64,000 nt of DNA from Anaerofustis stercorihominis (GTDB lineage Bacteria; Bacillota; Clostridia; Eubacteriales; Anaerofustaceae): NCBI RefSeq assembly GCF_005844425.1, contig NZ_SPHL01000003.1:26860-90859 (forward strand), written 5' to 3'. Each line of letters opens with the position of its first letter. Position 1 is the stretch's first letter. Positions 1 to 64,000 of the stretch are shown piece by piece. Under the pieces are notes generated by a model. The model made no database searches. It had not been told where the DNA came from and was given only the letters and a program-made list of their open reading frames with translations. The translations under genes were made by a program, and so were the position numbers.

Positions 1-17
1 TCAGCACTGCCTAACAT
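1..17 (-). CDS. metI: Methionine ABC transporter permease, first codons only (partial)
   Basis: An ATG opens on the minus strand one base after the metN stop codon and reads MLGSA before the window ends. A GGAAGA-type ribosome-binding site sits a few bases upstream, inside the end of metN. In Firmicutes the permease gene metI normally follows metN, so this is probably its N-terminus. Too little is visible to identify it from its own sequence; the call rests on position. Confidence 0.45.
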
Positions 18-18
18 A

Positions 19-1038
19 TTAATCTTCCATCCTTTCCACTACTAAATTTTTACCTTCAAGATATTCCATAACTTTTCTTTTCTCTTCTTCGTCTTTTGGA
101 ATTTCTATAACAATTTGTCCAAGAGCTTTTCCTTCTATATCTTTTACGTTTGCATAAAGAATAGAAACCTTAACTCCTGTATCTAAAATCATGTTTGATA
201 TAACCGGTTCATGTGTTGTGCTTCCGTCAAATACAATTCTAAGAGAATTATTCTTCAAATCTTGACTCATTTTTTTACTGTCAGGATTAATTGTATTTTT
301 AGCCCAGTTACTTTTTGGATGTGTGAATATTTCTTCAACACTTCCTGTTTCTGTAATCATTGAATTTTCGATTACAGCAACATGAGTACAAATTTCTTCA
401 ACAACACTCATTTCATGAGTTATTATAACTATTGTTATACCAAGTTTTTTATTTATGTCCTTAAGCAAATCCAAAATTGACTTTGTTGTATTCGGGTCAA
501 GAGCTGATGTTGCTTCGTCACAAAGTAACACTTCCGGATTTGATGCAAGAGCTCTTGCTATTGCAACTCTTTGTTTTTGACCACCACTTAATTTTGCAGG
601 ATAAGCATTTTCTTTTTCACTTAAACCTACCATTTCAAGAAGTTCTAAAGCTCTCTTCTTTGCATCCTCTTTTTTTACTCCTACAATTTCAAGAGGAAAC
701 ATAACATTTTTTATTACTGTTTCTTGCATCAAAAGATTAAATTGTTGAAAAATCATTCCAACATGATGTCTTGTTTCTCTAAGTTCTTTATCACTTAACT
801 TTGATAAATCTTTACCTGAAATATAAACTCTTCCTTTTGTAGGTTTTTCAAGATAGTTTATACATCTTACAAGGGTACTTTTTCCTGCACCACTCATACC
901 AATTATTCCATATATATCACCTTTGTTTATTTCAAGGTTAATATCTTTTAAGGCATTTACTTCTCCGTCTTTGGAATAAAAAGTCTTATGTAAGTTTTCG
1001 ATTTTTATAATCGGACTATTATTTTTTTCTAACTCCAT
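19..1038 (-). CDS. metN: Methionine ABC transporter ATP-binding protein MetN
   Basis: ATPase subunit of the MetNIQ importer for methionine, acting at the inner face of the membrane. The protein shows Walker A GMSGAGKST near residue 50, the signature LSGGQKQRVAIARAL, Walker B LLCDEATSALDP and the switch His in ITHEM. After residue about 265 comes the C-terminal NIL domain, which in this family binds methionine and gives feedback (trans) inhibition. I chose the ATG because the alternative in-frame TTG three codons upstream lies only 2 bases from the GAGG Shine-Dalgarno. The permease gene appears to follow directly. The roughly 190 bases upstream contain TATAAT-like boxes, but I could not recognise a SAM riboswitch there. 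Confidence 0.93.
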   Translation of the reverse strand: MELEKNNSPIIKIENLHKTFYSKDGEVNALKDINLEINKGDIYGIIGMSGAGKSTLVRCINYLEKPTKGRVYISGKDLSKLSDKELRETRHHVGMIFQQFNLLMQETVIKNVMFPLEIVGVKKEDAKKRALELLEMVGLSEKENAYPAKLSGGQKQRVAIARALASNPEVLLCDEATSALDPNTTKSILDLLKDINKKLGITIVIITHEMSVVEEICTHVAVIENSMITETGSVEEIFTHPKSNWAKNTINPDSKKMSQDLKNNSLRIVFDGSTTHEPVISNMILDTGVKVSILYANVKDIEGKALGQIVIEIPKDEEEKRKVMEYLEGKNLVVERMED

Positions 1039-1213
1039 ATCTTCCAATTCCTCATTTTTTTATTAAATACGCGCTATATTATACCATAAAATTTTTCAAT
1101 TTTATTTTAAAAATAAAAAAACCTTATCGGTAATTTCTTATAGTATAACACAACTTTTTATTATATGATAATTCTTGTTTTTTATATCTTGTTATAGCTA
1201 AAAGTTATATAAT

Positions 1214-1236
1214 AAAAAAACGCCTTTTGGCGTTTT
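1214..1236 (-). terminator. Rho-independent terminator after sigK
   Basis: Eight-base stem AAAACGCC/GGCGTTTT with a four-base loop, followed on the minus strand by a run of T. The T-rich arm overlaps the sigK stop codon. Confidence 0.85.
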
Positions 1237-1933
1237 AATATTCTATAAACTTATTTGCTATTTTCCCTATTGCCTTTTTTTCTATTCTCGAAACATACGA
1301 CCTTGAAATATTATACTTCTTAGCTATTTCTCTTTGTGTATAATTTTTACTTCCTTTTAAGCCATATCTTAAATATATAATTTCCTTTTCTCTTTTAGTT
1401 AAAACTTCATCTATAATATTATATAACCTTTCACTTTCTACTTTTAAATTTACTTTAGAATTAACATCATCTTCATCGGTTGACAAAATATCTATAAGGG
1501 ATATATTATTTCCCTCTTCATCAAAACTTATGTAATCTTCTAAGAAAACATTTGATGATATTTTGCTTTCACTTCTAAGTGCCATTAATATTTCATTATC
1601 TATGCACCTTGATGCATATGTCGCAAACTTTGTTCCTTTGCCATAATCGAAAGAATTTATTCCTTTAATGAGACCTATTATTCCAATGGAAATAAGGTCG
1701 TCTTTTGGAATATTTGATGAAGAATATTTTTTACTTACATGTGCTACTAACCTTAAATTATGATTAATAAGTTTTTCTTTTGCTTCTTTATTGTTCTCTT
1801 CCTTAAACTGTTTGAAATACTTAAGCTCCTCATCTTTTTTAAGCGGTTTTGGAAAAGATTCATTTGAAGATAAATAACCAAGAAAAACAAGGACTTGTTG
1901 AAGTAAATCAAGAATACCTAAAAATCCTAACAT
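1235..1933 (-). CDS. sigK: RNA polymerase sporulation sigma factor SigK (uninterrupted)
   Basis: Late mother-cell sigma factor that directs spore coat and cortex maturation genes in endospore formers. It is 232 residues, the usual length. The first ~30 residues are hydrophobic and then read SSNESFPKPL, as in pro-SigK, whose N-terminus is removed by a membrane protease. Region 2 has NHNLRLVAHVSKKY, the DLISIGIIGLIKGINSF core segment and GTKFATYASRCIDNEILM. Region 4 ends in a helix-turn-helix TQREIAKKYNISRSYVSRIEKKA. The reading frame is continuous, so there is no skin-like element. SigE is a close paralogue, but the pro-sequence and region 4 fit SigK better. A GGGGGTGAT ribosome-binding site precedes the ATG. 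Confidence 0.88.
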   Translation of the reverse strand: MLGFLGILDLLQQVLVFLGYLSSNESFPKPLKKDEELKYFKQFKEENNKEAKEKLINHNLRLVAHVSKKYSSSNIPKDDLISIGIIGLIKGINSFDYGKGTKFATYASRCIDNEILMALRSESKISSNVFLEDYISFDEEGNNISLIDILSTDEDDVNSKVNLKVESERLYNIIDEVLTKREKEIIYLRYGLKGSKNYTQREIAKKYNISRSYVSRIEKKAIGKIANKFIEY

Positions 1934-1987
1934 AAAAAATCACCCCCATAAAATATATGAGGGTAAAAAATAAATTTGCTTGTACTT

Positions 1988-2467
1988 TTATATATATTTT
2001 TTTATCTCCATCCATTCATCTAAAAGCATCTCAAGAGAATATCTTGCATTTGCAGGACTTGTGGAAGGTAATTTTTTATAGCTTATATCAATATCCTTAT
2101 TATATTTTTTATAAAGATTAAAAGCTGTTCCTCCATTTAAAAATATATTTTTTATTTTTGAATTATCAATAATAACTTTTAAATCATTTGCCTTAACATT
2201 TTTTATTGAACTGTCAGAAGAACCTACAATATCACAAGACTCTATTACATCAAAAACAGCTATATGACTATTTAATAACATTTCTTTCTTTTCTTTTACA
2301 GTTTTAGGAAGTGGATAATTTGTAATAGTACTTATAACCTTCCAAAACCTGTTTTGAGGATGTGCATAAAAGAATTCCTCTTCCCTTGACTTTACAGAAG
2401 GGAAAGAACCTAAAATAAGTATTTTTGAATCTTTATTATATACAGGTTTTATATTATGAAATTCCAT
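1988..2467 (-). CDS. DNA-deoxyinosine / mismatch glycosylase (UDG superfamily)
   Basis: Base-excision repair enzyme predicted to remove deaminated bases from DNA. The N-terminal motif LGSFPSVKSREEEFFYAHPQ followed by NRFW is typical of the hypoxanthine-DNA glycosylase branch (family 6) of the uracil-DNA glycosylase superfamily. Later segments FDVIESC and NGGTAFNLYKK fit the core fold, and LPSTSPANARYS is the C-terminal DNA-binding motif. At 159 residues it is a complete single domain. AAGGAG precedes the ATG. Substrate preference (hypoxanthine, uracil or G:T mismatch) cannot be read from the sequence; the family assignment is secure, the exact base is inference. Confidence 0.82.
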   Translation of the reverse strand: MEFHNIKPVYNKDSKILILGSFPSVKSREEEFFYAHPQNRFWKVISTITNYPLPKTVKEKKEMLLNSHIAVFDVIESCDIVGSSDSSIKNVKANDLKVIIDNSKIKNIFLNGGTAFNLYKKYNKDIDISYKKLPSTSPANARYSLEMLLDEWMEIKKYI

Positions 2468-2481
2468 TTTAACTCCTTAAA

Positions 2482-3327
2482 TCAATCAAAATAAACTCTT
2501 TGTCTGTCAGGATGTTCTCCTGACCATCCTATTTGAGGAAGACACATTAAATAATACATATCGTCTCTTTCAATACTAAAATCAAATATATCTAAATTTT
2601 CTTTCATTCTACATATAGATGAAGATTTTATTATTGGCATTATTCCTAATTGATATAAAAATCTAATACAAAGCTGTGGCACTGTTTTACCATATTTCTC
2701 TGCCATTTCTTTTAATGATTCTTCATTTAAAACTCTTCCCCTGCCAAGAGGTGACCACGCCTGAACCAAGATATCATTTTTAACACAAAAATCCAATGCG
2801 GTTTTTTGTAAATAACCTATATGTAACTCTATCTGATTTACCATAGGTTTTATCTCACAGGTATCCATTAAATTTATAAGATGGTGTGGAAGATAGTTAC
2901 TTACGCCTATTACTTTAATACGACCTAATTTATATAATTCTTCCATTGCTTTCCAAGTTTCTATATTCTTTTGTTTCCAATTTATATCGTTAGGATTTTC
3001 TTTTGGCCAATGAATTAAATAAACATCTAAATAATCGGTATTTAATTCTTTTAATGATTTCTCAAAGGCTTTCATTGTTTCATCATATCCAAGGTCTTCT
3101 CTCCATACTTTTGAAGCTATTATTAAATCTTCTCTTTTTACGTTTGAGTTTTTTATCGCTTTTGCAATATCACTTTCATTTTTGTAAAAAGCAGCAGTAT
3201 CAAAGTAAGTATATCCCGAATTTATTGCATCAATAACTGCCTTTTCACAGTTTCCATTTCCTGCTTTATAGGTTCCAAATCCAATTTTTGGTATTGTAAT
3301 TGCGTTTGTTAATTTAAAGTTTTCCAT
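2482..3327 (-). CDS. Aldo/keto reductase
   Basis: NAD(P)H-dependent reductase of the aldo/keto reductase superfamily, 281 residues, a single (beta/alpha)8 barrel. The catalytic tetrad is visible: Asp and Tyr in YFDTAAFYKNE, Lys in ASKVW and His in YLIHWP. The cofactor-binding C-terminal segment IMPIIKSSSICRMKENL is also present; canonical enzymes have IPK.S...R...N here, so the Pro-Lys is slightly altered. The start follows a GGGAGAGG ribosome-binding site. It lies 15 bases upstream of the glycosylase gene on the same strand, so the two may be cotranscribed. The physiological substrate is unknown; these enzymes often act as general aldehyde or 2,5-diketogluconate-type reductases. Confidence 0.88.
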   Translation of the reverse strand: MENFKLTNAITIPKIGFGTYKAGNGNCEKAVIDAINSGYTYFDTAAFYKNESDIAKAIKNSNVKREDLIIASKVWREDLGYDETMKAFEKSLKELNTDYLDVYLIHWPKENPNDINWKQKNIETWKAMEELYKLGRIKVIGVSNYLPHHLINLMDTCEIKPMVNQIELHIGYLQKTALDFCVKNDILVQAWSPLGRGRVLNEESLKEMAEKYGKTVPQLCIRFLYQLGIMPIIKSSSICRMKENLDIFDFSIERDDMYYLMCLPQIGWSGEHPDRQRVYFD

Positions 3328-3339
3328 TTTCCTCTCCCT

Positions 3340-4029
3340 TTAATAACACCTTTTACAAGGAGCAAGTCCTTTTTCCTTTGCTTCTTTTAAAGTAATTTTT
3401 TCTGCATTTTTCATATTTGAACAATCTGCTTTAGAATGATATTTACTTCCAGACTTTGAAATATAAACATATGTTTTTTCTTCGCTGGAATCATTGGCAT
3501 TATTATAATTAACATCTTCTTTTACATCTTCACTTTTTTCTTTACTATTCTCATCAATAACTTTTATGTTTATTTCATTACTTTGTATTTTACTATTTTT
3601 AGAAATTATTTTTAAAATTGCATTTCCTTCTTCATAACTTTTTATATAAAATTTATCCGCCTGTTTATATATAGTGGCAACATCTTCATTTGAAGAATAA
3701 AACTTTATATCATCTTTGAAAAAAGTATCAGGTGAAATATCCACATTTATTTGATAAGTAGAATTAATATTCATTTTTTTTACATTGGAAGACATTTTTA
3801 TCGAGTTAATTTTTGGAGTAAAAATAACAAAAATATTAATTACAAAACATACCAAAATACATAAAATAATCAATATACTTCTCTTGTTTTTTAATTTATT
3901 ATCATCATCGCTTTTCTTTAAATAAAAATATAGAAATACTACAAGAGGTATCCATGAAAATGGAAATATTAATATTAAAAATAAAATGCCAAGCATCATA
4001 AACAATTTAATTTTATTATTTATTTTCAT
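3340..4029 (-). CDS. Membrane-anchored Ig-like protein with C-terminal cysteine motif, function unknown
   Basis: Unrecognised 229-residue protein. Two hydrophobic segments (about residues 8-36 and 50-70) flank a charged stretch containing KKSDDDNKLKNKR. Residues about 75-157 look like a bacterial Ig-like (Big2) fold: beta-rich, with SSNEDVATI and a closing EINIKVI strand. A Ser/Asp/Glu-rich linker leads to a C-terminal motif, YVYISKSGSKYHSKADCSNM, followed by EAKEKGLAPCKRC. This last element, with His and three Cys, resembles the small probable metal-binding tail found on some extracellular nucleases and competence-type hydrolases in Firmicutes. It is probably displayed outside the cell. It ends 12 bases before the aldo/keto reductase start and may share its transcript. 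Confidence 0.7.
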   Translation of the reverse strand: MKINNKIKLFMMLGILFLILIFPFSWIPLVVFLYFYLKKSDDDNKLKNKRSILIILCILVCFVINIFVIFTPKINSIKMSSNVKKMNINSTYQINVDISPDTFFKDDIKFYSSNEDVATIYKQADKFYIKSYEEGNAILKIISKNSKIQSNEINIKVIDENSKEKSEDVKEDVNYNNANDSSEEKTYVYISKSGSKYHSKADCSNMKNAEKITLKEAKEKGLAPCKRCY

Positions 4030-4086
4030 TTTTTTATCCTTATGATTTTATATACATTATTTTACTACAAAAAATAAAAATACAAT

Positions 4087-4114
4087 AAAAAAACTATGGA
4101 TTATTCCATAGTTT
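4087..4114 (-). terminator. Rho-independent terminator after ftsH
   Basis: Perfect ten-base stem AAACTATGGA/TCCATAGTTT with a four-base loop that includes part of the ftsH stop codon, followed on the minus strand by seven T. Confidence 0.87.
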
Positions 4115-5936
4115 TTTCATCATTTAAAATCTTCATAAATTCTTCACCTGTAATTGTTTCATGTTCATATAAATATTTTGCGATTTCATGAAGTTTCATA
4201 ATATTGTCGTTAAGGATTCCTTTTGCTTTTTCATATTGTTTATTAATTACTTCAACGACTTTTTTGTCAATTTCTCTTGCTGTTTCGTTTGAACAAGCAA
4301 GGGAAGTATCTCCACCAAGATACATATTGTTTTGTGTCTCTAAAGCAACCATACCAAATTCTTCACTCATACCAAATCTTGTAATCATCGCTCTTGCAAG
4401 CTTTGTTGCTTGTTCGATATCATTTGAAGCACCGGTTGTTATTGAATTAAATATAATCTCTTCACTGGCTCTTCCACCTGTAAAAGTTGCAATTTTATTT
4501 TCAAGTTCTTCTTTGCTCATTAAGTTATGTTCTCCCTCATCAACTTGAAGTGTATAACCAAGAGCCCCTGAAGTTCTTGGTATTATAGTGATTTTTGTTA
4601 CAGGAGCAGAATTTGTTTGTTTCGCAGCAACAAGTGCATGCCCTACTTCATGGTAAGCAACAATAAGTTTTTCTTTGTCAGAAAGTACTTTATTCTTTTT
4701 TTGATATCCTGCAATTACAGTTTCAATACTTTCTTCCAAGTCTTGTTGTGTAACTTCGCTTCTTCCGTTTCTAACCGCATGAAGTGCAGCTTCATTTATT
4801 ATGTTTGCAAGTTCTGCCCCGCTTGCACCTGCAGCGGTTCTTGCAATAACTTCAAAATCAACATTTTTTGCTATCTTGATATTTTTAGCATGAACTTTAA
4901 GTATCGCTTCCCTGCCTTTTAAATCTGGAAGCTCAACAGGAATTCTTCTATCAAATCTTCCGGGTCTTAATAGTGCAGGATCAAGAGAGTCAGGTCTGTT
5001 TGATGCTGCCAATATGATTACACCTTTTGAAGAATCAAAACCGTCCATTTCTGTAAGCAACTGATTAAGAGTCTGTTCTCTTTCATCATTACCGCCTATA
5101 TTGGCATTTCCTCTTTTCTTTCCTATAGTATCTATTTCATCGATGAACACTATGCAAGGAGCCTTTTCATTTGCCTGTTTAAACAAATCTCTTACTTTTG
5201 CAGCACCCATACCTACAAACATTTCTACAAATTCCGAACCGGAAATTGAGAAAAATGGTACGTTTGCTTCACCTGCCACAGCTTTGGCAAGAAGTGTTTT
5301 ACCTGTTCCAGGAGGCCCTACAAGTAATGCGCCCTTTGGAATCTTCGCTCCGATTTGTTGGTATCTGCCGGGATTATGTAGAAAATCTACTATCTCTGTT
5401 AAAGCTTCTTTTGCTTCATCTTCTCCCGCAACATCCTTAAATTTTACTCCGTCAGTTGACTTAACGTATACTTTTGCATTGCTTTTTCCAAACTGCATTG
5501 GACCAAATCCACCGGAACCCATTCGTTTTGTCATTTTTTTATTTATAAAACTAAAGAATACTGTAAATATTATTATTGGCAATATAAACCAAATAAAGAA
5601 GTTAGAAAAAGCAGAATTTTGTTCTACAATTTCACTACCAAACTTTGCACCACTTTCTTGTAATCTTTGAACAAGTTGAGTATCAGAACTTATGATACCT
5701 GTTTTATAAATATGCTTTGGTTCAGACTTATCTGTAAATAATATTTTATTTGATGTAATTTCTACTTCGTCAATTTGTTTTTCTTCAGTCATAGTAATAA
5801 ATGTACTGTAATCAACTTCTTTAATCTGTTTTGCACTTAAAGAAGGAATTACAAACATATTCATTAAAATAATGAAGATAAGTATTGCACCATAAATTTT
5901 TAAAGTACGTTTTGTTCCATTATCCATTTTTTTCAT
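4101..5936 (-). CDS. ftsH: ATP-dependent zinc metalloprotease FtsH
   Basis: Membrane-anchored AAA+ protease that degrades misfolded or regulatory membrane and cytosolic proteins. It is 611 residues, normal for the family. A first transmembrane helix lies at about 12-33, an extracytoplasmic region follows, and a second helix (FIWFILPIIIFTVFFSF) lies near 110-130. The AAA module has Walker A GPPGTGKT, Walker B CIVFIDEID, and the second region of homology ending in RPGRFDRR. The protease domain carries the zinc motif HEVGH, with a later Asp-containing helix. The ATG has an AGGAGAAA ribosome-binding site. In Firmicutes ftsH usually follows tilS-hpt; here it is a single gene between a MarR regulator and a terminator. 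Confidence 0.97.
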   Translation of the reverse strand: MKKMDNGTKRTLKIYGAILIFIILMNMFVIPSLSAKQIKEVDYSTFITMTEEKQIDEVEITSNKILFTDKSEPKHIYKTGIISSDTQLVQRLQESGAKFGSEIVEQNSAFSNFFIWFILPIIIFTVFFSFINKKMTKRMGSGGFGPMQFGKSNAKVYVKSTDGVKFKDVAGEDEAKEALTEIVDFLHNPGRYQQIGAKIPKGALLVGPPGTGKTLLAKAVAGEANVPFFSISGSEFVEMFVGMGAAKVRDLFKQANEKAPCIVFIDEIDTIGKKRGNANIGGNDEREQTLNQLLTEMDGFDSSKGVIILAASNRPDSLDPALLRPGRFDRRIPVELPDLKGREAILKVHAKNIKIAKNVDFEVIARTAAGASGAELANIINEAALHAVRNGRSEVTQQDLEESIETVIAGYQKKNKVLSDKEKLIVAYHEVGHALVAAKQTNSAPVTKITIIPRTSGALGYTLQVDEGEHNLMSKEELENKIATFTGGRASEEIIFNSITTGASNDIEQATKLARAMITRFGMSEEFGMVALETQNNMYLGGDTSLACSNETAREIDKKVVEVINKQYEKAKGILNDNIMKLHEIAKYLYEHETITGEEFMKILNDEKTME

Positions 5937-5952
5937 AATTTTCTCCTGTTAT

Positions 5953-6384
5953 CTATAATTTATATATAATATTTTCACATAAAATTTTAAGAAGTCTTTC
6001 AAGCTCAGATATTTCTTCATCTGATAATAAACTTTTTATATGCTCTTCTATTTCATTTTTTTTCGCATACATTTTTTCTTCCGAATCTGTTACTTTTTTT
6101 GTAAGAATAATATTTCTTTTCCTTTTATCCTTTTCACTTCTTTTAATTATGATTAAATCTTTTGATTGTAGTCTTTTTAATATACCTATTACTGTTGGAT
6201 GAGAAAGGTTAAAATGTTTTTCAATATCCTTTTGATATATTTCTTCATTTTTTCTTTCACATAAAAACTGTAAAACTTCCATTTGGGAGAAAGTCAAATC
6301 TAATTCTTTAAGTTCATTGTTTACATAAGATATTAGTGCGTCATTTATTCTTTTAAAATAAAATTCTAAGTTTTCTTCTTTCAT
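5953..6384 (-). CDS. MarR-family transcriptional regulator
   Basis: Winged-helix dimeric DNA-binding protein, 143 residues. The recognition region IYQKDIEKHFNLSHPTVIGILKRLQSKDLI and the wing with KRNIILT are typical MarR features; flanking helices would form the dimer interface. The ATG follows an AAAGGGAAG ribosome-binding site. It lies 16 bases upstream of ftsH on the same strand and could be cotranscribed with it. A dyad TATGTA-N6-TACATA lies 14-31 bases upstream of the start and is a plausible autoregulatory operator. The ligand and the regulon are unknown. Confidence 0.87.
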   Translation of the reverse strand: MKEENLEFYFKRINDALISYVNNELKELDLTFSQMEVLQFLCERKNEEIYQKDIEKHFNLSHPTVIGILKRLQSKDLIIIKRSEKDKRKRNIILTKKVTDSEEKMYAKKNEIEEHIKSLLSDEEISELERLLKILCENIIYKL

Positions 6385-6397
6385 AATCTTCCCTTTT

Positions 6398-6415
6398 TAT
6401 GTAATATGCTACATA
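6398..6415. promoter_or_regulatory. Candidate MarR operator palindrome
   Basis: Inverted repeat TATGTA-N6-TACATA immediately upstream of the MarR gene. MarR proteins usually bind 16-20 base palindromes near their own promoters. The assignment is inferred from position only. Confidence 0.45.
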
Positions 6416-6473
6416 TTTTAATCTAATGTATGAATAAAGTCAATAATTCTAAAGAATTCTAATGTAATTTTAA

Positions 6474-6502
6474 TTGACAAACAAAATATAACTTAATATA
6501 AT
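6474..6502 (+). promoter_or_regulatory. Sigma-A promoter of the thi operon
   Basis: Perfect -35 box TTGACA at 6474-6479 and perfect -10 box TATAAT at 6497-6502, separated by exactly 17 bases. Transcription should begin near 6509, only about 10 bases before the leader hairpin. Confidence 0.85.
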
Positions 6503-6518
6503 ATATTTAGATTGTGAT

Positions 6519-6575
6519 TACCACAAGAAGGGGTACACCACCGCGGGTGTAGATTCTTCTTGTGGTATTTTTTTT
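6519..6575 (+). promoter_or_regulatory. Terminator-like leader hairpin upstream of thiS (candidate attenuator)
   Basis: A 12-base outer stem (TACCACAAGAAG with CTTCTTGTGGTA, 6519-6530 and 6556-6567) is followed by eight T. Inside it, an asymmetric internal loop (GGG opposite GATT) leads to a second stem TACACC/GGTGTA (6534-6539 and 6546-6551) capped by ACCGCG. It lies between a strong promoter and the thiS ribosome-binding site, so it would stop transcription before the operon unless something prevents folding. It does not contain the conserved elements of a TPP riboswitch. I have an uncertain memory of a candidate RNA named after thiS in comparative surveys; I cannot confirm a match. Confidence 0.65.
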
Positions 6576-6592
6576 ACGAAAAAGGAGGAAAT

Positions 6593-6787
6593 ATGATAAA
6601 GATAAACGGTCAAGACACAAAATTATCTGATATTTCTTTAAAAGAACTGCTGGAAAAATGCAATTTTGATAGTGAAAAAGTAGCAGTGGAACTTAATGAA
6701 GAAATAATAAGCAAAAAAGATTTTGATAAGATCAAAATAAAAGACAACGACAAAATAGAAGTAGTAAGTTTTGTAGGAGGAGGCTGA
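6593..6787 (+). CDS. thiS: Sulfur carrier protein ThiS
   Basis: Ubiquitin-like sulfur carrier for thiazole formation. It has 64 residues and ends in the diagnostic Gly-Gly (FVGGG), whose C-terminus is adenylated by ThiF and converted to a thiocarboxylate that ThiG uses as sulfur donor. The start is the ATG before IKINGQ, because AAAGGAGG lies five bases upstream; an upstream in-frame ATG falls inside the leader hairpin. It overlaps the thiF start codon by one base, so the two are translationally coupled. Confidence 0.92.
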   Translation: MIKINGQDTKLSDISLKELLEKCNFDSEKVAVELNEEIISKKDFDKIKIKDNDKIEVVSFVGGG

Positions 6788-7428
6788 TGAATAAAGTACC
6801 TAAAAAAGAAGAAATAAACCAAATAATAGATATAAGATTTTCAAATGAAATACATGAAAAGCTAAAAAACGCAAAAGTCGCAGTGGCAGGACTTGGAGGA
6901 CTTGGTTCAAATATAGCCGTAATGCTTGCAAGAAGCGGAATAGAAAATATTCATATAGTCGATTTCGACAAAGTAGACTTAAGCAATTTAAACAGACAAA
7001 ATTATTATATAAAACACCTTGGCATGAAAAAAACAAAAGCGACAATAGATATATTAAAAGAAGTAAATCCATATTTAAATATTAAAGCTGACGATATAAA
7101 GATAAACGAAACAAATGCAGCACAAATATTTAAAGATGACGATATAATATGTGAAGCTTTTGACGATGCAAAAAATAAAGCTATGCTAATAACTGCTATT
7201 CTAAGTGAATATAAAGACAAAAAAATTATTTCAGGAAACGGTATGGCTGGATTTGACAGTTCAAACTTAATAAAAACTACAAAAAAAATGAAAACCTTAT
7301 ATATTTGCGGTGATGAGAAAAGCGATATAAATAATGGTATCGGACTTATGGCGCCAAGAGTAAACATATGTGCAGCACATCAAGCAAACATGGCAATAAG
7401 ACTTATTTTAGGAAAAGAAGAAGTGTAA
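6787..7428 (+). CDS. thiF: ThiS adenylyltransferase ThiF (short family)
   Basis: E1-like enzyme that activates the C-terminus of ThiS by adenylation. The nucleotide-binding loop VAVAGLGGLGSN lies near residues 31-42, followed by DFDKVDLSNLNRQ, the ATP/Mg segment of the family. At 213 residues it matches the short ThiF form common in clostridia and lacks the zinc-binding CxxC pairs of longer MoeB-type enzymes. The start ATG overlaps the thiS stop in TGATG. MoeB-type adenylyltransferases are related, but operon context makes ThiF the clear choice. The sulfur source (a cysteine desulfurase) is not encoded in the window. Confidence 0.92.
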   Translation: MNKVPKKEEINQIIDIRFSNEIHEKLKNAKVAVAGLGGLGSNIAVMLARSGIENIHIVDFDKVDLSNLNRQNYYIKHLGMKKTKATIDILKEVNPYLNIKADDIKINETNAAQIFKDDDIICEAFDDAKNKAMLITAILSEYKDKKIISGNGMAGFDSSNLIKTTKKMKTLYICGDEKSDINNGIGLMAPRVNICAAHQANMAIRLILGKEEV

Positions 7429-7440
7429 AGGAGAAAAACA

Positions 7441-8217
7441 ATGCAAAACAAAGAAGACAAACTTATAATCGGAGGAAAAGAATTTTCTTCAAGATTTATC
7501 CTAGGTTCAGGAAAATACGACTTAAACTTAATTGATGCGGCAATTAAATATGCCGACGCACAAATAATAACCCTTGCTTTAAGAAGAGCAAACACTGTAA
7601 AAGGAGAAAATATTCTTGATTTTATTCCAAAAGGAGTAACCCTTCTACCAAACACATCAGGAGCAAGAAACGCAAAAGAAGCCGTAAGAATAGCAAAGCT
7701 TGCAAGAGAACTTGGATGTGGAGACTTTATTAAAATAGAAGTTATACATGAATCAAAATATCTTTTACCTGATAATTACGAAACAATAAAAGCAACAGAA
7801 GAGTTAGCAAAAGAAGGATTTATTGTAATGCCTTATATGTATCCTGACTTAAACGCAGCAAGGGATATGGTAAATGCAGGAGCAGCATGTGTAATGCCAT
7901 TAGCATCCCCTATTGGTTCAAACAAAGGACTTTCTACAAAAGAATTTATAAGAGTACTTATAAACGAAATAGATGTTCCGGTAATAGTTGATGCAGGTCT
8001 TGGAAGACCAAGTGAAGCTTGTGAAGTAATGGAAATGGGAGCAGATGCGGTAATGGTAAATACTGCAGTAGCAACAGCAAAAGATATTCCTCTAATGGCA
8101 AAAGCATTTAAAGATGCAATAAATGCCGGCAGAAATGCTTATCTTGCAGGTCTTGGAAGAGTTATAGAAGACGGAGCAGTTTCATCTTCTCCGCTAACAG
8201 GATTTTTAAGAGACTAA
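7441..8217 (+). CDS. thiG: Thiazole synthase ThiG
   Basis: Catalyses the final ring closure of the thiamine thiazole from deoxyxylulose 5-phosphate, dehydroglycine (from ThiH) and ThiS thiocarboxylate. It is 258 residues, the usual length, forming a (beta/alpha)8 barrel. The Schiff-base lysine is Lys98 in GDFIKIEVI. Phosphate-binding glycine motifs appear late ([21 protein letters not shown], then GLGR). The ATG follows AAAGGAG. It sits between thiF and thiH with 10-12 base gaps, a tightly coupled operon. Confidence 0.96.
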
Positions 8218-8227
8218 GGAGGCAGAA

Positions 8228-9403
8228 ATGAAAAGCATCGAAGAAATGAGAAAAGTAAGTCATATGGAATATATGGAAGATATGGAACAAATACCTTCAG
8301 ACATTATGGATAAAGTAATAAACGAAATAGAAAATACAAATTTTGATATATATACAAAAGAAGATGTAATAAGAGCTTTAAACAAAGACGAAAAATCAAT
8401 AGAAGATTTTAAGGCTTTATTATCCCCTGAAGCTCTGCCTTTCCTTGAAGACATGGCAAAAGCTGCTACAAAAGAAACAAGAAAACATTTTGGGAACTCA
8501 ATATATCTTTTTACTCCTCTTTATATATCAAACTACTGTGAAAACTATTGTATATACTGTGGATTTAACTGCTACAATAAAATTAAGAGAGCAAAACTTC
8601 CATATGAAGATATTGAAAAAGAAATGGAAGCAATAAGTAAAACAGGTATAGAAGAAATACTTATACTAACAGGCGAAAGCAGAAAAATGTCTGATGTTGA
8701 ATACATAGGTAAAGCCTGCGAAATAGCAAAAAAATACTTTAAAAACGTAGGTATTGAAGTTTATCCTATGAATAGCGATGAATACAAATACTTACACGAA
8801 CACGGTGCAGATTTTGTAACGGTATTCCAAGAAACATACAATTCAGATAAATATGAAACACTTCATTTAATGGGGCATAAAAGAATTTTCCCTTATAGAT
8901 TTAATGCACAGGAAAGAGCCTTAATGGGTGGAATGAGAGGAGTTGCCTTTGCGGCATTGCTTGGTCTTGATGATTTTAGAAAAGACGCTCTTGCAACAGG
9001 ACTTCATGCATATTATCTACAAAGAAAATATCCTCATGCAGAAATATCTTTCTCATGTCCTAGACTTAGACCTATAATAAACAACGACAAAATAAATCCA
9101 AAAGACGTACACGAACCACAACTTCTTCAAGTTATGTGTGCATATAGATTATTTATGCCTTTTGCAGGACTAACTATCTCAACAAGAGAAAGAGCAGGAT
9201 TTAGGGATAATGTTCTTGGAATGTGTGCAACAAAAATATCGGCAGGAGTAAGTACGGGAATTGGAAGTCATACTGATGAAGTAGAAGAAGAAGGAGACGA
9301 CCAATTTGAAATCAGCGATGCTAGAACTCTTGATGAAGTTTTAGACGCAATTAAAAATAGAGGTCTTCAACCCGTAATGAATGATTATGTATACTTATCA
9401 TAA
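8228..9403 (+). CDS. thiH: 2-iminoacetate synthase ThiH (radical SAM)
   Basis: Radical SAM lyase that splits tyrosine to give dehydroglycine (2-iminoacetate) and p-cresol, supplying the C-N unit for ThiG. The [4Fe-4S] motif is CENYCIYC (Cys104, Cys108, Cys111). Length is 391 residues. The C-terminal half has CPRLRPIIN and the BATS-type segment with STRERAGFRDN. This oxygen-sensitive enzyme replaces ThiO of aerobic bacilli and fits an anaerobe. An AGGAGGC ribosome-binding site precedes the ATG. The end of the gene overlaps the start of the downstream ThiE/TenI gene. Confidence 0.95.
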   Translation: MKSIEEMRKVSHMEYMEDMEQIPSDIMDKVINEIENTNFDIYTKEDVIRALNKDEKSIEDFKALLSPEALPFLEDMAKAATKETRKHFGNSIYLFTPLYISNYCENYCIYCGFNCYNKIKRAKLPYEDIEKEMEAISKTGIEEILILTGESRKMSDVEYIGKACEIAKKYFKNVGIEVYPMNSDEYKYLHEHGADFVTVFQETYNSDKYETLHLMGHKRIFPYRFNAQERALMGGMRGVAFAALLGLDDFRKDALATGLHAYYLQRKYPHAEISFSCPRLRPIINNDKINPKDVHEPQLLQVMCAYRLFMPFAGLTISTRERAGFRDNVLGMCATKISAGVSTGIGSHTDEVEEEGDDQFEISDARTLDEVLDAIKNRGLQPVMNDYVYLS

Positions 9404-9956
9404 TTTAATATGTATCACAAACAGACATTTATGCAATATAGATTTTTATAAGAGAATAGAACAAATATGTAAAAAAAATCCTAAAGCTATAGTTTTAAGG
9501 GAAAAAGACTTAAAAGAAGATGAATATAAAATACTTGCTATGGAAGTAATAAAAATATGTGATAAATACAGCACAGATATAATACTTCATAATTTCATTG
9601 ATACAGCAATATCCTTAAATCAAAAGAAAATACATCTTCCTCTTTGGAAAGCAAAAGAGGAAAAAGAAAAGCTTAAATATTTTGATGTTATTGGAATTTC
9701 AACACACAGCACTAATGAAGCAATAGAAGCTAAAAATCTTGGCGCAACCTATATAACAGCAGGACATATTTTTGAAACGGACTGTAAAAAAGGTCTTAAA
9801 GGTAGAGGGCTAGACTTTTTAAAAGAAGTAACGGAATGTGTCGATATTCCAGTATATGCAATAGGTGGAATTAATAAAGAAAATATTGATAAAGTTATTG
9901 ATATGGGGGCAAAAGGTGCTTGTATAATGTCTGGATTTATGGAAGGGAAAATATAA
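9387..9956 (+). CDS. ThiE/TenI-family protein (thiamine phosphate synthase or thiazole tautomerase)
   Basis: A (beta/alpha)8 phosphate-binding protein of the ThiE/TenI family, about 190 residues. ThiE joins thiazole phosphate to hydroxymethylpyrimidine diphosphate; TenI isomerises the thiazole made by ThiG. Seen here: ICITNRHLC at the N-terminus, LREKDL, STHSTNEAIEA, the phosphate-region AGHIFETDCKKGLKGRGL and AIGGI. The usual ThiE segments around ND and GVHLGQ-D are replaced by LHN and KIHLPLWKA, so the metal/pyrophosphate site looks altered and TenI-like activity is plausible. The start overlaps the end of thiH by 17 bases (23 if the first of two ATGs is used). Last gene of the operon, before a terminator. 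Confidence 0.78.
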   Translation: MYTYHNLICITNRHLCNIDFYKRIEQICKKNPKAIVLREKDLKEDEYKILAMEVIKICDKYSTDIILHNFIDTAISLNQKKIHLPLWKAKEEKEKLKYFDVIGISTHSTNEAIEAKNLGATYITAGHIFETDCKKGLKGRGLDFLKEVTECVDIPVYAIGGINKENIDKVIDMGAKGACIMSGFMEGKI

Positions 9957-9982
9957 AACTGTCTTTTTAGACAGTTTTTTTA
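9955..9982 (+). terminator. Rho-independent terminator of the thi operon
   Basis: Nine-base stem AAAACTGTC/GACAGTTTT with a six-base loop, followed by T residues, immediately at the end of the last thi gene. Confidence 0.88.
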
Positions 9983-10083
9983 TTATTTATAACACTTTAA
10001 TTTATTATTTTAGTTATATCAATTATAATAAATAATAAAATTGATAAATTAATATTATAATGTAAAAAAATAAGGTGATTAAG

Positions 10084-10953
10084 ATGTTACTTAAACAAAT
10101 ATATTATTTTACAAAAATTGTTCAAACTGGAAGCTTTACTTTAGCAGCAGAAGAATGCTATATATCTCAGTCTGCAATATCTCAACAAATTAAAGCTTTA
10201 GAATCAGAACTAGGAGTTGAACTTTTAAAAAGAAAAAACAGAGGTTTTTCTTTAACAAGTGCTGGAAAATACTTCTATAAAGAAGGACTTATCCTTCTAG
10301 AAAAAGCTGAAGAAATAAAACAAGAAACTATAGCTATTGCAAAAAATAAGAGAAACTATATAAATTTCGGGTATCTAAATAATTATGAAGGTGACAGATT
10401 AAAAAAAGCAATTATTAAATTTACATCAATTTATCCTAACACTGATTTAAATTTAATAAGCGGAAACCATGAAGATTTATATGAAAATTTAAGGGATGGT
10501 AAAGTTGATATAGTATTAAATGATCAAAGAAGAGCTTTTAGTGATAACTATGTAAATCAATATTTATTTTCAAACAAATATTTTATTGAAGTTTCTAAAA
10601 CACATCCTTTATCAAATAATGAATTTGTAACAATGCAAGATTTAAAACCTTATACCTGTATTATAATTTCATCTCAAAAGCAGGAAAATAACGAGCAGCT
10701 TTTTTATAAAGATATTCTTAATTTTAAGGGAGAAACTATATTTGCAAAGAATAAAGATGAAAGCAAACTATTTATATCCGCCAATAGAGGTTTTAGGTTA
10801 TGTGAAAAAGAAAATAAAGAAAATAATAATTTAAAAACAATTCCACTGTTTAAAGATAATAAACAAATGGAAATAAAATATTATGCTTTCTGGAAAAAAG
10901 ACAATAAAAAGTATGATTTAATTGAAGATTTTGCAAAAATGCTACTTAACTAA
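10084..10953 (+). CDS. LysR-family transcriptional regulator
   Basis: DNA-binding regulator of 289 residues. The N-terminal winged helix-turn-helix is clear: YYFTKIVQTGSFTLAAEECY, ISQSAISQQIKALESELG, LLKRKNRGFSLTSAGK, then the long linker helix. The C-terminal part is a periplasmic-binding-like co-inducer domain, more divergent (YINFGYLNNYEGD near residue 95). I chose the ATG preceded by AAGGTGAT rather than the in-frame GTG that forms part of that site. It precedes a short-chain dehydrogenase on the same strand, which is its likely target. Unlike many LysR genes it is not divergent from that target. Confidence 0.9.
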   Translation: MLLKQIYYFTKIVQTGSFTLAAEECYISQSAISQQIKALESELGVELLKRKNRGFSLTSAGKYFYKEGLILLEKAEEIKQETIAIAKNKRNYINFGYLNNYEGDRLKKAIIKFTSIYPNTDLNLISGNHEDLYENLRDGKVDIVLNDQRRAFSDNYVNQYLFSNKYFIEVSKTHPLSNNEFVTMQDLKPYTCIIISSQKQENNEQLFYKDILNFKGETIFAKNKDESKLFISANRGFRLCEKENKENNNLKTIPLFKDNKQMEIKYYAFWKKDNKKYDLIEDFAKMLLN

Positions 10954-10954
10954 A

Positions 10955-10994
10955 TCGTAATACGAATCATATGTTCACATAAGTTTTACTTATG
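10955..10994. promoter_or_regulatory. Two small dyads between the LysR and dehydrogenase genes
   Basis: TCGTA-A-TACGA at 10955-10965 and CATAAGT-TTT-ACTTATG at 10978-10994 are perfect short inverted repeats within the 100-base gap. LysR proteins bind dyads in such positions, so these could be recognition and activation sites; this is inferred from location. Confidence 0.4.
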
Positions 10995-11017
10995 ATGGTG
11001 ATATAAAACTTGAATTG

Positions 11018-11056
11018 CTCCTTTAATAATAAAAATATAAAATATTATTAAAGGAG
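11018..11056 (+). promoter_or_regulatory. Perfect hairpin sequestering the dehydrogenase ribosome-binding site
   Basis: Fourteen-base perfect inverted repeat: CTCCTTTAATAATA at 11018-11031 pairs with 11043-11056, which ends in the Shine-Dalgarno AAAGGAG, across an 11-base A-rich loop. In the RNA this would hide the ribosome-binding site of the following gene, suggesting translational control. Alternatively it is a DNA dyad bound by the LysR regulator. Confidence 0.6.
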
Positions 11057-11065
11057 ATGAAGAAA

Positions 11066-11887
11066 ATGAAAAAAGATGTTGTTATTTTAACTGGTGCCGG
11101 TCAAATAGGTATGGCAATTGCAAGAAGAGTAGGCTTTGGAAAGAAAATAATTATTGCTGACAAAAATAAAAAAAATGCTGATAATATATCAAACATAATG
11201 AATAATGCAGGTTTTGATACTGTATCAAAACAAATGGATTTAGCTTTAAGAAGTTCTATTATTGATATTATTAATTATGCGAAATCATTTGGTGAAATAA
11301 CTATGCTTATTAATGCCGCAGGAGTATCCCCTTCTCAAGCATCAATAGAAACAATTTTAAAAGTAGATTTATACGGAACCGCCGTGTTATTAGAAGAAGT
11401 TGGGAAAGAAATAAAACAAGGTGGATGTGGGGTAACAATATCCTCTCAATCTGGACACAGACTACCAGCATTAACAAAAGAAGAAGATGAGCTACTTGCA
11501 ACAACACCTACTGAAGAATTATTAAATTTAGATATATTTAAAAATATAAAAGATACACTTCATGCATACCAAATGGCAAAACGATGTAATGTAAAAAGAG
11601 TTATGGCAGAAGCTGTAAAATGGGGAGAAAGAAATGCCAGAATAAATTCAATTTCACCAGGAATAATAGTCACTCCTTTAGCAATTGATGAATTCAATGG
11701 TGAAAGAGGAGAATTTTATAAAAACATGTTTAAAAACTGCCCTGCAAGACGTCCTGGAACAGCAGATGAAATTGCAAATATAGCTAAACTTCTTTTAAGC
11801 GATGAAGGTGCATTTATTACAGGAAGTGACTTTTTAGTTGATGGAGGAGCAACCGCATCATATTTTTATGGACCTTTAAAACAATAA
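11066..11887 (+). CDS. Short-chain dehydrogenase/reductase (SDR)
   Basis: NAD(P)-dependent oxidoreductase of the SDR superfamily, about 273 residues. The Rossmann glycine motif is LTGAGQIGMAIA near the N-terminus, INAAG is the structural motif, the catalytic Ser lies in ISSQSG, and the catalytic YxxxK is YQMAK. An insertion of about 45 residues between Ser and Tyr (EEDELLATTPTEELLNLDIF) is larger than in most SDRs and probably forms a substrate lid. The second ATG is chosen, nine bases after GGAG; the first ATG abuts the ribosome-binding site. It follows a LysR gene and ends at a shared terminator. Substrate unknown. Confidence 0.88.
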   Translation: MKKDVVILTGAGQIGMAIARRVGFGKKIIIADKNKKNADNISNIMNNAGFDTVSKQMDLALRSSIIDIINYAKSFGEITMLINAAGVSPSQASIETILKVDLYGTAVLLEEVGKEIKQGGCGVTISSQSGHRLPALTKEEDELLATTPTEELLNLDIFKNIKDTLHAYQMAKRCNVKRVMAEAVKWGERNARINSISPGIIVTPLAIDEFNGERGEFYKNMFKNCPARRPGTADEIANIAKLLLSDEGAFITGSDFLVDGGATASYFYGPLKQ

Positions 11888-11917
11888 AAAAACAGCTGAT
11901 TATTCAGCTGTTTTTTC
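11886..11917. terminator. Bidirectional terminator between the dehydrogenase and niaR
   Basis: Thirteen-base perfect stem AAAAAACAGCTGA/TCAGCTGTTTTTT with a four-base loop that contains the niaR stop codon; A and T runs on either side allow termination in both directions of these convergent units. Confidence 0.88.
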
Positions 11918-12418
11918 TATTAAATAATTTTTTTCTTTTAATGCTTTTTCAACAAGATCCAAAATTTCTTCACTTTCACTTTCTACAGTATGATAATGAT
12001 AATTAGAAGTAGTATTTTTTAGAGGTGTAGACTTCCCTTTTTTTATTCCATCAACAAGATTTAACACATCTCTTCTAGATGAAACATCAAGTTTCGCAGT
12101 AAGTTTACCATAAACCTTATGGTTTACAAATACATCTATAACTCTAGCCCCTAAATCTACAATAGTATTTAATTCATCTACTATTTCATCATCATTATGA
12201 TAAACCTTAAAAACTCTTTTAAAAGTATTTTTTCCATTAAGAATATATCCCTTATGTGTAGAAATAATATCGTTATTTTCGGCTCTAAGAAGTGCTATAT
12301 CTTGGACTATAATCTGCCTGCTTACATTTAATTTTTTTGCAAGAGAACTTCCTGAAACAGGTTCCATATTATATTTTATTATATTTAATATCTCTTTTCT
12401 TCTGCTTTTTGCATCCAT
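11900..12418 (-). CDS. niaR: Niacin-responsive NAD biosynthesis repressor NiaR
   Basis: Repressor of NAD de novo genes that responds to nicotinic acid in Firmicutes (the YrxA/NadR type). The 172 residues comprise an N-terminal helix-turn-helix (SSLAKKLNVSRQIIVQDIALLR) and a C-terminal 3H domain, with conserved histidines in VYHNDD, VNHKVYG and NYHYHTVES that bind metal and ligand in the family. It is the last gene of nadA-nadB-nadC-niaR, 11 bases after nadC, so the operon encodes its own repressor. A matching dyad overlaps the nadA promoter. Confidence 0.9.
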   Translation of the reverse strand: MDAKSRRKEILNIIKYNMEPVSGSSLAKKLNVSRQIIVQDIALLRAENNDIISTHKGYILNGKNTFKRVFKVYHNDDEIVDELNTIVDLGARVIDVFVNHKVYGKLTAKLDVSSRRDVLNLVDGIKKGKSTPLKNTTSNYHYHTVESESEEILDLVEKALKEKNYLIEKTAE

Positions 12419-12429
12419 TATACTTTACC

Positions 12430-13284
12430 CTACAAAGTTTTTAAATTTTTCATAGATAAATCAAGAATTTTTGCTGAATGAGTAAGTGCACCGCTTGAAA
12501 TATAATCCACTCCAATATCAGTTAAATTTTTTATATTTTCTTTTGTTACATTTCCAGAACACTCAGTTTGAGCTTTTCCCTTACACATTTTTACAGCTTC
12601 TATCATATCTTCTTTTTTCATATTATCAAGCATTATAATATCAGCCCCTGCATCAAGTGCATCTTTTAACATTTCCAAATTTTCAACTTCAACTTCGATT
12701 TTTCTTACAAAAGGAGCATATTCTTTTGCCATTTTTACGGCTTCTTTAACCCCTCCCGCAGCAGCGATATGATTATCCTTTAAAAGTATACCATCTGAAA
12801 GATTGTATCTGTGATTATATCCACCCCCTACTTTAACTGAATATTTTTCAAATATTCTCATATTTGGGGTTGTCTTTCTAGTGTCTAAAAGCTTTGTTTT
12901 TGTTCCTTTAAGCATTGATGCAACTTTATTTGTATAAGTTGCAATACCACTCATTCTTTGAAGATAATTAAGTGCTGTCCTCTCCCCTGAAAGAAGAACT
13001 CTTATATCTCCCGTAATTTTACCTATAAGTTGTTTATTCTTTACTTCTTGTCCGTCTTTTACATAAAATTCAACTTTGGTATCTTCATCCAAAAGCTCAA
13101 ATGTTCTTTTAAATACATCAAGACCGGCTATGATGCCATCTTCCTTACATATAAGTTCAACTTCACCTTTTTTATATTCTTTCATTACGGCATTTGTTGT
13201 TATGTCTTCACTTGTAATGTCTTCTCTTAAAGCCTGCATGATAAGATTATCCATATTTAATTTCATACTAATTTGCTCTTTCAT
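12430..13284 (-). CDS. nadC: Nicotinate-nucleotide pyrophosphorylase (carboxylating) NadC
   Basis: Converts quinolinate and PRPP to nicotinate mononucleotide, the third step of de novo NAD synthesis. Quinolinate/PRPP-binding features include RTALNYLQRMSGIAT, LLDTRKTTPNMR, KVGGGYNHRYNL, LLKDNHI and the late TECSGNV and YISSGALTHS segments. With the chosen ATG it is 284 residues. That ATG has AAGGAAGAAC upstream and overlaps nadB by 17 bases; an ATG six codons downstream, one base after the nadB stop, is the alternative. The longer frame opens with TTG and has no good ribosome-binding site. Confidence 0.93.
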   Translation of the reverse strand: MKEQISMKLNMDNLIMQALREDITSEDITTNAVMKEYKKGEVELICKEDGIIAGLDVFKRTFELLDEDTKVEFYVKDGQEVKNKQLIGKITGDIRVLLSGERTALNYLQRMSGIATYTNKVASMLKGTKTKLLDTRKTTPNMRIFEKYSVKVGGGYNHRYNLSDGILLKDNHIAAAGGVKEAVKMAKEYAPFVRKIEVEVENLEMLKDALDAGADIIMLDNMKKEDMIEAVKMCKGKAQTECSGNVTKENIKNLTDIGVDYISSGALTHSAKILDLSMKNLKTL

Positions 13285-14557
13285 GTTCTTCCTTGTTCCT
13301 TTCAACTTCTTTAAGAACTTCTTTCTTATATTTTTCTTTTAGAGAAGTATAATCTTTATATTCATCTAAATTAATATTTATATCAATTTTATTTAATTTT
13401 TCATCTTTATCAGTTATTTCCTTTGCAGCTCTTTTTGCAAATACTAAACTTTCAAGTAAAGAATTACTTGCCAGTCTGTTTTTACCGTGAACGCCATTAC
13501 AGCTTGTTTCACCTACTGCATATAAATGTTCCATAGATGTTTTTGAACTGTAATCTACCTTTATTCCGCCCATAAAATAATGCTGAGAAGGAACAACAGG
13601 AATAGGTTCTTTTGTAACGTCATATCCTTCTTCAAGACAGTGTTTATATATATTAGGGAAATGATGCTTTATTACTTTTTCATCTATAGGCTTCATTGAA
13701 AGCCATACATAAGGCATATTATCTTTTTTCATCTGTTTTAATATTTCTTTTGTAAGTAAATCTCTAGGTAGAAGTTCATTAGCAAATCTTTCCATATTCT
13801 TATTTAAAAGAATTGCCCCCTCTCCCCTAACTGATTCGGAAATTAAAAATCTTCTTCCCTTCTTCTTTGAATAAAGAGTTGTTGGATGAATTTGAATATA
13901 ATCTATATTTTTAAGTTCTATTCCTCTATTTATTGCGATTGCTATAGCATCTGCTGTAATATGTGGAAAATTTGTAGAATTATCATAAAGTCCGCCAATT
14001 CCGCCACATGCAAATATAGTATAATCTGCATTTATAAGAAAAACTTCATTTTCTTCATTTCTTGCAACAATGCCATAACATACATTATCTTTTGAAATTA
14101 TATCAACCATCATAACATGTTCCATTATTGTTATGTTATCTCTCTTTTCTGCTTCTAAAAGCAGCTTAGATGTAATTTCTTTTCCCGTTGTGTCTTCATG
14201 AAATAATATTCTTTTGGAAGAATGAGCCCCTTCTCTTGTATATATATAATTATTACCTTCTTTTGCAAAATCTACATTATATTTTTCCAAATCTTTTAAT
14301 ATATCAACAGAAGATCTTATCATTATATCAACGGACCTTTTATCATTTTCATAGTGCCCGGCTTTCATTGTATCTTCAAAATAATTGTCATAATCATCTT
14401 CACTTTTTAAAACACACATTCCGCCTTGAGCCAAAAATGAATCACTGTTTTTCGCTTCATCTTTAGTTATTATAATTATATTTTTTTCTTTAGGTAAATT
14501 AAGTGCGGCAAAAAGTCCTGCCGCACCTGTACCCACAATTACTATATCTGTTTTCAT
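13268..14557 (-). CDS. nadB: L-aspartate oxidase NadB
   Basis: FAD enzyme that oxidises aspartate to iminoaspartate for quinolinate synthesis; in anaerobes it can use fumarate as acceptor. The ADP-binding motif is IVGTGAAGLFAAL at the N-terminus, followed by SFLAQGGM, GGIGGLYDNS, a GEGA segment in SVRGEGAILLN, and the C-terminal FAD motif AVGETSCNGVHGKNRLASNS with LLESLVF. At about 429 residues it is roughly 100 shorter than the E. coli protein and lacks most of the C-terminal helical domain, as in several clostridia. The ATG with AAGGAAGAG upstream is chosen over an in-frame TTG within the nadA end. Confidence 0.95.
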   Translation of the reverse strand: MKTDIVIVGTGAAGLFAALNLPKEKNIIIITKDEAKNSDSFLAQGGMCVLKSEDDYDNYFEDTMKAGHYENDKRSVDIMIRSSVDILKDLEKYNVDFAKEGNNYIYTREGAHSSKRILFHEDTTGKEITSKLLLEAEKRDNITIMEHVMMVDIISKDNVCYGIVARNEENEVFLINADYTIFACGGIGGLYDNSTNFPHITADAIAIAINRGIELKNIDYIQIHPTTLYSKKKGRRFLISESVRGEGAILLNKNMERFANELLPRDLLTKEILKQMKKDNMPYVWLSMKPIDEKVIKHHFPNIYKHCLEEGYDVTKEPIPVVPSQHYFMGGIKVDYSSKTSMEHLYAVGETSCNGVHGKNRLASNSLLESLVFAKRAAKEITDKDEKLNKIDININLDEYKDYTSLKEKYKKEVLKEVERNKEEHERAN

Positions 14558-14567
14558 TATCTCTTCC

Positions 14568-15479
14568 TTATTTCCCAAGTTCAAGCATTTTTTCCAAAGG
14601 TAAATATGCTTCCTTCATTAAATTTTCATCTAATACTACTTCACCACTGCCATTTTCAAGACAGTTAAGTATTTTATCAAGAGTAATTTTTTTCATATCA
14701 GGACAAATCTGTTCACATGAAATAGTATAGAATTTTTTATCTTTATTCTTTTCTTTTAACTCATATAAAACACCGGTTTCTGTTACTACAATAAATTCAT
14801 TACATGAAGAATTTGTGGCATAATCAATAATACCGGCTGTACTGCCTATGTAATCAGCAAGTTTTAATACATCTTCTGTACATTCAGGATGAACCAAAAC
14901 TTCAGCATTTTCATGAAGCTCTTTTGCCTTTAATAAACTTTCTTTATCCATTTTTTTATGTATAGGACAATATCCGTCATTTAAAATAATGTTTTTATCT
15001 TTTACTTTTTCTGATACATATCTTCCTAAATTTTCATCAGGGATAAAGAAAATATTTTTATTTGGCAAACTTTCAACAATTTTTAATGCATTTGAAGATG
15101 TTACGCATACATCAGAGTGTGATTTTAATTTTGCACTTGAGTTTACATAACATACAACTGCTAAATCATCGTATTCCTTTTTCATTTGTTCTATTTTTTC
15201 TACACTTGCCATATGTGCCATTGGACAATCTGCACTTTCATCAGGCATTAAAACCTTTTTATTTGGATTAAGTATCTTTGCACTCTCTCCCATAAAAGAT
15301 ACTCCGCAGAATACTATTACATCTTCTTTTATTTTTGTTGCCACTTTTGCAAGATAAAATGAATCTCCAACATAATCTGCTATTTTTTGTATTTCATCAT
15401 CCACATAATAATGTGCCAATATAACTGCATTTTTTTCTTTTTTTAATTTCTCGATTTTACTAATAACTGTATCTCCCAT
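14568..15479 (-). CDS. nadA: Quinolinate synthase NadA
   Basis: [4Fe-4S] enzyme that condenses iminoaspartate with dihydroxyacetone phosphate to quinolinate. From the ATG with AAGGAG five bases upstream it is 303 residues, the compact form known from Thermotoga-like enzymes. Likely cluster ligands are Cys85 (DCPMAH), Cys171 (GYCPIH) and Cys259 (ICPDMKK). LAHYYVDDEIQ and VHPEC are further family motifs. The upstream 36 in-frame codons cover the promoter and are not coding. First gene of the nad operon; 10 bases separate it from nadB. Confidence 0.95.
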   Translation of the reverse strand: MGDTVISKIEKLKKEKNAVILAHYYVDDEIQKIADYVGDSFYLAKVATKIKEDVIVFCGVSFMGESAKILNPNKKVLMPDESADCPMAHMASVEKIEQMKKEYDDLAVVCYVNSSAKLKSHSDVCVTSSNALKIVESLPNKNIFFIPDENLGRYVSEKVKDKNIILNDGYCPIHKKMDKESLLKAKELHENAEVLVHPECTEDVLKLADYIGSTAGIIDYATNSSCNEFIVVTETGVLYELKEKNKDKKFYTISCEQICPDMKKITLDKILNCLENGSGEVVLDENLMKEAYLPLEKMLELGK

Positions 15480-15497
15480 TTTATACTCCTTAATTGA

Positions 15498-15537
15498 CTT
15501 GTCACATATTATAGCACTAAACTTTACATATGACAAG
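15498..15537 (-). promoter_or_regulatory. nadA promoter with overlapping candidate NiaR operator
   Basis: On the minus strand, -35 TTGTCA (15531-15536) and -10 TATAAT (15508-15513) are 17 bases apart. The inverted repeat CTTGTCA (15498-15504) and TGACAAG (15531-15537) brackets the -10 box and includes the -35 box, an ideal place for a repressor; niaR is in the operon. The operator identity is inferred. Confidence 0.72.
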
Positions 15538-15626
15538 ACAGTTGTAAATAATATTAAAAATACTTTATTACTATTAGAAAAAAACAAATTTTATTATATA
15601 ATTATGGTAGACTTTTTATATTAAAA

Positions 15627-15648
15627 TATGTTACCATAGGCTAACATA
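15627..15648. promoter_or_regulatory. Candidate metal-regulator palindrome upstream of the exporter gene
   Basis: Perfect seven-base arms TATGTTA-N8-TAACATA, with GGCTAAC-like half-sites, 22 bases before the start codon of a putative metal exporter. It resembles DtxR/MntR-type operators in size and composition (TTA..TAA dyads). No such regulator is encoded in the window. Confidence 0.45.
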
Positions 15649-15669
15649 ATACAATTTAAGGAGAGTTAT

Positions 15670-16527
15670 ATGCTATTACATTCTTTGGAACATGCTTTTA
15701 CCGACAGCATTAAAATATTTCCGTTTTTACTTATTACATATATAATACTTGAATTTATTGAACATAAAACAGAAGATAAATTTAATAAGATAATTGAAAA
15801 AGCAGGTATATTCGGCCCAATTTTAGGAGCTTTGCTTGGAGCAATACCACAATGTGGATTTTCAACTGCCGCATCAAATTTTTACGCAGGAAGAATAATT
15901 TCCCTTGGTACCTTAATTGCAATCTTTTTATCAACATCAGATGAAATGCTTCCTATAATGATTGCAAGTGCTGCTCCTATTTCTTTAATACTTAAGATAA
16001 TTTTTTCAAAAGTGATAATCGGAATATTTTTTGGGTTAATAATAGATATACTACTTAGAAAATCAGACATAGACCATAAAGTCAATATGGGACACAGTGA
16101 TAACCATATGCATGATGATTGCAAAGAAGAAGAAAGTTTTTTGTTTTCTGCAATTAAACACACTATAAATATTTTTATTTTCATATTTATATTTACATTT
16201 GTACTAAATATTTTTATTGAATTTATTGGAGAAGAAAATCTTTCAAACATTATTTTAAATAAACCTGTAATAGGTTCATTAATAGCAGGAATTGTAGGAC
16301 TTATACCTAACTGTGCAGGTTCAGTAATAATAACAAATTTATATTTAAGTGGAGGACTCGGCTTTGGAGCCATGATGGCAGGATTACTGGTAAGTGCAGG
16401 AGTTGGTCTTTTGGTTTTATTTAAGGTTAACAAGGACAGAAAAGAAAATATTAAAATTCTTATCCTTCTCTATCTAATAGGTTCAATTTGCGGGATAATA
16501 ATTGATTTATTTTCAAACTTTATATAA
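15670..16527 (+). CDS. Putative heavy-metal exporter (ArsP_2 / putative manganese transporter family)
   Basis: Polytopic membrane protein of 285 residues with about eight hydrophobic helices. Two related segments, GAIPQCGFSTAASNFYAGR in the first half and GLIPNCAGSVIITNLYLSGG in the second, each place a cysteine after Pro-Gln/Asn and look like an internal duplication forming a metal or metalloid site. Between the halves is a hydrophilic His/Asp-rich loop (DHKVNMGHSDNHMHDDCKEE). These features match the family annotated as putative 10-TM heavy-metal exporter or putative manganese transporter. The ATG follows AAGGAG. Transport substrate is not established; a palindrome upstream suggests metal-responsive control. 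Confidence 0.75.
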   Translation: MLLHSLEHAFTDSIKIFPFLLITYIILEFIEHKTEDKFNKIIEKAGIFGPILGALLGAIPQCGFSTAASNFYAGRIISLGTLIAIFLSTSDEMLPIMIASAAPISLILKIIFSKVIIGIFFGLIIDILLRKSDIDHKVNMGHSDNHMHDDCKEEESFLFSAIKHTINIFIFIFIFTFVLNIFIEFIGEENLSNIILNKPVIGSLIAGIVGLIPNCAGSVIITNLYLSGGLGFGAMMAGLLVSAGVGLLVLFKVNKDRKENIKILILLYLIGSICGIIIDLFSNFI

Positions 16528-16560
16528 AAAAGGTATATCAAATTGATATACCTTTTTATT
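16527..16560 (+). terminator. Rho-independent terminator after the exporter gene
   Basis: Long perfect stem AAAAAGGTATATCA/TGATATACCTTTTT with a three-base loop and a T-rich tail. Confidence 0.88.
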
Positions 16561-16636
16561 TTTATAGTGTAAATATAAATTTCTGTGTTATTGCAACTTC
16601 AGTAAAAAACAAAAGAAAGAGCTAAAAGAATATATA

Positions 16637-17341
16637 TTAATCGCTGTAGAATTCTTCTTGTGTTTCTATGCAATATGCCGCCAACTTTCCTCCATATACA
16701 CAACCGCAATCTATGGCAATATGCCCATTTTGTTTGTATATATGAGGTTTTCTGTCATCATTAATTAACATAGTCGGAGTATGTCCGCTTATAAAAAAAG
16801 TATTTTCATCTTCAAGATATCTTTTTGAATAGTCACTTCTTCCTTCTATATAATCAAATATTTCATATTCACCGATTTCTTTATCTTTATCAAAATTTTC
16901 AAGTCCGGCATGAGTAAGAATATAATGTTTATTGTTATGATATATTTCTTCATATAAACTTGCATTTTCTATATAATGAGCCAATGCTATCTTTTCTTCT
17001 TTACTCATCTTTTTAAATTCATTCATTGTTATTTTCCCGCCGCTTTCGCTCCATGCAAAATATAAATCAATATCCGCAGAAGATAAGCTTTTCTTATCTT
17101 TATCTTTTAAATCATTGTCAAATTTTTTTATCATTTCATAAAAAAGAAAATCATGATTTCCTAGAAGATAAACAACATTTTTCCTATTCATTATATCTTT
17201 AAATACATCCATTGGTTTGGGTCCTCTGTCCACCACATCACCTAAAATATATAATGTATCTTTCTCTTTCAAGTTTATTTTATTAATTAAATCCATGTAC
17301 TCATCATAACAACCATGTATATCACTTATTATATATCTCAT
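16637..17341 (-). CDS. Calcineurin-like metallophosphatase (PP2A/ApaH type)
   Basis: Binuclear metal phosphoesterase of 234 residues. The metal-binding motifs are in order: ISDIHGC at residue 4, GDVVDRGP near 34 and LLGNHD near 60, then THAGL and SGHTP. The GDxxDRG plus GNHD arrangement is that of the serine/threonine phosphatase and diadenosine tetraphosphatase subgroup, with bacterial PrpA-like members. Substrate (phosphoprotein or Ap4A) cannot be decided from sequence. It stands alone between two terminators or intergenic gaps, with no partner gene to help. Confidence 0.85.
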   Translation of the reverse strand: MRYIISDIHGCYDEYMDLINKINLKEKDTLYILGDVVDRGPKPMDVFKDIMNRKNVVYLLGNHDFLFYEMIKKFDNDLKDKDKKSLSSADIDLYFAWSESGGKITMNEFKKMSKEEKIALAHYIENASLYEEIYHNNKHYILTHAGLENFDKDKEIGEYEIFDYIEGRSDYSKRYLEDENTFFISGHTPTMLINDDRKPHIYKQNGHIAIDCGCVYGGKLAAYCIETQEEFYSD

Positions 17342-17425
17342 AAAAACCCTCTGATTTTATTTTATATAGTAATTTTATCATAAAATATAAATTTATAATG
17401 TTTTATAATATTAATTTTTTTTAAT

Positions 17426-17454
17426 AAAAAAACACCCTTAATAAAGGGTGTTTT
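17426..17454 (-). terminator. Rho-independent terminator of groESL
   Basis: Eleven-base perfect stem AAAACACCCTT/AAGGGTGTTTT with loop AATA, followed on the minus strand by T residues, 19 bases past the groEL stop. Confidence 0.88.
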
Positions 17455-17472
17455 AATTTCGCTTCACTTAAA

Positions 17473-19092
<1,620 letters not shown>

Positions 19093-19122
19093 TCACCTTT
19101 CCTTATCTACTAATTATTAAAA

Positions 19123-19407
19123 TTATTTAACAATAGCTAAAATATCGTTTTGTCTTAAAATAAGATATTCTTCGCCTTCTAATTTTACTTCTGAGCCTGC
19201 ATATTTTGAATAAATAACAGTATCTCCTTCTTTTACGTCTAAAGCAACTTTTTTACCATCTACGATTTCACCTGTACCAACAGCGATTACTTCACCCATA
19301 ACAGGTTTTTCTTTTGCTGTATCAGGTAAAATGATACCTGTTGCTGTTTTATTTTCTTCTTCTTTTACTTTTATTACGACTTTGTCGCCAAGTGGTTGTA
19401 ATTTCAT
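19123..19407 (-). CDS. groES: Co-chaperonin GroES
   Basis: 10-kDa lid of the GroEL chamber, 94 residues. The start [13 protein letters not shown], the mobile-loop region with [15 protein letters not shown] and the roof segment [21 protein letters not shown] are all typical. A strong AGGAGGC ribosome-binding site precedes the ATG. It is the first gene of the operon and is preceded by a perfect CIRCE element. Confidence 0.99.
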
Positions 19408-19459
19408 GATTAACTCACGCCTCCTAAAATATATTTTATATTAGTTATAATCAATCTCG

Positions 19460-19486
19460 TTAGCACTCCTCTTCTCTGAGTGCTAA
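19460..19486. promoter_or_regulatory. CIRCE element (HrcA operator)
   Basis: Perfect TTAGCACTC-N9-GAGTGCTAA inverted repeat between the groES promoter and start codon. HrcA binding here represses groESL at normal temperature in Gram-positive bacteria. hrcA itself is not in this window. Confidence 0.98.
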
Positions 19487-19490
19487 TAGT

Positions 19491-19518
19491 ATTTTAGCAC
19501 ACTTATATATATTGTCAA
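19491..19518 (-). promoter_or_regulatory. Sigma-A promoter of groESL
   Basis: On the minus strand, a perfect -35 TTGACA (19513-19518) and -10 TAAAAT (19491-19496) are separated by 16 bases; CIRCE starts just downstream and would cover the start site. Confidence 0.82.
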
Positions 19519-19585
19519 TAGTATTTATAAAAAAAATTAATTATCTTTTAAAATTTTTCTCTAATTTAATGTTAAAGATAATTAT

Positions 19586-19621
19586 AAAAAAAGAACCGAG
19601 AAATTAAAATTCTCTCGGCTC
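19586..19621 (-). terminator. Rho-independent terminator after alr
   Basis: Stem built on CCGAGA/TCTCGG, extended past one mismatch by GA/TC, with the alr stop codon in the loop and a run of T after it on the minus strand. Confidence 0.75.
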
Positions 19622-20731
19622 TGAATTTAAAATATATTCTCTTTTTACTCTTTTGTTTATACAACATAAAAGCTCATAAGGAATTGTTTCACATAATATA
19701 GCTAAATCTGAAACACTTATATTTTCTCCAAATATTTCAACGCTATCTCCTATGTTTATGTCTGCATCCATAGGAATTTCAAGCATTGTCATATCCATAC
19801 ATACGTTTCCTATTACACTACATTCATATTTACCATTAACAAGAACCTTTCCTTTGTTTGAAAGCTTTCTGTTATATCCGTCTGCATACCCTACACACAT
19901 TACGGCAACTCTTGTTTTTTTATCAGCTGTAAAAGTTCTTCCATAACCTATGGTTTCTCCTTTTTCCACTGTAAAAATATTGCTTATGCTTGTGTGAAAA
20001 GACATAACAGGTTTATAAGGATTAATCTCGGGTTTAATCTCTGAAGGATAAATTCCATAAAGAACAATACCAGCTCTTACACCATCAAGATAATATTCAT
20101 CTAAATCAGTTATCGCGGCAGAATTTGCTATGTGTTTTATTTTTATGTCAAAGCCATATTCTTTAGCTTTATTTATTGCATATTCAAATATTTCATATTG
20201 CATTTTGCTATAAGTTTTATCAACTTCGTCACTTGTTGCAAAATGAGAAAAAATTCCTTCAAATTCAAGATTTGTAAGCTCCTTTAAAGCGGCAAAAGCA
20301 CTGTCAATTTCATGCTTTTTAAATCCAAGTCTGTTCATGCCTGTATTAATTTTAATATGTACCCTTGCTTTTGTATTGTTTTTTAAAGCTTCTTCATTTA
20401 ATTTCTTTGCAAAATCAAGATTGTATATTGCAGGAATAATATTATTTTCTAAAATTTTATTAATCTTTCTATCCGGAACATAACCAAGTATTAATATATC
20501 ACTGTCAATACCATACTCTCTTAGACACATAGCTTCATACACACTGGAAACAGCAAATAAATCAGCTCCTTCTTCCATTAGAACTTTTGCACATATTTCT
20601 GCACCGTGTCCGTATGCATCAGCTTTAATTACAGGTATTACTTTTTTATCTCCAACTTTATTTTTTATTACTCTGTAATTATTAATTAAATTATCTAAAT
20701 TTATCTTTACACCCGTTTGAAATCTTTCCAT
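19604..20731 (-). CDS. alr: Alanine racemase
   Basis: PLP enzyme that makes D-alanine for peptidoglycan; in spore formers a paralogue may act in spores. The PLP lysine is Lys36 in PVIKADAYGHG; HIKINTGMNRLG, GIVLYGIYPS and the second catalytic Tyr region GYADGYNR follow. Length is about 375 residues, normal. The ATG used lies ten bases after GGAG; a TTG two codons upstream is closer to it and could be the real start. A candidate DnaA-box cluster lies immediately upstream. Between alr and groES is a terminator, so this is its own transcript. Confidence 0.95.
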   Translation of the reverse strand: MERFQTGVKINLDNLINNYRVIKNKVGDKKVIPVIKADAYGHGAEICAKVLMEEGADLFAVSSVYEAMCLREYGIDSDILILGYVPDRKINKILENNIIPAIYNLDFAKKLNEEALKNNTKARVHIKINTGMNRLGFKKHEIDSAFAALKELTNLEFEGIFSHFATSDEVDKTYSKMQYEIFEYAINKAKEYGFDIKIKHIANSAAITDLDEYYLDGVRAGIVLYGIYPSEIKPEINPYKPVMSFHTSISNIFTVEKGETIGYGRTFTADKKTRVAVMCVGYADGYNRKLSNKGKVLVNGKYECSVIGNVCMDMTMLEIPMDADINIGDSVEIFGENISVSDLAILCETIPYELLCCINKRVKREYILNSEPREF

Positions 20732-20808
20732 TTTCAAATTACTCCATAATATTCATTTTTTGATAAAATTTTACAAAATATAATGAATTTGTTATCTTTT
20801 CTACAAAT

Positions 20809-20969
20809 TTATACACATATCAACAGACTTATCCACAGTTTTCCACAATTATTCACATTTAAAAGTACTTATTTTAAGGGATTTTGTCTATTTTATACAC
20901 ATGAATTATCAACAATTTTATTATATTTTACATTGATGATGTTTAAAAATCCACAAAAAATGTTGATAA
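20809..20969. other. Cluster of DnaA boxes in the tsaD-alr intergenic region
   Basis: Against the consensus TTATNCACA there are four perfect boxes on the plus strand: TTATACACA (20809), TTATCCACA (20829), TTATTCACA (20849) and TTATACACA (20893). One-mismatch boxes are TTTTCCACA (20839), TTATCAACA (20906) and, reversed, TGTTGATAA (20961); AAATCCACA (20947) has two mismatches. Boxes at 20809, 20829, 20839 and 20849 are in exact 10-base register, so DnaA would load on one face of the helix. Very AT-rich sequence follows up to tsaD. This may be a DnaA-titration or regulatory cluster rather than oriC, because dnaA and dnaN are absent. The whole 268-base gap has no other gene. Confidence 0.8.
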
Positions 20970-21005
20970 TTTTTATTACATTTTTATTAACTTTTTAACT
21001 ATATA

Positions 21006-22010
21006 TTACAATTTTAAGTCAGGATTTGCATTTAAAATCAGACTGTCTTTTTTGTTATTTATATAATTAAAATATCCACTACATCCAATCATTGCAGCAT
21101 TGTCCGTACAATAAACTTTATCAGGAATAAATAATTCTATGCCTTCTTCTTCGCATCGTTTTTTTAGTTCATTTCTCAGCATATCGTTACAAAGAACTCC
21201 ACCACCGACACAAAGTGTCTTCATATTTTCTTTTTTCAGTGCTAACATTGTTTTATTTACTATTGTATCTACAACACATCTGTTAAAGCTTGCACAAACA
21301 TTGTCTATGTTAATCTCTTCATTTTTCATTTTCTTACTATTTAAATAGTTAAGTACCGCACTTTTTAGTCCACTAAAACTAAAATCAAGATTATCCTTAC
21401 CCATCATAACAATAGGAAAATCAATGCTGTGTTCATCTCCTTGTTTTGCATGCTTATCTATTTGAACTCCTCCCGGATAAGAAAGTCCAAGGCTTCTTGC
21501 AACCTTATCAAAAGCTTCCCCCGCAGCATCATCTTTAGTAGAACCAAGAAGTTCGAAATCAGTATAGCTATTAACCTTTGTTATATTTGTGTGTCCTCCG
21601 CTTGCCGTTAAACATACAAAAGGAGGTTTTGCACCCATAAGAAAACTTGCGCTTATATGCCCTGCCATATGGTTTACACCAACTAAGTCTTTATTTAAAC
21701 TAAAAGCAAGAGCTTTTGCATAAGATAAACCTATAAGTAAAGCTCCAACAAGCCCTGGTCCTGTGGTAACGCTTATAAAATCAATATCATCAAAAGTTAC
21801 ACCTGCATCTGATAGTGCTTTATCTACAACACTTGAAATCTTCATTAAATGATTTCTAGATGCAATTTCCGGAACAACCCCTCCGTAAACTTTATGAATA
21901 TCAATTTGTGTATGAATTACGTTTGACCTAACTTTTATACCGTCTTCAACAACTGCAACACTTGTTTCGTCACAGGAAGTTTCAATCGCTAAAGTTAAAA
22001 TACTACTCAT
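21006..22010 (-). CDS. tsaD: tRNA t6A37 threonylcarbamoyltransferase TsaD
   Basis: Transfers threonylcarbamoyl to A37 of ANN-decoding tRNAs together with TsaB and TsaE; essential in most bacteria. The 334 residues show LAIETSCDETSVA at the N-terminus, the metal-binding HMAGH, the ATP-binding LTASGGHTNI and GEAFDKVARSLGLSYPGG, and a late CVGGGVLCN. The start overlaps the end of the bactofilin-like gene by eight bases, so it is translationally coupled and last in the t6A operon. DnaA boxes begin about 40 bases beyond its stop. Confidence 0.97.
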   Translation of the reverse strand: MSSILTLAIETSCDETSVAVVEDGIKVRSNVIHTQIDIHKVYGGVVPEIASRNHLMKISSVVDKALSDAGVTFDDIDFISVTTGPGLVGALLIGLSYAKALAFSLNKDLVGVNHMAGHISASFLMGAKPPFVCLTASGGHTNITKVNSYTDFELLGSTKDDAAGEAFDKVARSLGLSYPGGVQIDKHAKQGDEHSIDFPIVMMGKDNLDFSFSGLKSAVLNYLNSKKMKNEEINIDNVCASFNRCVVDTIVNKTMLALKKENMKTLCVGGGVLCNDMLRNELKKRCEEEGIELFIPDKVYCTDNAAMIGCSGYFNYINNKKDSLILNANPDLKL

Positions 22011-23403
22011 CTTCTTTATCCTCTTTTTTATTTATATCTTCAGTTTCTTCTTGTTTTTCATTATCATCATTTTCTTTTAGAGTTTCTTCTCTTTTTCTCA
22101 TTGCTTCTTCAAATTTTCTGCTTTTCATTTGTTCAAATTTTTGTTTAGTTCTGATTATATCTTCTCTGCTGTCATTAATACTCATTAGTGTTATATATTC
22201 TGTCTTTTCCCTTTTCATTTGGAAACGCAAATATAGTGAAACAAGCATTACAATGCTTCCTATTCCTATTAAATTAAATACAAATATAATAAGTGAACTT
22301 AATATACCTATAGACAAAAATTCCAATGCAAGCAGAATAAACACACCAGTAAGCATTTTACTAGATAATTTTTGACCTTTTACAAAAAGTCCGCCAATAA
22401 CAAGAGCCGTTGGAATAGTTGCAATATAAGTTAAGTTAAAATATAAACTTAACAAATGAAGCGCAACCGGAATGCCGACAACTGTCATTATTAATATAAA
22501 CATAAGAGGAGTTATTACAAGCATTGTAAGAGCCCCCATGCTTAAACATTTTAAAATATTTCTTCTTGCAAATATCTCTACTTTTAAAGCACTTATAGGG
22601 AATAATTTTATAAGAATTAAGCCTATGATTAAAATTGTTATCTTGCTTAAATTATTATAATATCCAAGAAAATCTGCAAACACACTGCTATCAGAAGTCG
22701 TAATGCTTTGAGGAATATTAAGACCTAAATCTTTTTTTTCTACTCCTCCTTTTATCTTGCTTTCTTTTGTCTTAACTATAGGATTTTCACTTTCATATAT
22801 AAGTTTACCTTCTATCTCAGCTTCTTTTCCTATTACAAGTTCATTACATCCAACCTTAACATCACCATTTATTTTACTGTTAATTGTTACGCTATCCCCA
22901 ACAATAAAAACATTTCCGTTAACAGTTCCTTTTAAAAGAACATCATCCACAAATACATTTACATCTTCTTTTATAAATGTTTTTTCGTTTGTAATTAATT
23001 TATCTCCATATACAATTAAATCACCGTTTATTGTAGCATTATTTAGATATAAATTATTATAAAAGCCTATTAAATCTTTATTGATTGTACCTGTAGAATT
23101 AAATTCAGGTGAAAATGATATAACACTTCCATCAATGTATCCCTTATTTTCCATATTGCTTGTAAGTGCTATTACATTACCGTTTATCTTTCCTTCATTT
23201 ACTATATTTGTATAAACTCCCATAAAAATGGATTTATCATATGTATCTTTTTTATTTAATGAAAAAAAGGTTCTTGTTGTATTTGTTTTTTTTTCTTCTG
23301 TCCCATCAGTTTTTGATGCAGCAAGAATAAATGAAGGCACCATACAAAGTACCAATATAATTAATATAAAAATATTTATCTTATTCTTAAATTTTTTTGT
23401 CAT
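22003..23403 (-). CDS. Bactofilin-like beta-helix membrane protein, function unknown
   Basis: 466 residues. An N-terminal hydrophobic segment (about 8-28) ends in an AAS-type signal cleavage-like site. Residues about 50-205 carry repeated short units such as INGNVIALTSN, IDGSVISF, INGDLIVYGD, VNGNVFIVGD and INGDVKVG, the right-handed beta-helix pattern of polymer-forming bactofilins, here predicted to be outside the membrane. Then come four or five membrane helices (about 250-385) and a charged coiled-coil-like tail rich in Lys and Glu (390-466). It sits between rimI and tsaD, overlapping tsaD. Such proteins are annotated only as polymer-forming cytoskeletal; a role in the envelope is inference. 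Confidence 0.72.
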   Translation of the reverse strand: MTKKFKNKINIFILIILVLCMVPSFILAASKTDGTEEKKTNTTRTFFSLNKKDTYDKSIFMGVYTNIVNEGKINGNVIALTSNMENKGYIDGSVISFSPEFNSTGTINKDLIGFYNNLYLNNATINGDLIVYGDKLITNEKTFIKEDVNVFVDDVLLKGTVNGNVFIVGDSVTINSKINGDVKVGCNELVIGKEAEIEGKLIYESENPIVKTKESKIKGGVEKKDLGLNIPQSITTSDSSVFADFLGYYNNLSKITILIIGLILIKLFPISALKVEIFARRNILKCLSMGALTMLVITPLMFILIMTVVGIPVALHLLSLYFNLTYIATIPTALVIGGLFVKGQKLSSKMLTGVFILLALEFLSIGILSSLIIFVFNLIGIGSIVMLVSLYLRFQMKREKTEYITLMSINDSREDIIRTKQKFEQMKSRKFEEAMRKREETLKENDDNEKQEETEDINKKEDKEDE

Positions 23404-23418
23404 TATATCTCCCCAAAA

Positions 23419-23862
23419 TTATTCTTCAAATCGCCACATTATATAAGCATCTTCATGATTATCCGCATAATAATTTTTTCTTTTTCCGTAAATTTTAAAT
23501 CCAGCACTTTCATATAAATTTATTGCAGGCTCATTAGATTCCCTAACTTCCAAAGTCATTTCATTAATGCCTTTTTTTAATGCGTGCTTTATAAGGATAA
23601 GCAAAAGATCCTTTCCATACCCTTTTCCTCTTCTGTTTTCCTTTATACCCATTGTCGTAATATGCCCTTGCCCGACAATATCCTGATAACCTCCAAAAGC
23701 TATAAGCTCATCTTTATCATAAAAAACTATATAATAACTTTTATCGTTTATAAGCTCTGAAAAAATAGAATTATCAGACCATGGATTTGCAAAACAACCT
23801 TTTTCAAACTCAATTATATCTTCTATATCGGTAATTACCGCTTCTCTTACCAAAATACTCAT
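23419..23862 (-). CDS. rimI: Ribosomal protein alanine N-acetyltransferase RimI
   Basis: GNAT-fold acetyltransferase of 147 residues. The acetyl-CoA loop is GIKENRRGKGYGKDLL, followed by LEVRESNEPAINLYESAGF and the Tyr-rich end KRKNYYADNHEDAYIMW, all characteristic of RimI, which acetylates the N-terminus of ribosomal protein S18 in E. coli. It begins one base after the tsaB stop. rimI lies within the t6A operon in many Firmicutes, including Bacillus. Confidence 0.93.
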   Translation of the reverse strand: MSILVREAVITDIEDIIEFEKGCFANPWSDNSIFSELINDKSYYIVFYDKDELIAFGGYQDIVGQGHITTMGIKENRRGKGYGKDLLLILIKHALKKGINEMTLEVRESNEPAINLYESAGFKIYGKRKNYYADNHEDAYIMWRFEE

Positions 23863-23863
23863 A

Positions 23864-24574
23864 TTATACTCTTTTATTCTTTTCCAATCTTTGTTCTTCA
23901 GCTGCAGAAGGTCTTATATAATTCGGCAAGAAATTGTCATAACGGTAAATTTTTTTATTTTCCTTTAAATGTTCTTTTGCTACTATACAAACACCGCTTG
24001 CCTTTGGAAGATAATTATAAGTAGTGGCAAATATAGCTTTATCTTTAAGTTTTTCCTTAATTTTATCTTTATATTTTATTATCCCGTCTCCAGCAAATAA
24101 AACCCTATCAAAGTCTTCTGCCTTTGAAATAACCTCTTCAATATTTTTTATTCCATCTTCATACTTAGCTGATAATTTAGAATCTTTTTCAATAAACATA
24201 TTAAAATAAGTATCATTTCTTTGTGCATCAAAAATAACAAAAATAACATCATTTAGTCCTTTTACATTGTTTGCACAAGCTTCCAAAGAAGAAACAGAAA
24301 TAATAGGCTTATTTTTTGTTTGAGAAAATGCCTTAACTGTAGCTGCCGCTATTCTAAGTCCCGTAAAAGACCCAGGACCATTGCCTACAGCAAAATAATC
24401 AATATCATCAATAGTAAGTCTTACGTCTTCAAGAAGATGTTTTATCATAGGAAGAAGTTTTTCAGAATGTTTAAGTTTATACGCAGTATATTCTTCTCCA
24501 AGTATTCTATCATCTTCCAAAATTGCAACGCTTGCCGCAACCGTTGAAGTATCTATTGCAAGTATTCTACACAT
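23864..24574 (-). CDS. tsaB: t6A complex dimerisation protein TsaB
   Basis: Inactive paralogue of TsaD that scaffolds the t6A complex. 236 residues with an ASKHA fold: LAIDTSTVAASVAI at the N-terminus, KLKHSEKLLPMI, the conserved GNGPGSFTGLRIA and a shorter C-terminal lobe. The metal-binding HxxxH of TsaD is absent, as expected. Its start overlaps the end of tsaE by eight bases. Order tsaE-tsaB-rimI is conserved across Firmicutes. Confidence 0.95.
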   Translation of the reverse strand: MCRILAIDTSTVAASVAILEDDRILGEEYTAYKLKHSEKLLPMIKHLLEDVRLTIDDIDYFAVGNGPGSFTGLRIAAATVKAFSQTKNKPIISVSSLEACANNVKGLNDVIFVIFDAQRNDTYFNMFIEKDSKLSAKYEDGIKNIEEVISKAEDFDRVLFAGDGIIKYKDKIKEKLKDKAIFATTYNYLPKASGVCIVAKEHLKENKKIYRYDNFLPNYIRPSAAEEQRLEKNKRV

Positions 24575-25034
24575 ACATTTCCTCCAATTTATCTATAATA
24601 TCTTTAGACTCTTCATCTAAAGCTTTTATATTTATATTTCTTTCATTAAAATCATTTGTTGATTTTTCTATATTTACAATAATACCGCTATAATCAAGTT
24701 CATCCATTATCATGTCTGCCCACTCAATTATCATTTTATGTTTTTTATAAATATCATAAAATCCTATATAATCAAGTTCGCTTATATCTTCAATTCTATA
24801 AGCATCCATATGATAAAGAATATTAACGCCATCTTTATATTCGTTTATTATGGTATATGTTGGAGAAGAAAATTCTGATATTAATCCAAGACTTTTAGCA
24901 ATACCTTTGCTAAGCTGAGTTTTACCGCTTGCCATTTCTCCAATCAAATAAACAGTCGTATTATCCTTTAAAAGTTTCCCTATATTTTCTCCAAGTTTCG
25001 TAGTTTCAATATCATTTTTTGTTACTAAATTCAT
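24567..25034 (-). CDS. tsaE: t6A complex ATPase TsaE
   Basis: Small P-loop ATPase required for TsaB/TsaD turnover, 155 residues. Walker A is GEMASGKTQLSKGIA, followed by SSPTYTIINEY (Thr switch region), YHMDAYRI and the conserved IIEWADM. First gene of the operon on the minus strand; a terminator of pycA lies about 85 bases upstream, so the operon promoter must be in that gap, though I do not see a convincing one. Confidence 0.95.
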   Translation of the reverse strand: MNLVTKNDIETTKLGENIGKLLKDNTTVYLIGEMASGKTQLSKGIAKSLGLISEFSSPTYTIINEYKDGVNILYHMDAYRIEDISELDYIGFYDIYKKHKMIIEWADMIMDELDYSGIIVNIEKSTNDFNERNINIKALDEESKDIIDKLEEMYV

Positions 25035-25120
25035 AAACTTTTCCTATTCTATTTTAAACTTAAAGTATATTATATCAAAAAATAATATATTAATAAATAT
25101 ATAACGCATATTTCATAAAT

Positions 25121-25147
25121 AAAAAAGAAGCGGTTAACCGCTTCTTT
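25121..25147 (-). terminator. Rho-independent terminator after pycA
   Basis: Ten-base stem AAAGAAGCGG/CCGCTTCTTT with loop TTAA, followed on the minus strand by T residues. Confidence 0.88.
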
Positions 25148-25158
25148 AAATTGATATT

Positions 25159-28100
25159 TTATTCAAATTCTATTAATAATTGACCGGCTTTTACATTGTC
25201 AAGTTCTTGAACCAATACGTCTTTTATTACACCGTCACATGGAGCAACAACTTCAGTTTCCATCTTCATTGCTTCAACAACACATACAGATTGGTTTTTC
25301 TTAACTTCTTCTCCGATTGCAACATTTACTTTAATTACAGAACCAGGAATTGGAGAACCTATATGTTTTTCATTTTTAGGATCAGCCATTTCAATTATTT
25401 TATCAGTTGTTTGATTAACCACAAAGTTTGGATCATTTACATATAAAACTCTTCTGAAGCCGTCAACTTCATAAACCATTCTTCTTGTTCCGTCAGGATG
25501 AGTATTACCGATTCTTACAAGTTTAATTACATGACTCTTACCTTCACCAAAGAATATTTCTGTTTCTTCGCCTAGTGCTAGCCCTGTAAAGAAAGCATCT
25601 GAAGGCATATAAGTTAAATCACCATAATCTTCTTTGAATTTTAGATAATCTTTATAAACTTTTTTATAAAGTGCTGCAGAAAGAACTTGTTTTTCATTTA
25701 ATTCCATACCGAATTCTTCTCTAAATTCTTCTCTTATCTTATCGAAGTCTTCATCTGGAAGAAGTTCACCTGGACGTTTTGTAATATATTCTGCACCTTT
25801 AAGAACAACTTCTCTTAATTTTTCATCAAAGCCCCATTCAGGTTGACCAATCATTCCTTTAAAGAAATCTACAACACTGTCTGGGAATGCTAAGTCTTTT
25901 CCTTTTTCATAGATATTTTCTTTATCTAAATCATTTTGTAGCATAAAAATTGCAAAGTCACCTACAACTTTTGATGTTGGAGTTACTTTGATTATATCAC
26001 CAAGAAGTTCATTTGCTTGTTTATATTTTTCAAGAACATCTGTAAATCTATGTCCAAGTCCGAAACTTTCAACTTGAGATTTAAGGTTACTGTATTGTCC
26101 TCCGGGAACTTCATATTTATAAATTTGAGTTGTTCCTGTTTTTAAGCCTGATTCAAATCCTGTATAGTATTTTCTTGCTTTTTCATAGTAGTCACTTACG
26201 ATTTGAATTTCATCTAAATTAATATTACTTTGTCTTGGAGTATATTCAAGACCTGCAACTATTGCTTCAAGAGAAGGTTGTGATGTAGTTCCACTCATTG
26301 AAGAAAGAGCACCTTCTACAATATCTACTCCTGCGGCACTTGCCATTAACATACTTGAAACACCGTTTCCTGCTGTATCATGAGTATGGAAATGAATTGG
26401 AATATTTACTTCATCTTTTAATGCTTTTGCAAGTTTCATTGCTGCAGCAGGTTTTAATAAGCCTGACATATCCTTAATTGCAAGAATATGCGCACCCATT
26501 GCTTCAACTTCTTTTGCTTTTTTAATGTAGTAATCCAATGTATATTTAGTTTTGTTTTTATCTAATATATCTCCAGAATAACAAATTGCAACTTCTGCAA
26601 CTTTTCCAAGTTTTAATACTTCTTCAACAGAAGGTTTAATTTGATCTAACCAGTTAAGAGCATCAAACACTCTAAATACATCAACACCGCTTTTTGCACT
26701 TTGTTTGATAAATTCTTTAATTACATTATCAGGATAGTTTTTATATCCTACGGCGTTTGAACCTCTAAGAAGCATTTGGAATAAGATATTTGGAATCATT
26801 TCTCTTAATAATTCCAGTCTTGCCCATGGAGATTCTTTTAAGAAACGATAAGATGTATCAAATGTTGCTCCACCCCATACTTCAAGAGCATAAACATCTT
26901 TTTCATAGCGGCTTACGCTTTCTGCTATTTTCAAGAAATCAACGGTTCTCATTCTTGTTGCAAATAAAGATTGTTGCGCATCACGCATAGTTGTATCCAT
27001 GAATAAAAGCTGTTTTTGATCTTTTATCCATTTTACAAGTCCGTCAGGACCTTGTTCATCAAGAATTTGTTTTGTTCCTCTAAGAGCAGGCATGTCTTTA
27101 AATCTAGGAACTTCTATTTTTGGTATAATTTCTTTATTTTGATTATCATGTTTTAATGTTGTTTCAGATAAATATGTAAGAACTTTTGCAAGTTGATCAT
27201 CAAATTTTTCAATATTGAAAAGTTCAGGATGATCTTCAATAAAGTTTGTATTACATATTCCTTTCTTAAAGTCAGGATGTTTTAAAACATTGATAAGGAA
27301 GTCTTTGTTTGTAGAAACACCTTCGATTTCGTGTTCCTTTAAAGTTCTTATCATTTTCTTTCTTGCTTTGTCAAAGTCTCTTGCATATGTTGTTGTTTTA
27401 ACAAGAAGACTGTCAAAGTAAGGTGTTATTTCAGAACCGGCAAAACCATTACCACCGTCAAGTCTTACCCCTGGACCTGCACCTGTTTTGTATATTGTAA
27501 TTTTACCTGTATCTGGCATAAAGTTATTTAATACATTTTCTGTTGTAACCCTACATTCAATTGCCGCACCACTCATTTTTATATCATCTTGAGATTGAAT
27601 GTTTATTTCTTCATCTGTAAGTTTATATCCTTCGGCAATTAAAATTTGAGCTTGAACCAAGTCTACATTTGTTACAAGTTCTGTAACAGTATGTTCAACT
27701 TGGATTCTTGGGTTAACTTCCATAAAATAATGTTTTTCATTTTCATCAACCAAGAATTCAACTGTACCTGCATTTGTATATCCAACGTGTTTTGCAAGGT
27801 TTACTGATTCTTCACAAATTGCTCTTCTTGTTTCTTCACTAATTGATTGTGAAGGTGAAAATTCAATAATTTTTTGATGTCTTCTTTGAATAGAACAGTC
27901 TCTTTCAAAAAGATGAACAATATGCCCGTATTCATCGGCTAAGATTTGAGCTTCAACGTGTCTTGGAGAACGAACATATTTTTCAATAAAAACTTCTCCA
28001 TTGTTAAAAGCTTTTTTTGCTTCTCTTACGGCAGATTCAAATTGACCTTTTAAATCTTCTTCCCTTTCACAAACTCTCATACCTCTTCCACCGCCGCCGG

Positions 28101-28584
28101 CACTGGCTTTTATTATAACAGGGTATCCGATTTTTGCACTAATGTCTTTTGCTTCTTCAACCGTATCTACTTTTATACCATCAAGAACACTAACTCCGGC
28201 TTCTATCGCTGCATTTTTGGCATTAACTTTATTTCCAAGAAGTTCGATAACTTTTGAATTTGGTCCGATAAATTTAATACCGGCCTTTTCACATTCTGCC
28301 GCAAATTCAGGATTTTCTGATAAAAATCCATATCCTGGATGTATTGCATCAATATTTTTAGCCTTTGCAAGTTCAATTATTGCTTCTATGTTTAAATAGG
28401 CGTCCGTTGGTGAATTGGTACCTTTAATTAGATAAGCCTCATCTGCTTTACTTCTAAAAAGTGATAATTTGTCTTCTTCGCAGTAAATACAAATAGCTTT
28501 CATTCCAAGTTCTTGTACCGCTCTTATTATTCTAATTGCAATTTCACCACGGTTTGCGATTAAAACTCTTTTAAAATTTTTCAT
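25159..28584 (-). CDS. pycA: Pyruvate carboxylase
   Basis: Biotin enzyme that carboxylates pyruvate to oxaloacetate, an anaplerotic step. About 1,141 residues in one chain. The biotin carboxylase domain (1-450) has the ATP loop KASAGGGGRGMR and FMEVNPRIQVEHTVTE; the carboxyltransferase domain (about 530-800) has DTTMRDAQQS and the metal-binding HFHTHDTAGN; the biotin carrier (about 1075-end) has the biotinylated Lys in VEAMKMETEV. Of two adjacent ATGs, the second has the better distance to AGGAGG. It is a monocistronic unit with its own terminator. Oxaloacetate made here can feed aspartate for the NadB pathway. Confidence 0.98.
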   Translation of the reverse strand: MKNFKRVLIANRGEIAIRIIRAVQELGMKAICIYCEEDKLSLFRSKADEAYLIKGTNSPTDAYLNIEAIIELAKAKNIDAIHPGYGFLSENPEFAAECEKAGIKFIGPNSKVIELLGNKVNAKNAAIEAGVSVLDGIKVDTVEEAKDISAKIGYPVIIKASAGGGGRGMRVCEREEDLKGQFESAVREAKKAFNNGEVFIEKYVRSPRHVEAQILADEYGHIVHLFERDCSIQRRHQKIIEFSPSQSISEETRRAICEESVNLAKHVGYTNAGTVEFLVDENEKHYFMEVNPRIQVEHTVTELVTNVDLVQAQILIAEGYKLTDEEINIQSQDDIKMSGAAIECRVTTENVLNNFMPDTGKITIYKTGAGPGVRLDGGNGFAGSEITPYFDSLLVKTTTYARDFDKARKKMIRTLKEHEIEGVSTNKDFLINVLKHPDFKKGICNTNFIEDHPELFNIEKFDDQLAKVLTYLSETTLKHDNQNKEIIPKIEVPRFKDMPALRGTKQILDEQGPDGLVKWIKDQKQLLFMDTTMRDAQQSLFATRMRTVDFLKIAESVSRYEKDVYALEVWGGATFDTSYRFLKESPWARLELLREMIPNILFQMLLRGSNAVGYKNYPDNVIKEFIKQSAKSGVDVFRVFDALNWLDQIKPSVEEVLKLGKVAEVAICYSGDILDKNKTKYTLDYYIKKAKEVEAMGAHILAIKDMSGLLKPAAAMKLAKALKDEVNIPIHFHTHDTAGNGVSSMLMASAAGVDIVEGALSSMSGTTSQPSLEAIVAGLEYTPRQSNINLDEIQIVSDYYEKARKYYTGFESGLKTGTTQIYKYEVPGGQYSNLKSQVESFGLGHRFTDVLEKYKQANELLGDIIKVTPTSKVVGDFAIFMLQNDLDKENIYEKGKDLAFPDSVVDFFKGMIGQPEWGFDEKLREVVLKGAEYITKRPGELLPDEDFDKIREEFREEFGMELNEKQVLSAALYKKVYKDYLKFKEDYGDLTYMPSDAFFTGLALGEETEIFFGEGKSHVIKLVRIGNTHPDGTRRMVYEVDGFRRVLYVNDPNFVVNQTTDKIIEMADPKNEKHIGSPIPGSVIKVNVAIGEEVKKNQSVCVVEAMKMETEVVAPCDGVIKDVLVQELDNVKAGQLLIEFE

Positions 28585-28723
28585 CATGCCCTCCTCTTTC
28601 CATATATTCTAAATATTATACTAAATTTTCTTAATTTTTAAAAGACTTTTTATACCATTATTATAAAAAAATATATATTTATTAATTTTTTGTAATATTT
28701 ATGCATAAATTATCTAAATTATA

Positions 28724-28750
28724 TAAAAAAAGCAGCTTAAAGCTGCTCTT
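28724..28750 (-). terminator. Rho-independent terminator after proA
   Basis: Stem AGCAGCT/AGCTGCT with a three-base loop and a run of seven A on the plus strand, read as T on the minus strand. Confidence 0.82.
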
Positions 28751-30004
28751 TTATTTTCTAATTTGTCCATTACCGGTAATAATATACTTAATTGTTGTAA
28801 GTTCATTTAATCCCATAGGACCTCTTGGAAGAGTTCTTTGTGTTGCTATTCCAATCTCACTTCCAAAGCCAAACTCTTCTCCGTCGGTAAATCTTGTAGA
28901 TACATTTACATAAACACAAGCACTGTCTATTTTTGATGTGAACATATTCATTCTTGAAATATCATTTGTAACTATACATTCTGAATGTTTTGTAGAATAT
29001 TTATTTATATGATTTATTGCTTCTTCAATACTTTCAACAACCTTTACAGCAATAATATAATCATTGTATTCTGTTTTATAATCATCTTCAGTTGCTTTTT
29101 TAACAGCCTTGCTTCCAAGGATTTTTATTGTCTTTTCGTCTCCCCTGAATTCAACATTATGCTCTTTTAATCTATTATATATTAAAGGAAGAACTTCTTT
29201 TGCTTTCTTTTCATGAACAAGTAATGTTTCAAGAGCATTACATACACTTGGACGTTGAGTTTTCCCGTTATCTGTTAAATTCACAGCCATTTCATTATCG
29301 GCAAATTCATCTATATATATATGGCAGTTTCCCGCTCCTGTTTCAATAAAAGGAACTGTTGCAATGTCTTTTATCGATTTTATAAGTCCTGCACTTCCTC
29401 TTGGAATTAAAACATCTATATAATCTGTTAATTTCGCCATTTGAGAAACATATTTTCTGTCAGTATCTGTAACAAGCTGTATAATGTCATGATTAAGCCC
29501 TGCTTTTCTTATTGCTCCTCTCATAATTTCCACAAGCTTTGTATTTGTGTTTATAGCTTCTTTGCCACCTCTTAAAATACAAGCATTACCCGATTTTAAG
29601 CATAAACATCCGGCATCAACCGTAACATTAGGACGAGACTCAAAAATAATTCCAACTACTCCATAAGGAACTCTTTTTATTACGATTTCCATTCCATTAG
29701 GCCTTTTTGAGCCTCCGGAAACAATCCCAACAGGGTCGCTTAAATTTATAACTTTATCAATAGAGCCTGCAATTGCTTTTATTCTGTCTTCGTTAAGCAT
29801 AAGTCTATCCACCATAGACTCCTTTATTCCGTTGATTTTCGCAGCAGAAATATCTTCTGTATTAGCTTTTATTATTTCTTTCATATGAAGAATAAGTTCT
29901 TCTTTAATGCTTCTTAAAGCCTCGTTCTTTTTATCAGTATTCAAATCCATAAGACTTCTGCTTGCAATTTTTGCTTTCTTTCCCAAACTTGCCATATTAA
30001 ACAT
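28751..30004 (-). CDS. proA: Gamma-glutamyl phosphate reductase ProA
   Basis: Reduces gamma-glutamyl phosphate to glutamate semialdehyde, second step of proline synthesis. About 417 residues, aldehyde dehydrogenase fold. Visible: IFESRPNVTVDAGCLCLKSG, the catalytic cysteine in RPSVCNALETLL, and FGFGSEIGIATQ near the end. The ATG is placed after GAGGTGA, seven bases past the proB stop; GTG three codons upstream and ATG three codons downstream are alternatives. Second gene of a proB-proA operon. Confidence 0.96.
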   Translation of the reverse strand: MFNMASLGKKAKIASRSLMDLNTDKKNEALRSIKEELILHMKEIIKANTEDISAAKINGIKESMVDRLMLNEDRIKAIAGSIDKVINLSDPVGIVSGGSKRPNGMEIVIKRVPYGVVGIIFESRPNVTVDAGCLCLKSGNACILRGGKEAINTNTKLVEIMRGAIRKAGLNHDIIQLVTDTDRKYVSQMAKLTDYIDVLIPRGSAGLIKSIKDIATVPFIETGAGNCHIYIDEFADNEMAVNLTDNGKTQRPSVCNALETLLVHEKKAKEVLPLIYNRLKEHNVEFRGDEKTIKILGSKAVKKATEDDYKTEYNDYIIAVKVVESIEEAINHINKYSTKHSECIVTNDISRMNMFTSKIDSACVYVNVSTRFTDGEEFGFGSEIGIATQRTLPRGPMGLNELTTIKYIITGNGQIRK

Positions 30005-30009
30005 TAAAA

Positions 30010-30795
30010 TCACCTCACCTTAAATAATGTTCCTTTGTTTTCACCGTCGAATAAATTATATAAATCATTTGGATTTTTTGATGAAAGAATAACCATATCA
30101 AAATTATTTTCAAAAGCAATTTGCCCTGCTTTTATTTTTGTAATCATTCCGCCCGTACCAAGATTATTCACAGCGCCACCACAACAATCTATAATCTCAT
30201 CGGTAATTTCTTCGACAACTTCAATTCGTTTTGCATTTTTATTTTTCTTTGGATTATCAGTATAAAGTCCATCAATATCCGTAAGAATAACAAGAAGGTC
30301 TGCTCCTATTATTGAACTTACAACGGCAGATAAAGTATCATTATCACCAAACTCCAACTCTTCCGTACTAACAGTGTCATTTTCATTTACTATTGGAATT
30401 ACATTATATTTTAAAAGCTGTTCAAAAGTATTATATATATTTGAAATATCAGCATTTTCACCAACAACGTCATTTGTCAAAAGAACCTGCGCTACATTGT
30501 GGTTATATTCACCAAACAACTTATCATACAGATACATTAATTCACATTGTCCGATTGCCGCAAGAGCCTGTCTTTTTGATATTGTTTTGGGCTTTTTATC
30601 AAGACCAAGTTTCCCCATTCCAACCCCAACAGCACCTGAAGAAACCAATACAATTTCTTTTCCTGAATTTTTAAGGTCAGAAATAATCTTTACCAAATGT
30701 TCCACTCTTCTTATGTTTATATTCCCCGTTTTGTGAGTCAAAGTGGATGTTCCGATTTTAATTACGATTTTTTTTGCTTTTACTACGTTTTCCAT
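30010..30795 (-). CDS. proB: Glutamate 5-kinase ProB (without PUA domain)
   Basis: Phosphorylates glutamate for proline synthesis and is the feedback-controlled step in many bacteria. 261 residues, comprising only the amino acid kinase domain: VIKIGTSTLT, VSSGAVGVGMGKL, NENDTVS, LTDIDGLYTDNP and GTGGMITKIKA are all present. The C-terminal PUA domain of the E. coli enzyme (367 residues) is missing, as in many clostridial forms. It is followed closely by proA. Confidence 0.95.
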   Translation of the reverse strand: MENVVKAKKIVIKIGTSTLTHKTGNINIRRVEHLVKIISDLKNSGKEIVLVSSGAVGVGMGKLGLDKKPKTISKRQALAAIGQCELMYLYDKLFGEYNHNVAQVLLTNDVVGENADISNIYNTFEQLLKYNVIPIVNENDTVSTEELEFGDNDTLSAVVSSIIGADLLVILTDIDGLYTDNPKKNKNAKRIEVVEEITDEIIDCCGGAVNNLGTGGMITKIKAGQIAFENNFDMVILSSKNPNDLYNLFDGENKGTLFKVR

Positions 30796-30840
30796 ATTAT
30801 GTCCTTATTTTTATTTTATATTAATTTTATTATTGATAAA

Positions 30841-31149
30841 CTAGAAAATACCTTTATTGTATTTAAACTGTCCGTAAAGCATGATAACTAGCCCAATTAT
30901 TATCCCTAATACAACTAAGTGCTCAATTATGTCAGTTTTAAAAACAAGTTCAAAAATAGCACAAACGACAAAAGAGAACCCTATTATTAAACTTCCAACC
31001 CCCATACATTTACCATATTTAGGAATATCAGCTTTTACAACTTTTCTTCTGTTATAACTATGAATAGTGGAAATATTTCCCCTTATATTTAATATACCGC
31101 ATACTAAAAGAATAATACCAATAAGAATAAATGTAATAAATTTTTCCAT
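30841..31149 (-). CDS. Small membrane protein, function unknown
   Basis: 102 residues with three predicted membrane helices (about 5-22, 50-68 and 78-95). Between the first two helices is a conserved-looking polar segment GNISTIHSYNRRKVVKADI, of a kind I associate with small uncharacterised clostridial membrane proteins. AAAGGGAAA precedes the ATG, which supports it as a real gene. It lies upstream of proB on the same strand with a 45-base gap. No function can be assigned. Confidence 0.7.
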   Translation of the reverse strand: MEKFITFILIGIILLVCGILNIRGNISTIHSYNRRKVVKADIPKYGKCMGVGSLIIGFSFVVCAIFELVFKTDIIEHLVVLGIIIGLVIMLYGQFKYNKGIF

Positions 31150-31291
31150 TGCTTTTCCCTTTACTAAAAATCAAAAATTAATATGTTATTTATTATAAAC
31201 TTTAAAACAAATACGGTTTAAATATAGTCATACAGATTTTTATTTATTATATAAAAATTCCCTAATAAAGTAAAGCAAGAAAAAATAAAAT

Positions 31292-31317
31292 AAAAACTTG
31301 GCAAAGCCAAGTTTTTA
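31292..31317 (-). terminator. Rho-independent terminator after the alcohol dehydrogenase gene
   Basis: Eleven-base stem AAAAACTTGGC/GCCAAGTTTTT with a three-base loop, overlapping the stop codon; T-rich on the minus strand. Confidence 0.87.
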
Positions 31318-32346
31318 ATATGTTATGTAATTTTTTATTACGTTTCCTTCATGATGATTCATTAAAGCTTCTTTTACATCTTCAAGCTTATATTCATTAT
31401 ATACAAAATCTTTTTCATCTATTACTTTCATTTTCAAAAGTTCAAATGCTTGATTTACGTATAAAGGAGTAGTATGGTAAAGACCTTTTATTGTAACTTG
31501 TGAATAATGAAGAAGTTTTGTGTCAACAGTTAGAACCTCTCCTGCTTTTGTTCCGCCGTATAATAAAACAAAACCTCCGGGACGAACCATATTAATTGAC
31601 ATTTCCCAAACTTTTACGCTTCCTGCCGCTTCAATTGCTGCATCAACACCTCTTCCTTCAGGTGTAAGATCTTTTACTGCTTTAACTTGATCTTCAACTT
31701 CATCTATATTAATCACATCATAAGCACCAAGTTTTTTTGCTGTTTCAAGTCTAACTTTACTTCTGTCACAAGCTATAACTCTCGCACCTTTTAAATATAG
31801 AAGTCTTATAAACATAAGACCTGAAGGTCCACATCCGTTAACTGCAACATAATCTCCTTGTTCAACAGGAACTTGAGAAACTCCATATACGCTACATGCA
31901 AAAGGTTCTAATAAAGCTGCTTGTTTAAAACTCATATCATCTGGAATATGGAACATATTTTGTTTAACAATTCTTTCAGGAATAAGTTGATATTCACTAA
32001 AAGCACCATTTTTCAACTGATTTGCAAGGAAATCTTCACACATACAATGAATACCTTTTTTGCAATAATAACATTCATTACATGGTGCAGAATTGTGAGC
32101 AACAACTCTATCTCCAACTTTAAACTTAGTAACCCCTTCACCTACACTATCAACAATACCGCTTGCTTCATGTCCAATATTATAAGGAGGTGTATGTTTT
32201 GCATATCCTCTTAAATAACTTTTTACATCAGAACCACAAGTAAGAGAAACTTCGTTTTTAATTAAAACTTCGCCCTTTCCAGGTTTTGGCTTTTCACATT
32301 CGATAATTCTTAAATCCCCCGGTTCATGCAACATTACTTTTCTCAA
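31315..32346 (-). CDS. Zinc-dependent alcohol dehydrogenase (medium-chain, sorbitol/threonine dehydrogenase-like)
   Basis: Medium-chain NAD(P) dehydrogenase, 343 residues. Catalytic zinc ligands lie in LTCGSD and GHEASG. The structural zinc site has four cysteines in CNECYYCKKGIHCMC. The Rossmann motif is VNGCGPSGLMFIRLL, then an acidic residue in ACDRSK suggests NAD preference. The start codon appears to be TTG: GAGAGG lies nine bases before it, and the next ATG is 21 bases from that site, while the family N-terminus (M-x-x-V-LHEPGDL) matches the TTG start. Substrate unknown (polyol, threonine or aromatic alcohol). No sugar genes adjoin it. Confidence 0.88.
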   Translation of the reverse strand: MRKVMLHEPGDLRIIECEKPKPGKGEVLIKNEVSLTCGSDVKSYLRGYAKHTPPYNIGHEASGIVDSVGEGVTKFKVGDRVVAHNSAPCNECYYCKKGIHCMCEDFLANQLKNGAFSEYQLIPERIVKQNMFHIPDDMSFKQAALLEPFACSVYGVSQVPVEQGDYVAVNGCGPSGLMFIRLLYLKGARVIACDRSKVRLETAKKLGAYDVINIDEVEDQVKAVKDLTPEGRGVDAAIEAAGSVKVWEMSINMVRPGGFVLLYGGTKAGEVLTVDTKLLHYSQVTIKGLYHTTPLYVNQAFELLKMKVIDEKDFVYNEYKLEDVKEALMNHHEGNVIKNYITY

Positions 32347-32491
32347 TTTAACGTACCTCTCTTTAAATTAATATGCTATTCATAGTTTATCATTAAACGG
32401 TATCATTCATCAAGAAATAAATTTATTAAATTTTACAAAACTACTGTTAAAATGTTTAGGCTAAATGTTAAAATACATTTAGGTGGATATT

Positions 32492-33805
32492 ATGAATTTA
32501 AGGATAGATACAAAAGCGGAATACATTTTAAATAAATTAAAAGAAAACGGATTTGAAGGTTTTATTGTCGGTGGATGTGTCAGAGATTTAATTTTAGGAA
32601 AAACACCAAAGGACTATGACATAACAACAAACGCAAAGCCAGAGAAAATAATAGAAACATTCAAAGACCATAAAACAATATTAACGGGAATAAAATACGG
32701 AACCGTTACTGTTTTAATAGATAAGATACCTTTTGAAATAACCACATATAGAAAAGAACAAGAATATATAAACAACAGAAAACCAAAAAGTGTTATATTT
32801 TTATCTTCAATAGAAGAAGACTTATACAGAAGAGATTTTACAATAAATTCCATGGCTTATAATAATGATAAAAAACTAATAGATTTATACGGTGGCGTAA
32901 ATGATATACAAAAAGGTATTATAAGAGCAATTGGAAACAAGGATAAAAAATTTGAAGAAGATGCAATTAGAATTTTAAGAGCATATAGATTCGCAGGAAG
33001 ATATGATTGGAAAATAGAAGAAGAAACAAAAAATGCAATGTTAAAAAACATGAATTTACTTAATAACATTGCAAAAGAAAGAATCATACCTGAGCTTAAA
33101 GAAATATTTGAAAGCGGTATGGATATTAACAAAATGGAATTTATTACAACTTTATTCCCTGTAATAAAAGATTGTTTTAATACCTATCAAAATAATAAAT
33201 ATCATATGAGTAGTGTTGGAGAACATATTTACAATACATTTAACAATATAGATAATGTATTTCATTTAAAAATGACCATGCTTCTACATGATATAGGAAA
33301 AGTTGACACGAAAACGACAGATCAAAACAATGTTGACCATTTCTACAATCATGCAGATATTTCCCGGGAAAAGTCAAAAATAATTCTAAATGAATTTAAA
33401 TTCGACAATAACACAAAACATAAAATACTTACATTAATAGAAAATCATGATAAGTATATGGCACCTGATCCTAAATATATAAAAAAAATGTTAAACAAAA
33501 TAGGCGAAGATTTGTTTTTTGATTTAATTAAAGTAAGAATTGCAGACGACAGTGCAAAGAATCAAGAATTGGTTAAAAACAATATAAAGATTTTCAATGA
33601 AACTTTAACTCTTACAAAAAAAATCATAAAAGAAAAACAACCTTATAGTATTAAAGACCTTGATATTTCAGGCAAAGACCTTATAGAACTTGGATATGAA
33701 GGCAAAGAAATTGGAGAAAAATTAAATTATTTATTAAGTAAAATAATTGAAGCTCCATCTTTAAATAAAAAAGAAACGTTAAAAAAGTTAATAATAAAAA
33801 AATAA
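32492..33805 (+). CDS. cca: CCA tRNA nucleotidyltransferase (with HD domain)
   Basis: Adds or repairs the 3' CCA end of tRNAs. The nucleotidyltransferase motif GGCVRDLILGKTPKDYDITT is at the N-terminus, RRDFTINSMAYN is the second conserved region, and the RNA-binding segment DAIRILRAYRFAGR follows. In the middle is an HD phosphohydrolase motif, MLLHDIGK, with NHADIS further on. About 437 residues. The ATG follows AGGTGG; an in-frame GTG belongs to that site. Class II enzymes with an HD domain are usual in clostridia. From this gene on most of the window is read from the plus strand. Confidence 0.94.
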   Translation: MNLRIDTKAEYILNKLKENGFEGFIVGGCVRDLILGKTPKDYDITTNAKPEKIIETFKDHKTILTGIKYGTVTVLIDKIPFEITTYRKEQEYINNRKPKSVIFLSSIEEDLYRRDFTINSMAYNNDKKLIDLYGGVNDIQKGIIRAIGNKDKKFEEDAIRILRAYRFAGRYDWKIEEETKNAMLKNMNLLNNIAKERIIPELKEIFESGMDINKMEFITTLFPVIKDCFNTYQNNKYHMSSVGEHIYNTFNNIDNVFHLKMTMLLHDIGKVDTKTTDQNNVDHFYNHADISREKSKIILNEFKFDNNTKHKILTLIENHDKYMAPDPKYIKKMLNKIGEDLFFDLIKVRIADDSAKNQELVKNNIKIFNETLTLTKKIIKEKQPYSIKDLDISGKDLIELGYEGKEIGEKLNYLLSKIIEAPSLNKKETLKKLIIKK

Positions 33806-33830
33806 AAGCCTGTTATTCAGGCTTTTTATT
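33804..33830. terminator. Bidirectional terminator between cca and the AI-2E family gene
   Basis: Nine-base stem AAAAGCCTG/CAGGCTTTT with a five-base loop containing the stop codon of the minus-strand gene, flanked by A and T runs. Confidence 0.87.
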
Positions 33831-35021
33831 TTCAAGTAATGGCGGTTTGTTTTCATCTTTTCTATCACTAAGCCACTGAGAAATCAAAATCTTAAGAACT
33901 GCAAATATAGGAATACCTATAACCATACCCACAACGCCAAACAGACTTCCACAGAAAATAATGGATACAATAACCCAGAAACCGTTAAGTCCAACCACAT
34001 CACCAAGAATATTCGGAGCAAGAACATTTTGATCTATTTGTTGTATAAATATAATGATTAATACCATTATAATCCCCTGAACAGGTCCACCGGAAATCAT
34101 GGCAAAAATAGAACAAGGTATTACGCTGAAAATAGGACCAAACAACGGAATCATATTTGTTATGGTTATTATAAAAGCAATTAATGTTGCATATTTAATT
34201 TTAAATAATGTTGCAAGAGCAAGACCTAATGCCCCAACTATTAAAGAACAAATAGCTTTACCGGATAAAAATTTAAAAAACATATAATCCATAAGTCCCA
34301 GAACATAAGAAGCTCTTCCATACATTCTTTCAGACAAAATAGCTTGAGTAAATCTTTTTAATTGACTTAATAGAATTTCTTTGTCTATAAGCATATATAA
34401 AGCTATAAAAATTGCTATAAAAACATTATATATTGTTTTACCAAGGCTCATTGTGGCATTAAATAAATTTGCACCAAGTCCTTCAACCCAAGTTTTAAAG
34501 AAACTTAAAGTATCGAGTATTGTAGCATTCATTCCATTTGAGGTAGATATGTCTATATTGAATATATTACAAATACTAACAAACACAGGATGATTTGCTA
34601 ACCTTGTGATAAAACCTTCAATCTGCCCCATGTTTTCCTGAACAGAAGCTATAAGAGAACTTATACTTGTAATGGTACTCGGTAAAACTATATAAACAAT
34701 TAAAGTAATTATCAAAAGAGCTATAATCATTACAATAAGAGAAGATAAAACTCTTTTTGCTCCATCTTTTTTTATGTTTGTCCTTTTTTCTAAGATATCA
34801 TGTAATTTATCAACCGGCTGATATAAGAAAAAGGCAATAATAAAACCTATTAAAACGGGCTTTAACGGAATATAAAATATATTCCATATATCTTTTAATT
34901 CTTCAAGAAAAGAAGATATGTTTTGAATTCCAAAATAAAAAGCTATAATGAAACAAGCTGAAAGAGTAAACAGAATTGCATATTCTTTATATTTTTTGTC
35001 TATGTTTCTAAATTTTTTCAT
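33813..35021 (-). CDS. AI-2E family transporter (PerM-like membrane protein)
   Basis: Polytopic membrane protein of 402 residues with about eight helices and a long extracytoplasmic region (about 105-190). The order of hydrophobic segments and the C-terminal core FIITITNMIPLFGPIFSVIP followed by LNGFWVIVSIIFCGSLFGVVGM and GIPIFAVL are those of the AI-2E/PerM (YtvI-like) family. Members have been linked to autoinducer-2 export, sodium-proton antiport or, in Bacillus, sporulation-associated proteins, so transport substrate is uncertain. Convergent with cca. Confidence 0.85.
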   Translation of the reverse strand: MKKFRNIDKKYKEYAILFTLSACFIIAFYFGIQNISSFLEELKDIWNIFYIPLKPVLIGFIIAFFLYQPVDKLHDILEKRTNIKKDGAKRVLSSLIVMIIALLIITLIVYIVLPSTITSISSLIASVQENMGQIEGFITRLANHPVFVSICNIFNIDISTSNGMNATILDTLSFFKTWVEGLGANLFNATMSLGKTIYNVFIAIFIALYMLIDKEILLSQLKRFTQAILSERMYGRASYVLGLMDYMFFKFLSGKAICSLIVGALGLALATLFKIKYATLIAFIITITNMIPLFGPIFSVIPCSIFAMISGGPVQGIIMVLIIIFIQQIDQNVLAPNILGDVVGLNGFWVIVSIIFCGSLFGVVGMVIGIPIFAVLKILISQWLSDRKDENKPPLLENKKPE

Positions 35022-35154
35022 TAAACCACTCTCTTTTAAATATTTATGGATAATATTATACCATACATATTAATTAAAATATTTAAAAATCCTATTTTTA
35101 AATATAATTTATGATATAATTAAAAAAATTTTAATAATTTTAAAAGAGGTTGAA

Positions 35155-35616
35155 ATGATTTATTATTTAATTGTAATTTTATGTATAATTATAGACCAAA
35201 TAAGTAAATATATTGTTATAAATAATTTAAAGCCGATTGGAAGCATACCTATAATAGAAAATGTTTTCCATCTTACTTACTGTGAAAATACCGGAGCCGC
35301 TTTTAGTATGTTTTCAAAAAACACAGCAGTGTTAACAGTAGTAAGTTTAGTATTTATTTTTCTAGTATTTTTCTTTTTATTAAAAAGCATCAAAAAGGGA
35401 AAAACATCAAAAATCATGTCTTTCGGTCTTGCTTTTATATTAGGAGGAGCAATTGGAAATTTCATAGATAGATTCTTCCATGGTTTTGTTACAGACTTCT
35501 TTGATTTTAGACTTATAAATTTTGCTATTTTTAATGTAGCAGATATATTTATTACAATCGGGGCAATACTATTTTGTATATATGTTATTTTTACAAAAGA
35601 CGAAAAAATATTTTAA
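35155..35616 (+). CDS. lspA: Lipoprotein signal peptidase (signal peptidase II)
   Basis: Aspartyl membrane protease that removes signal peptides from prolipoproteins. 153 residues with four membrane helices. Signature segments are IDQISKYIV, CENTGAAFSMF, then GGAIGNFIDRF and FNVADIFI, with the two catalytic Asp in the last two. AAGAGGTTG lies before the ATG. In Firmicutes lspA is often next to rluD; here it stands alone, ending at a terminator. Confidence 0.96.
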   Translation: MIYYLIVILCIIIDQISKYIVINNLKPIGSIPIIENVFHLTYCENTGAAFSMFSKNTAVLTVVSLVFIFLVFFFLLKSIKKGKTSKIMSFGLAFILGGAIGNFIDRFFHGFVTDFFDFRLINFAIFNVADIFITIGAILFCIYVIFTKDEKIF

Positions 35617-35648
35617 AAAGAATAGACAAAAGTTTATTCTTTTTATTT
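35615..35648 (+). terminator. Rho-independent terminator after lspA
   Basis: Ten-base stem AAAAAGAATA/TATTCTTTTT with a ten-base loop and a T-rich tail, directly at the lspA stop codon. Confidence 0.8.
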
Positions 35649-35659
35649 TAATAATAAAA

Positions 35660-35671
35660 GAACAAATGTTC
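35660..35671. promoter_or_regulatory. LexA (DinR) box upstream of uvrB
   Basis: GAAC-AAAT-GTTC, a perfect core of the Gram-positive SOS operator CGAACRNRYGTTYC, 71 bases before the uvrB start. A TTGTTA-like -35 box starts three bases after it, so LexA bound here would block the promoter. Confidence 0.88.
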
Positions 35672-35742
35672 ATTTTGTTATATACTTTATAAACACTATA
35701 TGATAAAATATGTTAATAAAATATTTTTAAAAAGGAGAAAAA

Positions 35743-37731
35743 ATGCCAAAATTTAAAGTACATTCACCTTTTGAACCTTCAGGAGGACAGCCTGAAGTAA
35801 TAGAAAAATTATCTAACAGCATATTAAACAACGAAAGAGATCAAACACTTCTTGGTGTTACAGGCTGCGGGAAAACTTATATTATGGCAAAAATAATAGA
35901 AAAAGTTCAACGTCCTGCTCTCATAATGGCACATAACAAAACATTAGCAGCTCAACTTGCAAATGAGTTTAGAAGTTTCTTTCCTGAAAATGCGGTAGAA
36001 TATTTTGTAAGCTACTACGATTATTATCAACCGGAAGCATATGTTCCCGGTAGAGATTTATATATAGCAAAAGACTCAAGCATAAACGATGATATAGATA
36101 AACTTCGTCACTCAGCAACATCTGCATTATTTGAAAGAGATGACGTAATAATCATTGCATCTGTAAGCTGTATATACGGACTTGGTAGCCCAATTGACTA
36201 TAAGGAAATGGTTTTATCATTAAGACCCGGAATGATAAAAGAACGAGATGATGTAATAAGAAAGTTAATTGATATACAATATACAAGAAATGATATTGAT
36301 TTTCACAGAGGAACTTTCAGAGTAAGAGGAGATAGCGTTGAAATATTCCCTGCAAACAGCAGTGAAGAAGCAATAAGAGTGGAATTTTTTGATGATGAAA
36401 TAGACAGAATCGTTGAAATAAACTCTATTACCGGAGAAATTTTAAGAAGTTTAAAACATGCTTTTATTTATCCTGCAAGCCACTATGTTACAAACGAAGA
36501 AAACATAAACAGGGCAATAAAATCAATAAGCGAAGAGTTAAAAATTAGAGCAAAAGAATTTGAAGATAATGGGAAATTATTGGAAGCACAAAGAATAAGG
36601 GAAAGAACCAATTATGATATTGAAATGTTAAGAGAAATTGGTTCTTGCAAAGGAATAGAAAACTATTCAAGACATATAAACAATCTTCCTGCGGGAGCAC
36701 CTCCTTATACTCTTTTAGACTACTTCCCTAAAAATTATGTAACTTTCATAGACGAATCCCATGTTACCGTCCCTCAAATAAGAGGAATGTATGCAGGAGA
36801 CAGAGCAAGAAAAATGAATCTTGTTGATTATGGATTCAGACTTCCTTCAGCTTTAGATAACAGACCTCTAAACTTTGAAGAATTTGAAGAAAGAATGAAT
36901 CAATTAGTCTATGTATCTGCAACCCCTAATGATTATGAAAAAGACTTATCAACAACAATAGCAGAATGTATTGTTCGTCCAACAGGTCTTATTGACCCTA
37001 AAATTACCGTTAAGGAAACAAAAGGGCAAATTGAAGATTTAATAGGAAGAATAAAAGAAAAAACTGCTAAAAAAGAAAAAGTTCTTGTAACAACTCTTAC
37101 AAAAAGAATGGCAGAAGATTTAACAACATATTTAAGTGAAGTGGGAATAAGAGTTGAGTATCTTCACTCTGATGTAGACACAATAGAAAGAATGAAGCTT
37201 ATTAAAGACTTAAGAGATGATGTTTTTGATGTTTTGGTAGGTATAAACCTTTTAAGAGAAGGACTTGATATACCGGAAGTATCCTTAGTTGCTATTTTAG
37301 ATGCCGATAAAGAAGGATTTTTAAGAAGTGAAACATCACTTATTCAAACAATAGGAAGAGCCGCAAGACATTTAGACGGCGAAGTTGTAATGTATGCAGA
37401 CACAATAACAGCTTCCATGGATAAAGCCATAAAAGAAACTCAAAGAAGAAGAAAAATACAAACAAAATATAACAAAGACCATAACATTACGCCTAAAGGA
37501 ATAGTAAAATCTACGGATAATGCTATGTCTGCACTGTCAATGGAAGATATCGAAGATAAAAAATCAGCTAAAATCCAAAAGAGAAATAAAAAAGACTTTA
37601 ACAAAGATATTGATGAAGAAATTGAACTTCTTACAAAACAAATGAAATTATATGCTAAAAATCTTGAATTTGAACTTGCTGCAAAAGTCAGAGATGAAAT
37701 TGAACAATTAAAAAAATTAAAAACAAAATAA
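35743..37731 (+). CDS. uvrB: Excinuclease ABC subunit UvrB
   Basis: DNA damage-recognition helicase of nucleotide excision repair, partner of UvrA and UvrC. 662 residues. Walker A is GVTGCGKTY; the damage-probing beta-hairpin region contains [22 protein letters not shown] is the Walker B region; then [20 protein letters not shown] and QTIGRAARH are helicase motifs. The C-terminal UVR helix pair ([20 protein letters not shown]) binds UvrC. A LexA box upstream implies SOS control. uvrA does not follow: a terminator lies right after the stop. Confidence 0.98.
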
Positions 37732-37752
37732 ACTCCATAAGGGAGTTTTTTT
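37730..37752 (+). terminator. Rho-independent terminator after uvrB
   Basis: Stem AACTCC/GGAGTT with a five-base loop, followed by seven T, at the uvrB stop codon. Confidence 0.83.
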
Positions 37753-37811
37753 GTTCTATTTTTTTATAAAGCCAATATATATTAATAAATAATATTTTTA
37801 GGAGAAAAACT

Positions 37812-38093
37812 ATGGACAACAAAAATATAACAGATCAAAGACTTGAATTATACAACAGAGGCAATTTAAAAATAAATGATTGTCTTGATGTTCATAACTT
37901 TAATGACGAAACGGTGGTTCTTGAAACATCTCTTGGAATTCTTACCATAAACGGAGAAGAATTAAAAATTGAAAAACTAAATTTAGAAGAAGGAGAAATT
38001 GCATTAAACGGAAATATATATGCTCTAAATTATGATGATGACATAACATTTATGGAAAAATCCTCAGGATTATTTTCCAAGATATTCAAATAA
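37812..38093 (+). CDS. yabP: Sporulation protein YabP
   Basis: Small mother-cell sporulation protein; in Bacillus yabP and yabQ are adjacent, and yabQ is required for cortex formation. 93 residues. The beta-rich core with RGNLKINDCLDVHNFNDETV, LETSLGILTINGEELKIEKL and the short C-terminal GLFSKIFK are typical of YabP. AGGAGAAA precedes the ATG. Its last base is shared with the yabQ start codon, so the two are translationally coupled. Confidence 0.92.
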   Translation: MDNKNITDQRLELYNRGNLKINDCLDVHNFNDETVVLETSLGILTINGEELKIEKLNLEEGEIALNGNIYALNYDDDITFMEKSSGLFSKIFK

Positions 38094-38668
38094 TGACTGA
38101 TACTATTTATTCTCAATACCTTATCCTTTTTGAAACCTTTTACGGAGGTTTTATTTTAGGAATCATGTATCACACAATAACTATAATAGTTTATGCCATA
38201 ACAAAAAAAATAAATTTATCGGATTTATGTTTTTGCCTTGTAGGAGCAGTATTTACCATTGACTTATTCTTTAAAACCACATATTTTGAATTACGATATT
38301 ATAGTATTGTAAGTTTTATTATGGGATTTGTAGCTTATTACTTTATAATATCCCCTATTTATAAAAAACTTTTATTTTTTATTACTTCAAAAATAGGACG
38401 TACAAACAAAAAAATAAAAAGAAAAATAAACATGAAAAAAAATAGAATAAAAAATAAATACAAAGGTCCAATAATAAAAATTAAAACTTTATTAAAACAT
38501 ATTTTATCTATTCCATTAAAAATAAAAATAAGTTATAATACATTCAGAATATATAAAAAAGAAGGAATAGGTATTAATGAGAAGAGAAAATTATTCTTTA
38601 CAAAATACCAACAACAGCATAGACGCAAAAAGAAGAATAGTAAAAAGAAAAAAAAGACGTGCGGGTAA
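38093..38668 (+). CDS. yabQ: Spore cortex biosynthesis protein YabQ
   Basis: Membrane protein of the outer forespore membrane needed for spore cortex synthesis. 191 residues with three or four membrane helices in the first ~100 residues (LFETFYGGFILGIMYHTI and on). The C-terminal half is strongly basic (many Lys) and ends KKKNSKKKKKTCG. This tail overlaps the next gene by 92 bases in another frame, which may be why it is so Lys/Arg-rich. The ATG overlaps the yabP stop. Order yabP-yabQ-divIC is conserved in spore formers. Confidence 0.88.
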   Translation: MTDTIYSQYLILFETFYGGFILGIMYHTITIIVYAITKKINLSDLCFCLVGAVFTIDLFFKTTYFELRYYSIVSFIMGFVAYYFIISPIYKKLLFFITSKIGRTNKKIKRKINMKKNRIKNKYKGPIIKIKTLLKHILSIPLKIKISYNTFRIYKKEGIGINEKRKLFFTKYQQQHRRKKKNSKKKKKTCG

Positions 38669-38948
38669 GAAAAAAAGAGTTATAACTTTAATTCTAATTG
38701 TTACCTTTGTTCTTTTTGCGGGCAGAATGCTTACGCTTGAGTATAAATATTATACTTTAAACAAAACAAAAGAAGAACTTTCTCAACAAATAGAAGAAGA
38801 AAATTTAAAGTCAAAAGAATTAAGTGAAGAACTTGAGAATTCAAACAGCAAATCATATATAGAATACCTTGCAAAAAAATATTTGGGACTTATATATCCC
38901 GATGAAAAAGTATACGTAACAAACGAAGGGGACAATAAAAGTGAGTAG
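38577..38948 (+). CDS. divIC: Septum formation initiator DivIC
   Basis: Bitopic division protein related to FtsB/FtsL, 123 residues. A basic cytoplasmic N-terminus (RRIVKRKKRRAGKKKR), one membrane helix (ITLILIVTFVLFAG, about 36-50) and a coiled coil (KTKEELSQQIEEENLKSKEL) precede the conserved end YLAKKYLGLIYPDEKVY. The start ATG lies 92 bases inside yabQ, with GGAATAGG upstream. A later start would remove the basic anchor, so the overlap seems real. It ends inside the beginning of tatD. Confidence 0.9.
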   Translation: MRRENYSLQNTNNSIDAKRRIVKRKKRRAGKKKRVITLILIVTFVLFAGRMLTLEYKYYTLNKTKEELSQQIEEENLKSKELSEELENSNSKSYIEYLAKKYLGLIYPDEKVYVTNEGDNKSE

Positions 38949-39717
38949 TTTTTTATTTGACACACATGCACATCTTAACGATGAAGCTTTTGATAAAGAC
39001 TTAACAGATGTAATAAAAAAATTACAAAATGAAAATATGGATGGGGTTGTGAATGTCGGTTATGATCTTGAATCGTCAGTAAAAGCCATTGAGCTTAGTA
39101 AACAATACGATTTTTTCTATGCATCGGTAGGGCTTCACCCTCATGACAGCAAAGACTATAACGAAATTCTTGAAAATGAATTTATTAAGCTTATAAAAGA
39201 AAATGAAAAAGTAGTTGCTTATGGAGAAATAGGACTTGATTATTATTATGACAATTCTCCAAGAGATATTCAAAAAGAAGTATTTATAAAACAAATCAAA
39301 GCTGCAAATAAATTAAATAAACCTATCATAGTACATTCGAGAGACGCCGTAAAAGATACATATGATATTTTAAAAGAATATTTAGGTAATAATACAGGAA
39401 TCATTCATTCTTGTTCGGCTTCTGCGGAAATGGTAAAAGAATATTTAAAACTTGGGCTTTATATATCTTTTTCCGGAAGCGTTACATTTAAAAATGCTGA
39501 AAATGTAAGAAATGCGGCAAGAGCTGTGCCTTTAAACAGACTTCTTATTGAAACAGACTGTCCTTATCTTACTCCGGTACCTCATAGGGGAAAAAGAAAC
39601 GACCCTTCCTATGTAAAACACACTGCAAAACAACTTGCAGAGATTAATGACGTAAGTTATGAAGAATTAGTTGAAATTACAAATAATAATGCAAAAGAAT
39701 TATTTAGAATAAAATAA
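38941..39717 (+). CDS. TatD-family metal-dependent deoxyribonuclease
   Basis: Amidohydrolase-fold hydrolase, 258 residues, related to TatD nucleases. Metal ligands are seen in DTHAHLND, GEIGLDYYY (Glu), IVHSRDA, IHSCSA and ETDCPYLTP. The start is GTG, overlapping the last eight bases of divIC, with GGGG-type purines upstream. In most Firmicutes this gene (yabD) is next to metG and rnmV; here it ends a sporulation/division operon. Confidence 0.93.
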   Translation: MSSFLFDTHAHLNDEAFDKDLTDVIKKLQNENMDGVVNVGYDLESSVKAIELSKQYDFFYASVGLHPHDSKDYNEILENEFIKLIKENEKVVAYGEIGLDYYYDNSPRDIQKEVFIKQIKAANKLNKPIIVHSRDAVKDTYDILKEYLGNNTGIIHSCSASAEMVKEYLKLGLYISFSGSVTFKNAENVRNAARAVPLNRLLIETDCPYLTPVPHRGKRNDPSYVKHTAKQLAEINDVSYEELVEITNNNAKELFRIK

Positions 39718-39745
39718 AAAAGGAATGTTTTACATTCCTTTTTTT
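39716..39745. terminator. Bidirectional terminator between tatD and the first HAD gene
   Basis: Twelve-base stem AAAAAAGGAATG/CATTCCTTTTTT with a five-base loop that contains the stop codon of the minus-strand gene; A and T runs on both sides. Confidence 0.88.
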
Positions 39746-40386
39746 AATACGATATCACATATTTCCATAGGAGAAGAAACTATATAGTCAGGTTTATATT
39801 TTTCAAGTTCAGCCCTTGAACCATATCCGTAAGTAAGACCAATGGTACTTAGTCCATTTTCTTTACCTCCCTCAATATCATTGTATCTGTCTCCTACCAT
39901 ACATACCCTGCTTATATCATTTACTTTCATTTCCATCATTGCCATTTTGATAAATTCACCTTTTGTTCCTCTATTTTCATCCCAGTTATTTCCAACAACA
40001 ACATCAAAATATTTTATAAGATCAAAATATTTTAACTGAGAAACAGAAGCCTCTTCAGGTTTATTTGTAGCTATAGCAAGTTTTACATTATAATCCTTTA
40101 AAGTTTTTAACATTTCAGGAATTCCTTCATATACACTGCATTCATAAATACCTTTTTCCATAAGTCTTTTTCTATGAAGTTTCATAGCTTCAATTCCATC
40201 TTCTTTACTTAAACCGTAAACTTTTACTATCGTCTCAGATAAAAGAGGACCTAAATGATTTTTTATATTGCCAATGCTTTCTTCTATGCCATAAGCCTTA
40301 AGTGCTGATTGAAATGACCTGCAAAGACCTTCATGTGAATCCAAAATAGTTCCATCCAAATCAAATATCAGATATTTAAATTTCAT
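39730..40386 (-). CDS. HAD-family phosphatase (paralogue 1 of 3)
   Basis: Haloacid dehalogenase-type hydrolase, 218 residues, phosphoglycolate phosphatase/5'-nucleotidase-like. Motif I is FDLDGTILDS with the nucleophile Asp, motif II is IATNKPEEAS, motif III Lys lies in GTKGEFIKMA, and motif IV is MVGDRYNDIEGG. The cap domain begins EGLCRSFQSALKAYG. It is the most divergent of three tandem paralogues and the last in the series, with a slightly longer C-terminus. Natural substrate unknown. Confidence 0.88.
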   Translation of the reverse strand: MKFKYLIFDLDGTILDSHEGLCRSFQSALKAYGIEESIGNIKNHLGPLLSETIVKVYGLSKEDGIEAMKLHRKRLMEKGIYECSVYEGIPEMLKTLKDYNVKLAIATNKPEEASVSQLKYFDLIKYFDVVVGNNWDENRGTKGEFIKMAMMEMKVNDISRVCMVGDRYNDIEGGKENGLSTIGLTYGYGSRAELEKYKPDYIVSSPMEICDIVLKKGM

Positions 40387-40402
40387 ATTATCATATATTT
40401 TA

Positions 40403-41050
40403 TTAATTTAATACAATATCAGCAATATCAGAAGGTTTTTTTGCAATATGAGTAGGTTTGCAATTAACAATTTCTTCTTCAGAGCCATATCCGTAAGTTA
40501 CACCAATTGTATCAAGTCCATTTTCAACACCACCTTCAAGGTCGTTGTATCTGTCCCCTACCATGCAAACTTCACTTTTATCCTCTACACCCATATGGTC
40601 CATAGCCATTCTTATAAAATCGCCTTTTGAACCTCTGGTTTGAGTCCAGTTATTACCAACAATAATATCAAAATATTTTGCAAGTTTTAAATGTTCTAAT
40701 TGTAAAACAGATGCTTCTTCAGGTTTATTAGTAGCAATTGCCATTTTTACGCCATTATCATACAAAGTCTTTAACATTTCAGGAATTTCATCATATATTT
40801 TACATTCATAAATACCTTTTTCCTTAAGTCTCTTCATATGTATTTTCATTGCAGCTGCACCGTCTTCTTCACTAAAACCATACTTTGTTATGATTGTTCT
40901 TGAAAGTGGAGGACCTAAAAGTTTTTTAATATTATCAACGCTTTCTTCAACTCCGTATGCTTTAAGTGCTTTTTGGAAACACTTACAAATACCTTCATGT
41001 GAATCTAAAATTGTTCCGTCTAAATCGAATACTACATATTTATATCTCAT
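40403..41050 (-). CDS. HAD-family phosphatase (paralogue 2 of 3)
   Basis: 215-residue HAD hydrolase with the four motifs FDLDGTILDS, IATNKPEEAS, GSKGDFIRMA and MVGDRYNDLEGG. Very similar to the upstream copy over its whole length: KKLLGPPLS, KYGFSEEDG, ENGLDTIGVTYGYGS and an end in DIVLN are shared. The gap to the next copy is 16 bases and to the previous one 23 bases, so the three are probably one transcript. Substrate unknown. Confidence 0.88.
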   Translation of the reverse strand: MRYKYVVFDLDGTILDSHEGICKCFQKALKAYGVEESVDNIKKLLGPPLSRTIITKYGFSEEDGAAAMKIHMKRLKEKGIYECKIYDEIPEMLKTLYDNGVKMAIATNKPEEASVLQLEHLKLAKYFDIIVGNNWTQTRGSKGDFIRMAMDHMGVEDKSEVCMVGDRYNDLEGGVENGLDTIGVTYGYGSEEEIVNCKPTHIAKKPSDIADIVLN

Positions 41051-41073
41051 TTTATTACCTCATTTAATGTTTA

Positions 41074-41721
41074 TTAGTTTAATACAATATCTGCTATTTC
41101 AAGAGGTGTGTTTGCAATGTAAGTAGGTTTACAATTTTCTATTTCCTCTTTTGAACCATATCCATAAGTTACACCAATTGTGTCAAGTCCATTTTCAACG
41201 CCGCCTTCAAGGTCATTGTATCTGTCTCCTACCATAACAGCTTCTTTTTTATCCTTAACGCCAATAGCGTCCATAGCCATTTTTATAAATTCTGCTTTTG
41301 TTCCTCTTGTTTGTTCTTCATTATTACCAACTATAAAATCAAAATAATCTTTTAGTTTTAAATGTTCAAGTTGTTTTATTGAAATTTCTTCAGGTTTATT
41401 TGTAGCAATGGCTATTTTAATGCCGTTTTCTTTTAGCTTATCAAGCATTTCAAACATTCCATCATAATACTGAGCATCGTAAATACCTTTTGTTTTAAGA
41501 TAATTCATATGAAGTTTCATTGCTGCTTTTCCGTCTTCTTCGCTAAAACCGTATTTTGTTATAATTGTTTTAGATAAAGGAGGACCTAAAAGTTTCTTTA
41601 TATTTTCCAAACTTTCTTCTACTCCGTATGCTTTAAGTGCACCTTGGAACCCCTTACAACTGCCAAGTTGTGAATCTACGATTGTTCCGTCAAGATCAAA
41701 TATTACGTATTTGTATCCCAT
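41074..41721 (-). CDS. HAD-family phosphatase (paralogue 3 of 3)
   Basis: First of three tandem HAD genes on the minus strand, 215 residues. Motifs: FDLDGTIVDS, IATNKPEEIS, GTKAEFIKMA and MVGDRYNDLEGG. The cap-domain part differs most from the other copies (QLGSCKGFQGALKAYG), consistent with substrate divergence after duplication. It lies 16 bases after the CtpA-type protease gene and may be cotranscribed with it. Confidence 0.88.
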   Translation of the reverse strand: MGYKYVIFDLDGTIVDSQLGSCKGFQGALKAYGVEESLENIKKLLGPPLSKTIITKYGFSEEDGKAAMKLHMNYLKTKGIYDAQYYDGMFEMLDKLKENGIKIAIATNKPEEISIKQLEHLKLKDYFDFIVGNNEEQTRGTKAEFIKMAMDAIGVKDKKEAVMVGDRYNDLEGGVENGLDTIGVTYGYGSKEEIENCKPTYIANTPLEIADIVLN

Positions 41722-41737
41722 ATTACTTCTCCTTTTA

Positions 41738-42952
41738 TTATTTTATTTGTTGTTTTAAATATGATAACGCTTTTTGTAACTGATTATCTTCGTCAAGCGT
41801 TAATTTACTTATTGCTTTGTCGCTATTAGCTTTAACTGTAACGTAAGGTGTGATACCTTTTTTATGAATTTGATGTCCTTTTGGGCTTAAATATTCGTCT
41901 ATTGTTACTGTAATTCCAGAACCGTCATTAAGAGGTTTTACTTCTTGGATAATTCCTTTTCCATAAGATTTTTCACCTATAATCGTAGCCATTTCATTAT
42001 CCTGTAAAGAACAAGATAATATTTCTGAAGCAGATGCAGAATTTCCGTTTACTAAAACTACAACAGGAACTTTTGCATATTCGTCAGTAGTATCCTTTTC
42101 CGTTTGAGTTTCCCCAGATTTATTTGTCGTAGATATAATTGTCATATCTTTTTTAAGTAAAATATTAGCTATATCAGTAGCTTCATTTACAAGGCCCCCC
42201 GGGTTATCCCTTAAATCAATAATAAGACCTTTCATATTTTCACTTGTAAATTTGTCATAATAAGTTCTAAAGTCCTTTGCAACATCACTTGAGAATTCGC
42301 TGATTCTAATATATCCCATATTATCAATCATTTTTCCGCTAACGTATGTTGCTTTAACTTTATCTCTTGTTATTGTCATTTTTACTTCTTTATTATTTCT
42401 TAAAACAACAACATCTACTTTTGTTCCCTTTTTCCCTCTTAGTTTGTTTGAGGCTTCTGATACACTTACGTTTGATGAATCAAAGTCATCAATTTTTATA
42501 ATAATATCTCCGGCTTTCATTCCGGCTTCTTCGGCAGGAGAACCTTGGAATACGGAATCAACCAAGACTGCACCGTCTTCATTGTTCATTATTTGTACCC
42601 CGATACCGTAAAACTCACTATCAAGCTCCGAAGTATATTCTTCAAACTCTTCTTCAGTATAATAATTTGTATACAAGTCTCCTGTACCCTTTGCAAGACC
42701 TTTAAATGCATAATCCCATAAATCTTGTTCGTCTAATTCTTTATAATAATCTTCCTGTATTAATTCTTCCAGTGCAATCAACTTTGTGATATTTTTTGCA
42801 CTTTTAGAACTTGGAGTGTTTATAAGCACTTTATTACCAATTGCCATATTACATGATGCCGTTACAAGAAATGTTAGAAGGTTTGTTATAATAAGCAAAC
42901 TCATAACAACGGCTATTACAATAATTTTACCTTTATTTTTTTTGTTTTCCAT
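41738..42952 (-). CDS. S41-family C-terminal processing protease (CtpA/CtpB type)
   Basis: Extracytoplasmic serine protease, 404 residues. An N-terminal membrane anchor (IIVIAVVMSLLIITNLLTFL) is followed by a helical region, a PDZ domain (about 105-190, GIGVQIMNNEDGAVLVDSVF onward) and the tail-protease core with the catalytic serine in GNSASASEIL and lysine in EKSYGKGIIQ. In Bacillus the relative CtpB activates SigK processing by cleaving SpoIVFA, of interest because sigK lies in this window, but other S41 proteases have different roles. The ctp name is therefore left open. Confidence 0.92.
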   Translation of the reverse strand: MENKKNKGKIIVIAVVMSLLIITNLLTFLVTASCNMAIGNKVLINTPSSKSAKNITKLIALEELIQEDYYKELDEQDLWDYAFKGLAKGTGDLYTNYYTEEEFEEYTSELDSEFYGIGVQIMNNEDGAVLVDSVFQGSPAEEAGMKAGDIIIKIDDFDSSNVSVSEASNKLRGKKGTKVDVVVLRNNKEVKMTITRDKVKATYVSGKMIDNMGYIRISEFSSDVAKDFRTYYDKFTSENMKGLIIDLRDNPGGLVNEATDIANILLKKDMTIISTTNKSGETQTEKDTTDEYAKVPVVVLVNGNSASASEILSCSLQDNEMATIIGEKSYGKGIIQEVKPLNDGSGITVTIDEYLSPKGHQIHKKGITPYVTVKANSDKAISKLTLDEDNQLQKALSYLKQQIK

Positions 42953-43136
42953 ATTTACTTTCCTTTATGTCTATTTAACTACTATATTATATGTCATCAC
43001 TTTTTTAATATCAACATTTAAAAATAAAAACCTGATTTTTAATTTTTGAAATATACAATAATCATTTTATCACTTTAAAAATTTATTTTTTTCTGATACA
43101 CTTTATTTTGATAATTTATAAAAAAGGAAATTTCAA

Positions 43137-44270
43137 ATGGATAAATTAAATATAGTTGCTACATGCACTTTTGGGCTTGAAAGAGCATTAAAAAGAGAAA
43201 TTATAGATTTAGGATATGATATAGATAAAGTTGAAGATGGGAAAATATATTTTAAAGGAAACCGCAATGACATGATGAAAGCAAATCTTCATCTTAGATG
43301 TGCCGACAGAGTTCTTATTTTCCTTACAAGCTTTGATGCTTTTTCTTTTGATGAACTTTTTGACAAAACAAAAGATTACCCTTGGGAAAACATTTTTGAT
43401 AAAAATGCAGGATTTAATCCTACAAAAATAACAACGGTAAAATCAAAACTTTATTCAAAAAGAGACATACAAAAAATAATAAAAAAAGCAATAGTAGAAA
43501 GACTGAAAAATAAATATCATACAAAAAGACTAAGCGAAGAAGGAGCATATTATCAAATAATCGTAAACATAAAAAAAGATAAAGTAAGTTTATTTTTAAA
43601 TACTTCCGGAGAAGGTCTTCATAAAAGAGGATACAGAGAAAACGCACTAAAAGCTCCTTTAAAAGAAACATTGGCAAGCGGAATAATAGAACTAAGCGGA
43701 TATAGAGGAGACCGACCATTTAGCGATATAATGTGCGGAAGCGGAACAATAATAATAGAAGCAGCAATGAAAGCAAAAAACATTGCTCCGGGACTTAACA
43801 GACATTTTGCCTTTGAAAACTGGAAAGACTTTAATAAAAAAGAATTTGATCTAATTAAATTACAGGCAAAAGAAAATATTGTACCTGCTCCTATAAGGCT
43901 ACTTGGGAACGACATAGATTACAAAGCAATAAAAGTAGCAAATGAAAATGCAAAAAAAGCAGGTGTTGATGATGCCGTGGCATTTCAAAAAATGGATATG
44001 AGAGAATTCAGATCAAAGAAGAAAAACGGAACAATGATTGTAAATCCTCCTTATGCCGAAAGAATCGGAGAAGAAAAAGAAGTAATAAAATTATATAAAG
44101 ATTTTGGCAAAGTATATGAAAACTTGGAAGATTGGAAATTATTTGTACTTTGCGCACATCCTCTTTTCCAAAAGCACTTTGGGAAAAAAGCGGATAAAAA
44201 CAGAAAACTGTTTAACGGCAACATGCTTTGTTACCTATATCAATATTATCCAAATAAAGGAAATAAGTAA
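43137..44270 (+). CDS. THUMP-domain class I SAM-dependent rRNA methyltransferase (YpsC/RlmL type)
   Basis: RNA N2-guanine methyltransferase, 377 residues. A THUMP RNA-binding region occupies about 40-160, with LNTSGEGLHKRGYR following. The Rossmann methyltransferase domain has SDIMCGSGTIIIEAAM as the SAM motif and the catalytic NPPYAERIG, typical of N6-A or N2-G methylation. It corresponds to Bacillus YpsC and the N-terminal half of E. coli RlmL, which modify 23S rRNA; the exact base here is inferred. Ends two bases before the prmC start. Confidence 0.92.
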   Translation: MDKLNIVATCTFGLERALKREIIDLGYDIDKVEDGKIYFKGNRNDMMKANLHLRCADRVLIFLTSFDAFSFDELFDKTKDYPWENIFDKNAGFNPTKITTVKSKLYSKRDIQKIIKKAIVERLKNKYHTKRLSEEGAYYQIIVNIKKDKVSLFLNTSGEGLHKRGYRENALKAPLKETLASGIIELSGYRGDRPFSDIMCGSGTIIIEAAMKAKNIAPGLNRHFAFENWKDFNKKEFDLIKLQAKENIVPAPIRLLGNDIDYKAIKVANENAKKAGVDDAVAFQKMDMREFRSKKKNGTMIVNPPYAERIGEEKEVIKLYKDFGKVYENLEDWKLFVLCAHPLFQKHFGKKADKNRKLFNGNMLCYLYQYYPNKGNK

Positions 44271-44271
44271 A

Positions 44272-45108
44272 ATGATAATAAAAGAAGCTCTTATGAAAGC
44301 AAGTAAAAAACTTGAAGAAAATAATATTCCAGGTTCACTAAACGAAGCAAAATATCTTTTAAAATTTCTACTAAAAAAAGATGATATATACTTTATTACA
44401 AATTTAGATAAATCTTTAAATGACGATGAGCTAAAAAAATATAAAGAACTGGTTAACAAAAGATGTAAACATGTTCCTTTCAGCTATATTACAGGAGTAA
44501 AGGAATTCATGGGACTTGAATTTTTTGTAAATAATCAAACTTTAATACCTCGTCCAGAAACAGAAATTATAACAGAATATGTTATAAATAATTTTAAAGA
44601 TAAAAAACTTGATATTTTAGAAATTGGTGTTGGAAGCGGATGCATAAGCATATCCATAGCAAAATATTTAAGTAATGTAAATATTTTAGGCGTAGATATA
44701 AATGAAAAAGCAATTGAAGTTGCCAACAAAAATATTAAATATAATAATGTAGAAAATAAAGTTAATTTTATAAAAAGCGACTTATATGAAAATGTAAAAG
44801 GAAAATTCGATATTATAATTTCAAATCCACCTTACATCAAAAGCGATGTTATTAAAACCCTTGAAGATGACGTAAAAAAATACGAACCGATTTTAGCTTT
44901 GGATGGAGGAAATGACGGGCTTTACTTTTATAAAAAAATAATAAATGATGCAGATAAATTTTTAAAAGATAATTCCTACATTATTTTTGAAATAGGTTAC
45001 GACCAAGGTGAAGATGTAAAAACACTTTTAGAAAAAAAACAATTCAAAGAAATAGAAATAATCAAAGATCTTGCAGGTTTTGACAGAACAATAATTGCAA
45101 AAAAATAA
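44272..45108 (+). CDS. prmC: Release factor glutamine methyltransferase PrmC
   Basis: Methylates the Gln of the GGQ motif in peptide release factors RF1 and RF2. From the ATG preceded by AAAGGAAAT it is 278 residues. Visible are the N-terminal helical domain (NEAKYLLKFLL), VPFSYITGVKEFMGLEF, IPRPETE, the SAM motif LEIGVGSGCISISIA and the catalytic NPPYIKSD. The frame extends 56 codons upstream into the methyltransferase gene, but those codons are shadow. In most Firmicutes prmC follows prfA; here prfA is absent and it pairs with another RNA methyltransferase. Confidence 0.95.
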   Translation: MIIKEALMKASKKLEENNIPGSLNEAKYLLKFLLKKDDIYFITNLDKSLNDDELKKYKELVNKRCKHVPFSYITGVKEFMGLEFFVNNQTLIPRPETEIITEYVINNFKDKKLDILEIGVGSGCISISIAKYLSNVNILGVDINEKAIEVANKNIKYNNVENKVNFIKSDLYENVKGKFDIIISNPPYIKSDVIKTLEDDVKKYEPILALDGGNDGLYFYKKIINDADKFLKDNSYIIFEIGYDQGEDVKTLLEKKQFKEIEIIKDLAGFDRTIIAKK

Positions 45109-45133
45109 AAGACAGCTAAATGCTGTCTTTTTA
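45107..45133 (+). terminator. Rho-independent terminator after prmC
   Basis: Ten-base stem AAAAGACAGC/GCTGTCTTTT with loop TAAAT and a trailing T. Confidence 0.87.
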
Positions 45134-45244
45134 AAATATCACAAAACATAACACTTATATTAATAAAAAACTTTCTTAAATTTATAGTGATATTTTTAAT
45201 CTTATTCTTTTCAGAAAAATATAAATAATAAAACAAACACATTA

Positions 45245-45415
45245 TTAGTTTTCTTCTTTCATCCAACGTCTGCCTTTTTTGCCTGTCGGTGGAAGTCTAT
45301 CCCCTTGTTCTATATTGACTATTCTTCCATTTTCAATATAAGAACCGTCTTTTTCTACTTCTCTGTATTCACCTGCAGGTAAATCATCAGTACCGGGTTT
45401 ATATAAATTACTCAT
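45245..45415 (-). CDS. YjzC-like small protein
   Basis: A 56-residue protein that I translated by hand from the minus strand. It starts MSNLYKPGTDDLPAGEYREV and contains IEQGDRLPPTGKKGRRWM. The pattern (an N-terminal PG, a GEY or GxY, then a GDRLPP-type turn, then a basic Trp-containing end) fits the small YjzC family of Bacillus and relatives. AAAGGAAA lies six bases before the ATG, and two stop codons end it. No function is established for the family. It occupies an otherwise empty gap between the prmC terminator and the formate/nitrite channel gene. Confidence 0.75.
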   Translation of the reverse strand: MSNLYKPGTDDLPAGEYREVEKDGSYIENGRIVNIEQGDRLPPTGKKGRRWMKEEN

Positions 45416-45499
45416 AATCTTTTCCTTTCATAATTTATTCTCGATATTATTTTTCATCAATTTTTGTTAATTATTCAAAAAATATGATGTTAAAATTTA

Positions 45500-45528
45500 C
45501 AAAAAAAAAGATATCCTTAAGATATCTT
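45500..45528 (-). terminator. Rho-independent terminator after the formate/nitrite channel gene
   Basis: Eight-base stem AAGATATC/GATATCTT with a five-base loop around the stop codon and a run of nine A on the plus strand (T in the minus-strand transcript). Confidence 0.8.
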
Positions 45529-46179
45529 CCTTTCACTTTTTTCTTTTATTATTTTACAAACGGGAAAAATAAGTCCGCCAATACTATTACCCAAAGTTAT
45601 TACTAAAATTGAAATAAAAGTATTAACATTCCATATTCCGGCAACAGAAAAATAGAACATATCGGCAATACTATGTTCAAAGCCACATAGTATAAAACCC
45701 ATAACTCCAAATATAAGCCCTAAATATTTACCTATTTCCGTTTTATTGCTTTTATAACCGTCAACTGCTATGTAAATAAGAATATTACAAAGTATTGCAA
45801 GAATAAATAAGCTAAGCAAATTCCCGCTTAACTTTGTATTACAAAGATTTACGGCACTCTCATAAAGATTGACAGTTGAGCCAGGAGTATTAAAAAATCT
45901 TGTAAGTTTAATCATATTAGCAAGCAAAAATGCTCCAATAAAATTGCCAATCCAAACAATTATTAAATTAAAAGCATACTTTTTATCATTTTCAAATAAA
46001 TACAAAACTTTTCCAGTAAATAAGTTAAGCTCAAAAGTACAAACACTAAAAAGTCCAACGGAAAAGAGAAACGCACCTATTACATGGTTTTCCATAGATA
46101 AATAAGCACATCCACCAATTCCTATCATAATTCCTGCTAAAACTGCATATATAAATACAACTAATCTACTTTTACTCAT
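45517..46179 (-). CDS. Formate/nitrite transporter (FNT) family channel
   Basis: Pentameric channel for small monovalent anions such as formate, nitrite or hydrosulfide. 220 residues with six membrane helices. Seen: GIGGCAYLSMENHVIGAFLF, the conserved LNLFTGKV and GNFIGAFLLANMI in the first half, and the C-terminal FEHSIADMFYFSVA, matching the FNT signature around the pore histidine. The ATG follows AAAGAGGT; nine extra codons in frame upstream are not needed. In an anaerobe formate is the likely substrate, but no formate lyase is nearby. Confidence 0.9.
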   Translation of the reverse strand: MSKSRLVVFIYAVLAGIMIGIGGCAYLSMENHVIGAFLFSVGLFSVCTFELNLFTGKVLYLFENDKKYAFNLIIVWIGNFIGAFLLANMIKLTRFFNTPGSTVNLYESAVNLCNTKLSGNLLSLFILAILCNILIYIAVDGYKSNKTEIGKYLGLIFGVMGFILCGFEHSIADMFYFSVAGIWNVNTFISILVITLGNSIGGLIFPVCKIIKEKSERKIS

Positions 46180-46201
46180 TTTTACCTCTTTATTTTTGCA
46201 A

Positions 46202-46235
46202 AACAAAGTTCAGTGAAATATCACTGAACTTTGTT
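46202..46235 (-). terminator. Perfect 15-base hairpin between the cyclophilin and FNT genes
   Basis: AACAAAGTTCAGTGA pairs perfectly with TCACTGAACTTTGTT across a four-base loop, just past the cyclophilin stop. The T-tract after it on the minus strand is weak (GTTTTG), so it may be a leaky terminator or an RNA-stabilising element upstream of the FNT ribosome-binding site. Confidence 0.6.
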
Positions 46236-46237
46236 AA

Positions 46238-46720
46238 TTATTCTTCTATTATTTCTATTTTCTTTATTTTTCTTTCTTCAAGAGGTTTATCCATATAATC
46301 TGTAGGAGTTTTTGCAATTTCATCAAGAACATCAAAACCTTCAGTAAGTTTACCAAAAGCAGCATATTCACCATCTAAGTGAGGTGCATTTTGGTGCATT
46401 ATAAAGAACTGACTTCCTGCAGAGTTTTTATCCATGCTTCTTGCCATAGATATAACGCCTCTTTCATGTTTTAAATTATTTTCAACTCCGTTTGAAGCAA
46501 ATTCACCTTTAATTGTATGCCCAGGGCCACCCATTCCATTACCGTTTGGACATCCTCCTTGAATCATAAAACCTTCTATTACTCTATGAAAGATTAATCC
46601 GTTATAAAATCCATCTTTTACCAAATTAATAAAATTTTCACATGTTATAGGAGCAATATTTTCATATAATTCAACAACCATTACTCCGCCGTTTTCCATT
46701 TCTATTTTAGCTTTTGTCAT
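46238..46720 (-). CDS. Peptidyl-prolyl cis-trans isomerase (cyclophilin)
   Basis: Cytosolic cyclophilin that accelerates proline isomerisation in folding proteins. About 160 residues with no signal peptide. The active-site Arg/Phe segment is FHRVIEGFMIQGGCP, then GGPGHTIKGEF, SMARSMDKNSAGSQFFIMHQ and a conserved FGKLTEGFDVLDEI. The second ATG (before TKAKIEMENG) is chosen, nine bases after AAAGGA; the first ATG abuts it. It is divergent from glmU across a 122-base gap. Confidence 0.94.
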   Translation of the reverse strand: MTKAKIEMENGGVMVVELYENIAPITCENFINLVKDGFYNGLIFHRVIEGFMIQGGCPNGNGMGGPGHTIKGEFASNGVENNLKHERGVISMARSMDKNSAGSQFFIMHQNAPHLDGEYAAFGKLTEGFDVLDEIAKTPTDYMDKPLEERKIKKIEIIEE

Positions 46721-46842
46721 AATAACCATTCCTTTCTTTTTGTAAGGAGTATTTTACCATATATATTAAATAAATAAAACAAATTTAAAATTTTTGTGTA
46801 CTTTTTTCAACTTCTTTATTATAATGTTGGTTGGGTGATTAT

Positions 46843-48204
46843 ATGGAAAAGAAAAATAATAATGTATCTGCTTTAATCCTTGCAGGAGGATTAGGCACAA
46901 GAATGAAATCAGAAAAACCAAAAGTTTTACATGAAATATGCGGTGAAACTTTACTTAAACACGTAATTTTAAACGTTGAAGAAGCAAATATTGACGATAT
47001 AGGTGTAGTAGTAGGATACAAAGCCGATATGGTTAAAGAAGTTACTGGAGAAAAATACAGTTATTATCTTCAAGAAGAACAACTTGGAACAGGTCATGCA
47101 GTAATGATGGCAAAAGACTTTCTAAAAAACAAGAAAGGTAAAATCCTTGTTCTTTGCGGAGATGCTCCTTTAATCAATAAAAACGTAATAAATGATTTTA
47201 TAAATTATACAGATGAAAACAGCTTGGATCTTTGCGTTCTAACTGCAATATTAGATGATGCAAAAAGCTATGGAAGAATAGTTAGAAAAGACGATAGACT
47301 TGAAAAAATCGTAGAACTAAAAGATGCAAATGAAGAACAAGCAAATATAAAGGAAGTTAATTCAGGTACTTACATTTTTGATGTAGAAAAACTATTAAAA
47401 CATTTGGATGAACTTTCAACAAACAATGCTCAAAAAGAATATTACATTACAGATATGATTGAAATATTCAAAAACAACGGTTATAACGTTGATGCATTTG
47501 CCGCAAAAGAAAGCAGTATAGTTGAAGCAGCAAACAACAGATATGAGCTTTCAAAATGTGAGGAACTTTTAAGAGAAGAAATAAATAAACAACATATGCT
47601 TGAAGGGGTTACAATTATAAATCCAAAAGCAACTTACATTGACAGAAACGTTAAAATCGGTGTTGATACAGTAATTTATCCAAATACAATAATTAAAAAA
47701 GGAAGTATCATCGGTGAAAGAAACGAAATATATGCTTCAAGAATAGAAAACAGCTGTATTGGAGACGAAAATAAAATAGATAACTGCGTAATAACAGATG
47801 CAAAGGTAAGTAACCAAAACCAAATAGGTCCTTATGTACATTTAAGACCAAATGCCGATATAAAAGACGGTACAAGACTTGGCAACTTTGTTGAAGTTAA
47901 AAACTCAACAATCGGAAATGGCACAAAAGTAAGCCATTTAACATATGTTGGAGATGGTGAAATCGGAGAAAACACTAACGTAGGATGCGGTGTCGTATTT
48001 GTAAATTATGACGGTAAAAACAAGTATAAAACAAAAGTAGGAAACAACTGTTTTGTAGGATGTAATGTAAATCTTGTTGCTCCTATAACAATAGAAGACA
48101 ATGTATATATAGCTGCAGGTTCTACCTTAACAGATGATGTGGAAAAGAACTCTCTTGCCATTGCAAGAAGCAGACAGACTATAAAAAAAGATTATAAAAA
48201 ATAA
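46843..48204 (+). CDS. glmU: Bifunctional N-acetylglucosamine-1-phosphate uridyltransferase / glucosamine-1-phosphate acetyltransferase GlmU
   Basis: Makes UDP-GlcNAc, the precursor of peptidoglycan. About 453 residues. The N-terminal nucleotidyltransferase has LILAGGLGTRMKSEKPKVL, EEQLGTGHAV and CGDAPLI; the C-terminal left-handed beta helix has hexapeptide repeats and the catalytic region VSHLTYVGDGEIG, with GCGVVFVNYDGKNKYKT. The ATG is chosen, with GGGTGAT upstream, over an in-frame TTG. It precedes prs, the common order glmU-prs in Firmicutes. Confidence 0.97.
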   Translation: MEKKNNNVSALILAGGLGTRMKSEKPKVLHEICGETLLKHVILNVEEANIDDIGVVVGYKADMVKEVTGEKYSYYLQEEQLGTGHAVMMAKDFLKNKKGKILVLCGDAPLINKNVINDFINYTDENSLDLCVLTAILDDAKSYGRIVRKDDRLEKIVELKDANEEQANIKEVNSGTYIFDVEKLLKHLDELSTNNAQKEYYITDMIEIFKNNGYNVDAFAAKESSIVEAANNRYELSKCEELLREEINKQHMLEGVTIINPKATYIDRNVKIGVDTVIYPNTIIKKGSIIGERNEIYASRIENSCIGDENKIDNCVITDAKVSNQNQIGPYVHLRPNADIKDGTRLGNFVEVKNSTIGNGTKVSHLTYVGDGEIGENTNVGCGVVFVNYDGKNKYKTKVGNNCFVGCNVNLVAPITIEDNVYIAAGSTLTDDVEKNSLAIARSRQTIKKDYKK

Positions 48205-48222
48205 TAAATTTTAGATTTACAA

Positions 48223-48251
48223 TTTAAAAACATATAAAATTTTGTTATAAT
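48223..48251 (+). promoter_or_regulatory. Probable promoter of prs
   Basis: -10 TATAAT (48246-48251) with a weaker -35 TTTAAA (48223-48228) 17 bases upstream, in the glmU-prs gap. It indicates that prs has its own promoter besides possible read-through from glmU. Confidence 0.55.
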
Positions 48252-48259
48252 GTGTTTAT

Positions 48260-48278
48260 AAATAGTTTAAAACTATTT
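48260..48278 (+). promoter_or_regulatory. Small hairpin in the prs leader
   Basis: AAATAGTT-TAA-AACTATTT, an eight-base AT-rich stem just after the presumed transcription start. Weak and without a T-tract, so more likely a leader structure than a terminator. Confidence 0.35.
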
Positions 48279-48308
48279 TAAATAAATATAATTTATGGGG
48301 AGTAGAAA

Positions 48309-49262
48309 ATGATAGAATCTTTTTCAGACATTTGTTTACTTGCAGGTAATTCAAATAAGGCTTTAGCACAAGAAATAGCAGACAATTTAGCATTACCTCT
48401 ATGTTCAGCAAAAATCGGAAAATTCTCTGACGGAGAAATTAATGTTACAATTAATGAATCTGTAAGGGGAAGGGACGTTTTTGTTATTCAATCGGTTTGT
48501 TCGCCGGTTAACGATAATTTAATGGAATTATTAATTATCATTGATGCATTAAAAAGAGCTTCGGCAGGAAGAATAACTGTTGTTATGCCATACTATGCTT
48601 ATGCAAGACAAGACAGAAAGGAAAAAGGAAGAGTTCCTATTACCGCAAGACTTGTTGCAGATATGCTTACAACAGCAGGAGCAGACAGAGTAATATCAAT
48701 TGATTTACATGCTGATCAAATTCAAGGATTCTTTAATATACCTTTTGATAGGTTATTCGGCAGACCAATCATTGCAAATTACATTCAATCTCAAAATGAA
48801 TCAATGGAAAATGTAGTCGTTGTATCACCTGATGCAGGAAGCGTAAAACGTTCAAGAAAATTAGCTGAAGATTTAAACGTACCTTTGGCAATCATCGATA
48901 AAAGAAGACCTAAAGACAATGTTGCGGAAGTAATGAATGTTATCGGTGAAGTAAGAGGCAAAAAAGTTATAATGATTGATGATATGATAGATACGGGAGG
49001 AACTATAGTTGGAGCTGCAAATGCTTTAGAACAACTTGGAGCAGACAGAATAATTTGTGCTTGTACACATCCTGTTTTATCAGGACCAGCTGTGGAAAGG
49101 ATTGAAAATTCTGCTATTGACAAATTAATAGCAACAAATACTATCCCATTAACATCTGATAAGAAAATTGACAAGATTACCGTATTATCTGTTGCACCGC
49201 TGTTAGCAAAAGCAATTAAGATTATACATACAGGTAAATCTATCAGTTCAATTTTTTCATAA
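48309..49262 (+). CDS. prs: Ribose-phosphate pyrophosphokinase
   Basis: Makes PRPP from ribose 5-phosphate and ATP, for purines, pyrimidines, histidine and NAD (NadC uses PRPP). 317 residues, class I. Seen: the flexible-loop motif YYAYARQDRKEKGR, metal-binding ISIDLHADQIQGFF, VVVSPDAGS and the PRPP loop MIDDMIDTGGTI. It follows glmU, as in Bacillus. The transketolase genes after it supply ribose 5-phosphate, so the grouping makes metabolic sense. Confidence 0.98.
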   Translation: MIESFSDICLLAGNSNKALAQEIADNLALPLCSAKIGKFSDGEINVTINESVRGRDVFVIQSVCSPVNDNLMELLIIIDALKRASAGRITVVMPYYAYARQDRKEKGRVPITARLVADMLTTAGADRVISIDLHADQIQGFFNIPFDRLFGRPIIANYIQSQNESMENVVVVSPDAGSVKRSRKLAEDLNVPLAIIDKRRPKDNVAEVMNVIGEVRGKKVIMIDDMIDTGGTIVGAANALEQLGADRIICACTHPVLSGPAVERIENSAIDKLIATNTIPLTSDKKIDKITVLSVAPLLAKAIKIIHTGKSISSIFS

Positions 49263-49291
49263 AAAATATAAAACGAAAGGAAATAAAAATT

Positions 49292-50104
49292 ATGGATTTA
49301 AAAACAATTGCTAGTAATGTCAGAGTTGGCATTATTACAGAAGTAGCCGCTGCACAAAGTGGACATCCAGGCGGATCTTTATCAAGTGCTGATATCGTTA
49401 CATATCTTTATTTTGAAGCTATGAACATCAATAAAGATAATCTTGATGATCCAAACAGAGACAAATTTATTTTAAGTAAAGGACATGCATCACCTGTTTT
49501 ATATGCTGCTCTTGCAGAAAAAGGAATCATCGAAAGAGATGAACTTAAAACATTTAGAAAAATCAACACAAGACTTCAAGGACATCCAGCTATTCATAAA
49601 TGTCCAGGCGTTGATATGACTGCAGGTTCTTTAGGTTTAGGTTTCCCTGTTGCTGTTGGTCTTGCTCTTGGTAACAAAATTGACGGAAAAGATTCAACAG
49701 TTTACTGCTTATGTGGTGATGGTGAAATCCAAGAAGGTTCAATTTGGGAAGCTGCTATGGCTGCAAGCCACTACAAATTAGATAACTTAATCTTATATGT
49801 AGACAACAACAACTTACAAATTGATGGACCTATAACAGATGTTATGTCTCCATATCCAATTGATGAAAAATTTGCTGCATTTGGTTTCAATGTAATCAAT
49901 GTAGAAGACGGTCATGATTTTGATCAACTTAGAGAAGCAAACGAAAAAGCTAAAGCTTGTAAAGGAAAACCTAGCGTAATTGTTTGTAAAACAGTAAAAG
50001 GTAAAGGTGTTTCATTCATGGAAAACCAAGTTGGTTGGCATGGAAAAGCTCCTAGTGAAGAACAAGCTAAACAAGCTATTGAAGAATTAGGAGGTTGGAA
50101 ATAA
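49292..50104 (+). CDS. Transketolase N-terminal subunit
   Basis: TPP-binding half of a split transketolase, 270 residues, linking glycolysis and the pentose phosphate pathway. Seen: SGHPGGSLSSADIV at the N-terminus, SKGHASPVLYA, and the TPP motif GDGEIQEGSIWEAA followed by DNNNLQIDGP. AAAGGAAAT precedes the ATG. The stop codon shares one base with the start of the C-terminal subunit, giving equal expression. Split transketolases are common in clostridia and archaea. Codons are more biased (GCT, GGT) than in neighbours, suggesting high expression. Confidence 0.97.
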   Translation: MDLKTIASNVRVGIITEVAAAQSGHPGGSLSSADIVTYLYFEAMNINKDNLDDPNRDKFILSKGHASPVLYAALAEKGIIERDELKTFRKINTRLQGHPAIHKCPGVDMTAGSLGLGFPVAVGLALGNKIDGKDSTVYCLCGDGEIQEGSIWEAAMAASHYKLDNLILYVDNNNLQIDGPITDVMSPYPIDEKFAAFGFNVINVEDGHDFDQLREANEKAKACKGKPSVIVCKTVKGKGVSFMENQVGWHGKAPSEEQAKQAIEELGGWK

Positions 50105-51039
50105 TGAGTAAAATTGCTACAAGAGAATCTTACGGAAACGCTGTAACAGAACTTGGTAAAGAAAATCCTAATATCGTTGTATTAGATGCTGACTTAGCAG
50201 GTGCAACAAAATCAGGCGTATTCAAAAAAGCTTTCCCAGAAAGACATTTTAATGCTGGTATTGCTGAAACAGATATGGTTTGCTTAGCTGCAGGTTTATC
50301 TCTTGCAGGAAAAATCCCATTCGTTTCTACATTTGCCGTATTCGGTACAGGTAGAGCTTATGATGCTGTAAGAAACGCTGTATGTTATCCAAAATTAAAT
50401 GTTAAACTTGCTTTAACTCATGCTGGTTTAACAGTTGGTGAAGACGGTGCTACTCACCAAATGTTAGAAGATATCGCTTTAATGAATGCTCTTCCAAACA
50501 TGACAGTTATCGTTCCAGCTGATGATACAGAAGCTAAACAAGTTGTAAAAGCTGCTGTTGAAATTGACGGACCTGTATTCATGAGATTTGCAAGAGCTGC
50601 TACTCCAGTAGTATTCGGCGATGACTATAAATTTGAAATTGGTAAAGCTGCAACAATTAAAGAAGGTAACGATGTTACATTAATCGCTTGCGGTATCATG
50701 GTTCAAAAAGCATTAGAAGCTGCTGATGAACTTGCTAAAGAAGGAATCAACGCAAGAGTAATCAATATGGCTACTATCAAACCTCTTGATAAAGATGCTG
50801 TAATCAAAGCTGCTAAAGAAACAGGTGCTATCGTAACATGTGAAGAACACTCTATCTATGGTGGTCTTGGAAGCGTTGTTTCTCAAGCTTTAAGTAACGA
50901 ATGCCCAGTTCCTATGGAATACGTTGCAGTAAAAGATACATTTGGAGAAAGTGGTACACCAGATGCATTACTTGCTAAATACCACATTGATACTCCAGAT
51001 ATTATCGAAGCTGCTAAAAAAGCTGTTGGTAGAAAATAA
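50104..51039 (+). CDS. Transketolase C-terminal subunit
   Basis: Second half of the split transketolase, 311 residues: the pyrimidine-binding domain (NPNIVVLDADLAGATKSG, GIAETDMVCLAAGLSLAGK with the conserved Glu that activates TPP, and HAGLTVGEDGATHQ) and the C-terminal domain (EEHSIYGGLGS). The ATG overlaps the stop of the N-terminal subunit in TAATG. An in-frame TTG three codons upstream is not needed. Its stop likewise overlaps the start of the next gene. Confidence 0.97.
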   Translation: MSKIATRESYGNAVTELGKENPNIVVLDADLAGATKSGVFKKAFPERHFNAGIAETDMVCLAAGLSLAGKIPFVSTFAVFGTGRAYDAVRNAVCYPKLNVKLALTHAGLTVGEDGATHQMLEDIALMNALPNMTVIVPADDTEAKQVVKAAVEIDGPVFMRFARAATPVVFGDDYKFEIGKAATIKEGNDVTLIACGIMVQKALEAADELAKEGINARVINMATIKPLDKDAVIKAAKETGAIVTCEEHSIYGGLGSVVSQALSNECPVPMEYVAVKDTFGESGTPDALLAKYHIDTPDIIEAAKKAVGRK

Positions 51040-51710
51040 TGGACAAAAAACGGATTACTAAAGTATCCATAATAACTTTGATTATTATCGCTTTATGTAT
51101 ATTCGTTATAGACAAAGTAGGGTACGGTTTCTTTACCGACCCTACAAAACTAAAGGAGTTCATTTCCGGCTTTGGCATATGGGCACCTTTTGTTTTTTTT
51201 AGTTTGCAGTTTTTACAGGTTATTATGGCCTTCATTCCGGGAAATGTTCTTGGAGTGGTGGGAGGAGGTTTGTTTGGTCATGTTAACAGCTTTTTGCTTA
51301 ATTCAAGTGCCATTTATTTGGGTAGCATTGTAATGTTTATGCTTGGAAAACATTTTAGTGAAAAAGTTGCGTTAAAGTTTGTAAAACAAGAAACCTATGA
51401 TCACTACTTAGAAATAGTGTCCGGTAAAAAAGGTAAACTTACATTATTTATTGCATTTTTATTACCCTTTTTCCCAGACGATGCTTTATGTTTAATTGCC
51501 GGAAGCAGTAATTTAACATATAAAGAGTTTCTTATTTTTTTATTTTTAGGAAGAACTCCGGGAATAATTTTCCCAACTTTTCTTGGTGCAGGAATAATGG
51601 GAAAAGATTATAAATTGTTAGTTGCAATAAGTATTGTTTATGGTATTATATTATTTATAATATATTTTTTTAGAAACAAAATAATAAAAGATGATATAAA
51701 AGATGAGTAA
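51039..51710 (+). CDS. TVP38/TMEM64-family membrane protein
   Basis: Membrane protein of 223 residues with about six helices, of the VTT/DedA-like superfamily. The signature GNVLGVVGGGLFG lies near residue 70, and FLLPFFPDDALCLIAGSSNLTYKEFL followed by GRTPGIIFPTFLGAG forms the second conserved region. Such proteins may act as lipid scramblases or in membrane homeostasis; no specific function is known. Its ATG overlaps the stop of the transketolase subunit by one base, so it is translated from that transcript. Confidence 0.88.
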   Translation: MDKKRITKVSIITLIIIALCIFVIDKVGYGFFTDPTKLKEFISGFGIWAPFVFFSLQFLQVIMAFIPGNVLGVVGGGLFGHVNSFLLNSSAIYLGSIVMFMLGKHFSEKVALKFVKQETYDHYLEIVSGKKGKLTLFIAFLLPFFPDDALCLIAGSSNLTYKEFLIFLFLGRTPGIIFPTFLGAGIMGKDYKLLVAISIVYGIILFIIYFFRNKIIKDDIKDE

Positions 51711-51717
51711 GGAGTAA

Positions 51718-53325
<1,608 letters not shown>

Positions 53326-53332
53326 TAAAATC

Positions 53333-53366
53333 AAAGACCGTTTAATATAACATTAAACGGTCTTTT
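53333..53366. terminator. Bidirectional terminator between pyrG and the histidine kinase gene
   Basis: Perfect 14-base stem AAAGACCGTTTAAT/ATTAAACGGTCTTT with a five-base loop; the stop codon of the minus-strand kinase lies in the right arm. Confidence 0.87.
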
Positions 53367-55389
53367 TCATATTTTCATCATTAAATACTAATTTTGCTTT
53401 AAATAAATCTTTATCAATGGATATAGAAAAATCAATATTCATTAAATCTGTAAAGCTCTGTACGATTGATAAACCAAGTCCAAATCCTTCCAAATCTCTG
53501 GCTTTATCGGCTCTTGCAAACCTTGTTAAAATCTCTTCACTCGTAAAATTCATTTCATAATTTGAAACATTACTTATGATTATACAAGGTTTATCCTCTT
53601 CCCTTTTAAGATCTATATATATTCTTGATCCTGTTAGAGAATATTTAACTGCATTTTGAATTAAATTTTCAAGAATTCTTCCAAGTTTTTCACCATCTGC
53701 ATTAACAACAAAGTCATCTTCAAAATCAACTTTAACTGTTAATCCATTTTCTTCGATTTTATCACTAAATTCTCCAATACTTTGGTTTATTATGCTTTTT
53801 AAATTTATATCACTATTGTTTAATTTAATGTTTCCGCTGGAAGCTTTTGATATTTCAAAAATATCTTCTACCAGTTTTTTTAATTTTTGAGATTTACTAT
53901 CCAAAATTTCTAAATATTCTTTTGCTTTATCAGGCTTAATATCCTCTCTTTTCATTAAGTCCACATAGTTTATTATAGATGTTAAAGGAGTTTTTAAATC
54001 ATGAGAAACATTTGTAACAAGTTCACTTTTCATTTTTTCGCTTTTAACTTGTTCCTCAACAGTAGTTTTAATATGATCTTTAAGACTATTTAAACTATAT
54101 TCAATTTCTTTATAATAACTCTCATCATTCAAATGTATATCACTATACAAACTTCCATCCCCTAGGCTTTTTATATAATAATAAACTTCATCTATATCTC
54201 TAACGCTTTTTATAGAATAAACATATAACTTAACAATGGAATATAATAAATATATTAAACAGGCAAAGAAAAATCCTGTCATTAAATCGCTATAATATCC
54301 CATTCCTGCAATAAGCAAAATTAATATTATAAAAGATAGTCCTCCCGATATAACACATCGTGTTATAGAACCTATCATTTTTGAACGTACTTTTTTACTG
54401 AAATTTGCTCTAACCCTAGTTGTTTTATATGAACTTGTTATATATTTATATAAACTACAAGATATAATATTTGTATAATCATATTTAACAGCACAAAGTG
54501 TAAGAATTGCAAAAATAATAAGTACTATTTTAAATTCAAAAGCATTTATATTCATTAAAACAAAAAGTAAAATTAATATTCTTATTTCAATAAATATATC
54601 ATTAAATAAATTACCTAAAACTTCAAAAGTTTCCTTTAACCCAAATTTATCTTTTATAACTTTAAATAAAACAATTGAAAGTATCAAAAAGAAAATAAAG
54701 TTAGATATGTTCATATAGGCATTTTTTCTATAATCGTTTAAACTTGAACCAAAGTATCCGTCTTCACTAAAATCATGGCTTATGGCAACATAAACGGTAG
54801 GAGGTTTTACAACATCTCTTAGAAAATAATTATCTGCATTATTCATATCAAAATTATTTGAAAGATTATATGATACACTTATATACTTTTGGACATTATT
54901 TATATAAACATCTGTTGCATTATTGGTAGTATTTATGAAAGTATATCCCTTTTTCTTATAATTACTTTCAAAGGTTTCAAGTGATGCTAAAGTAGTATTT
55001 GTATAAATTTCTCCGTTATTATTATCAACAATAAAATATAAAACCTCTGCCCCGTAGTTTTCAATTGTGTTAAGTTTTATTGAAGACCTTAGGGTCGTGG
55101 ATAATTTTTTTATTTCAGCATTTTTATCTTTTACGGAATTATCAACATATACTTGATAATACTGATAATAAATACTGTTATTTAAATTTGCATGAAGATT
55201 ATCAAGCTGAGATGCATATTCGGAAGAATTCAAATATCCATTTGAATTTACTACCTCATAGGAACGATTACTAATTATATCAGCAAAAGAATTTATCATT
55301 ATCAACACTGATAAAAACATTATTAAACATATAGAAACCTGGCTAAATAATGTTTTATCTTTTCTAATATTTTTCAATTTTATATCCAA
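53353..55389 (-). CDS. Sensor histidine kinase with large extracytoplasmic domain
   Basis: Membrane kinase of a two-component system, 678 residues. A first helix lies at about 17-38, an extracytoplasmic domain of about 180 residues follows (to ~228), then several helices (229-247, 268-300, 340-365 and 370-393). The HisKA phosphoacceptor is His463 in TNVSHDLKTPLTSIINY. The N box is NLIQNAVKYS and the G2 box is GFGLGLSIV. Its start overlaps the end of the response regulator gene by 26 bases. Divergent from ftsEX and two M23 hydrolase genes, which suggests a role in envelope or division control, as inference. Confidence 0.92.
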   Translation of the reverse strand: MDIKLKNIRKDKTLFSQVSICLIMFLSVLIMINSFADIISNRSYEVVNSNGYLNSSEYASQLDNLHANLNNSIYYQYYQVYVDNSVKDKNAEIKKLSTTLRSSIKLNTIENYGAEVLYFIVDNNNGEIYTNTTLASLETFESNYKKKGYTFINTTNNATDVYINNVQKYISVSYNLSNNFDMNNADNYFLRDVVKPPTVYVAISHDFSEDGYFGSSLNDYRKNAYMNISNFIFFLILSIVLFKVIKDKFGLKETFEVLGNLFNDIFIEIRILILLFVLMNINAFEFKIVLIIFAILTLCAVKYDYTNIISCSLYKYITSSYKTTRVRANFSKKVRSKMIGSITRCVISGGLSFIILILLIAGMGYYSDLMTGFFFACLIYLLYSIVKLYVYSIKSVRDIDEVYYYIKSLGDGSLYSDIHLNDESYYKEIEYSLNSLKDHIKTTVEEQVKSEKMKSELVTNVSHDLKTPLTSIINYVDLMKREDIKPDKAKEYLEILDSKSQKLKKLVEDIFEISKASSGNIKLNNSDINLKSIINQSIGEFSDKIEENGLTVKVDFEDDFVVNADGEKLGRILENLIQNAVKYSLTGSRIYIDLKREEDKPCIIISNVSNYEMNFTSEEILTRFARADKARDLEGFGLGLSIVQSFTDLMNIDFSISIDKDLFKAKLVFNDENMKKTV

Positions 55390-56065
55390 TTCCCCACACC
55401 ACCTTTAAATATTTTGGATTTTTAGGGTCTATTTCTATTTTTTCTCTTATATGTCTAATATGAACCGCAACGGTATTATCTGTCATATAAGAAATTTCAC
55501 CCCATACGCTTTCATAAATTTCTTCGATTGAGAAAACTTTATTAGGTCTATTCATAAGTAATTTTAAAATTTTATATTCTGTACTGGTAAGTTTAACCTC
55601 TTCCCCATCAATAAAAACCTGCGCTGTTTCTGTATTTAAACTTAAACCTCCCGTAGTTAAAATATTGCTCGTTTCAGCTTTTGTCATATTACCTAAAACC
55701 GTATATCTTCTTATTAATGATTTAACTCTTGCAATAAGCTCCAATGGATTAAAAGGTTTTGTAACATAATCATCGGCACCTATATTTAGTCCTATTATCT
55801 TGTCAGTATCCTCTGACTTTGCGGAAAGAAAAATAACTGGAACATTTTTTTCTTTTCTTAATTTTGTTAGTGTTGATATTCCGTCTAATTTTGGCATCAT
55901 TATATCCAATACAATCAAATGAATTTCTTCGTTCTTTACTATTTCCAAAGCAGAATACCCATCATATGCTTCAAATATGTTATAACCTTCATTTGAAAGA
56001 TATATATTTATTGCTTTTACAATTTCTTTATCGTCATCTACAACTAAAATATTATATCTGTCCAT
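55364..56065 (-). CDS. OmpR/PhoB-family response regulator
   Basis: Partner of the overlapping histidine kinase, 233 residues. The receiver domain has the acidic pair VVDDD at the N-terminus, the phosphorylated Asp54 in LIVLDIMMP and the conserved Lys83 in FLSAK. The C-terminal winged helix (TSTEYKILKLLMNRPNKVFS, then TVAVHIRHIREKIE and VWGIGYKIE) is of the OmpR type, which binds direct repeats. AGGAGATAG precedes the ATG. Confidence 0.95.
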   Translation of the reverse strand: MDRYNILVVDDDKEIVKAINIYLSNEGYNIFEAYDGYSALEIVKNEEIHLIVLDIMMPKLDGISTLTKLRKEKNVPVIFLSAKSEDTDKIIGLNIGADDYVTKPFNPLELIARVKSLIRRYTVLGNMTKAETSNILTTGGLSLNTETAQVFIDGEEVKLTSTEYKILKLLMNRPNKVFSIEEIYESVWGEISYMTDNTVAVHIRHIREKIEIDPKNPKYLKVVWGIGYKIEKY

Positions 56066-56227
56066 TTTCTATCTCCTAATAAAATCTTAATAAGATTATA
56101 AAACAAAATTTTTAATATTAATTATGGAAAAATATTAATATTTTATTAATATTTTATAATTTTAAGTTCAATTTTAATTCACTTTAATTTTTTTTACTTT
56201 TCAGCTTTATTTCAATTTGAATTATTT

Positions 56228-56244
56228 ATGGTATATATTACCAT
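56228..56244. promoter_or_regulatory. Palindrome in the response regulator-ftsE intergenic region
   Basis: ATGGTA-TATAT-TACCAT, a perfect six-base-arm palindrome in the 318-base, very AT-rich gap between the divergent response-regulator and ftsE genes. The rest of the gap holds the ftsE promoter and AT-rich stretches with no gene that I can see. The binding protein is unknown; OmpR-type regulators more often use direct repeats. Confidence 0.4.
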
Positions 56245-56273
56245 TGTAAAATTATTAAAATTCGACAATTTAA

Positions 56274-56301
56274 TTGATAATGTAACAAATTATGCTATAA
56301 T
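56274..56301 (+). promoter_or_regulatory. Probable sigma-A promoter of ftsEX
   Basis: -35 TTGATA (56274-56279) and -10 TATAAT (56296-56301) with 16 bases between. The leader of about 75 bases can form an imperfect CGTCTAAT/ATTAGATG hairpin before the ribosome-binding site. Confidence 0.65.
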
Positions 56302-56383
56302 ATTTTAATAAACGTCTAATAAAACTTCTTTAAAAATTAGATGTGTATTTTTGGTATTCAAAAAAAACAAGACAGGAGTAAAC

Positions 56384-57064
56384 ATGATTACTTTAAAAGA
56401 CGTATCGTTGATATATGAAGGCGGAGAGAACCCTGCTCTTAAAGATGTTAATATCAACATTGACAAAGGCGAATTTATTTTTGTTATAGGTAAGAGTGGT
56501 GCAGGAAAATCTTCATTAATAAAGTTAATTTTAAAAGAAATTGCACCTACAACAGGTGAAATTACAGTTGCAGGTTACGATTTAAATAAACTTAAAAGCA
56601 AACAAGTTCCATTTTTAAGACGTCATGTTGGAGTTGTATTCCAAGATTACAGACTTCTTGAAAACAGAACAGTTTATGAAAATGTAGCTTTTGCAATGGA
56701 AGTTATGCAACATAAACAAAGTAAAATACAAAAAAGAGTTCCAAACGTTCTTAGAATGGTAGGACTTAAAGATAAAGCTAGAAAATATCCCAACCAATTA
56801 TCAGGTGGAGAGCAACAAAGAGTTGCAATTGCAAGAAGTATTATAAACAATCCTAAAATACTTATTTGTGATGAACCTACAGGGAACTTAGACCCACAAA
56901 CCTCAATTGGTATTATGAAACTTCTTCATGATATTAATAAAAGAGGTACAACTCTACTTGTTGCAACACATGATAAAACTATCGTTGATGCTATGCAAAG
57001 AAGAGTTATAGCATTAAAAGACGGAGTAGTAATTGGAGACAGAAAAGGAGGATACGGCCATTAA
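56384..57064 (+). CDS. ftsE: Cell division ATP-binding protein FtsE
   Basis: ATPase of the FtsEX complex, which controls extracellular peptidoglycan hydrolases rather than transporting a solute. From the ATG with CAGGAG upstream it is 226 residues. Walker A is GKSGAGKSSLIK, Q-loop VVFQDYRLL, signature LSGGEQQRVAIARSI, Walker B LICDEPTGNLDP. Eleven more in-frame codons upstream are unlikely to be coding. It is directly followed by ftsX, whose ribosome-binding site is inside the end of ftsE. Confidence 0.97.
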   Translation: MITLKDVSLIYEGGENPALKDVNINIDKGEFIFVIGKSGAGKSSLIKLILKEIAPTTGEITVAGYDLNKLKSKQVPFLRRHVGVVFQDYRLLENRTVYENVAFAMEVMQHKQSKIQKRVPNVLRMVGLKDKARKYPNQLSGGEQQRVAIARSIINNPKILICDEPTGNLDPQTSIGIMKLLHDINKRGTTLLVATHDKTIVDAMQRRVIALKDGVVIGDRKGGYGH

Positions 57065-57962
57065 ACCATCAACTTTAAAGGTTTTTATAAGAGATTCCTT
57101 TCAAAATATAAAAAGAAATTCATTAATGAGTGTTGCTTCTATATTATCAGTAGTTGCCGCACTTATAATAATCGGTGTATTTTTAGTATTTGCACTTAAT
57201 TTAAATTATATGACACAAGGCATTGAAGATAACCTTGAAATAAAAGTTTATCTTAATGACAACTTAAATGATACTCAATTAAGTCAAATAAAAACACAGC
57301 TTGAAAGCAGTAAACTTTGCAAAAGTGTAACTTATGAATCAAAAAATGATGCTCTAACTAATTTCAAGCAAGACTTTGGAGATAAATCATATCTGTTAAA
57401 TGGATATGAGGGCAAAAATAATCCATTACCTGCATCTTATATAGTAAAAGTTACAGACTCTACAAGACTAAAAGATATGTATGAATATTCAAAAAATATA
57501 GAAGGCGTAAAAGATGTTGTTTACGGCGAAGAAGTTGTTGATAATTTGCTTAAATTCAACGACATGGCAAGTATAGTATGCATAATTATTTTTATAGTTT
57601 TAAGTATTGTAAGTATTTTTATTATTTATAACACAATCAAACTGACCGTTTATGCAAGAAGAAATGACATTACCGTTATGAAATACGTTGGTGCAACAGA
57701 CTGGTTCATAAGATTTCCATTCTTAATAGAAGGAAGTATTCTTGGATTATTAGGTTCAAGTATATCAATTTTAATTATAAGAAATATTTATTATTATGTG
57801 GTAGGTTTTATTCAAGGCGGTGGTACGGGACTTCCTATAGGAAGCAGCATAGCACCTCCTGGATTTATTATGGGGGAAGTTACAATTCTTTTTATAGTAT
57901 ATGGAATTATAATAGGAGCTGCAGGAAGCGCTTTTTCAATTAGAAAATTCTTAGACGTATAA
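57060..57962 (+). CDS. ftsX: Cell division protein FtsX, apparently with an AUU start codon
   Basis: Membrane partner of FtsE, 300 residues: a cytoplasmic N-terminus, helix 1 (about 28-48), an extracellular loop of about 120 residues that would contact the hydrolases, and three further helices, with IVSIFIIYNTIKLTVYARRNDI and MKYVGATDWFIRFPFLIEG as family signatures. No ATG, GTG or TTG fits: the ideal AGGAGG (57046-57051) is eight bases before ATT, and the protein from there (KPSTLKVFIRDSFQNIKRN) matches the usual FtsX N-terminus. An in-frame TTG at 57033 is the alternative but precedes that ribosome-binding site. Overlaps the ftsE stop by five bases. Confidence 0.9.
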   Translation: MKPSTLKVFIRDSFQNIKRNSLMSVASILSVVAALIIIGVFLVFALNLNYMTQGIEDNLEIKVYLNDNLNDTQLSQIKTQLESSKLCKSVTYESKNDALTNFKQDFGDKSYLLNGYEGKNNPLPASYIVKVTDSTRLKDMYEYSKNIEGVKDVVYGEEVVDNLLKFNDMASIVCIIIFIVLSIVSIFIIYNTIKLTVYARRNDITVMKYVGATDWFIRFPFLIEGSILGLLGSSISILIIRNIYYYVVGFIQGGGTGLPIGSSIAPPGFIMGEVTILFIVYGIIIGAAGSAFSIRKFLDV

Positions 57963-57973
57963 AGGAGATAGAC

Positions 57974-59134
57974 ATGAAAAAGAAGATAATTCCCTTAATT
58001 TTGGTAATGGCTTTTATTACTACTTTGGTATTTTCACCAAATATAATAAATGCAAAAACCACAAAACAACAACTAAATGAAGTTGAAGATGAACTTGATA
58101 CAAAAAAAGATTCATTGGAAGAAAAAGAAAATACTGCCAGCGATTTAGAAAATCAAATTGAAAGTTATGATACAAAAATTGCTAAGTTAACAGAAAAAAT
58201 TAATGAACAAGAAAAAAATAAAGAAAATATAGAAAAAGAACTTGAAAAAGCTCAAAAAGAGCTTAGAAAAGCGAAAGAACAAAGAAAAGAGTATCAAGAC
58301 TTACTTTCAGAAAGAATGGAAGTAATGTATATGTATGGAGATACCGGTTATCTTGATTTAATATTCTCTTCTAAAAGTTTTTCTGATTTAATAAGTAAAG
58401 TTTCAACAGTGAAATCACTTGTAAGCTATGATCAAAGCATAGTAAAAGAACTTCAAGAAGTTGAAAATGAAATAAATACTAAAACAGAAAAAATCGCAAA
58501 AAACAAAGAAGAGTTGGAAAAAGTCATTGCTGACTTAACAGAAAATAAAGAAAGCTTAGATACATTAAGGGTTGCAAAAAATGCAGAACTTACAAATGTC
58601 AATGGAGATATTGATGATTTAAATGCTGAAATTGCAAAACTTGAAAAAAAGAAATCAGAACTTGACAATAAAATTGCTGCTCAAAGCGGTTCATCATCAA
58701 ACAATAATTATAACTCTGGAACCGGAAAAGGGGCCCTCGGATGGCCAACACCGGGGAATTATTATATAACCAGTTATTTCGGATATAGAGATCAGCCTAC
58801 CGCAGGTGCCAGTACAAATCACGGCGCGGTTGATATTGGAGTAAGTACGGGAACCCCTGTATTATCACCTGGAAATGGAGTCGTTACATATTCAGGATGG
58901 AACGGCGGATATGGTTATGCAGTATCAATAGACTGCGGAAATATAGGAGGAGATCATATTACAGTTCTACTTGCACATAACAGTTCTTTGGCAGTATCGA
59001 CAGGACAAAAAGTTTCAAGAGGTCAAGTAGTTGCATATAGCGGAAGTACAGGTATTTCGACAGGACCGCATTTACATTTTGCCGTATATTGTAACGGTTA
59101 TGCAGTTGATCCACTTAATTACGTAGACATTTAA
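57974..59134 (+). CDS. M23-family peptidoglycan hydrolase/activator with coiled coil (FtsEX-associated, copy 1)
   Basis: Secreted cell-wall enzyme of 386 residues. A signal peptide (IIPLILVMAFITTLVFSP, cleavage near NAKT) is followed by a long coiled coil (about 30-230; for example EVEDELDTKKDSLEEKENTA) of the CwlO/PcsB/EnvC type, a short Ser/Asn/Gly linker, and a C-terminal LytM domain (about 255-386). The zinc ligands are present (HxxxD in NHGAVDIG and HLH in GPHLHFAVY), so it should be an active endopeptidase. Located 11 bases after ftsX, it is the likely target of FtsEX. Confidence 0.92.
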   Translation: MKKKIIPLILVMAFITTLVFSPNIINAKTTKQQLNEVEDELDTKKDSLEEKENTASDLENQIESYDTKIAKLTEKINEQEKNKENIEKELEKAQKELRKAKEQRKEYQDLLSERMEVMYMYGDTGYLDLIFSSKSFSDLISKVSTVKSLVSYDQSIVKELQEVENEINTKTEKIAKNKEELEKVIADLTENKESLDTLRVAKNAELTNVNGDIDDLNAEIAKLEKKKSELDNKIAAQSGSSSNNNYNSGTGKGALGWPTPGNYYITSYFGYRDQPTAGASTNHGAVDIGVSTGTPVLSPGNGVVTYSGWNGGYGYAVSIDCGNIGGDHITVLLAHNSSLAVSTGQKVSRGQVVAYSGSTGISTGPHLHFAVYCNGYAVDPLNYVDI

Positions 59135-59161
59135 AATTATAAATATAAAAATAAAAATAAA

Positions 59162-59191
59162 AAGGGGTTTTGAATAAATTCATTACCCCTT
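59162..59191 (+). promoter_or_regulatory. Hairpin between the two M23 genes
   Basis: Stem AAGGGGT/ACCCCTT with a TT/TT internal loop and an inner TGAA/TTCA stem. No T-tract follows, so it is more likely an mRNA stability or attenuation element than a full terminator. The next ribosome-binding site (GGAGGGG) starts 19 bases further on. Confidence 0.5.
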
Positions 59192-59219
59192 AAAACGCCT
59201 TTAAAAGCGGAGGGGAAAA

Positions 59220-60461
59220 ATGTTAAAAAAATTTATTTCTTTTGCACTAATTTTATCAATAATAGTTTCTGTTACATTTTTACCAAATAATGTAAGTGCT
59301 AAAACTACACAAGAAAAATTAGATGAAGTTGAAGAACAAATCGACAAGAAAAAGAGAACGCTAAATTCTAAAGAAGATACCGCTAATATTTTGATAACAG
59401 AAATTGGTGATTATGAAACTGCAATAAGCGAGCTTACAACAACAATTAATGCACAAGAAGAAAAACAAACAAGTCTTGAAAAGGAGCTTAAAACATTACA
59501 AGAAGACTTAAAAAAAGCAAAAGATAAGAAAGTAAAATATCAAGATTTATTTTCTGAAAGAATGGAAACAATGTACATGTACGGAAATACCGGATATCTT
59601 GAATTAATATTTTCTTCAACGAGTTTTTCTGATTTAATAAGCAGAATCATAACAATACAATCTCTTGTAAGTTATGACCAAAATATTATTTCTGAACTTG
59701 AAAAGATTGAAAGTGAAATAAATACAAAGACAAATCAAGTTGCATCTGATAAAAAAGAACTTGACACATTAGTTTCTAATTTAGAAAAAAACAAGCAAAC
59801 AATGAACTTGGTTAAAGTTGCTAAAAATGCAGATTTACAAAATGTAAATGGTGATATAAACAGCTTAAAGAAAGAAATTGAAAACCTTGAAGCAAAACAG
59901 GAATCTTATAGTAATCAATTATCTGCCGACAGCGCAACAGATACAGATACTGTTTATGAAGAAAATACAAACAGTAATAAAAATGATGGTTCCAGTTCTT
60001 CGGGAAGTTCTTCAAGCGGAAGTTCAAGCAGTTCAGGAAGTTCTTCAAGCAGTTCAAGCAGCAAGCTTTTATGGCCTACACCAGGAAATTACACTGTAAC
60101 AAGCGAACAAGGCTGGAGAATTCATCCAATATTCGGATATGAAAAATACCATTCAGGAATGGATATAGGTTTAAGCTATGGTGATAAAGTAGTTGCTCCC
60201 GCAAGTGGAAAAATAACAAGAGCTTCTGATTATGGCGATGGATATGGAATTGCAATATCTATTGACTGCGGGAAAATAAACGGAAAACATGTTACTATTT
60301 TATTAGCTCATAACTCAAGAGCCGCAGTATCTGTTGGGCAAACAGTAAAAAAAGGACAAGTTGTTGCATACGGAGGTGCAACAGGATGGGCAACAGGTCC
60401 TCATTGTCATTTTGAAGTTCATGCCAATGGAGTAGTTCAAAATCCAAGAAATTGGTTATAA
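59220..60461 (+). CDS. M23-family peptidoglycan hydrolase/activator with coiled coil (copy 2)
   Basis: Paralogue of the preceding gene, 413 residues, with the same order: signal peptide (ISFALILSIIVSVTFLP), coiled coil with near-identical patches (ERMETMYMYGNTGYLELIFS against ERMEVMYMYGDTGYLDLIFS), and a C-terminal LytM domain with HSGMDIG and GPHCHFEV zinc motifs. The linker is longer and almost pure Ser/Gly (about 257-283). The duplication appears old because the LytM domains differ considerably. Whether both are controlled by FtsEX is unknown. Ends at a terminator. Confidence 0.92.
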   Translation: MLKKFISFALILSIIVSVTFLPNNVSAKTTQEKLDEVEEQIDKKKRTLNSKEDTANILITEIGDYETAISELTTTINAQEEKQTSLEKELKTLQEDLKKAKDKKVKYQDLFSERMETMYMYGNTGYLELIFSSTSFSDLISRIITIQSLVSYDQNIISELEKIESEINTKTNQVASDKKELDTLVSNLEKNKQTMNLVKVAKNADLQNVNGDINSLKKEIENLEAKQESYSNQLSADSATDTDTVYEENTNSNKNDGSSSSGSSSSGSSSSSGSSSSSSSSKLLWPTPGNYTVTSEQGWRIHPIFGYEKYHSGMDIGLSYGDKVVAPASGKITRASDYGDGYGIAISIDCGKINGKHVTILLAHNSRAAVSVGQTVKKGQVVAYGGATGWATGPHCHFEVHANGVVQNPRNWL

Positions 60462-60490
60462 AAAAAGAGGTTTAAAACCTCTTTTTTTTA
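60460..60490. terminator. Bidirectional terminator between the second M23 gene and the dipeptidase gene
   Basis: Stem AAAAGAGGTT/AACCTCTTTT with a short loop, an A-run before and T-run after; the stop codon of the minus-strand dipeptidase is in the right-hand tail. Confidence 0.85.
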
Positions 60491-61483
60491 TAACACATCG
60501 TTAAAAACTCTAAGTGCATTCCTATAAAATAATTTTTCTATTTCGTATATATTAAATCCTCTTTTTTCAAGAATAGGAATAAGTATTGGAACACCTGAAC
60601 AATCTTTCATTTCAAGTTTACAGCTTATGCCGTCAAAATCACTTCCAAGAGCAATAACATCGCTTCCTCCAACATTTTTTATATATTCAATATGTCTTAC
60701 AATATCTTCGTTTTTGCTTTCAAAAGTTGACATTAATTTATCCAAAGCATCATAGTCTTTTTTATTTAAAAGAGAAAATAAACTTTTTTTAGTTTCTTCA
60801 TCTATATCCCTTAAAAATAAACTATAAAAATTTATCCCTATTACTCCCCCTTTATCTGCAATTTTTCTTATCATATCATCTGTTAAATTCCTTGAATTAT
60901 TGCATAAACTTCTGGCACAGGAATGAGAAGCTATAAAAGGATGTTTGCTTATATCATATACATCATAAAATCCTCCATCGTTTAAGTGAGATACATCTAC
61001 AATCATACCCAGTTCGTTCATATATTCTACTGCTTCCCTGCCAAATCTTTTAAGCCCTAAGCTTTGCTCCATTGTATTTGGATAACCTATACAGTTTTCA
61101 TAATTCCATGTAAGAGCAGCCATTCTAATTCCACACTCATAATAATATTTAATATTATCAAAACTATTATCTACACTACCCATATCTTCATTTGAGAGTA
61201 TTATATTCTGCTTATTGTCATTTATGTGTTTTATATCTTTTATAAAGTTTATTTTTTCTTCATTATCTTTTATCATTCTATGAGAAAAATCTATTAACTT
61301 TTTATAGTTATCAATTTTATAATCAGATTTTTCTTTTTCATCAAATAATGCAAATACCTGAATAAAAGAATCAGCCTTTTTAAGTTTATTTAAATCAATA
61401 TGTAAATTATTACTATCAAAATCTAAAATATTTTCATAATACATTTTAGAAAAAGTATCACAATGCAAATCTATTAACTTCAT
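60488..61483 (-). CDS. Membrane dipeptidase (peptidase family M19)
   Basis: Zinc dipeptidase of the renal dipeptidase family, 331 residues. The metal-binding motif is DLHCDTFSKM at the N-terminus, then LSNEDMGSVDNS (bridging Glu region), VDVSHLNDGGFYDV, FIASHSCARSL (His ligands) and LGSDFDGI near the C-terminus. No signal peptide is seen, so it is probably cytosolic, cleaving dipeptides, possibly containing D-amino acids. AAAGGTGG precedes the ATG. Divergent from hslO. Confidence 0.93.
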   Translation of the reverse strand: MKLIDLHCDTFSKMYYENILDFDSNNLHIDLNKLKKADSFIQVFALFDEKEKSDYKIDNYKKLIDFSHRMIKDNEEKINFIKDIKHINDNKQNIILSNEDMGSVDNSFDNIKYYYECGIRMAALTWNYENCIGYPNTMEQSLGLKRFGREAVEYMNELGMIVDVSHLNDGGFYDVYDISKHPFIASHSCARSLCNNSRNLTDDMIRKIADKGGVIGINFYSLFLRDIDEETKKSLFSLLNKKDYDALDKLMSTFESKNEDIVRHIEYIKNVGGSDVIALGSDFDGISCKLEMKDCSGVPILIPILEKRGFNIYEIEKLFYRNALRVFNDVL

Positions 61484-61644
61484 ATAACCACCTTTTTAAT
61501 ATATATTATATTTTTATTGAAATATATGCTTATATATTATATCATTATATCTCACATAAAACACAAATAATTACATTATCAAAACACAAGATGATTTGAA
61601 AAAAATTATTAAAAATAGTATACTAAATCTAACGAGGTGATTAT

Positions 61645-62520
61645 ATGGACTACATGATAAGAGGAAATTTAAAAAATAGACCAATAAGATTTTTTGTTAT
61701 TTCTGCAAAAGATACAATAGAAAAAATGAGACAAATACACGAGGCAATGCCTAACGCTTCTGCCTGTGCAGGAAGAAGTTTAATGGCAACGGCTTTAATC
61801 GGATATACAATGAAAAATGATGACGATATAGTTACTACAATTTTAAACTGTGACGGAGAAATTGGAAAAGTTACTTGCACAGCAAACAACAAAGGACAGG
61901 TAAAATGCGACATAATAAATCCAAAAACAAATATATATTTAAATGAACTTGGAAAGTTAGATGTAAAAAAAGTCGTTGGTAACGGGACTTTAAGGGTAAT
62001 AAAAGATATAGGTTTAAGAGAACCTTACGTAGGAGAAACAGATATTGTAAGCGGTGAAATTGCGCAGGACTACACTTACTATTTTGCAATGAGTGAACAA
62101 ACCCCAAGTGTTGTATCTTTAGGTGTATTAGTTGATAAAGAAAAATTTGACATAATACACGCGGGAGGGCTTATAATGCAATTGCTTCCCGGTAATACAG
62201 AGGAAGATATTGAATATCTTGAAGAAAAAGTTTCTCATTTAAAATATATGACTACACTCTTAAGCGAAGGAAAAACTCCCGAAGACATTATTAAAGAAAT
62301 TTTCAGTGATGAAGAAATTGAAATAACAGACAAACAAGATGTTGTTTATTTTTGTAACTGTTCAAGAGAAAAAATAGAAAAAGTTGTAATAGCGCTTGGG
62401 AAAAAAGAACTTGAAGACATTATCGCAACAGATCATAAAATAACTTTAAAATGTCATTTCTGCGGCAAGGAATATACTTTATCAGAAGAAGAATTAAATA
62501 ATTTATTAAACGAGGCTTAA
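61645..62520 (+). CDS. hslO: Redox-regulated chaperone Hsp33
   Basis: Holdase chaperone activated by oxidative unfolding, 291 residues. The N-terminal core has YMIRGNLKNRPIRFFVISA and GYTMKNDDDIVT; PSVVSLGVLVDKE and GGLIMQLLPGNTEEDI lie in the middle. The C-terminal zinc switch has four cysteines as CNCSREK and CHFCGKEY, the standard CxC...CxxC. GAGGTGATT precedes the ATG. In an anaerobe it guards against accidental oxygen or hypochlorous stress. One base separates it from the PHP-domain gene. Confidence 0.96.
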   Translation: MDYMIRGNLKNRPIRFFVISAKDTIEKMRQIHEAMPNASACAGRSLMATALIGYTMKNDDDIVTTILNCDGEIGKVTCTANNKGQVKCDIINPKTNIYLNELGKLDVKKVVGNGTLRVIKDIGLREPYVGETDIVSGEIAQDYTYYFAMSEQTPSVVSLGVLVDKEKFDIIHAGGLIMQLLPGNTEEDIEYLEEKVSHLKYMTTLLSEGKTPEDIIKEIFSDEEIEITDKQDVVYFCNCSREKIEKVVIALGKKELEDIIATDHKITLKCHFCGKEYTLSEEELNNLLNEA

Positions 62521-62521
62521 C

Positions 62522-63340
62522 ATGAATAAAGCTGATTTACACGTCCATACAATAATGTCAGACGGTATGCATACTGTAGAAGAGCTTATAAAAATGTGCA
62601 AAAAAAGAGGTATCACAACTATAGCAATCACTGACCATGACACTACAAAAGCCTTACAAAATATCCCTTCTTCATATGATATAAACATAATAAACGGTAT
62701 TGAACTCTCCACAACCTTTGACAATAAGAGCGTGCATATTTTGGGATACTATATTAATCCTGAAGATAAAGCTTTAAACGAAAAACTAAAATTTCTTAGA
62801 GAAAAAAGGAAAACAAGAGCAAAAAGAATGGTTGAAAAGCTGAAAGAAATTGAGAAAATAAATATAGATTATGAAGAAATAAAGAGAAAAAATCCTAAAA
62901 GTGCCATTGGAAGAGTTCATATAGCAAAAGAACTTTTTGAAAAACATTATGTCAAAAATATTGCAGATGCTTTTGAAAAATATATAGGAGATGATTCTCC
63001 CTGTTTTGTTAGAAACGAAAAACTTACCATAGAAGAAGCCGTTAATTTAATTAAAAATGCCGGAGGTATAAGCTTTTTAGCTCATCCTGGATTAATAAAA
63101 GATATGGAAAGTTATGAAGAAATTCTAAAGTATGGCATAGAAGGAATAGAAGTATTCTATCCTAAACACTCTGAAAAACAACGTCAGTTTTTTTATGATT
63201 TAGCAATAAAAAACAACCTTCTAATAAGCGGAGGTAGTGATTTTCACGGTCTTAAAATGAAAGGTAAAAATAAACTTGCCAGTGCGTATCTTACTGATAA
63301 ATATTTAAATCAAATAATAAATTACCATAATAATATTTAA
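62522..63340 (+). CDS. PHP-domain phosphoesterase (YciV/RNase AM-like)
   Basis: Metal-dependent phosphoesterase of 272 residues. The metal motifs are DLHVHTIMSDGMHT at the N-terminus, ITDHDTT, GIELSTTF, FLAHPG and, late, GGSDFHG, all typical of the stand-alone PHP proteins related to E. coli YciV (RNase AM, nucleoside 3',5'-bisphosphate hydrolysis). The exact substrate is inferred from family. It starts one base after the hslO stop, with GAGG within the end of hslO. Confidence 0.9.
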   Translation: MNKADLHVHTIMSDGMHTVEELIKMCKKRGITTIAITDHDTTKALQNIPSSYDINIINGIELSTTFDNKSVHILGYYINPEDKALNEKLKFLREKRKTRAKRMVEKLKEIEKINIDYEEIKRKNPKSAIGRVHIAKELFEKHYVKNIADAFEKYIGDDSPCFVRNEKLTIEEAVNLIKNAGGISFLAHPGLIKDMESYEEILKYGIEGIEVFYPKHSEKQRQFFYDLAIKNNLLISGGSDFHGLKMKGKNKLASAYLTDKYLNQIINYHNNI

Positions 63341-63364
63341 TTTATTTTAATAAGGAGAAAAATA

Positions 63365-63949
63365 ATGTTAAATGAATTAAGAAACATAGATAAGAATAAG
63401 GAGTTTATCATTAATGCTTTTATTAAAGCTAAAAATTTAAAAGTAAAAAGAATAACATATATATCAAATGAAGGATATGGCAGCGGAGTAAATATATATA
63501 TTGCAAAAAAAGATAAATCTTTATTGCCTGTTGAAGTCTTTTTAGGACTTTGGTTAAAAAACACATTATGGGAAGAAGAATTAAACGACTTTAATTATTC
63601 AAAAAACGAATGTGAAACCATTTTTGAGGAATTATTTAAAGACATAGCAAATGAATATACATTAAAAAAATTAGCACCTAAAGATGCTTCAATAATTCTT
63701 GCAAAAGCCATTAAAAATGAACTTGACAATATTAAAAAGGAAAATGTTGAAGTAAATAATCCTGAAAATATAGAATTTTTAGATGTATCAGGTATTTATG
63801 TGAATAAAAAATATACACTTTCTACTCCTTTAATTTTAAGAAATACAGATGAAATAATTGATGCAATAGAACTTTTCTCCAATAATATAATGGGACAATA
63901 TGAAGAAATGTTTTTGGAAAGTAAAGAAAGATATATATATTTCTTTTAG
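63365..63949 (+). CDS. Hypothetical protein, 194 residues
   Basis: I do not recognise this protein. It is soluble and acidic, mixed alpha/beta, with no signal peptide or membrane segment; sequences such as VKRITYISNEGYGSGVNIYIAKKD and DVSGIYVNKKYTLSTPLILR suggest beta strands, with helical parts between. No catalytic motif is apparent. AAGGAGAAA precedes the ATG, which lies 24 bases after the PHP gene, so it probably belongs to the hslO transcript. It is followed nine bases later by a probable secreted protein. Confidence 0.65.
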   Translation: MLNELRNIDKNKEFIINAFIKAKNLKVKRITYISNEGYGSGVNIYIAKKDKSLLPVEVFLGLWLKNTLWEEELNDFNYSKNECETIFEELFKDIANEYTLKKLAPKDASIILAKAIKNELDNIKKENVEVNNPENIEFLDVSGIYVNKKYTLSTPLILRNTDEIIDAIELFSNNIMGQYEEMFLESKERYIYFF

Positions 63950-63957
63950 GTAAAACA

Positions 63958-64000
63958 ATGAAAAAGTTCTTATTTATTTTAATGATATTATTTTTAGTAT
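63958..64000 (+). CDS. Probable secreted or membrane protein (partial, N-terminus)
   Basis: ATG after TTAGGTAAAACA, reading MKKFLFILMILFLV before the window ends: a basic start and a hydrophobic stretch, as in a signal peptide or membrane anchor. It is cut off by the window edge, so nothing more can be said. Confidence 0.5.
   Translation, partial: MKKFLFILMILFLV

What the first reader, a model, noticed from the sequence alone, without database searches (positions are those of the whole stretch)
20809..20969. Helically phased DnaA-box cluster next to tsaD
Within 161 bases there are four perfect TTATNCACA boxes and at least three one-mismatch boxes. Four of them (20809, 20829, 20839, 20849) are exactly 10 or 20 bases apart. 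Nearly all face the same way, and an AT-rich stretch follows. This looks built for cooperative DnaA loading. It could be a titration or control site, a transcriptional switch for alr or tsaD, or an origin. I recall that Bacillus subtilis has an oriC-distant DnaA-box cluster beside its tsaD (gcp) gene; if correct, the position beside t6A and groE genes is conserved across distant Firmicutes.
Basis: partly seen in the sequence, partly recalled or inferred. Interest (0 to 1): 0.72.

Follow-up and report, generated by a model that had tools for sequence, protein, structure and literature searches.

The report
Conserved DnaA-box array behind tsaD
Just behind the tRNA-modification gene tsaD, this bacterium and some distantly related Firmicutes carry a row of binding motifs for the replication starter protein DnaA, spaced at whole turns of the DNA helix; [quoted passage not shown]

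Summary
The alr-tsaD gap has four perfect and three one-mismatch DnaA boxes as stated; 0 of 20,000 dinucleotide shuffles of that 81% AT gap gave four, and no other group of four lies within 100 bp in the genome. It is not oriC: dnaA is on another contig, and in a congener dnaA is 440 kb from tsaD with no skew switch at tsaD.

The main result is comparative. Of 169 Bacillota tsaD loci, 37 have two or more perfect boxes within 600 bp past the tsaD stop: 113 boxes there, 7 in the next 600 bp, 2 for the reversed motif. In 35 of these loci 96 of 108 boxes lie opposite tsaD, with a 10.5-bp period. Carriers span Bacilli, Clostridia and Negativicutes; B. subtilis has a measured high-affinity, ATP-DnaA-preferring site between gcp (tsaD) and ydiF (PMC4447404). 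The neighbour beyond the array varies and is often convergent, which speaks against a promoter switch. Best reading: an off-origin DnaA cluster of the B. subtilis kind, likely titrating DnaA. The groE link is not conserved, two of the four perfect boxes are species-specific, and 132 of 169 loci lack the array. Binding and effect on initiation are untested here.

The parts
20809..20817 (+). perfect DnaA box TTATACACA, first box of the kept core
   Evidence: kept in G001, G002 and (as TTATTCACA) G004
20817..20825 (+). overlapping degenerate box ATATCAACA, middle of the core (VTATCMACA in relatives)
20829..20837 (+). perfect DnaA box TTATCCACA, 20 bp from the first
   Evidence: kept in all four species aligned
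20839..20847 (+). one-mismatch box TTTTCCACA (fits TTWTNCACA), kept in the three congeners
20849..20857 (+). perfect box TTATTCACA, peculiar to this species among those aligned
20893..20901 (+). perfect box TTATACACA, peculiar to this species among those aligned
20906..20914 (+). one-mismatch box TTATCAACA, kept in all four species aligned
20961..20969 (-). one-mismatch box TTATCAACA on the other strand, kept in the three congeners
21006..22010 (-). tsaD; the array lies past its 3' end
   Evidence: Pfam TsaD E 1.8e-94
19604..20737 (-). alr (alanine racemase), next gene on the same strand; the array starts about 70 bp upstream of this ORF
   Evidence: Pfam Ala_racemase_N E 9.5e-70; ORF

Best explanation
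The tsaD-alr gap carries a row of DnaA boxes, nearly all on one strand and spaced at helical turns, of a kind that recurs past the tsaD 3' end in 37 of 169 Bacillota tsaD loci; it is predicted to bind ATP-DnaA cooperatively and likely acts as an off-origin DnaA sink that would delay the next start at oriC. Shown by sequence: boxes, phasing, one-strand orientation, link to tsaD across classes, absence of origin features. Shown elsewhere: B. subtilis DnaA binds the gcp(tsaD)/ydiF site tightly with strong ATP preference, and removing six extra-oriC clusters together makes initiation early (that gcp/ydiF is one of the six is recalled; the passages seen do not name them). Inferred: that this organism's DnaA fills the array, that the fork doubles it after initiation, and that this lowers free ATP-DnaA.
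For: Array confirmed and non-random. Selection on the core: 37/39 and 18/18 bases kept against 121/199. Positional peak: 113 perfect boxes in the 600 bp past the tsaD stop of 169 loci, 7 in the next 600, reversed motif 2. Genome-wide test: the doublet VTATCMACANNNTTATNCACA in 293 Clostridia genomes gave 41 hits in 34 genomes (reversed control 1); 22 of the 41 lie next to the tsaD 3' end, every one opposite tsaD in strand (two of the 22 are this genome and its congener G002). In a phylum sample of 249 genomes 10 of 29 newly held loci are at tsaD, again all opposite. 10.5-bp period: mean cosine 0.62 over 79 distances in 35 loci, reached by 0 of 20,000 uniform draws. B. subtilis binding, with about 16-fold more DNA recovered by ATP- than ADP-DnaA, and early initiation on deleting six clusters (reviews). 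gcp/ydiF is not among the gene sets listed as directly DnaA-regulated in B. subtilis. Own DnaA has the ordinary box-reading motif (GGRDHSTVIHG; motif recalled, sequence).
Against: No binding or replication data for this organism. The array is absent in 8 of 12 testable genomes of its own family and in 132 of 169 loci overall; on the TsaD tree its presence needs 16 changes (shuffled 33.8), and the tree cannot tell loss from repeated gain. 19 of the 41 Clostridia doublets and 19 of the 29 held phylum ones are not at tsaD. [quoted passage not shown] subtilis, and a tenfold rise in DnaA did not over-initiate B. subtilis. In this genus the array also lies where an alr promoter would.
Confidence: 0.6

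Rival explanations
1. DnaA bound here is a transcription switch for alr (or an antisense/terminator control of tsaD).
For: In the four species with tsaD-array-alr (G000, G001, G002, G004) alr is downstream and co-directional (G001 by its sequence only); DnaA is a known regulator of several B. subtilis promoters.
Against: Across the 30 array loci the next gene is not constant: 13 have a convergent neighbour with a Pfam hit (5 ABC-F-like, 5 SLT transglycosylase, 2 BioY, 1 GNAT), 4 have alr, 8 have other co-directional genes, 5 are unresolved. gcp/ydiF is missing from the list of directly DnaA-regulated sets in B. subtilis. Promoter-like hits in 20600-21100 are at chance level (7 found, shuffles 5.0, sd 2.5).
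Confidence: 0.15
2. It is a nucleotide-switch site: a datA-like ATP-hydrolysis or DARS-like reactivation platform, not a passive sink.
For: Tight one-strand phasing suits a defined DnaA oligomer; the B. subtilis counterpart strongly prefers ATP-DnaA. datA in E. coli works less well near the terminus, and here the four genomes with tsaD in the terminal half lack the array.
Against: IHF, which datA needs, is reported absent from B. subtilis, as are datA and DARS; IHF was not searched for here. No hydrolysis data were found.
Confidence: 0.13
3. It is an origin or secondary origin of replication.
For: Box cluster with an AT-rich stretch.
Against: dnaA-dnaN is on contig C49 with its own, mostly variant, boxes; in congener G002 dnaA and tsaD are 440 kb apart and sampled GC skew changes sign around 700-860 kb, not at tsaD. 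No (TA[GA])3 trio run in the gap.
Confidence: 0.02
4. Chance cluster in AT-rich DNA.
For: One-mismatch boxes in the window are at chance level; two of the four perfect boxes are not kept in congeners.
Against: 0 of 20,000 shuffles reach four boxes; recurrence, orientation and period in relatives.
Confidence: 0.01

Closest known systems
Bacillus subtilis gcp/ydiF DnaA-box cluster (extra-oriC cluster)
   Same: Past the 3' end of tsaD (gcp), many boxes, outside oriC; the tsaD-array-ABC-F convergent order is also seen in L055, L137, L180, L192, L194. Its summit at 627,955 of a 4.2 Mb chromosome is about 0.30 of a replichore (my arithmetic), inside the range found here.
   Different: In the window the neighbour is a co-directional alr. 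B. subtilis binding is measured, ours is not. I could not read the B. subtilis DNA with these tools, so phasing and the doublet were not checked there.
E. coli datA
   Same: Off-origin DnaA-box locus in the origin-near part of the chromosome; a negative regulator of initiation.
   Different: Different gene context; depends on IHF and DnaA-ATP hydrolysis; no homology claimed.
oriC of Firmicutes
   Same: Clustered TTATNCACA boxes.
   Different: No dnaA/dnaN beside it, no skew switch, no trio run.

Membership tests
B. subtilis-type extra-oriC DnaA-box cluster at tsaD | Three or more DnaA boxes closely spaced, above chance | tested here: met
B. subtilis-type extra-oriC DnaA-box cluster at tsaD | Past the 3' end of tsaD (gcp) | tested here: met
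B. subtilis-type extra-oriC DnaA-box cluster at tsaD | Outside oriC | tested here: met
   dnaA on another contig (distance in the own genome unknown); 440 kb from dnaA in G002
B. subtilis-type extra-oriC DnaA-box cluster at tsaD | Convergent ABC-F (ydiF) gene on the far side | tested here: not met
   alr in the window; convergent ABC-F-like neighbour in 5 of 30 array loci. Judged a feature of the B. subtilis locus, not a defining one
B. subtilis-type extra-oriC DnaA-box cluster at tsaD | High-affinity, ATP-preferring DnaA binding | not testable with these tools
   only B. subtilis data
B. subtilis-type extra-oriC DnaA-box cluster at tsaD | Loss advances replication initiation (together with other clusters) | not testable with these tools
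   B. subtilis six-cluster deletion cited by reviews
oriC | dnaA/dnaN adjacency | tested here: not met
oriC | GC-skew switch | tested here: not met
   (congener G002, 20 sampled stretches)
datA | IHF-dependent DnaA-ATP hydrolysis | not testable with these tools
   needs biochemistry; IHF genes not searched

The most novel reading that the evidence does not exclude
A phased, one-strand DnaA-box array anchored to the tsaD 3' end is the ancestral off-origin initiator-control locus of the Bacillota, their functional counterpart of datA, older than the split of Bacilli, Clostridia and Negativicutes, and it works only while tsaD sits in the origin-near half of the chromosome: when tsaD moves to the terminus the array there dies and another arises at a similar replichore position (past the 3' end of pyrG, at 0.30-0.31, in two related genomes).
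Probability: 0.33. Interest if true: 0.8.

Novelty: new member of a known kind. Interest (0 to 1): 0.63.

Why it matters
A 2026 review says it remains unknown whether B. subtilis has regulators that balance ATP- and ADP-DnaA, and that datA and DARS are absent there; an older one finds no cluster with a significant role. A box array with helical phase, strand and gene neighbour shared from Bacilli to Negativicutes suggests that one of them is under long-term selection. It names a single short element to delete, move or mutate in many species, and its patchy presence and possible link to tsaD's distance from the origin give natural experiments.

Tried and rejected
Origin at tsaD: rejected by dnaA place and skew. 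groE synteny: rejected. Strict triad TTATNCACAN{0,1}TATNCACANNNTTATNCACA: only 10 of 293 genomes, 6 of the 10 hits at tsaD, 0 reversed controls; too strict (the window itself fails it), so relaxed to the doublet. The doublet was shaped after seeing and the window, so its link to tsaD is not wholly independent of the loci that suggested it; the phylum sample is the fresher test, with a weaker 10 of 29, and 21 of its 51 hits have no held locus.

Position of tsaD against dnaA: nine array genomes at 0.13-0.46 of a replichore; ten without at 0.10, 0.10, 0.19, 0.20, 0.31, 0.36, 0.95, 0.95, 0.96, 0.97 (G210, G221, G226 and G002 are not single-contig and were worked out by hand). By hand the one-sided chance that 0 of 4 terminal genomes carry it is about 0.05, and the genomes are related, so this is a hint only. 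G295 and G128 were left out because dnaA and tsaD are on different contigs. The other two terminal genomes (G147, G210) were not searched for arrays elsewhere.

A t6A-DnaA functional link was looked for in papers without a lead. That the tsaD link outside B. subtilis was not found in print rests in an open-licence subset; the two key B. subtilis papers (Okumura 2012, Ishikawa 2007) are not held and may hold comparative remarks.

Full report
CHECK. The gap is 81% AT, yet 20,000 dinucleotide shuffles of it never gave four perfect boxes. The draft genome (2.03 Mb, 85 contigs) has 81 perfect boxes, fewer than the reversed pattern (109), and no other group of four within 100 bp. One-mismatch boxes over the whole window are at chance level, so they carry weight only where relatives keep them.

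WHICH BOXES ARE KEPT. Aligning the gap with congeners G001 and G002 and with G004 of another genus of the family, the block 20809-20847 is 37/39 identical in the three congeners and the boxes 20906 and 20961 are 18/18, against 121/199 for the rest of the gap; boxes 20849 and 20893 are 5/18 and thus peculiar to this species. The kept core reads as two boxes 20 bp apart with an overlapping degenerate box (ATATCAACA, 20817) between them, then TTTTCCACA.

NOT AN ORIGIN. dnaA-dnaN is on contig C49, with mostly variant boxes upstream as far as the contig goes. In G002 (5 contigs) dnaA is at C5:714 kb and tsaD at C5:275 kb. In twenty sampled 20-kb stretches GC skew is mostly negative left of dnaA, mixed at 700-860 kb and positive at 920-1020 kb; around tsaD (260-300 kb) it is negative on both sides. 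No (TA[GA])3 run, the recalled DnaA-trio form, is in the gap.

CONSERVATION AT tsaD. 80 named tsaD loci had 24 perfect boxes in 47.8 kb past tsaD against 24 in 556 kb elsewhere; the reversed motif gave 1 past tsaD. 57 distinct loci of the class survey (60 fetched, 3 dropped as duplicates of loci already held) had 55 in 34.7 kb against 25 in 470 kb; the reversed motif gave 1. The 60 were picked by hand, a few at most from most families, from the better-matching places, since cut its list of 290. Twenty more loci were added, two of them (G250, G060) already known positives. In all 169 loci (12 of 13 family loci, the 13th being cut off at a contig end, plus 80, 57 and 20), 37 have two or more perfect boxes in the 600 bp past tsaD: family 4 of 12, named 8 of 80, class 18 of 57, added 7 of 20. 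By 200-bp bins of start position the boxes are 6 and 10 in the last 400 bp up to the stop (those that overlap the stop included), then 71, 25, 17, then 2, 4, 1. Carriers include Kroppenstedtia guangzhouensis (Bacilli), Sporomusa malonica (Negativicutes), Thermovorax subterraneus and Alkaliphilus peptidifermentans. On a TsaD FastTree the presence label needs 16 changes (shuffled mean 33.8): clustered but patchy, and gain cannot be told from loss. In the window's own family 8 of 12 genomes lack it.

ARCHITECTURE. In 35 positive loci (two congeners left out) 96 perfect boxes lie opposite tsaD and 12 along it. Distances between the former peak at 20-21, 42, 51-53 and 63-64 bp; for a 10.5-bp period the mean cosine is 0.62 over 79 distances, reached by 0 of 20,000 uniform draws, and it falls for shorter and longer periods. 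Many distances are shared by descent; with each distinct distance counted once the mean is still 0.42. A doublet, VTATCMACA-NNN-TTATNCACA, recurs. In 293 Clostridia genomes it has 41 hits in 34 genomes (reversed 1). Of these, 30 have a held locus, 22 next to the tsaD 3' end and all opposite in strand (this genome and G002 are two of the 22); the other 11 were fetched and none has tsaD near. In a phylum sample of 249 genomes there were 51 hits in 46 genomes (reversed 2), and 10 of 29 newly held loci are at tsaD, all opposite in strand. Of the 27 held search loci not at tsaD (8 of 30 and 19 of 29), 7 are at hpf and 3 at dnaA; 17 matched none of the five proteins tried.

NEIGHBOURS. Beyond the array the gene varies: alr in this clade (4), convergent ABC-F-like (5), SLT transglycosylase (5), BioY (2) or GNAT (1), other co-directional genes (8), unresolved (5), of 30 loci. 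So the array goes with tsaD, not with one promoter. The convergent tsaD/ABC-F order equals that of B. subtilis gcp/ydiF (ydiF as ABC protein; gcp = tsaD recalled). groE is within these loci in 1 of 29 array carriers and 6 of 79 others, own family not counted.

LITERATURE. In B. subtilis the gcp/ydiF region is among eight high-affinity DnaA regions (10 sites, Kd 0.15 uM for ATP- and 0.33 uM for ADP-DnaA; about 16-fold more DNA recovered with ATP-DnaA) (PMC4447404, passages). Removing six extra-oriC clusters gives early initiation (PMC5295017 and PMC13220808, passages; the original Okumura 2012 paper was not held; the passages do not name the six). gcp/ydiF is not in the list of DnaA-regulated gene sets (PMC8203912, passages). 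In E. coli, datA moved near the terminus works less well, through dosage (PMC5010248, passages), and a box-dense region near the origin is proposed to help titrate DnaA (PMC12371093, abstract passage).

MECHANISM. After initiation the fork would soon double an origin-near array; each copy would take up ATP-DnaA cooperatively along one helix face, lowering free initiator until growth refills it. Only the DNA anatomy is shown here; binding and effect on timing are inferred from B. subtilis. tsaD lies 0.13-0.46 of a replichore from dnaA in the nine array genomes measured; the four genomes with tsaD near the terminus lack it, and two of these, of one genus (G091, G171), have an array past the 3' end of pyrG at 0.30-0.31, its perfect boxes also opposite in strand to the gene they follow. 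Six origin-half genomes lack the tsaD array too, so position is at most a part of the story.

VERDICT. A real member of a known kind, the extra-oriC DnaA-box cluster; what I did not find in print is its deep link to tsaD with one-strand helical phasing.

Noticed in passing
L214, L227, L237, L238, L299-L303 (upstream of hpf): DnaA boxes (two to five perfect ones in the locus) lie upstream of hpf (ribosome hibernation factor) in nine loci of five families: a possible DnaA-to-ribosome-hibernation link; the literature on it was not searched.
   Followed up: partly
L235:5963-6152, L236:5677-5866 (genomes G091, G171): DnaA-box arrays past the 3' end of pyrG and before a NAD-synthetase-like gene (named by eye), at 0.30-0.31 of a replichore, in two congeneric genomes whose tsaD is near the terminus and lacks the array.
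   Followed up: partly
L005:7108-7145 (own genome C6:37107-37144); L252:4400: A second array with the same TTATCCACAGTTTTCCACA, past a patatin-like gene and before glnS in the own genome; in G002 glnS is about 3.8 kb away on the other side.
   Followed up: partly
L006:3391-3410 (own genome C77:23390-23409): A pair of DnaA-box-like sites just upstream of mraZ, start of the division and cell-wall cluster (gene name by eye).
   Followed up: no
not in window; B. subtilis: Another of the B. subtilis DnaA clusters is at ywlC, which I recall to be tsaC, so two of the clusters would flank t6A-synthesis genes.
   Followed up: no
L281, L282, L283: Three genomes of one family share the doublet ATATCCACATTTTTATCCACA at a place where tblastn found neither tsaD, dnaA, dnaN, hpf, glnS nor pyrG.
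   Followed up: no
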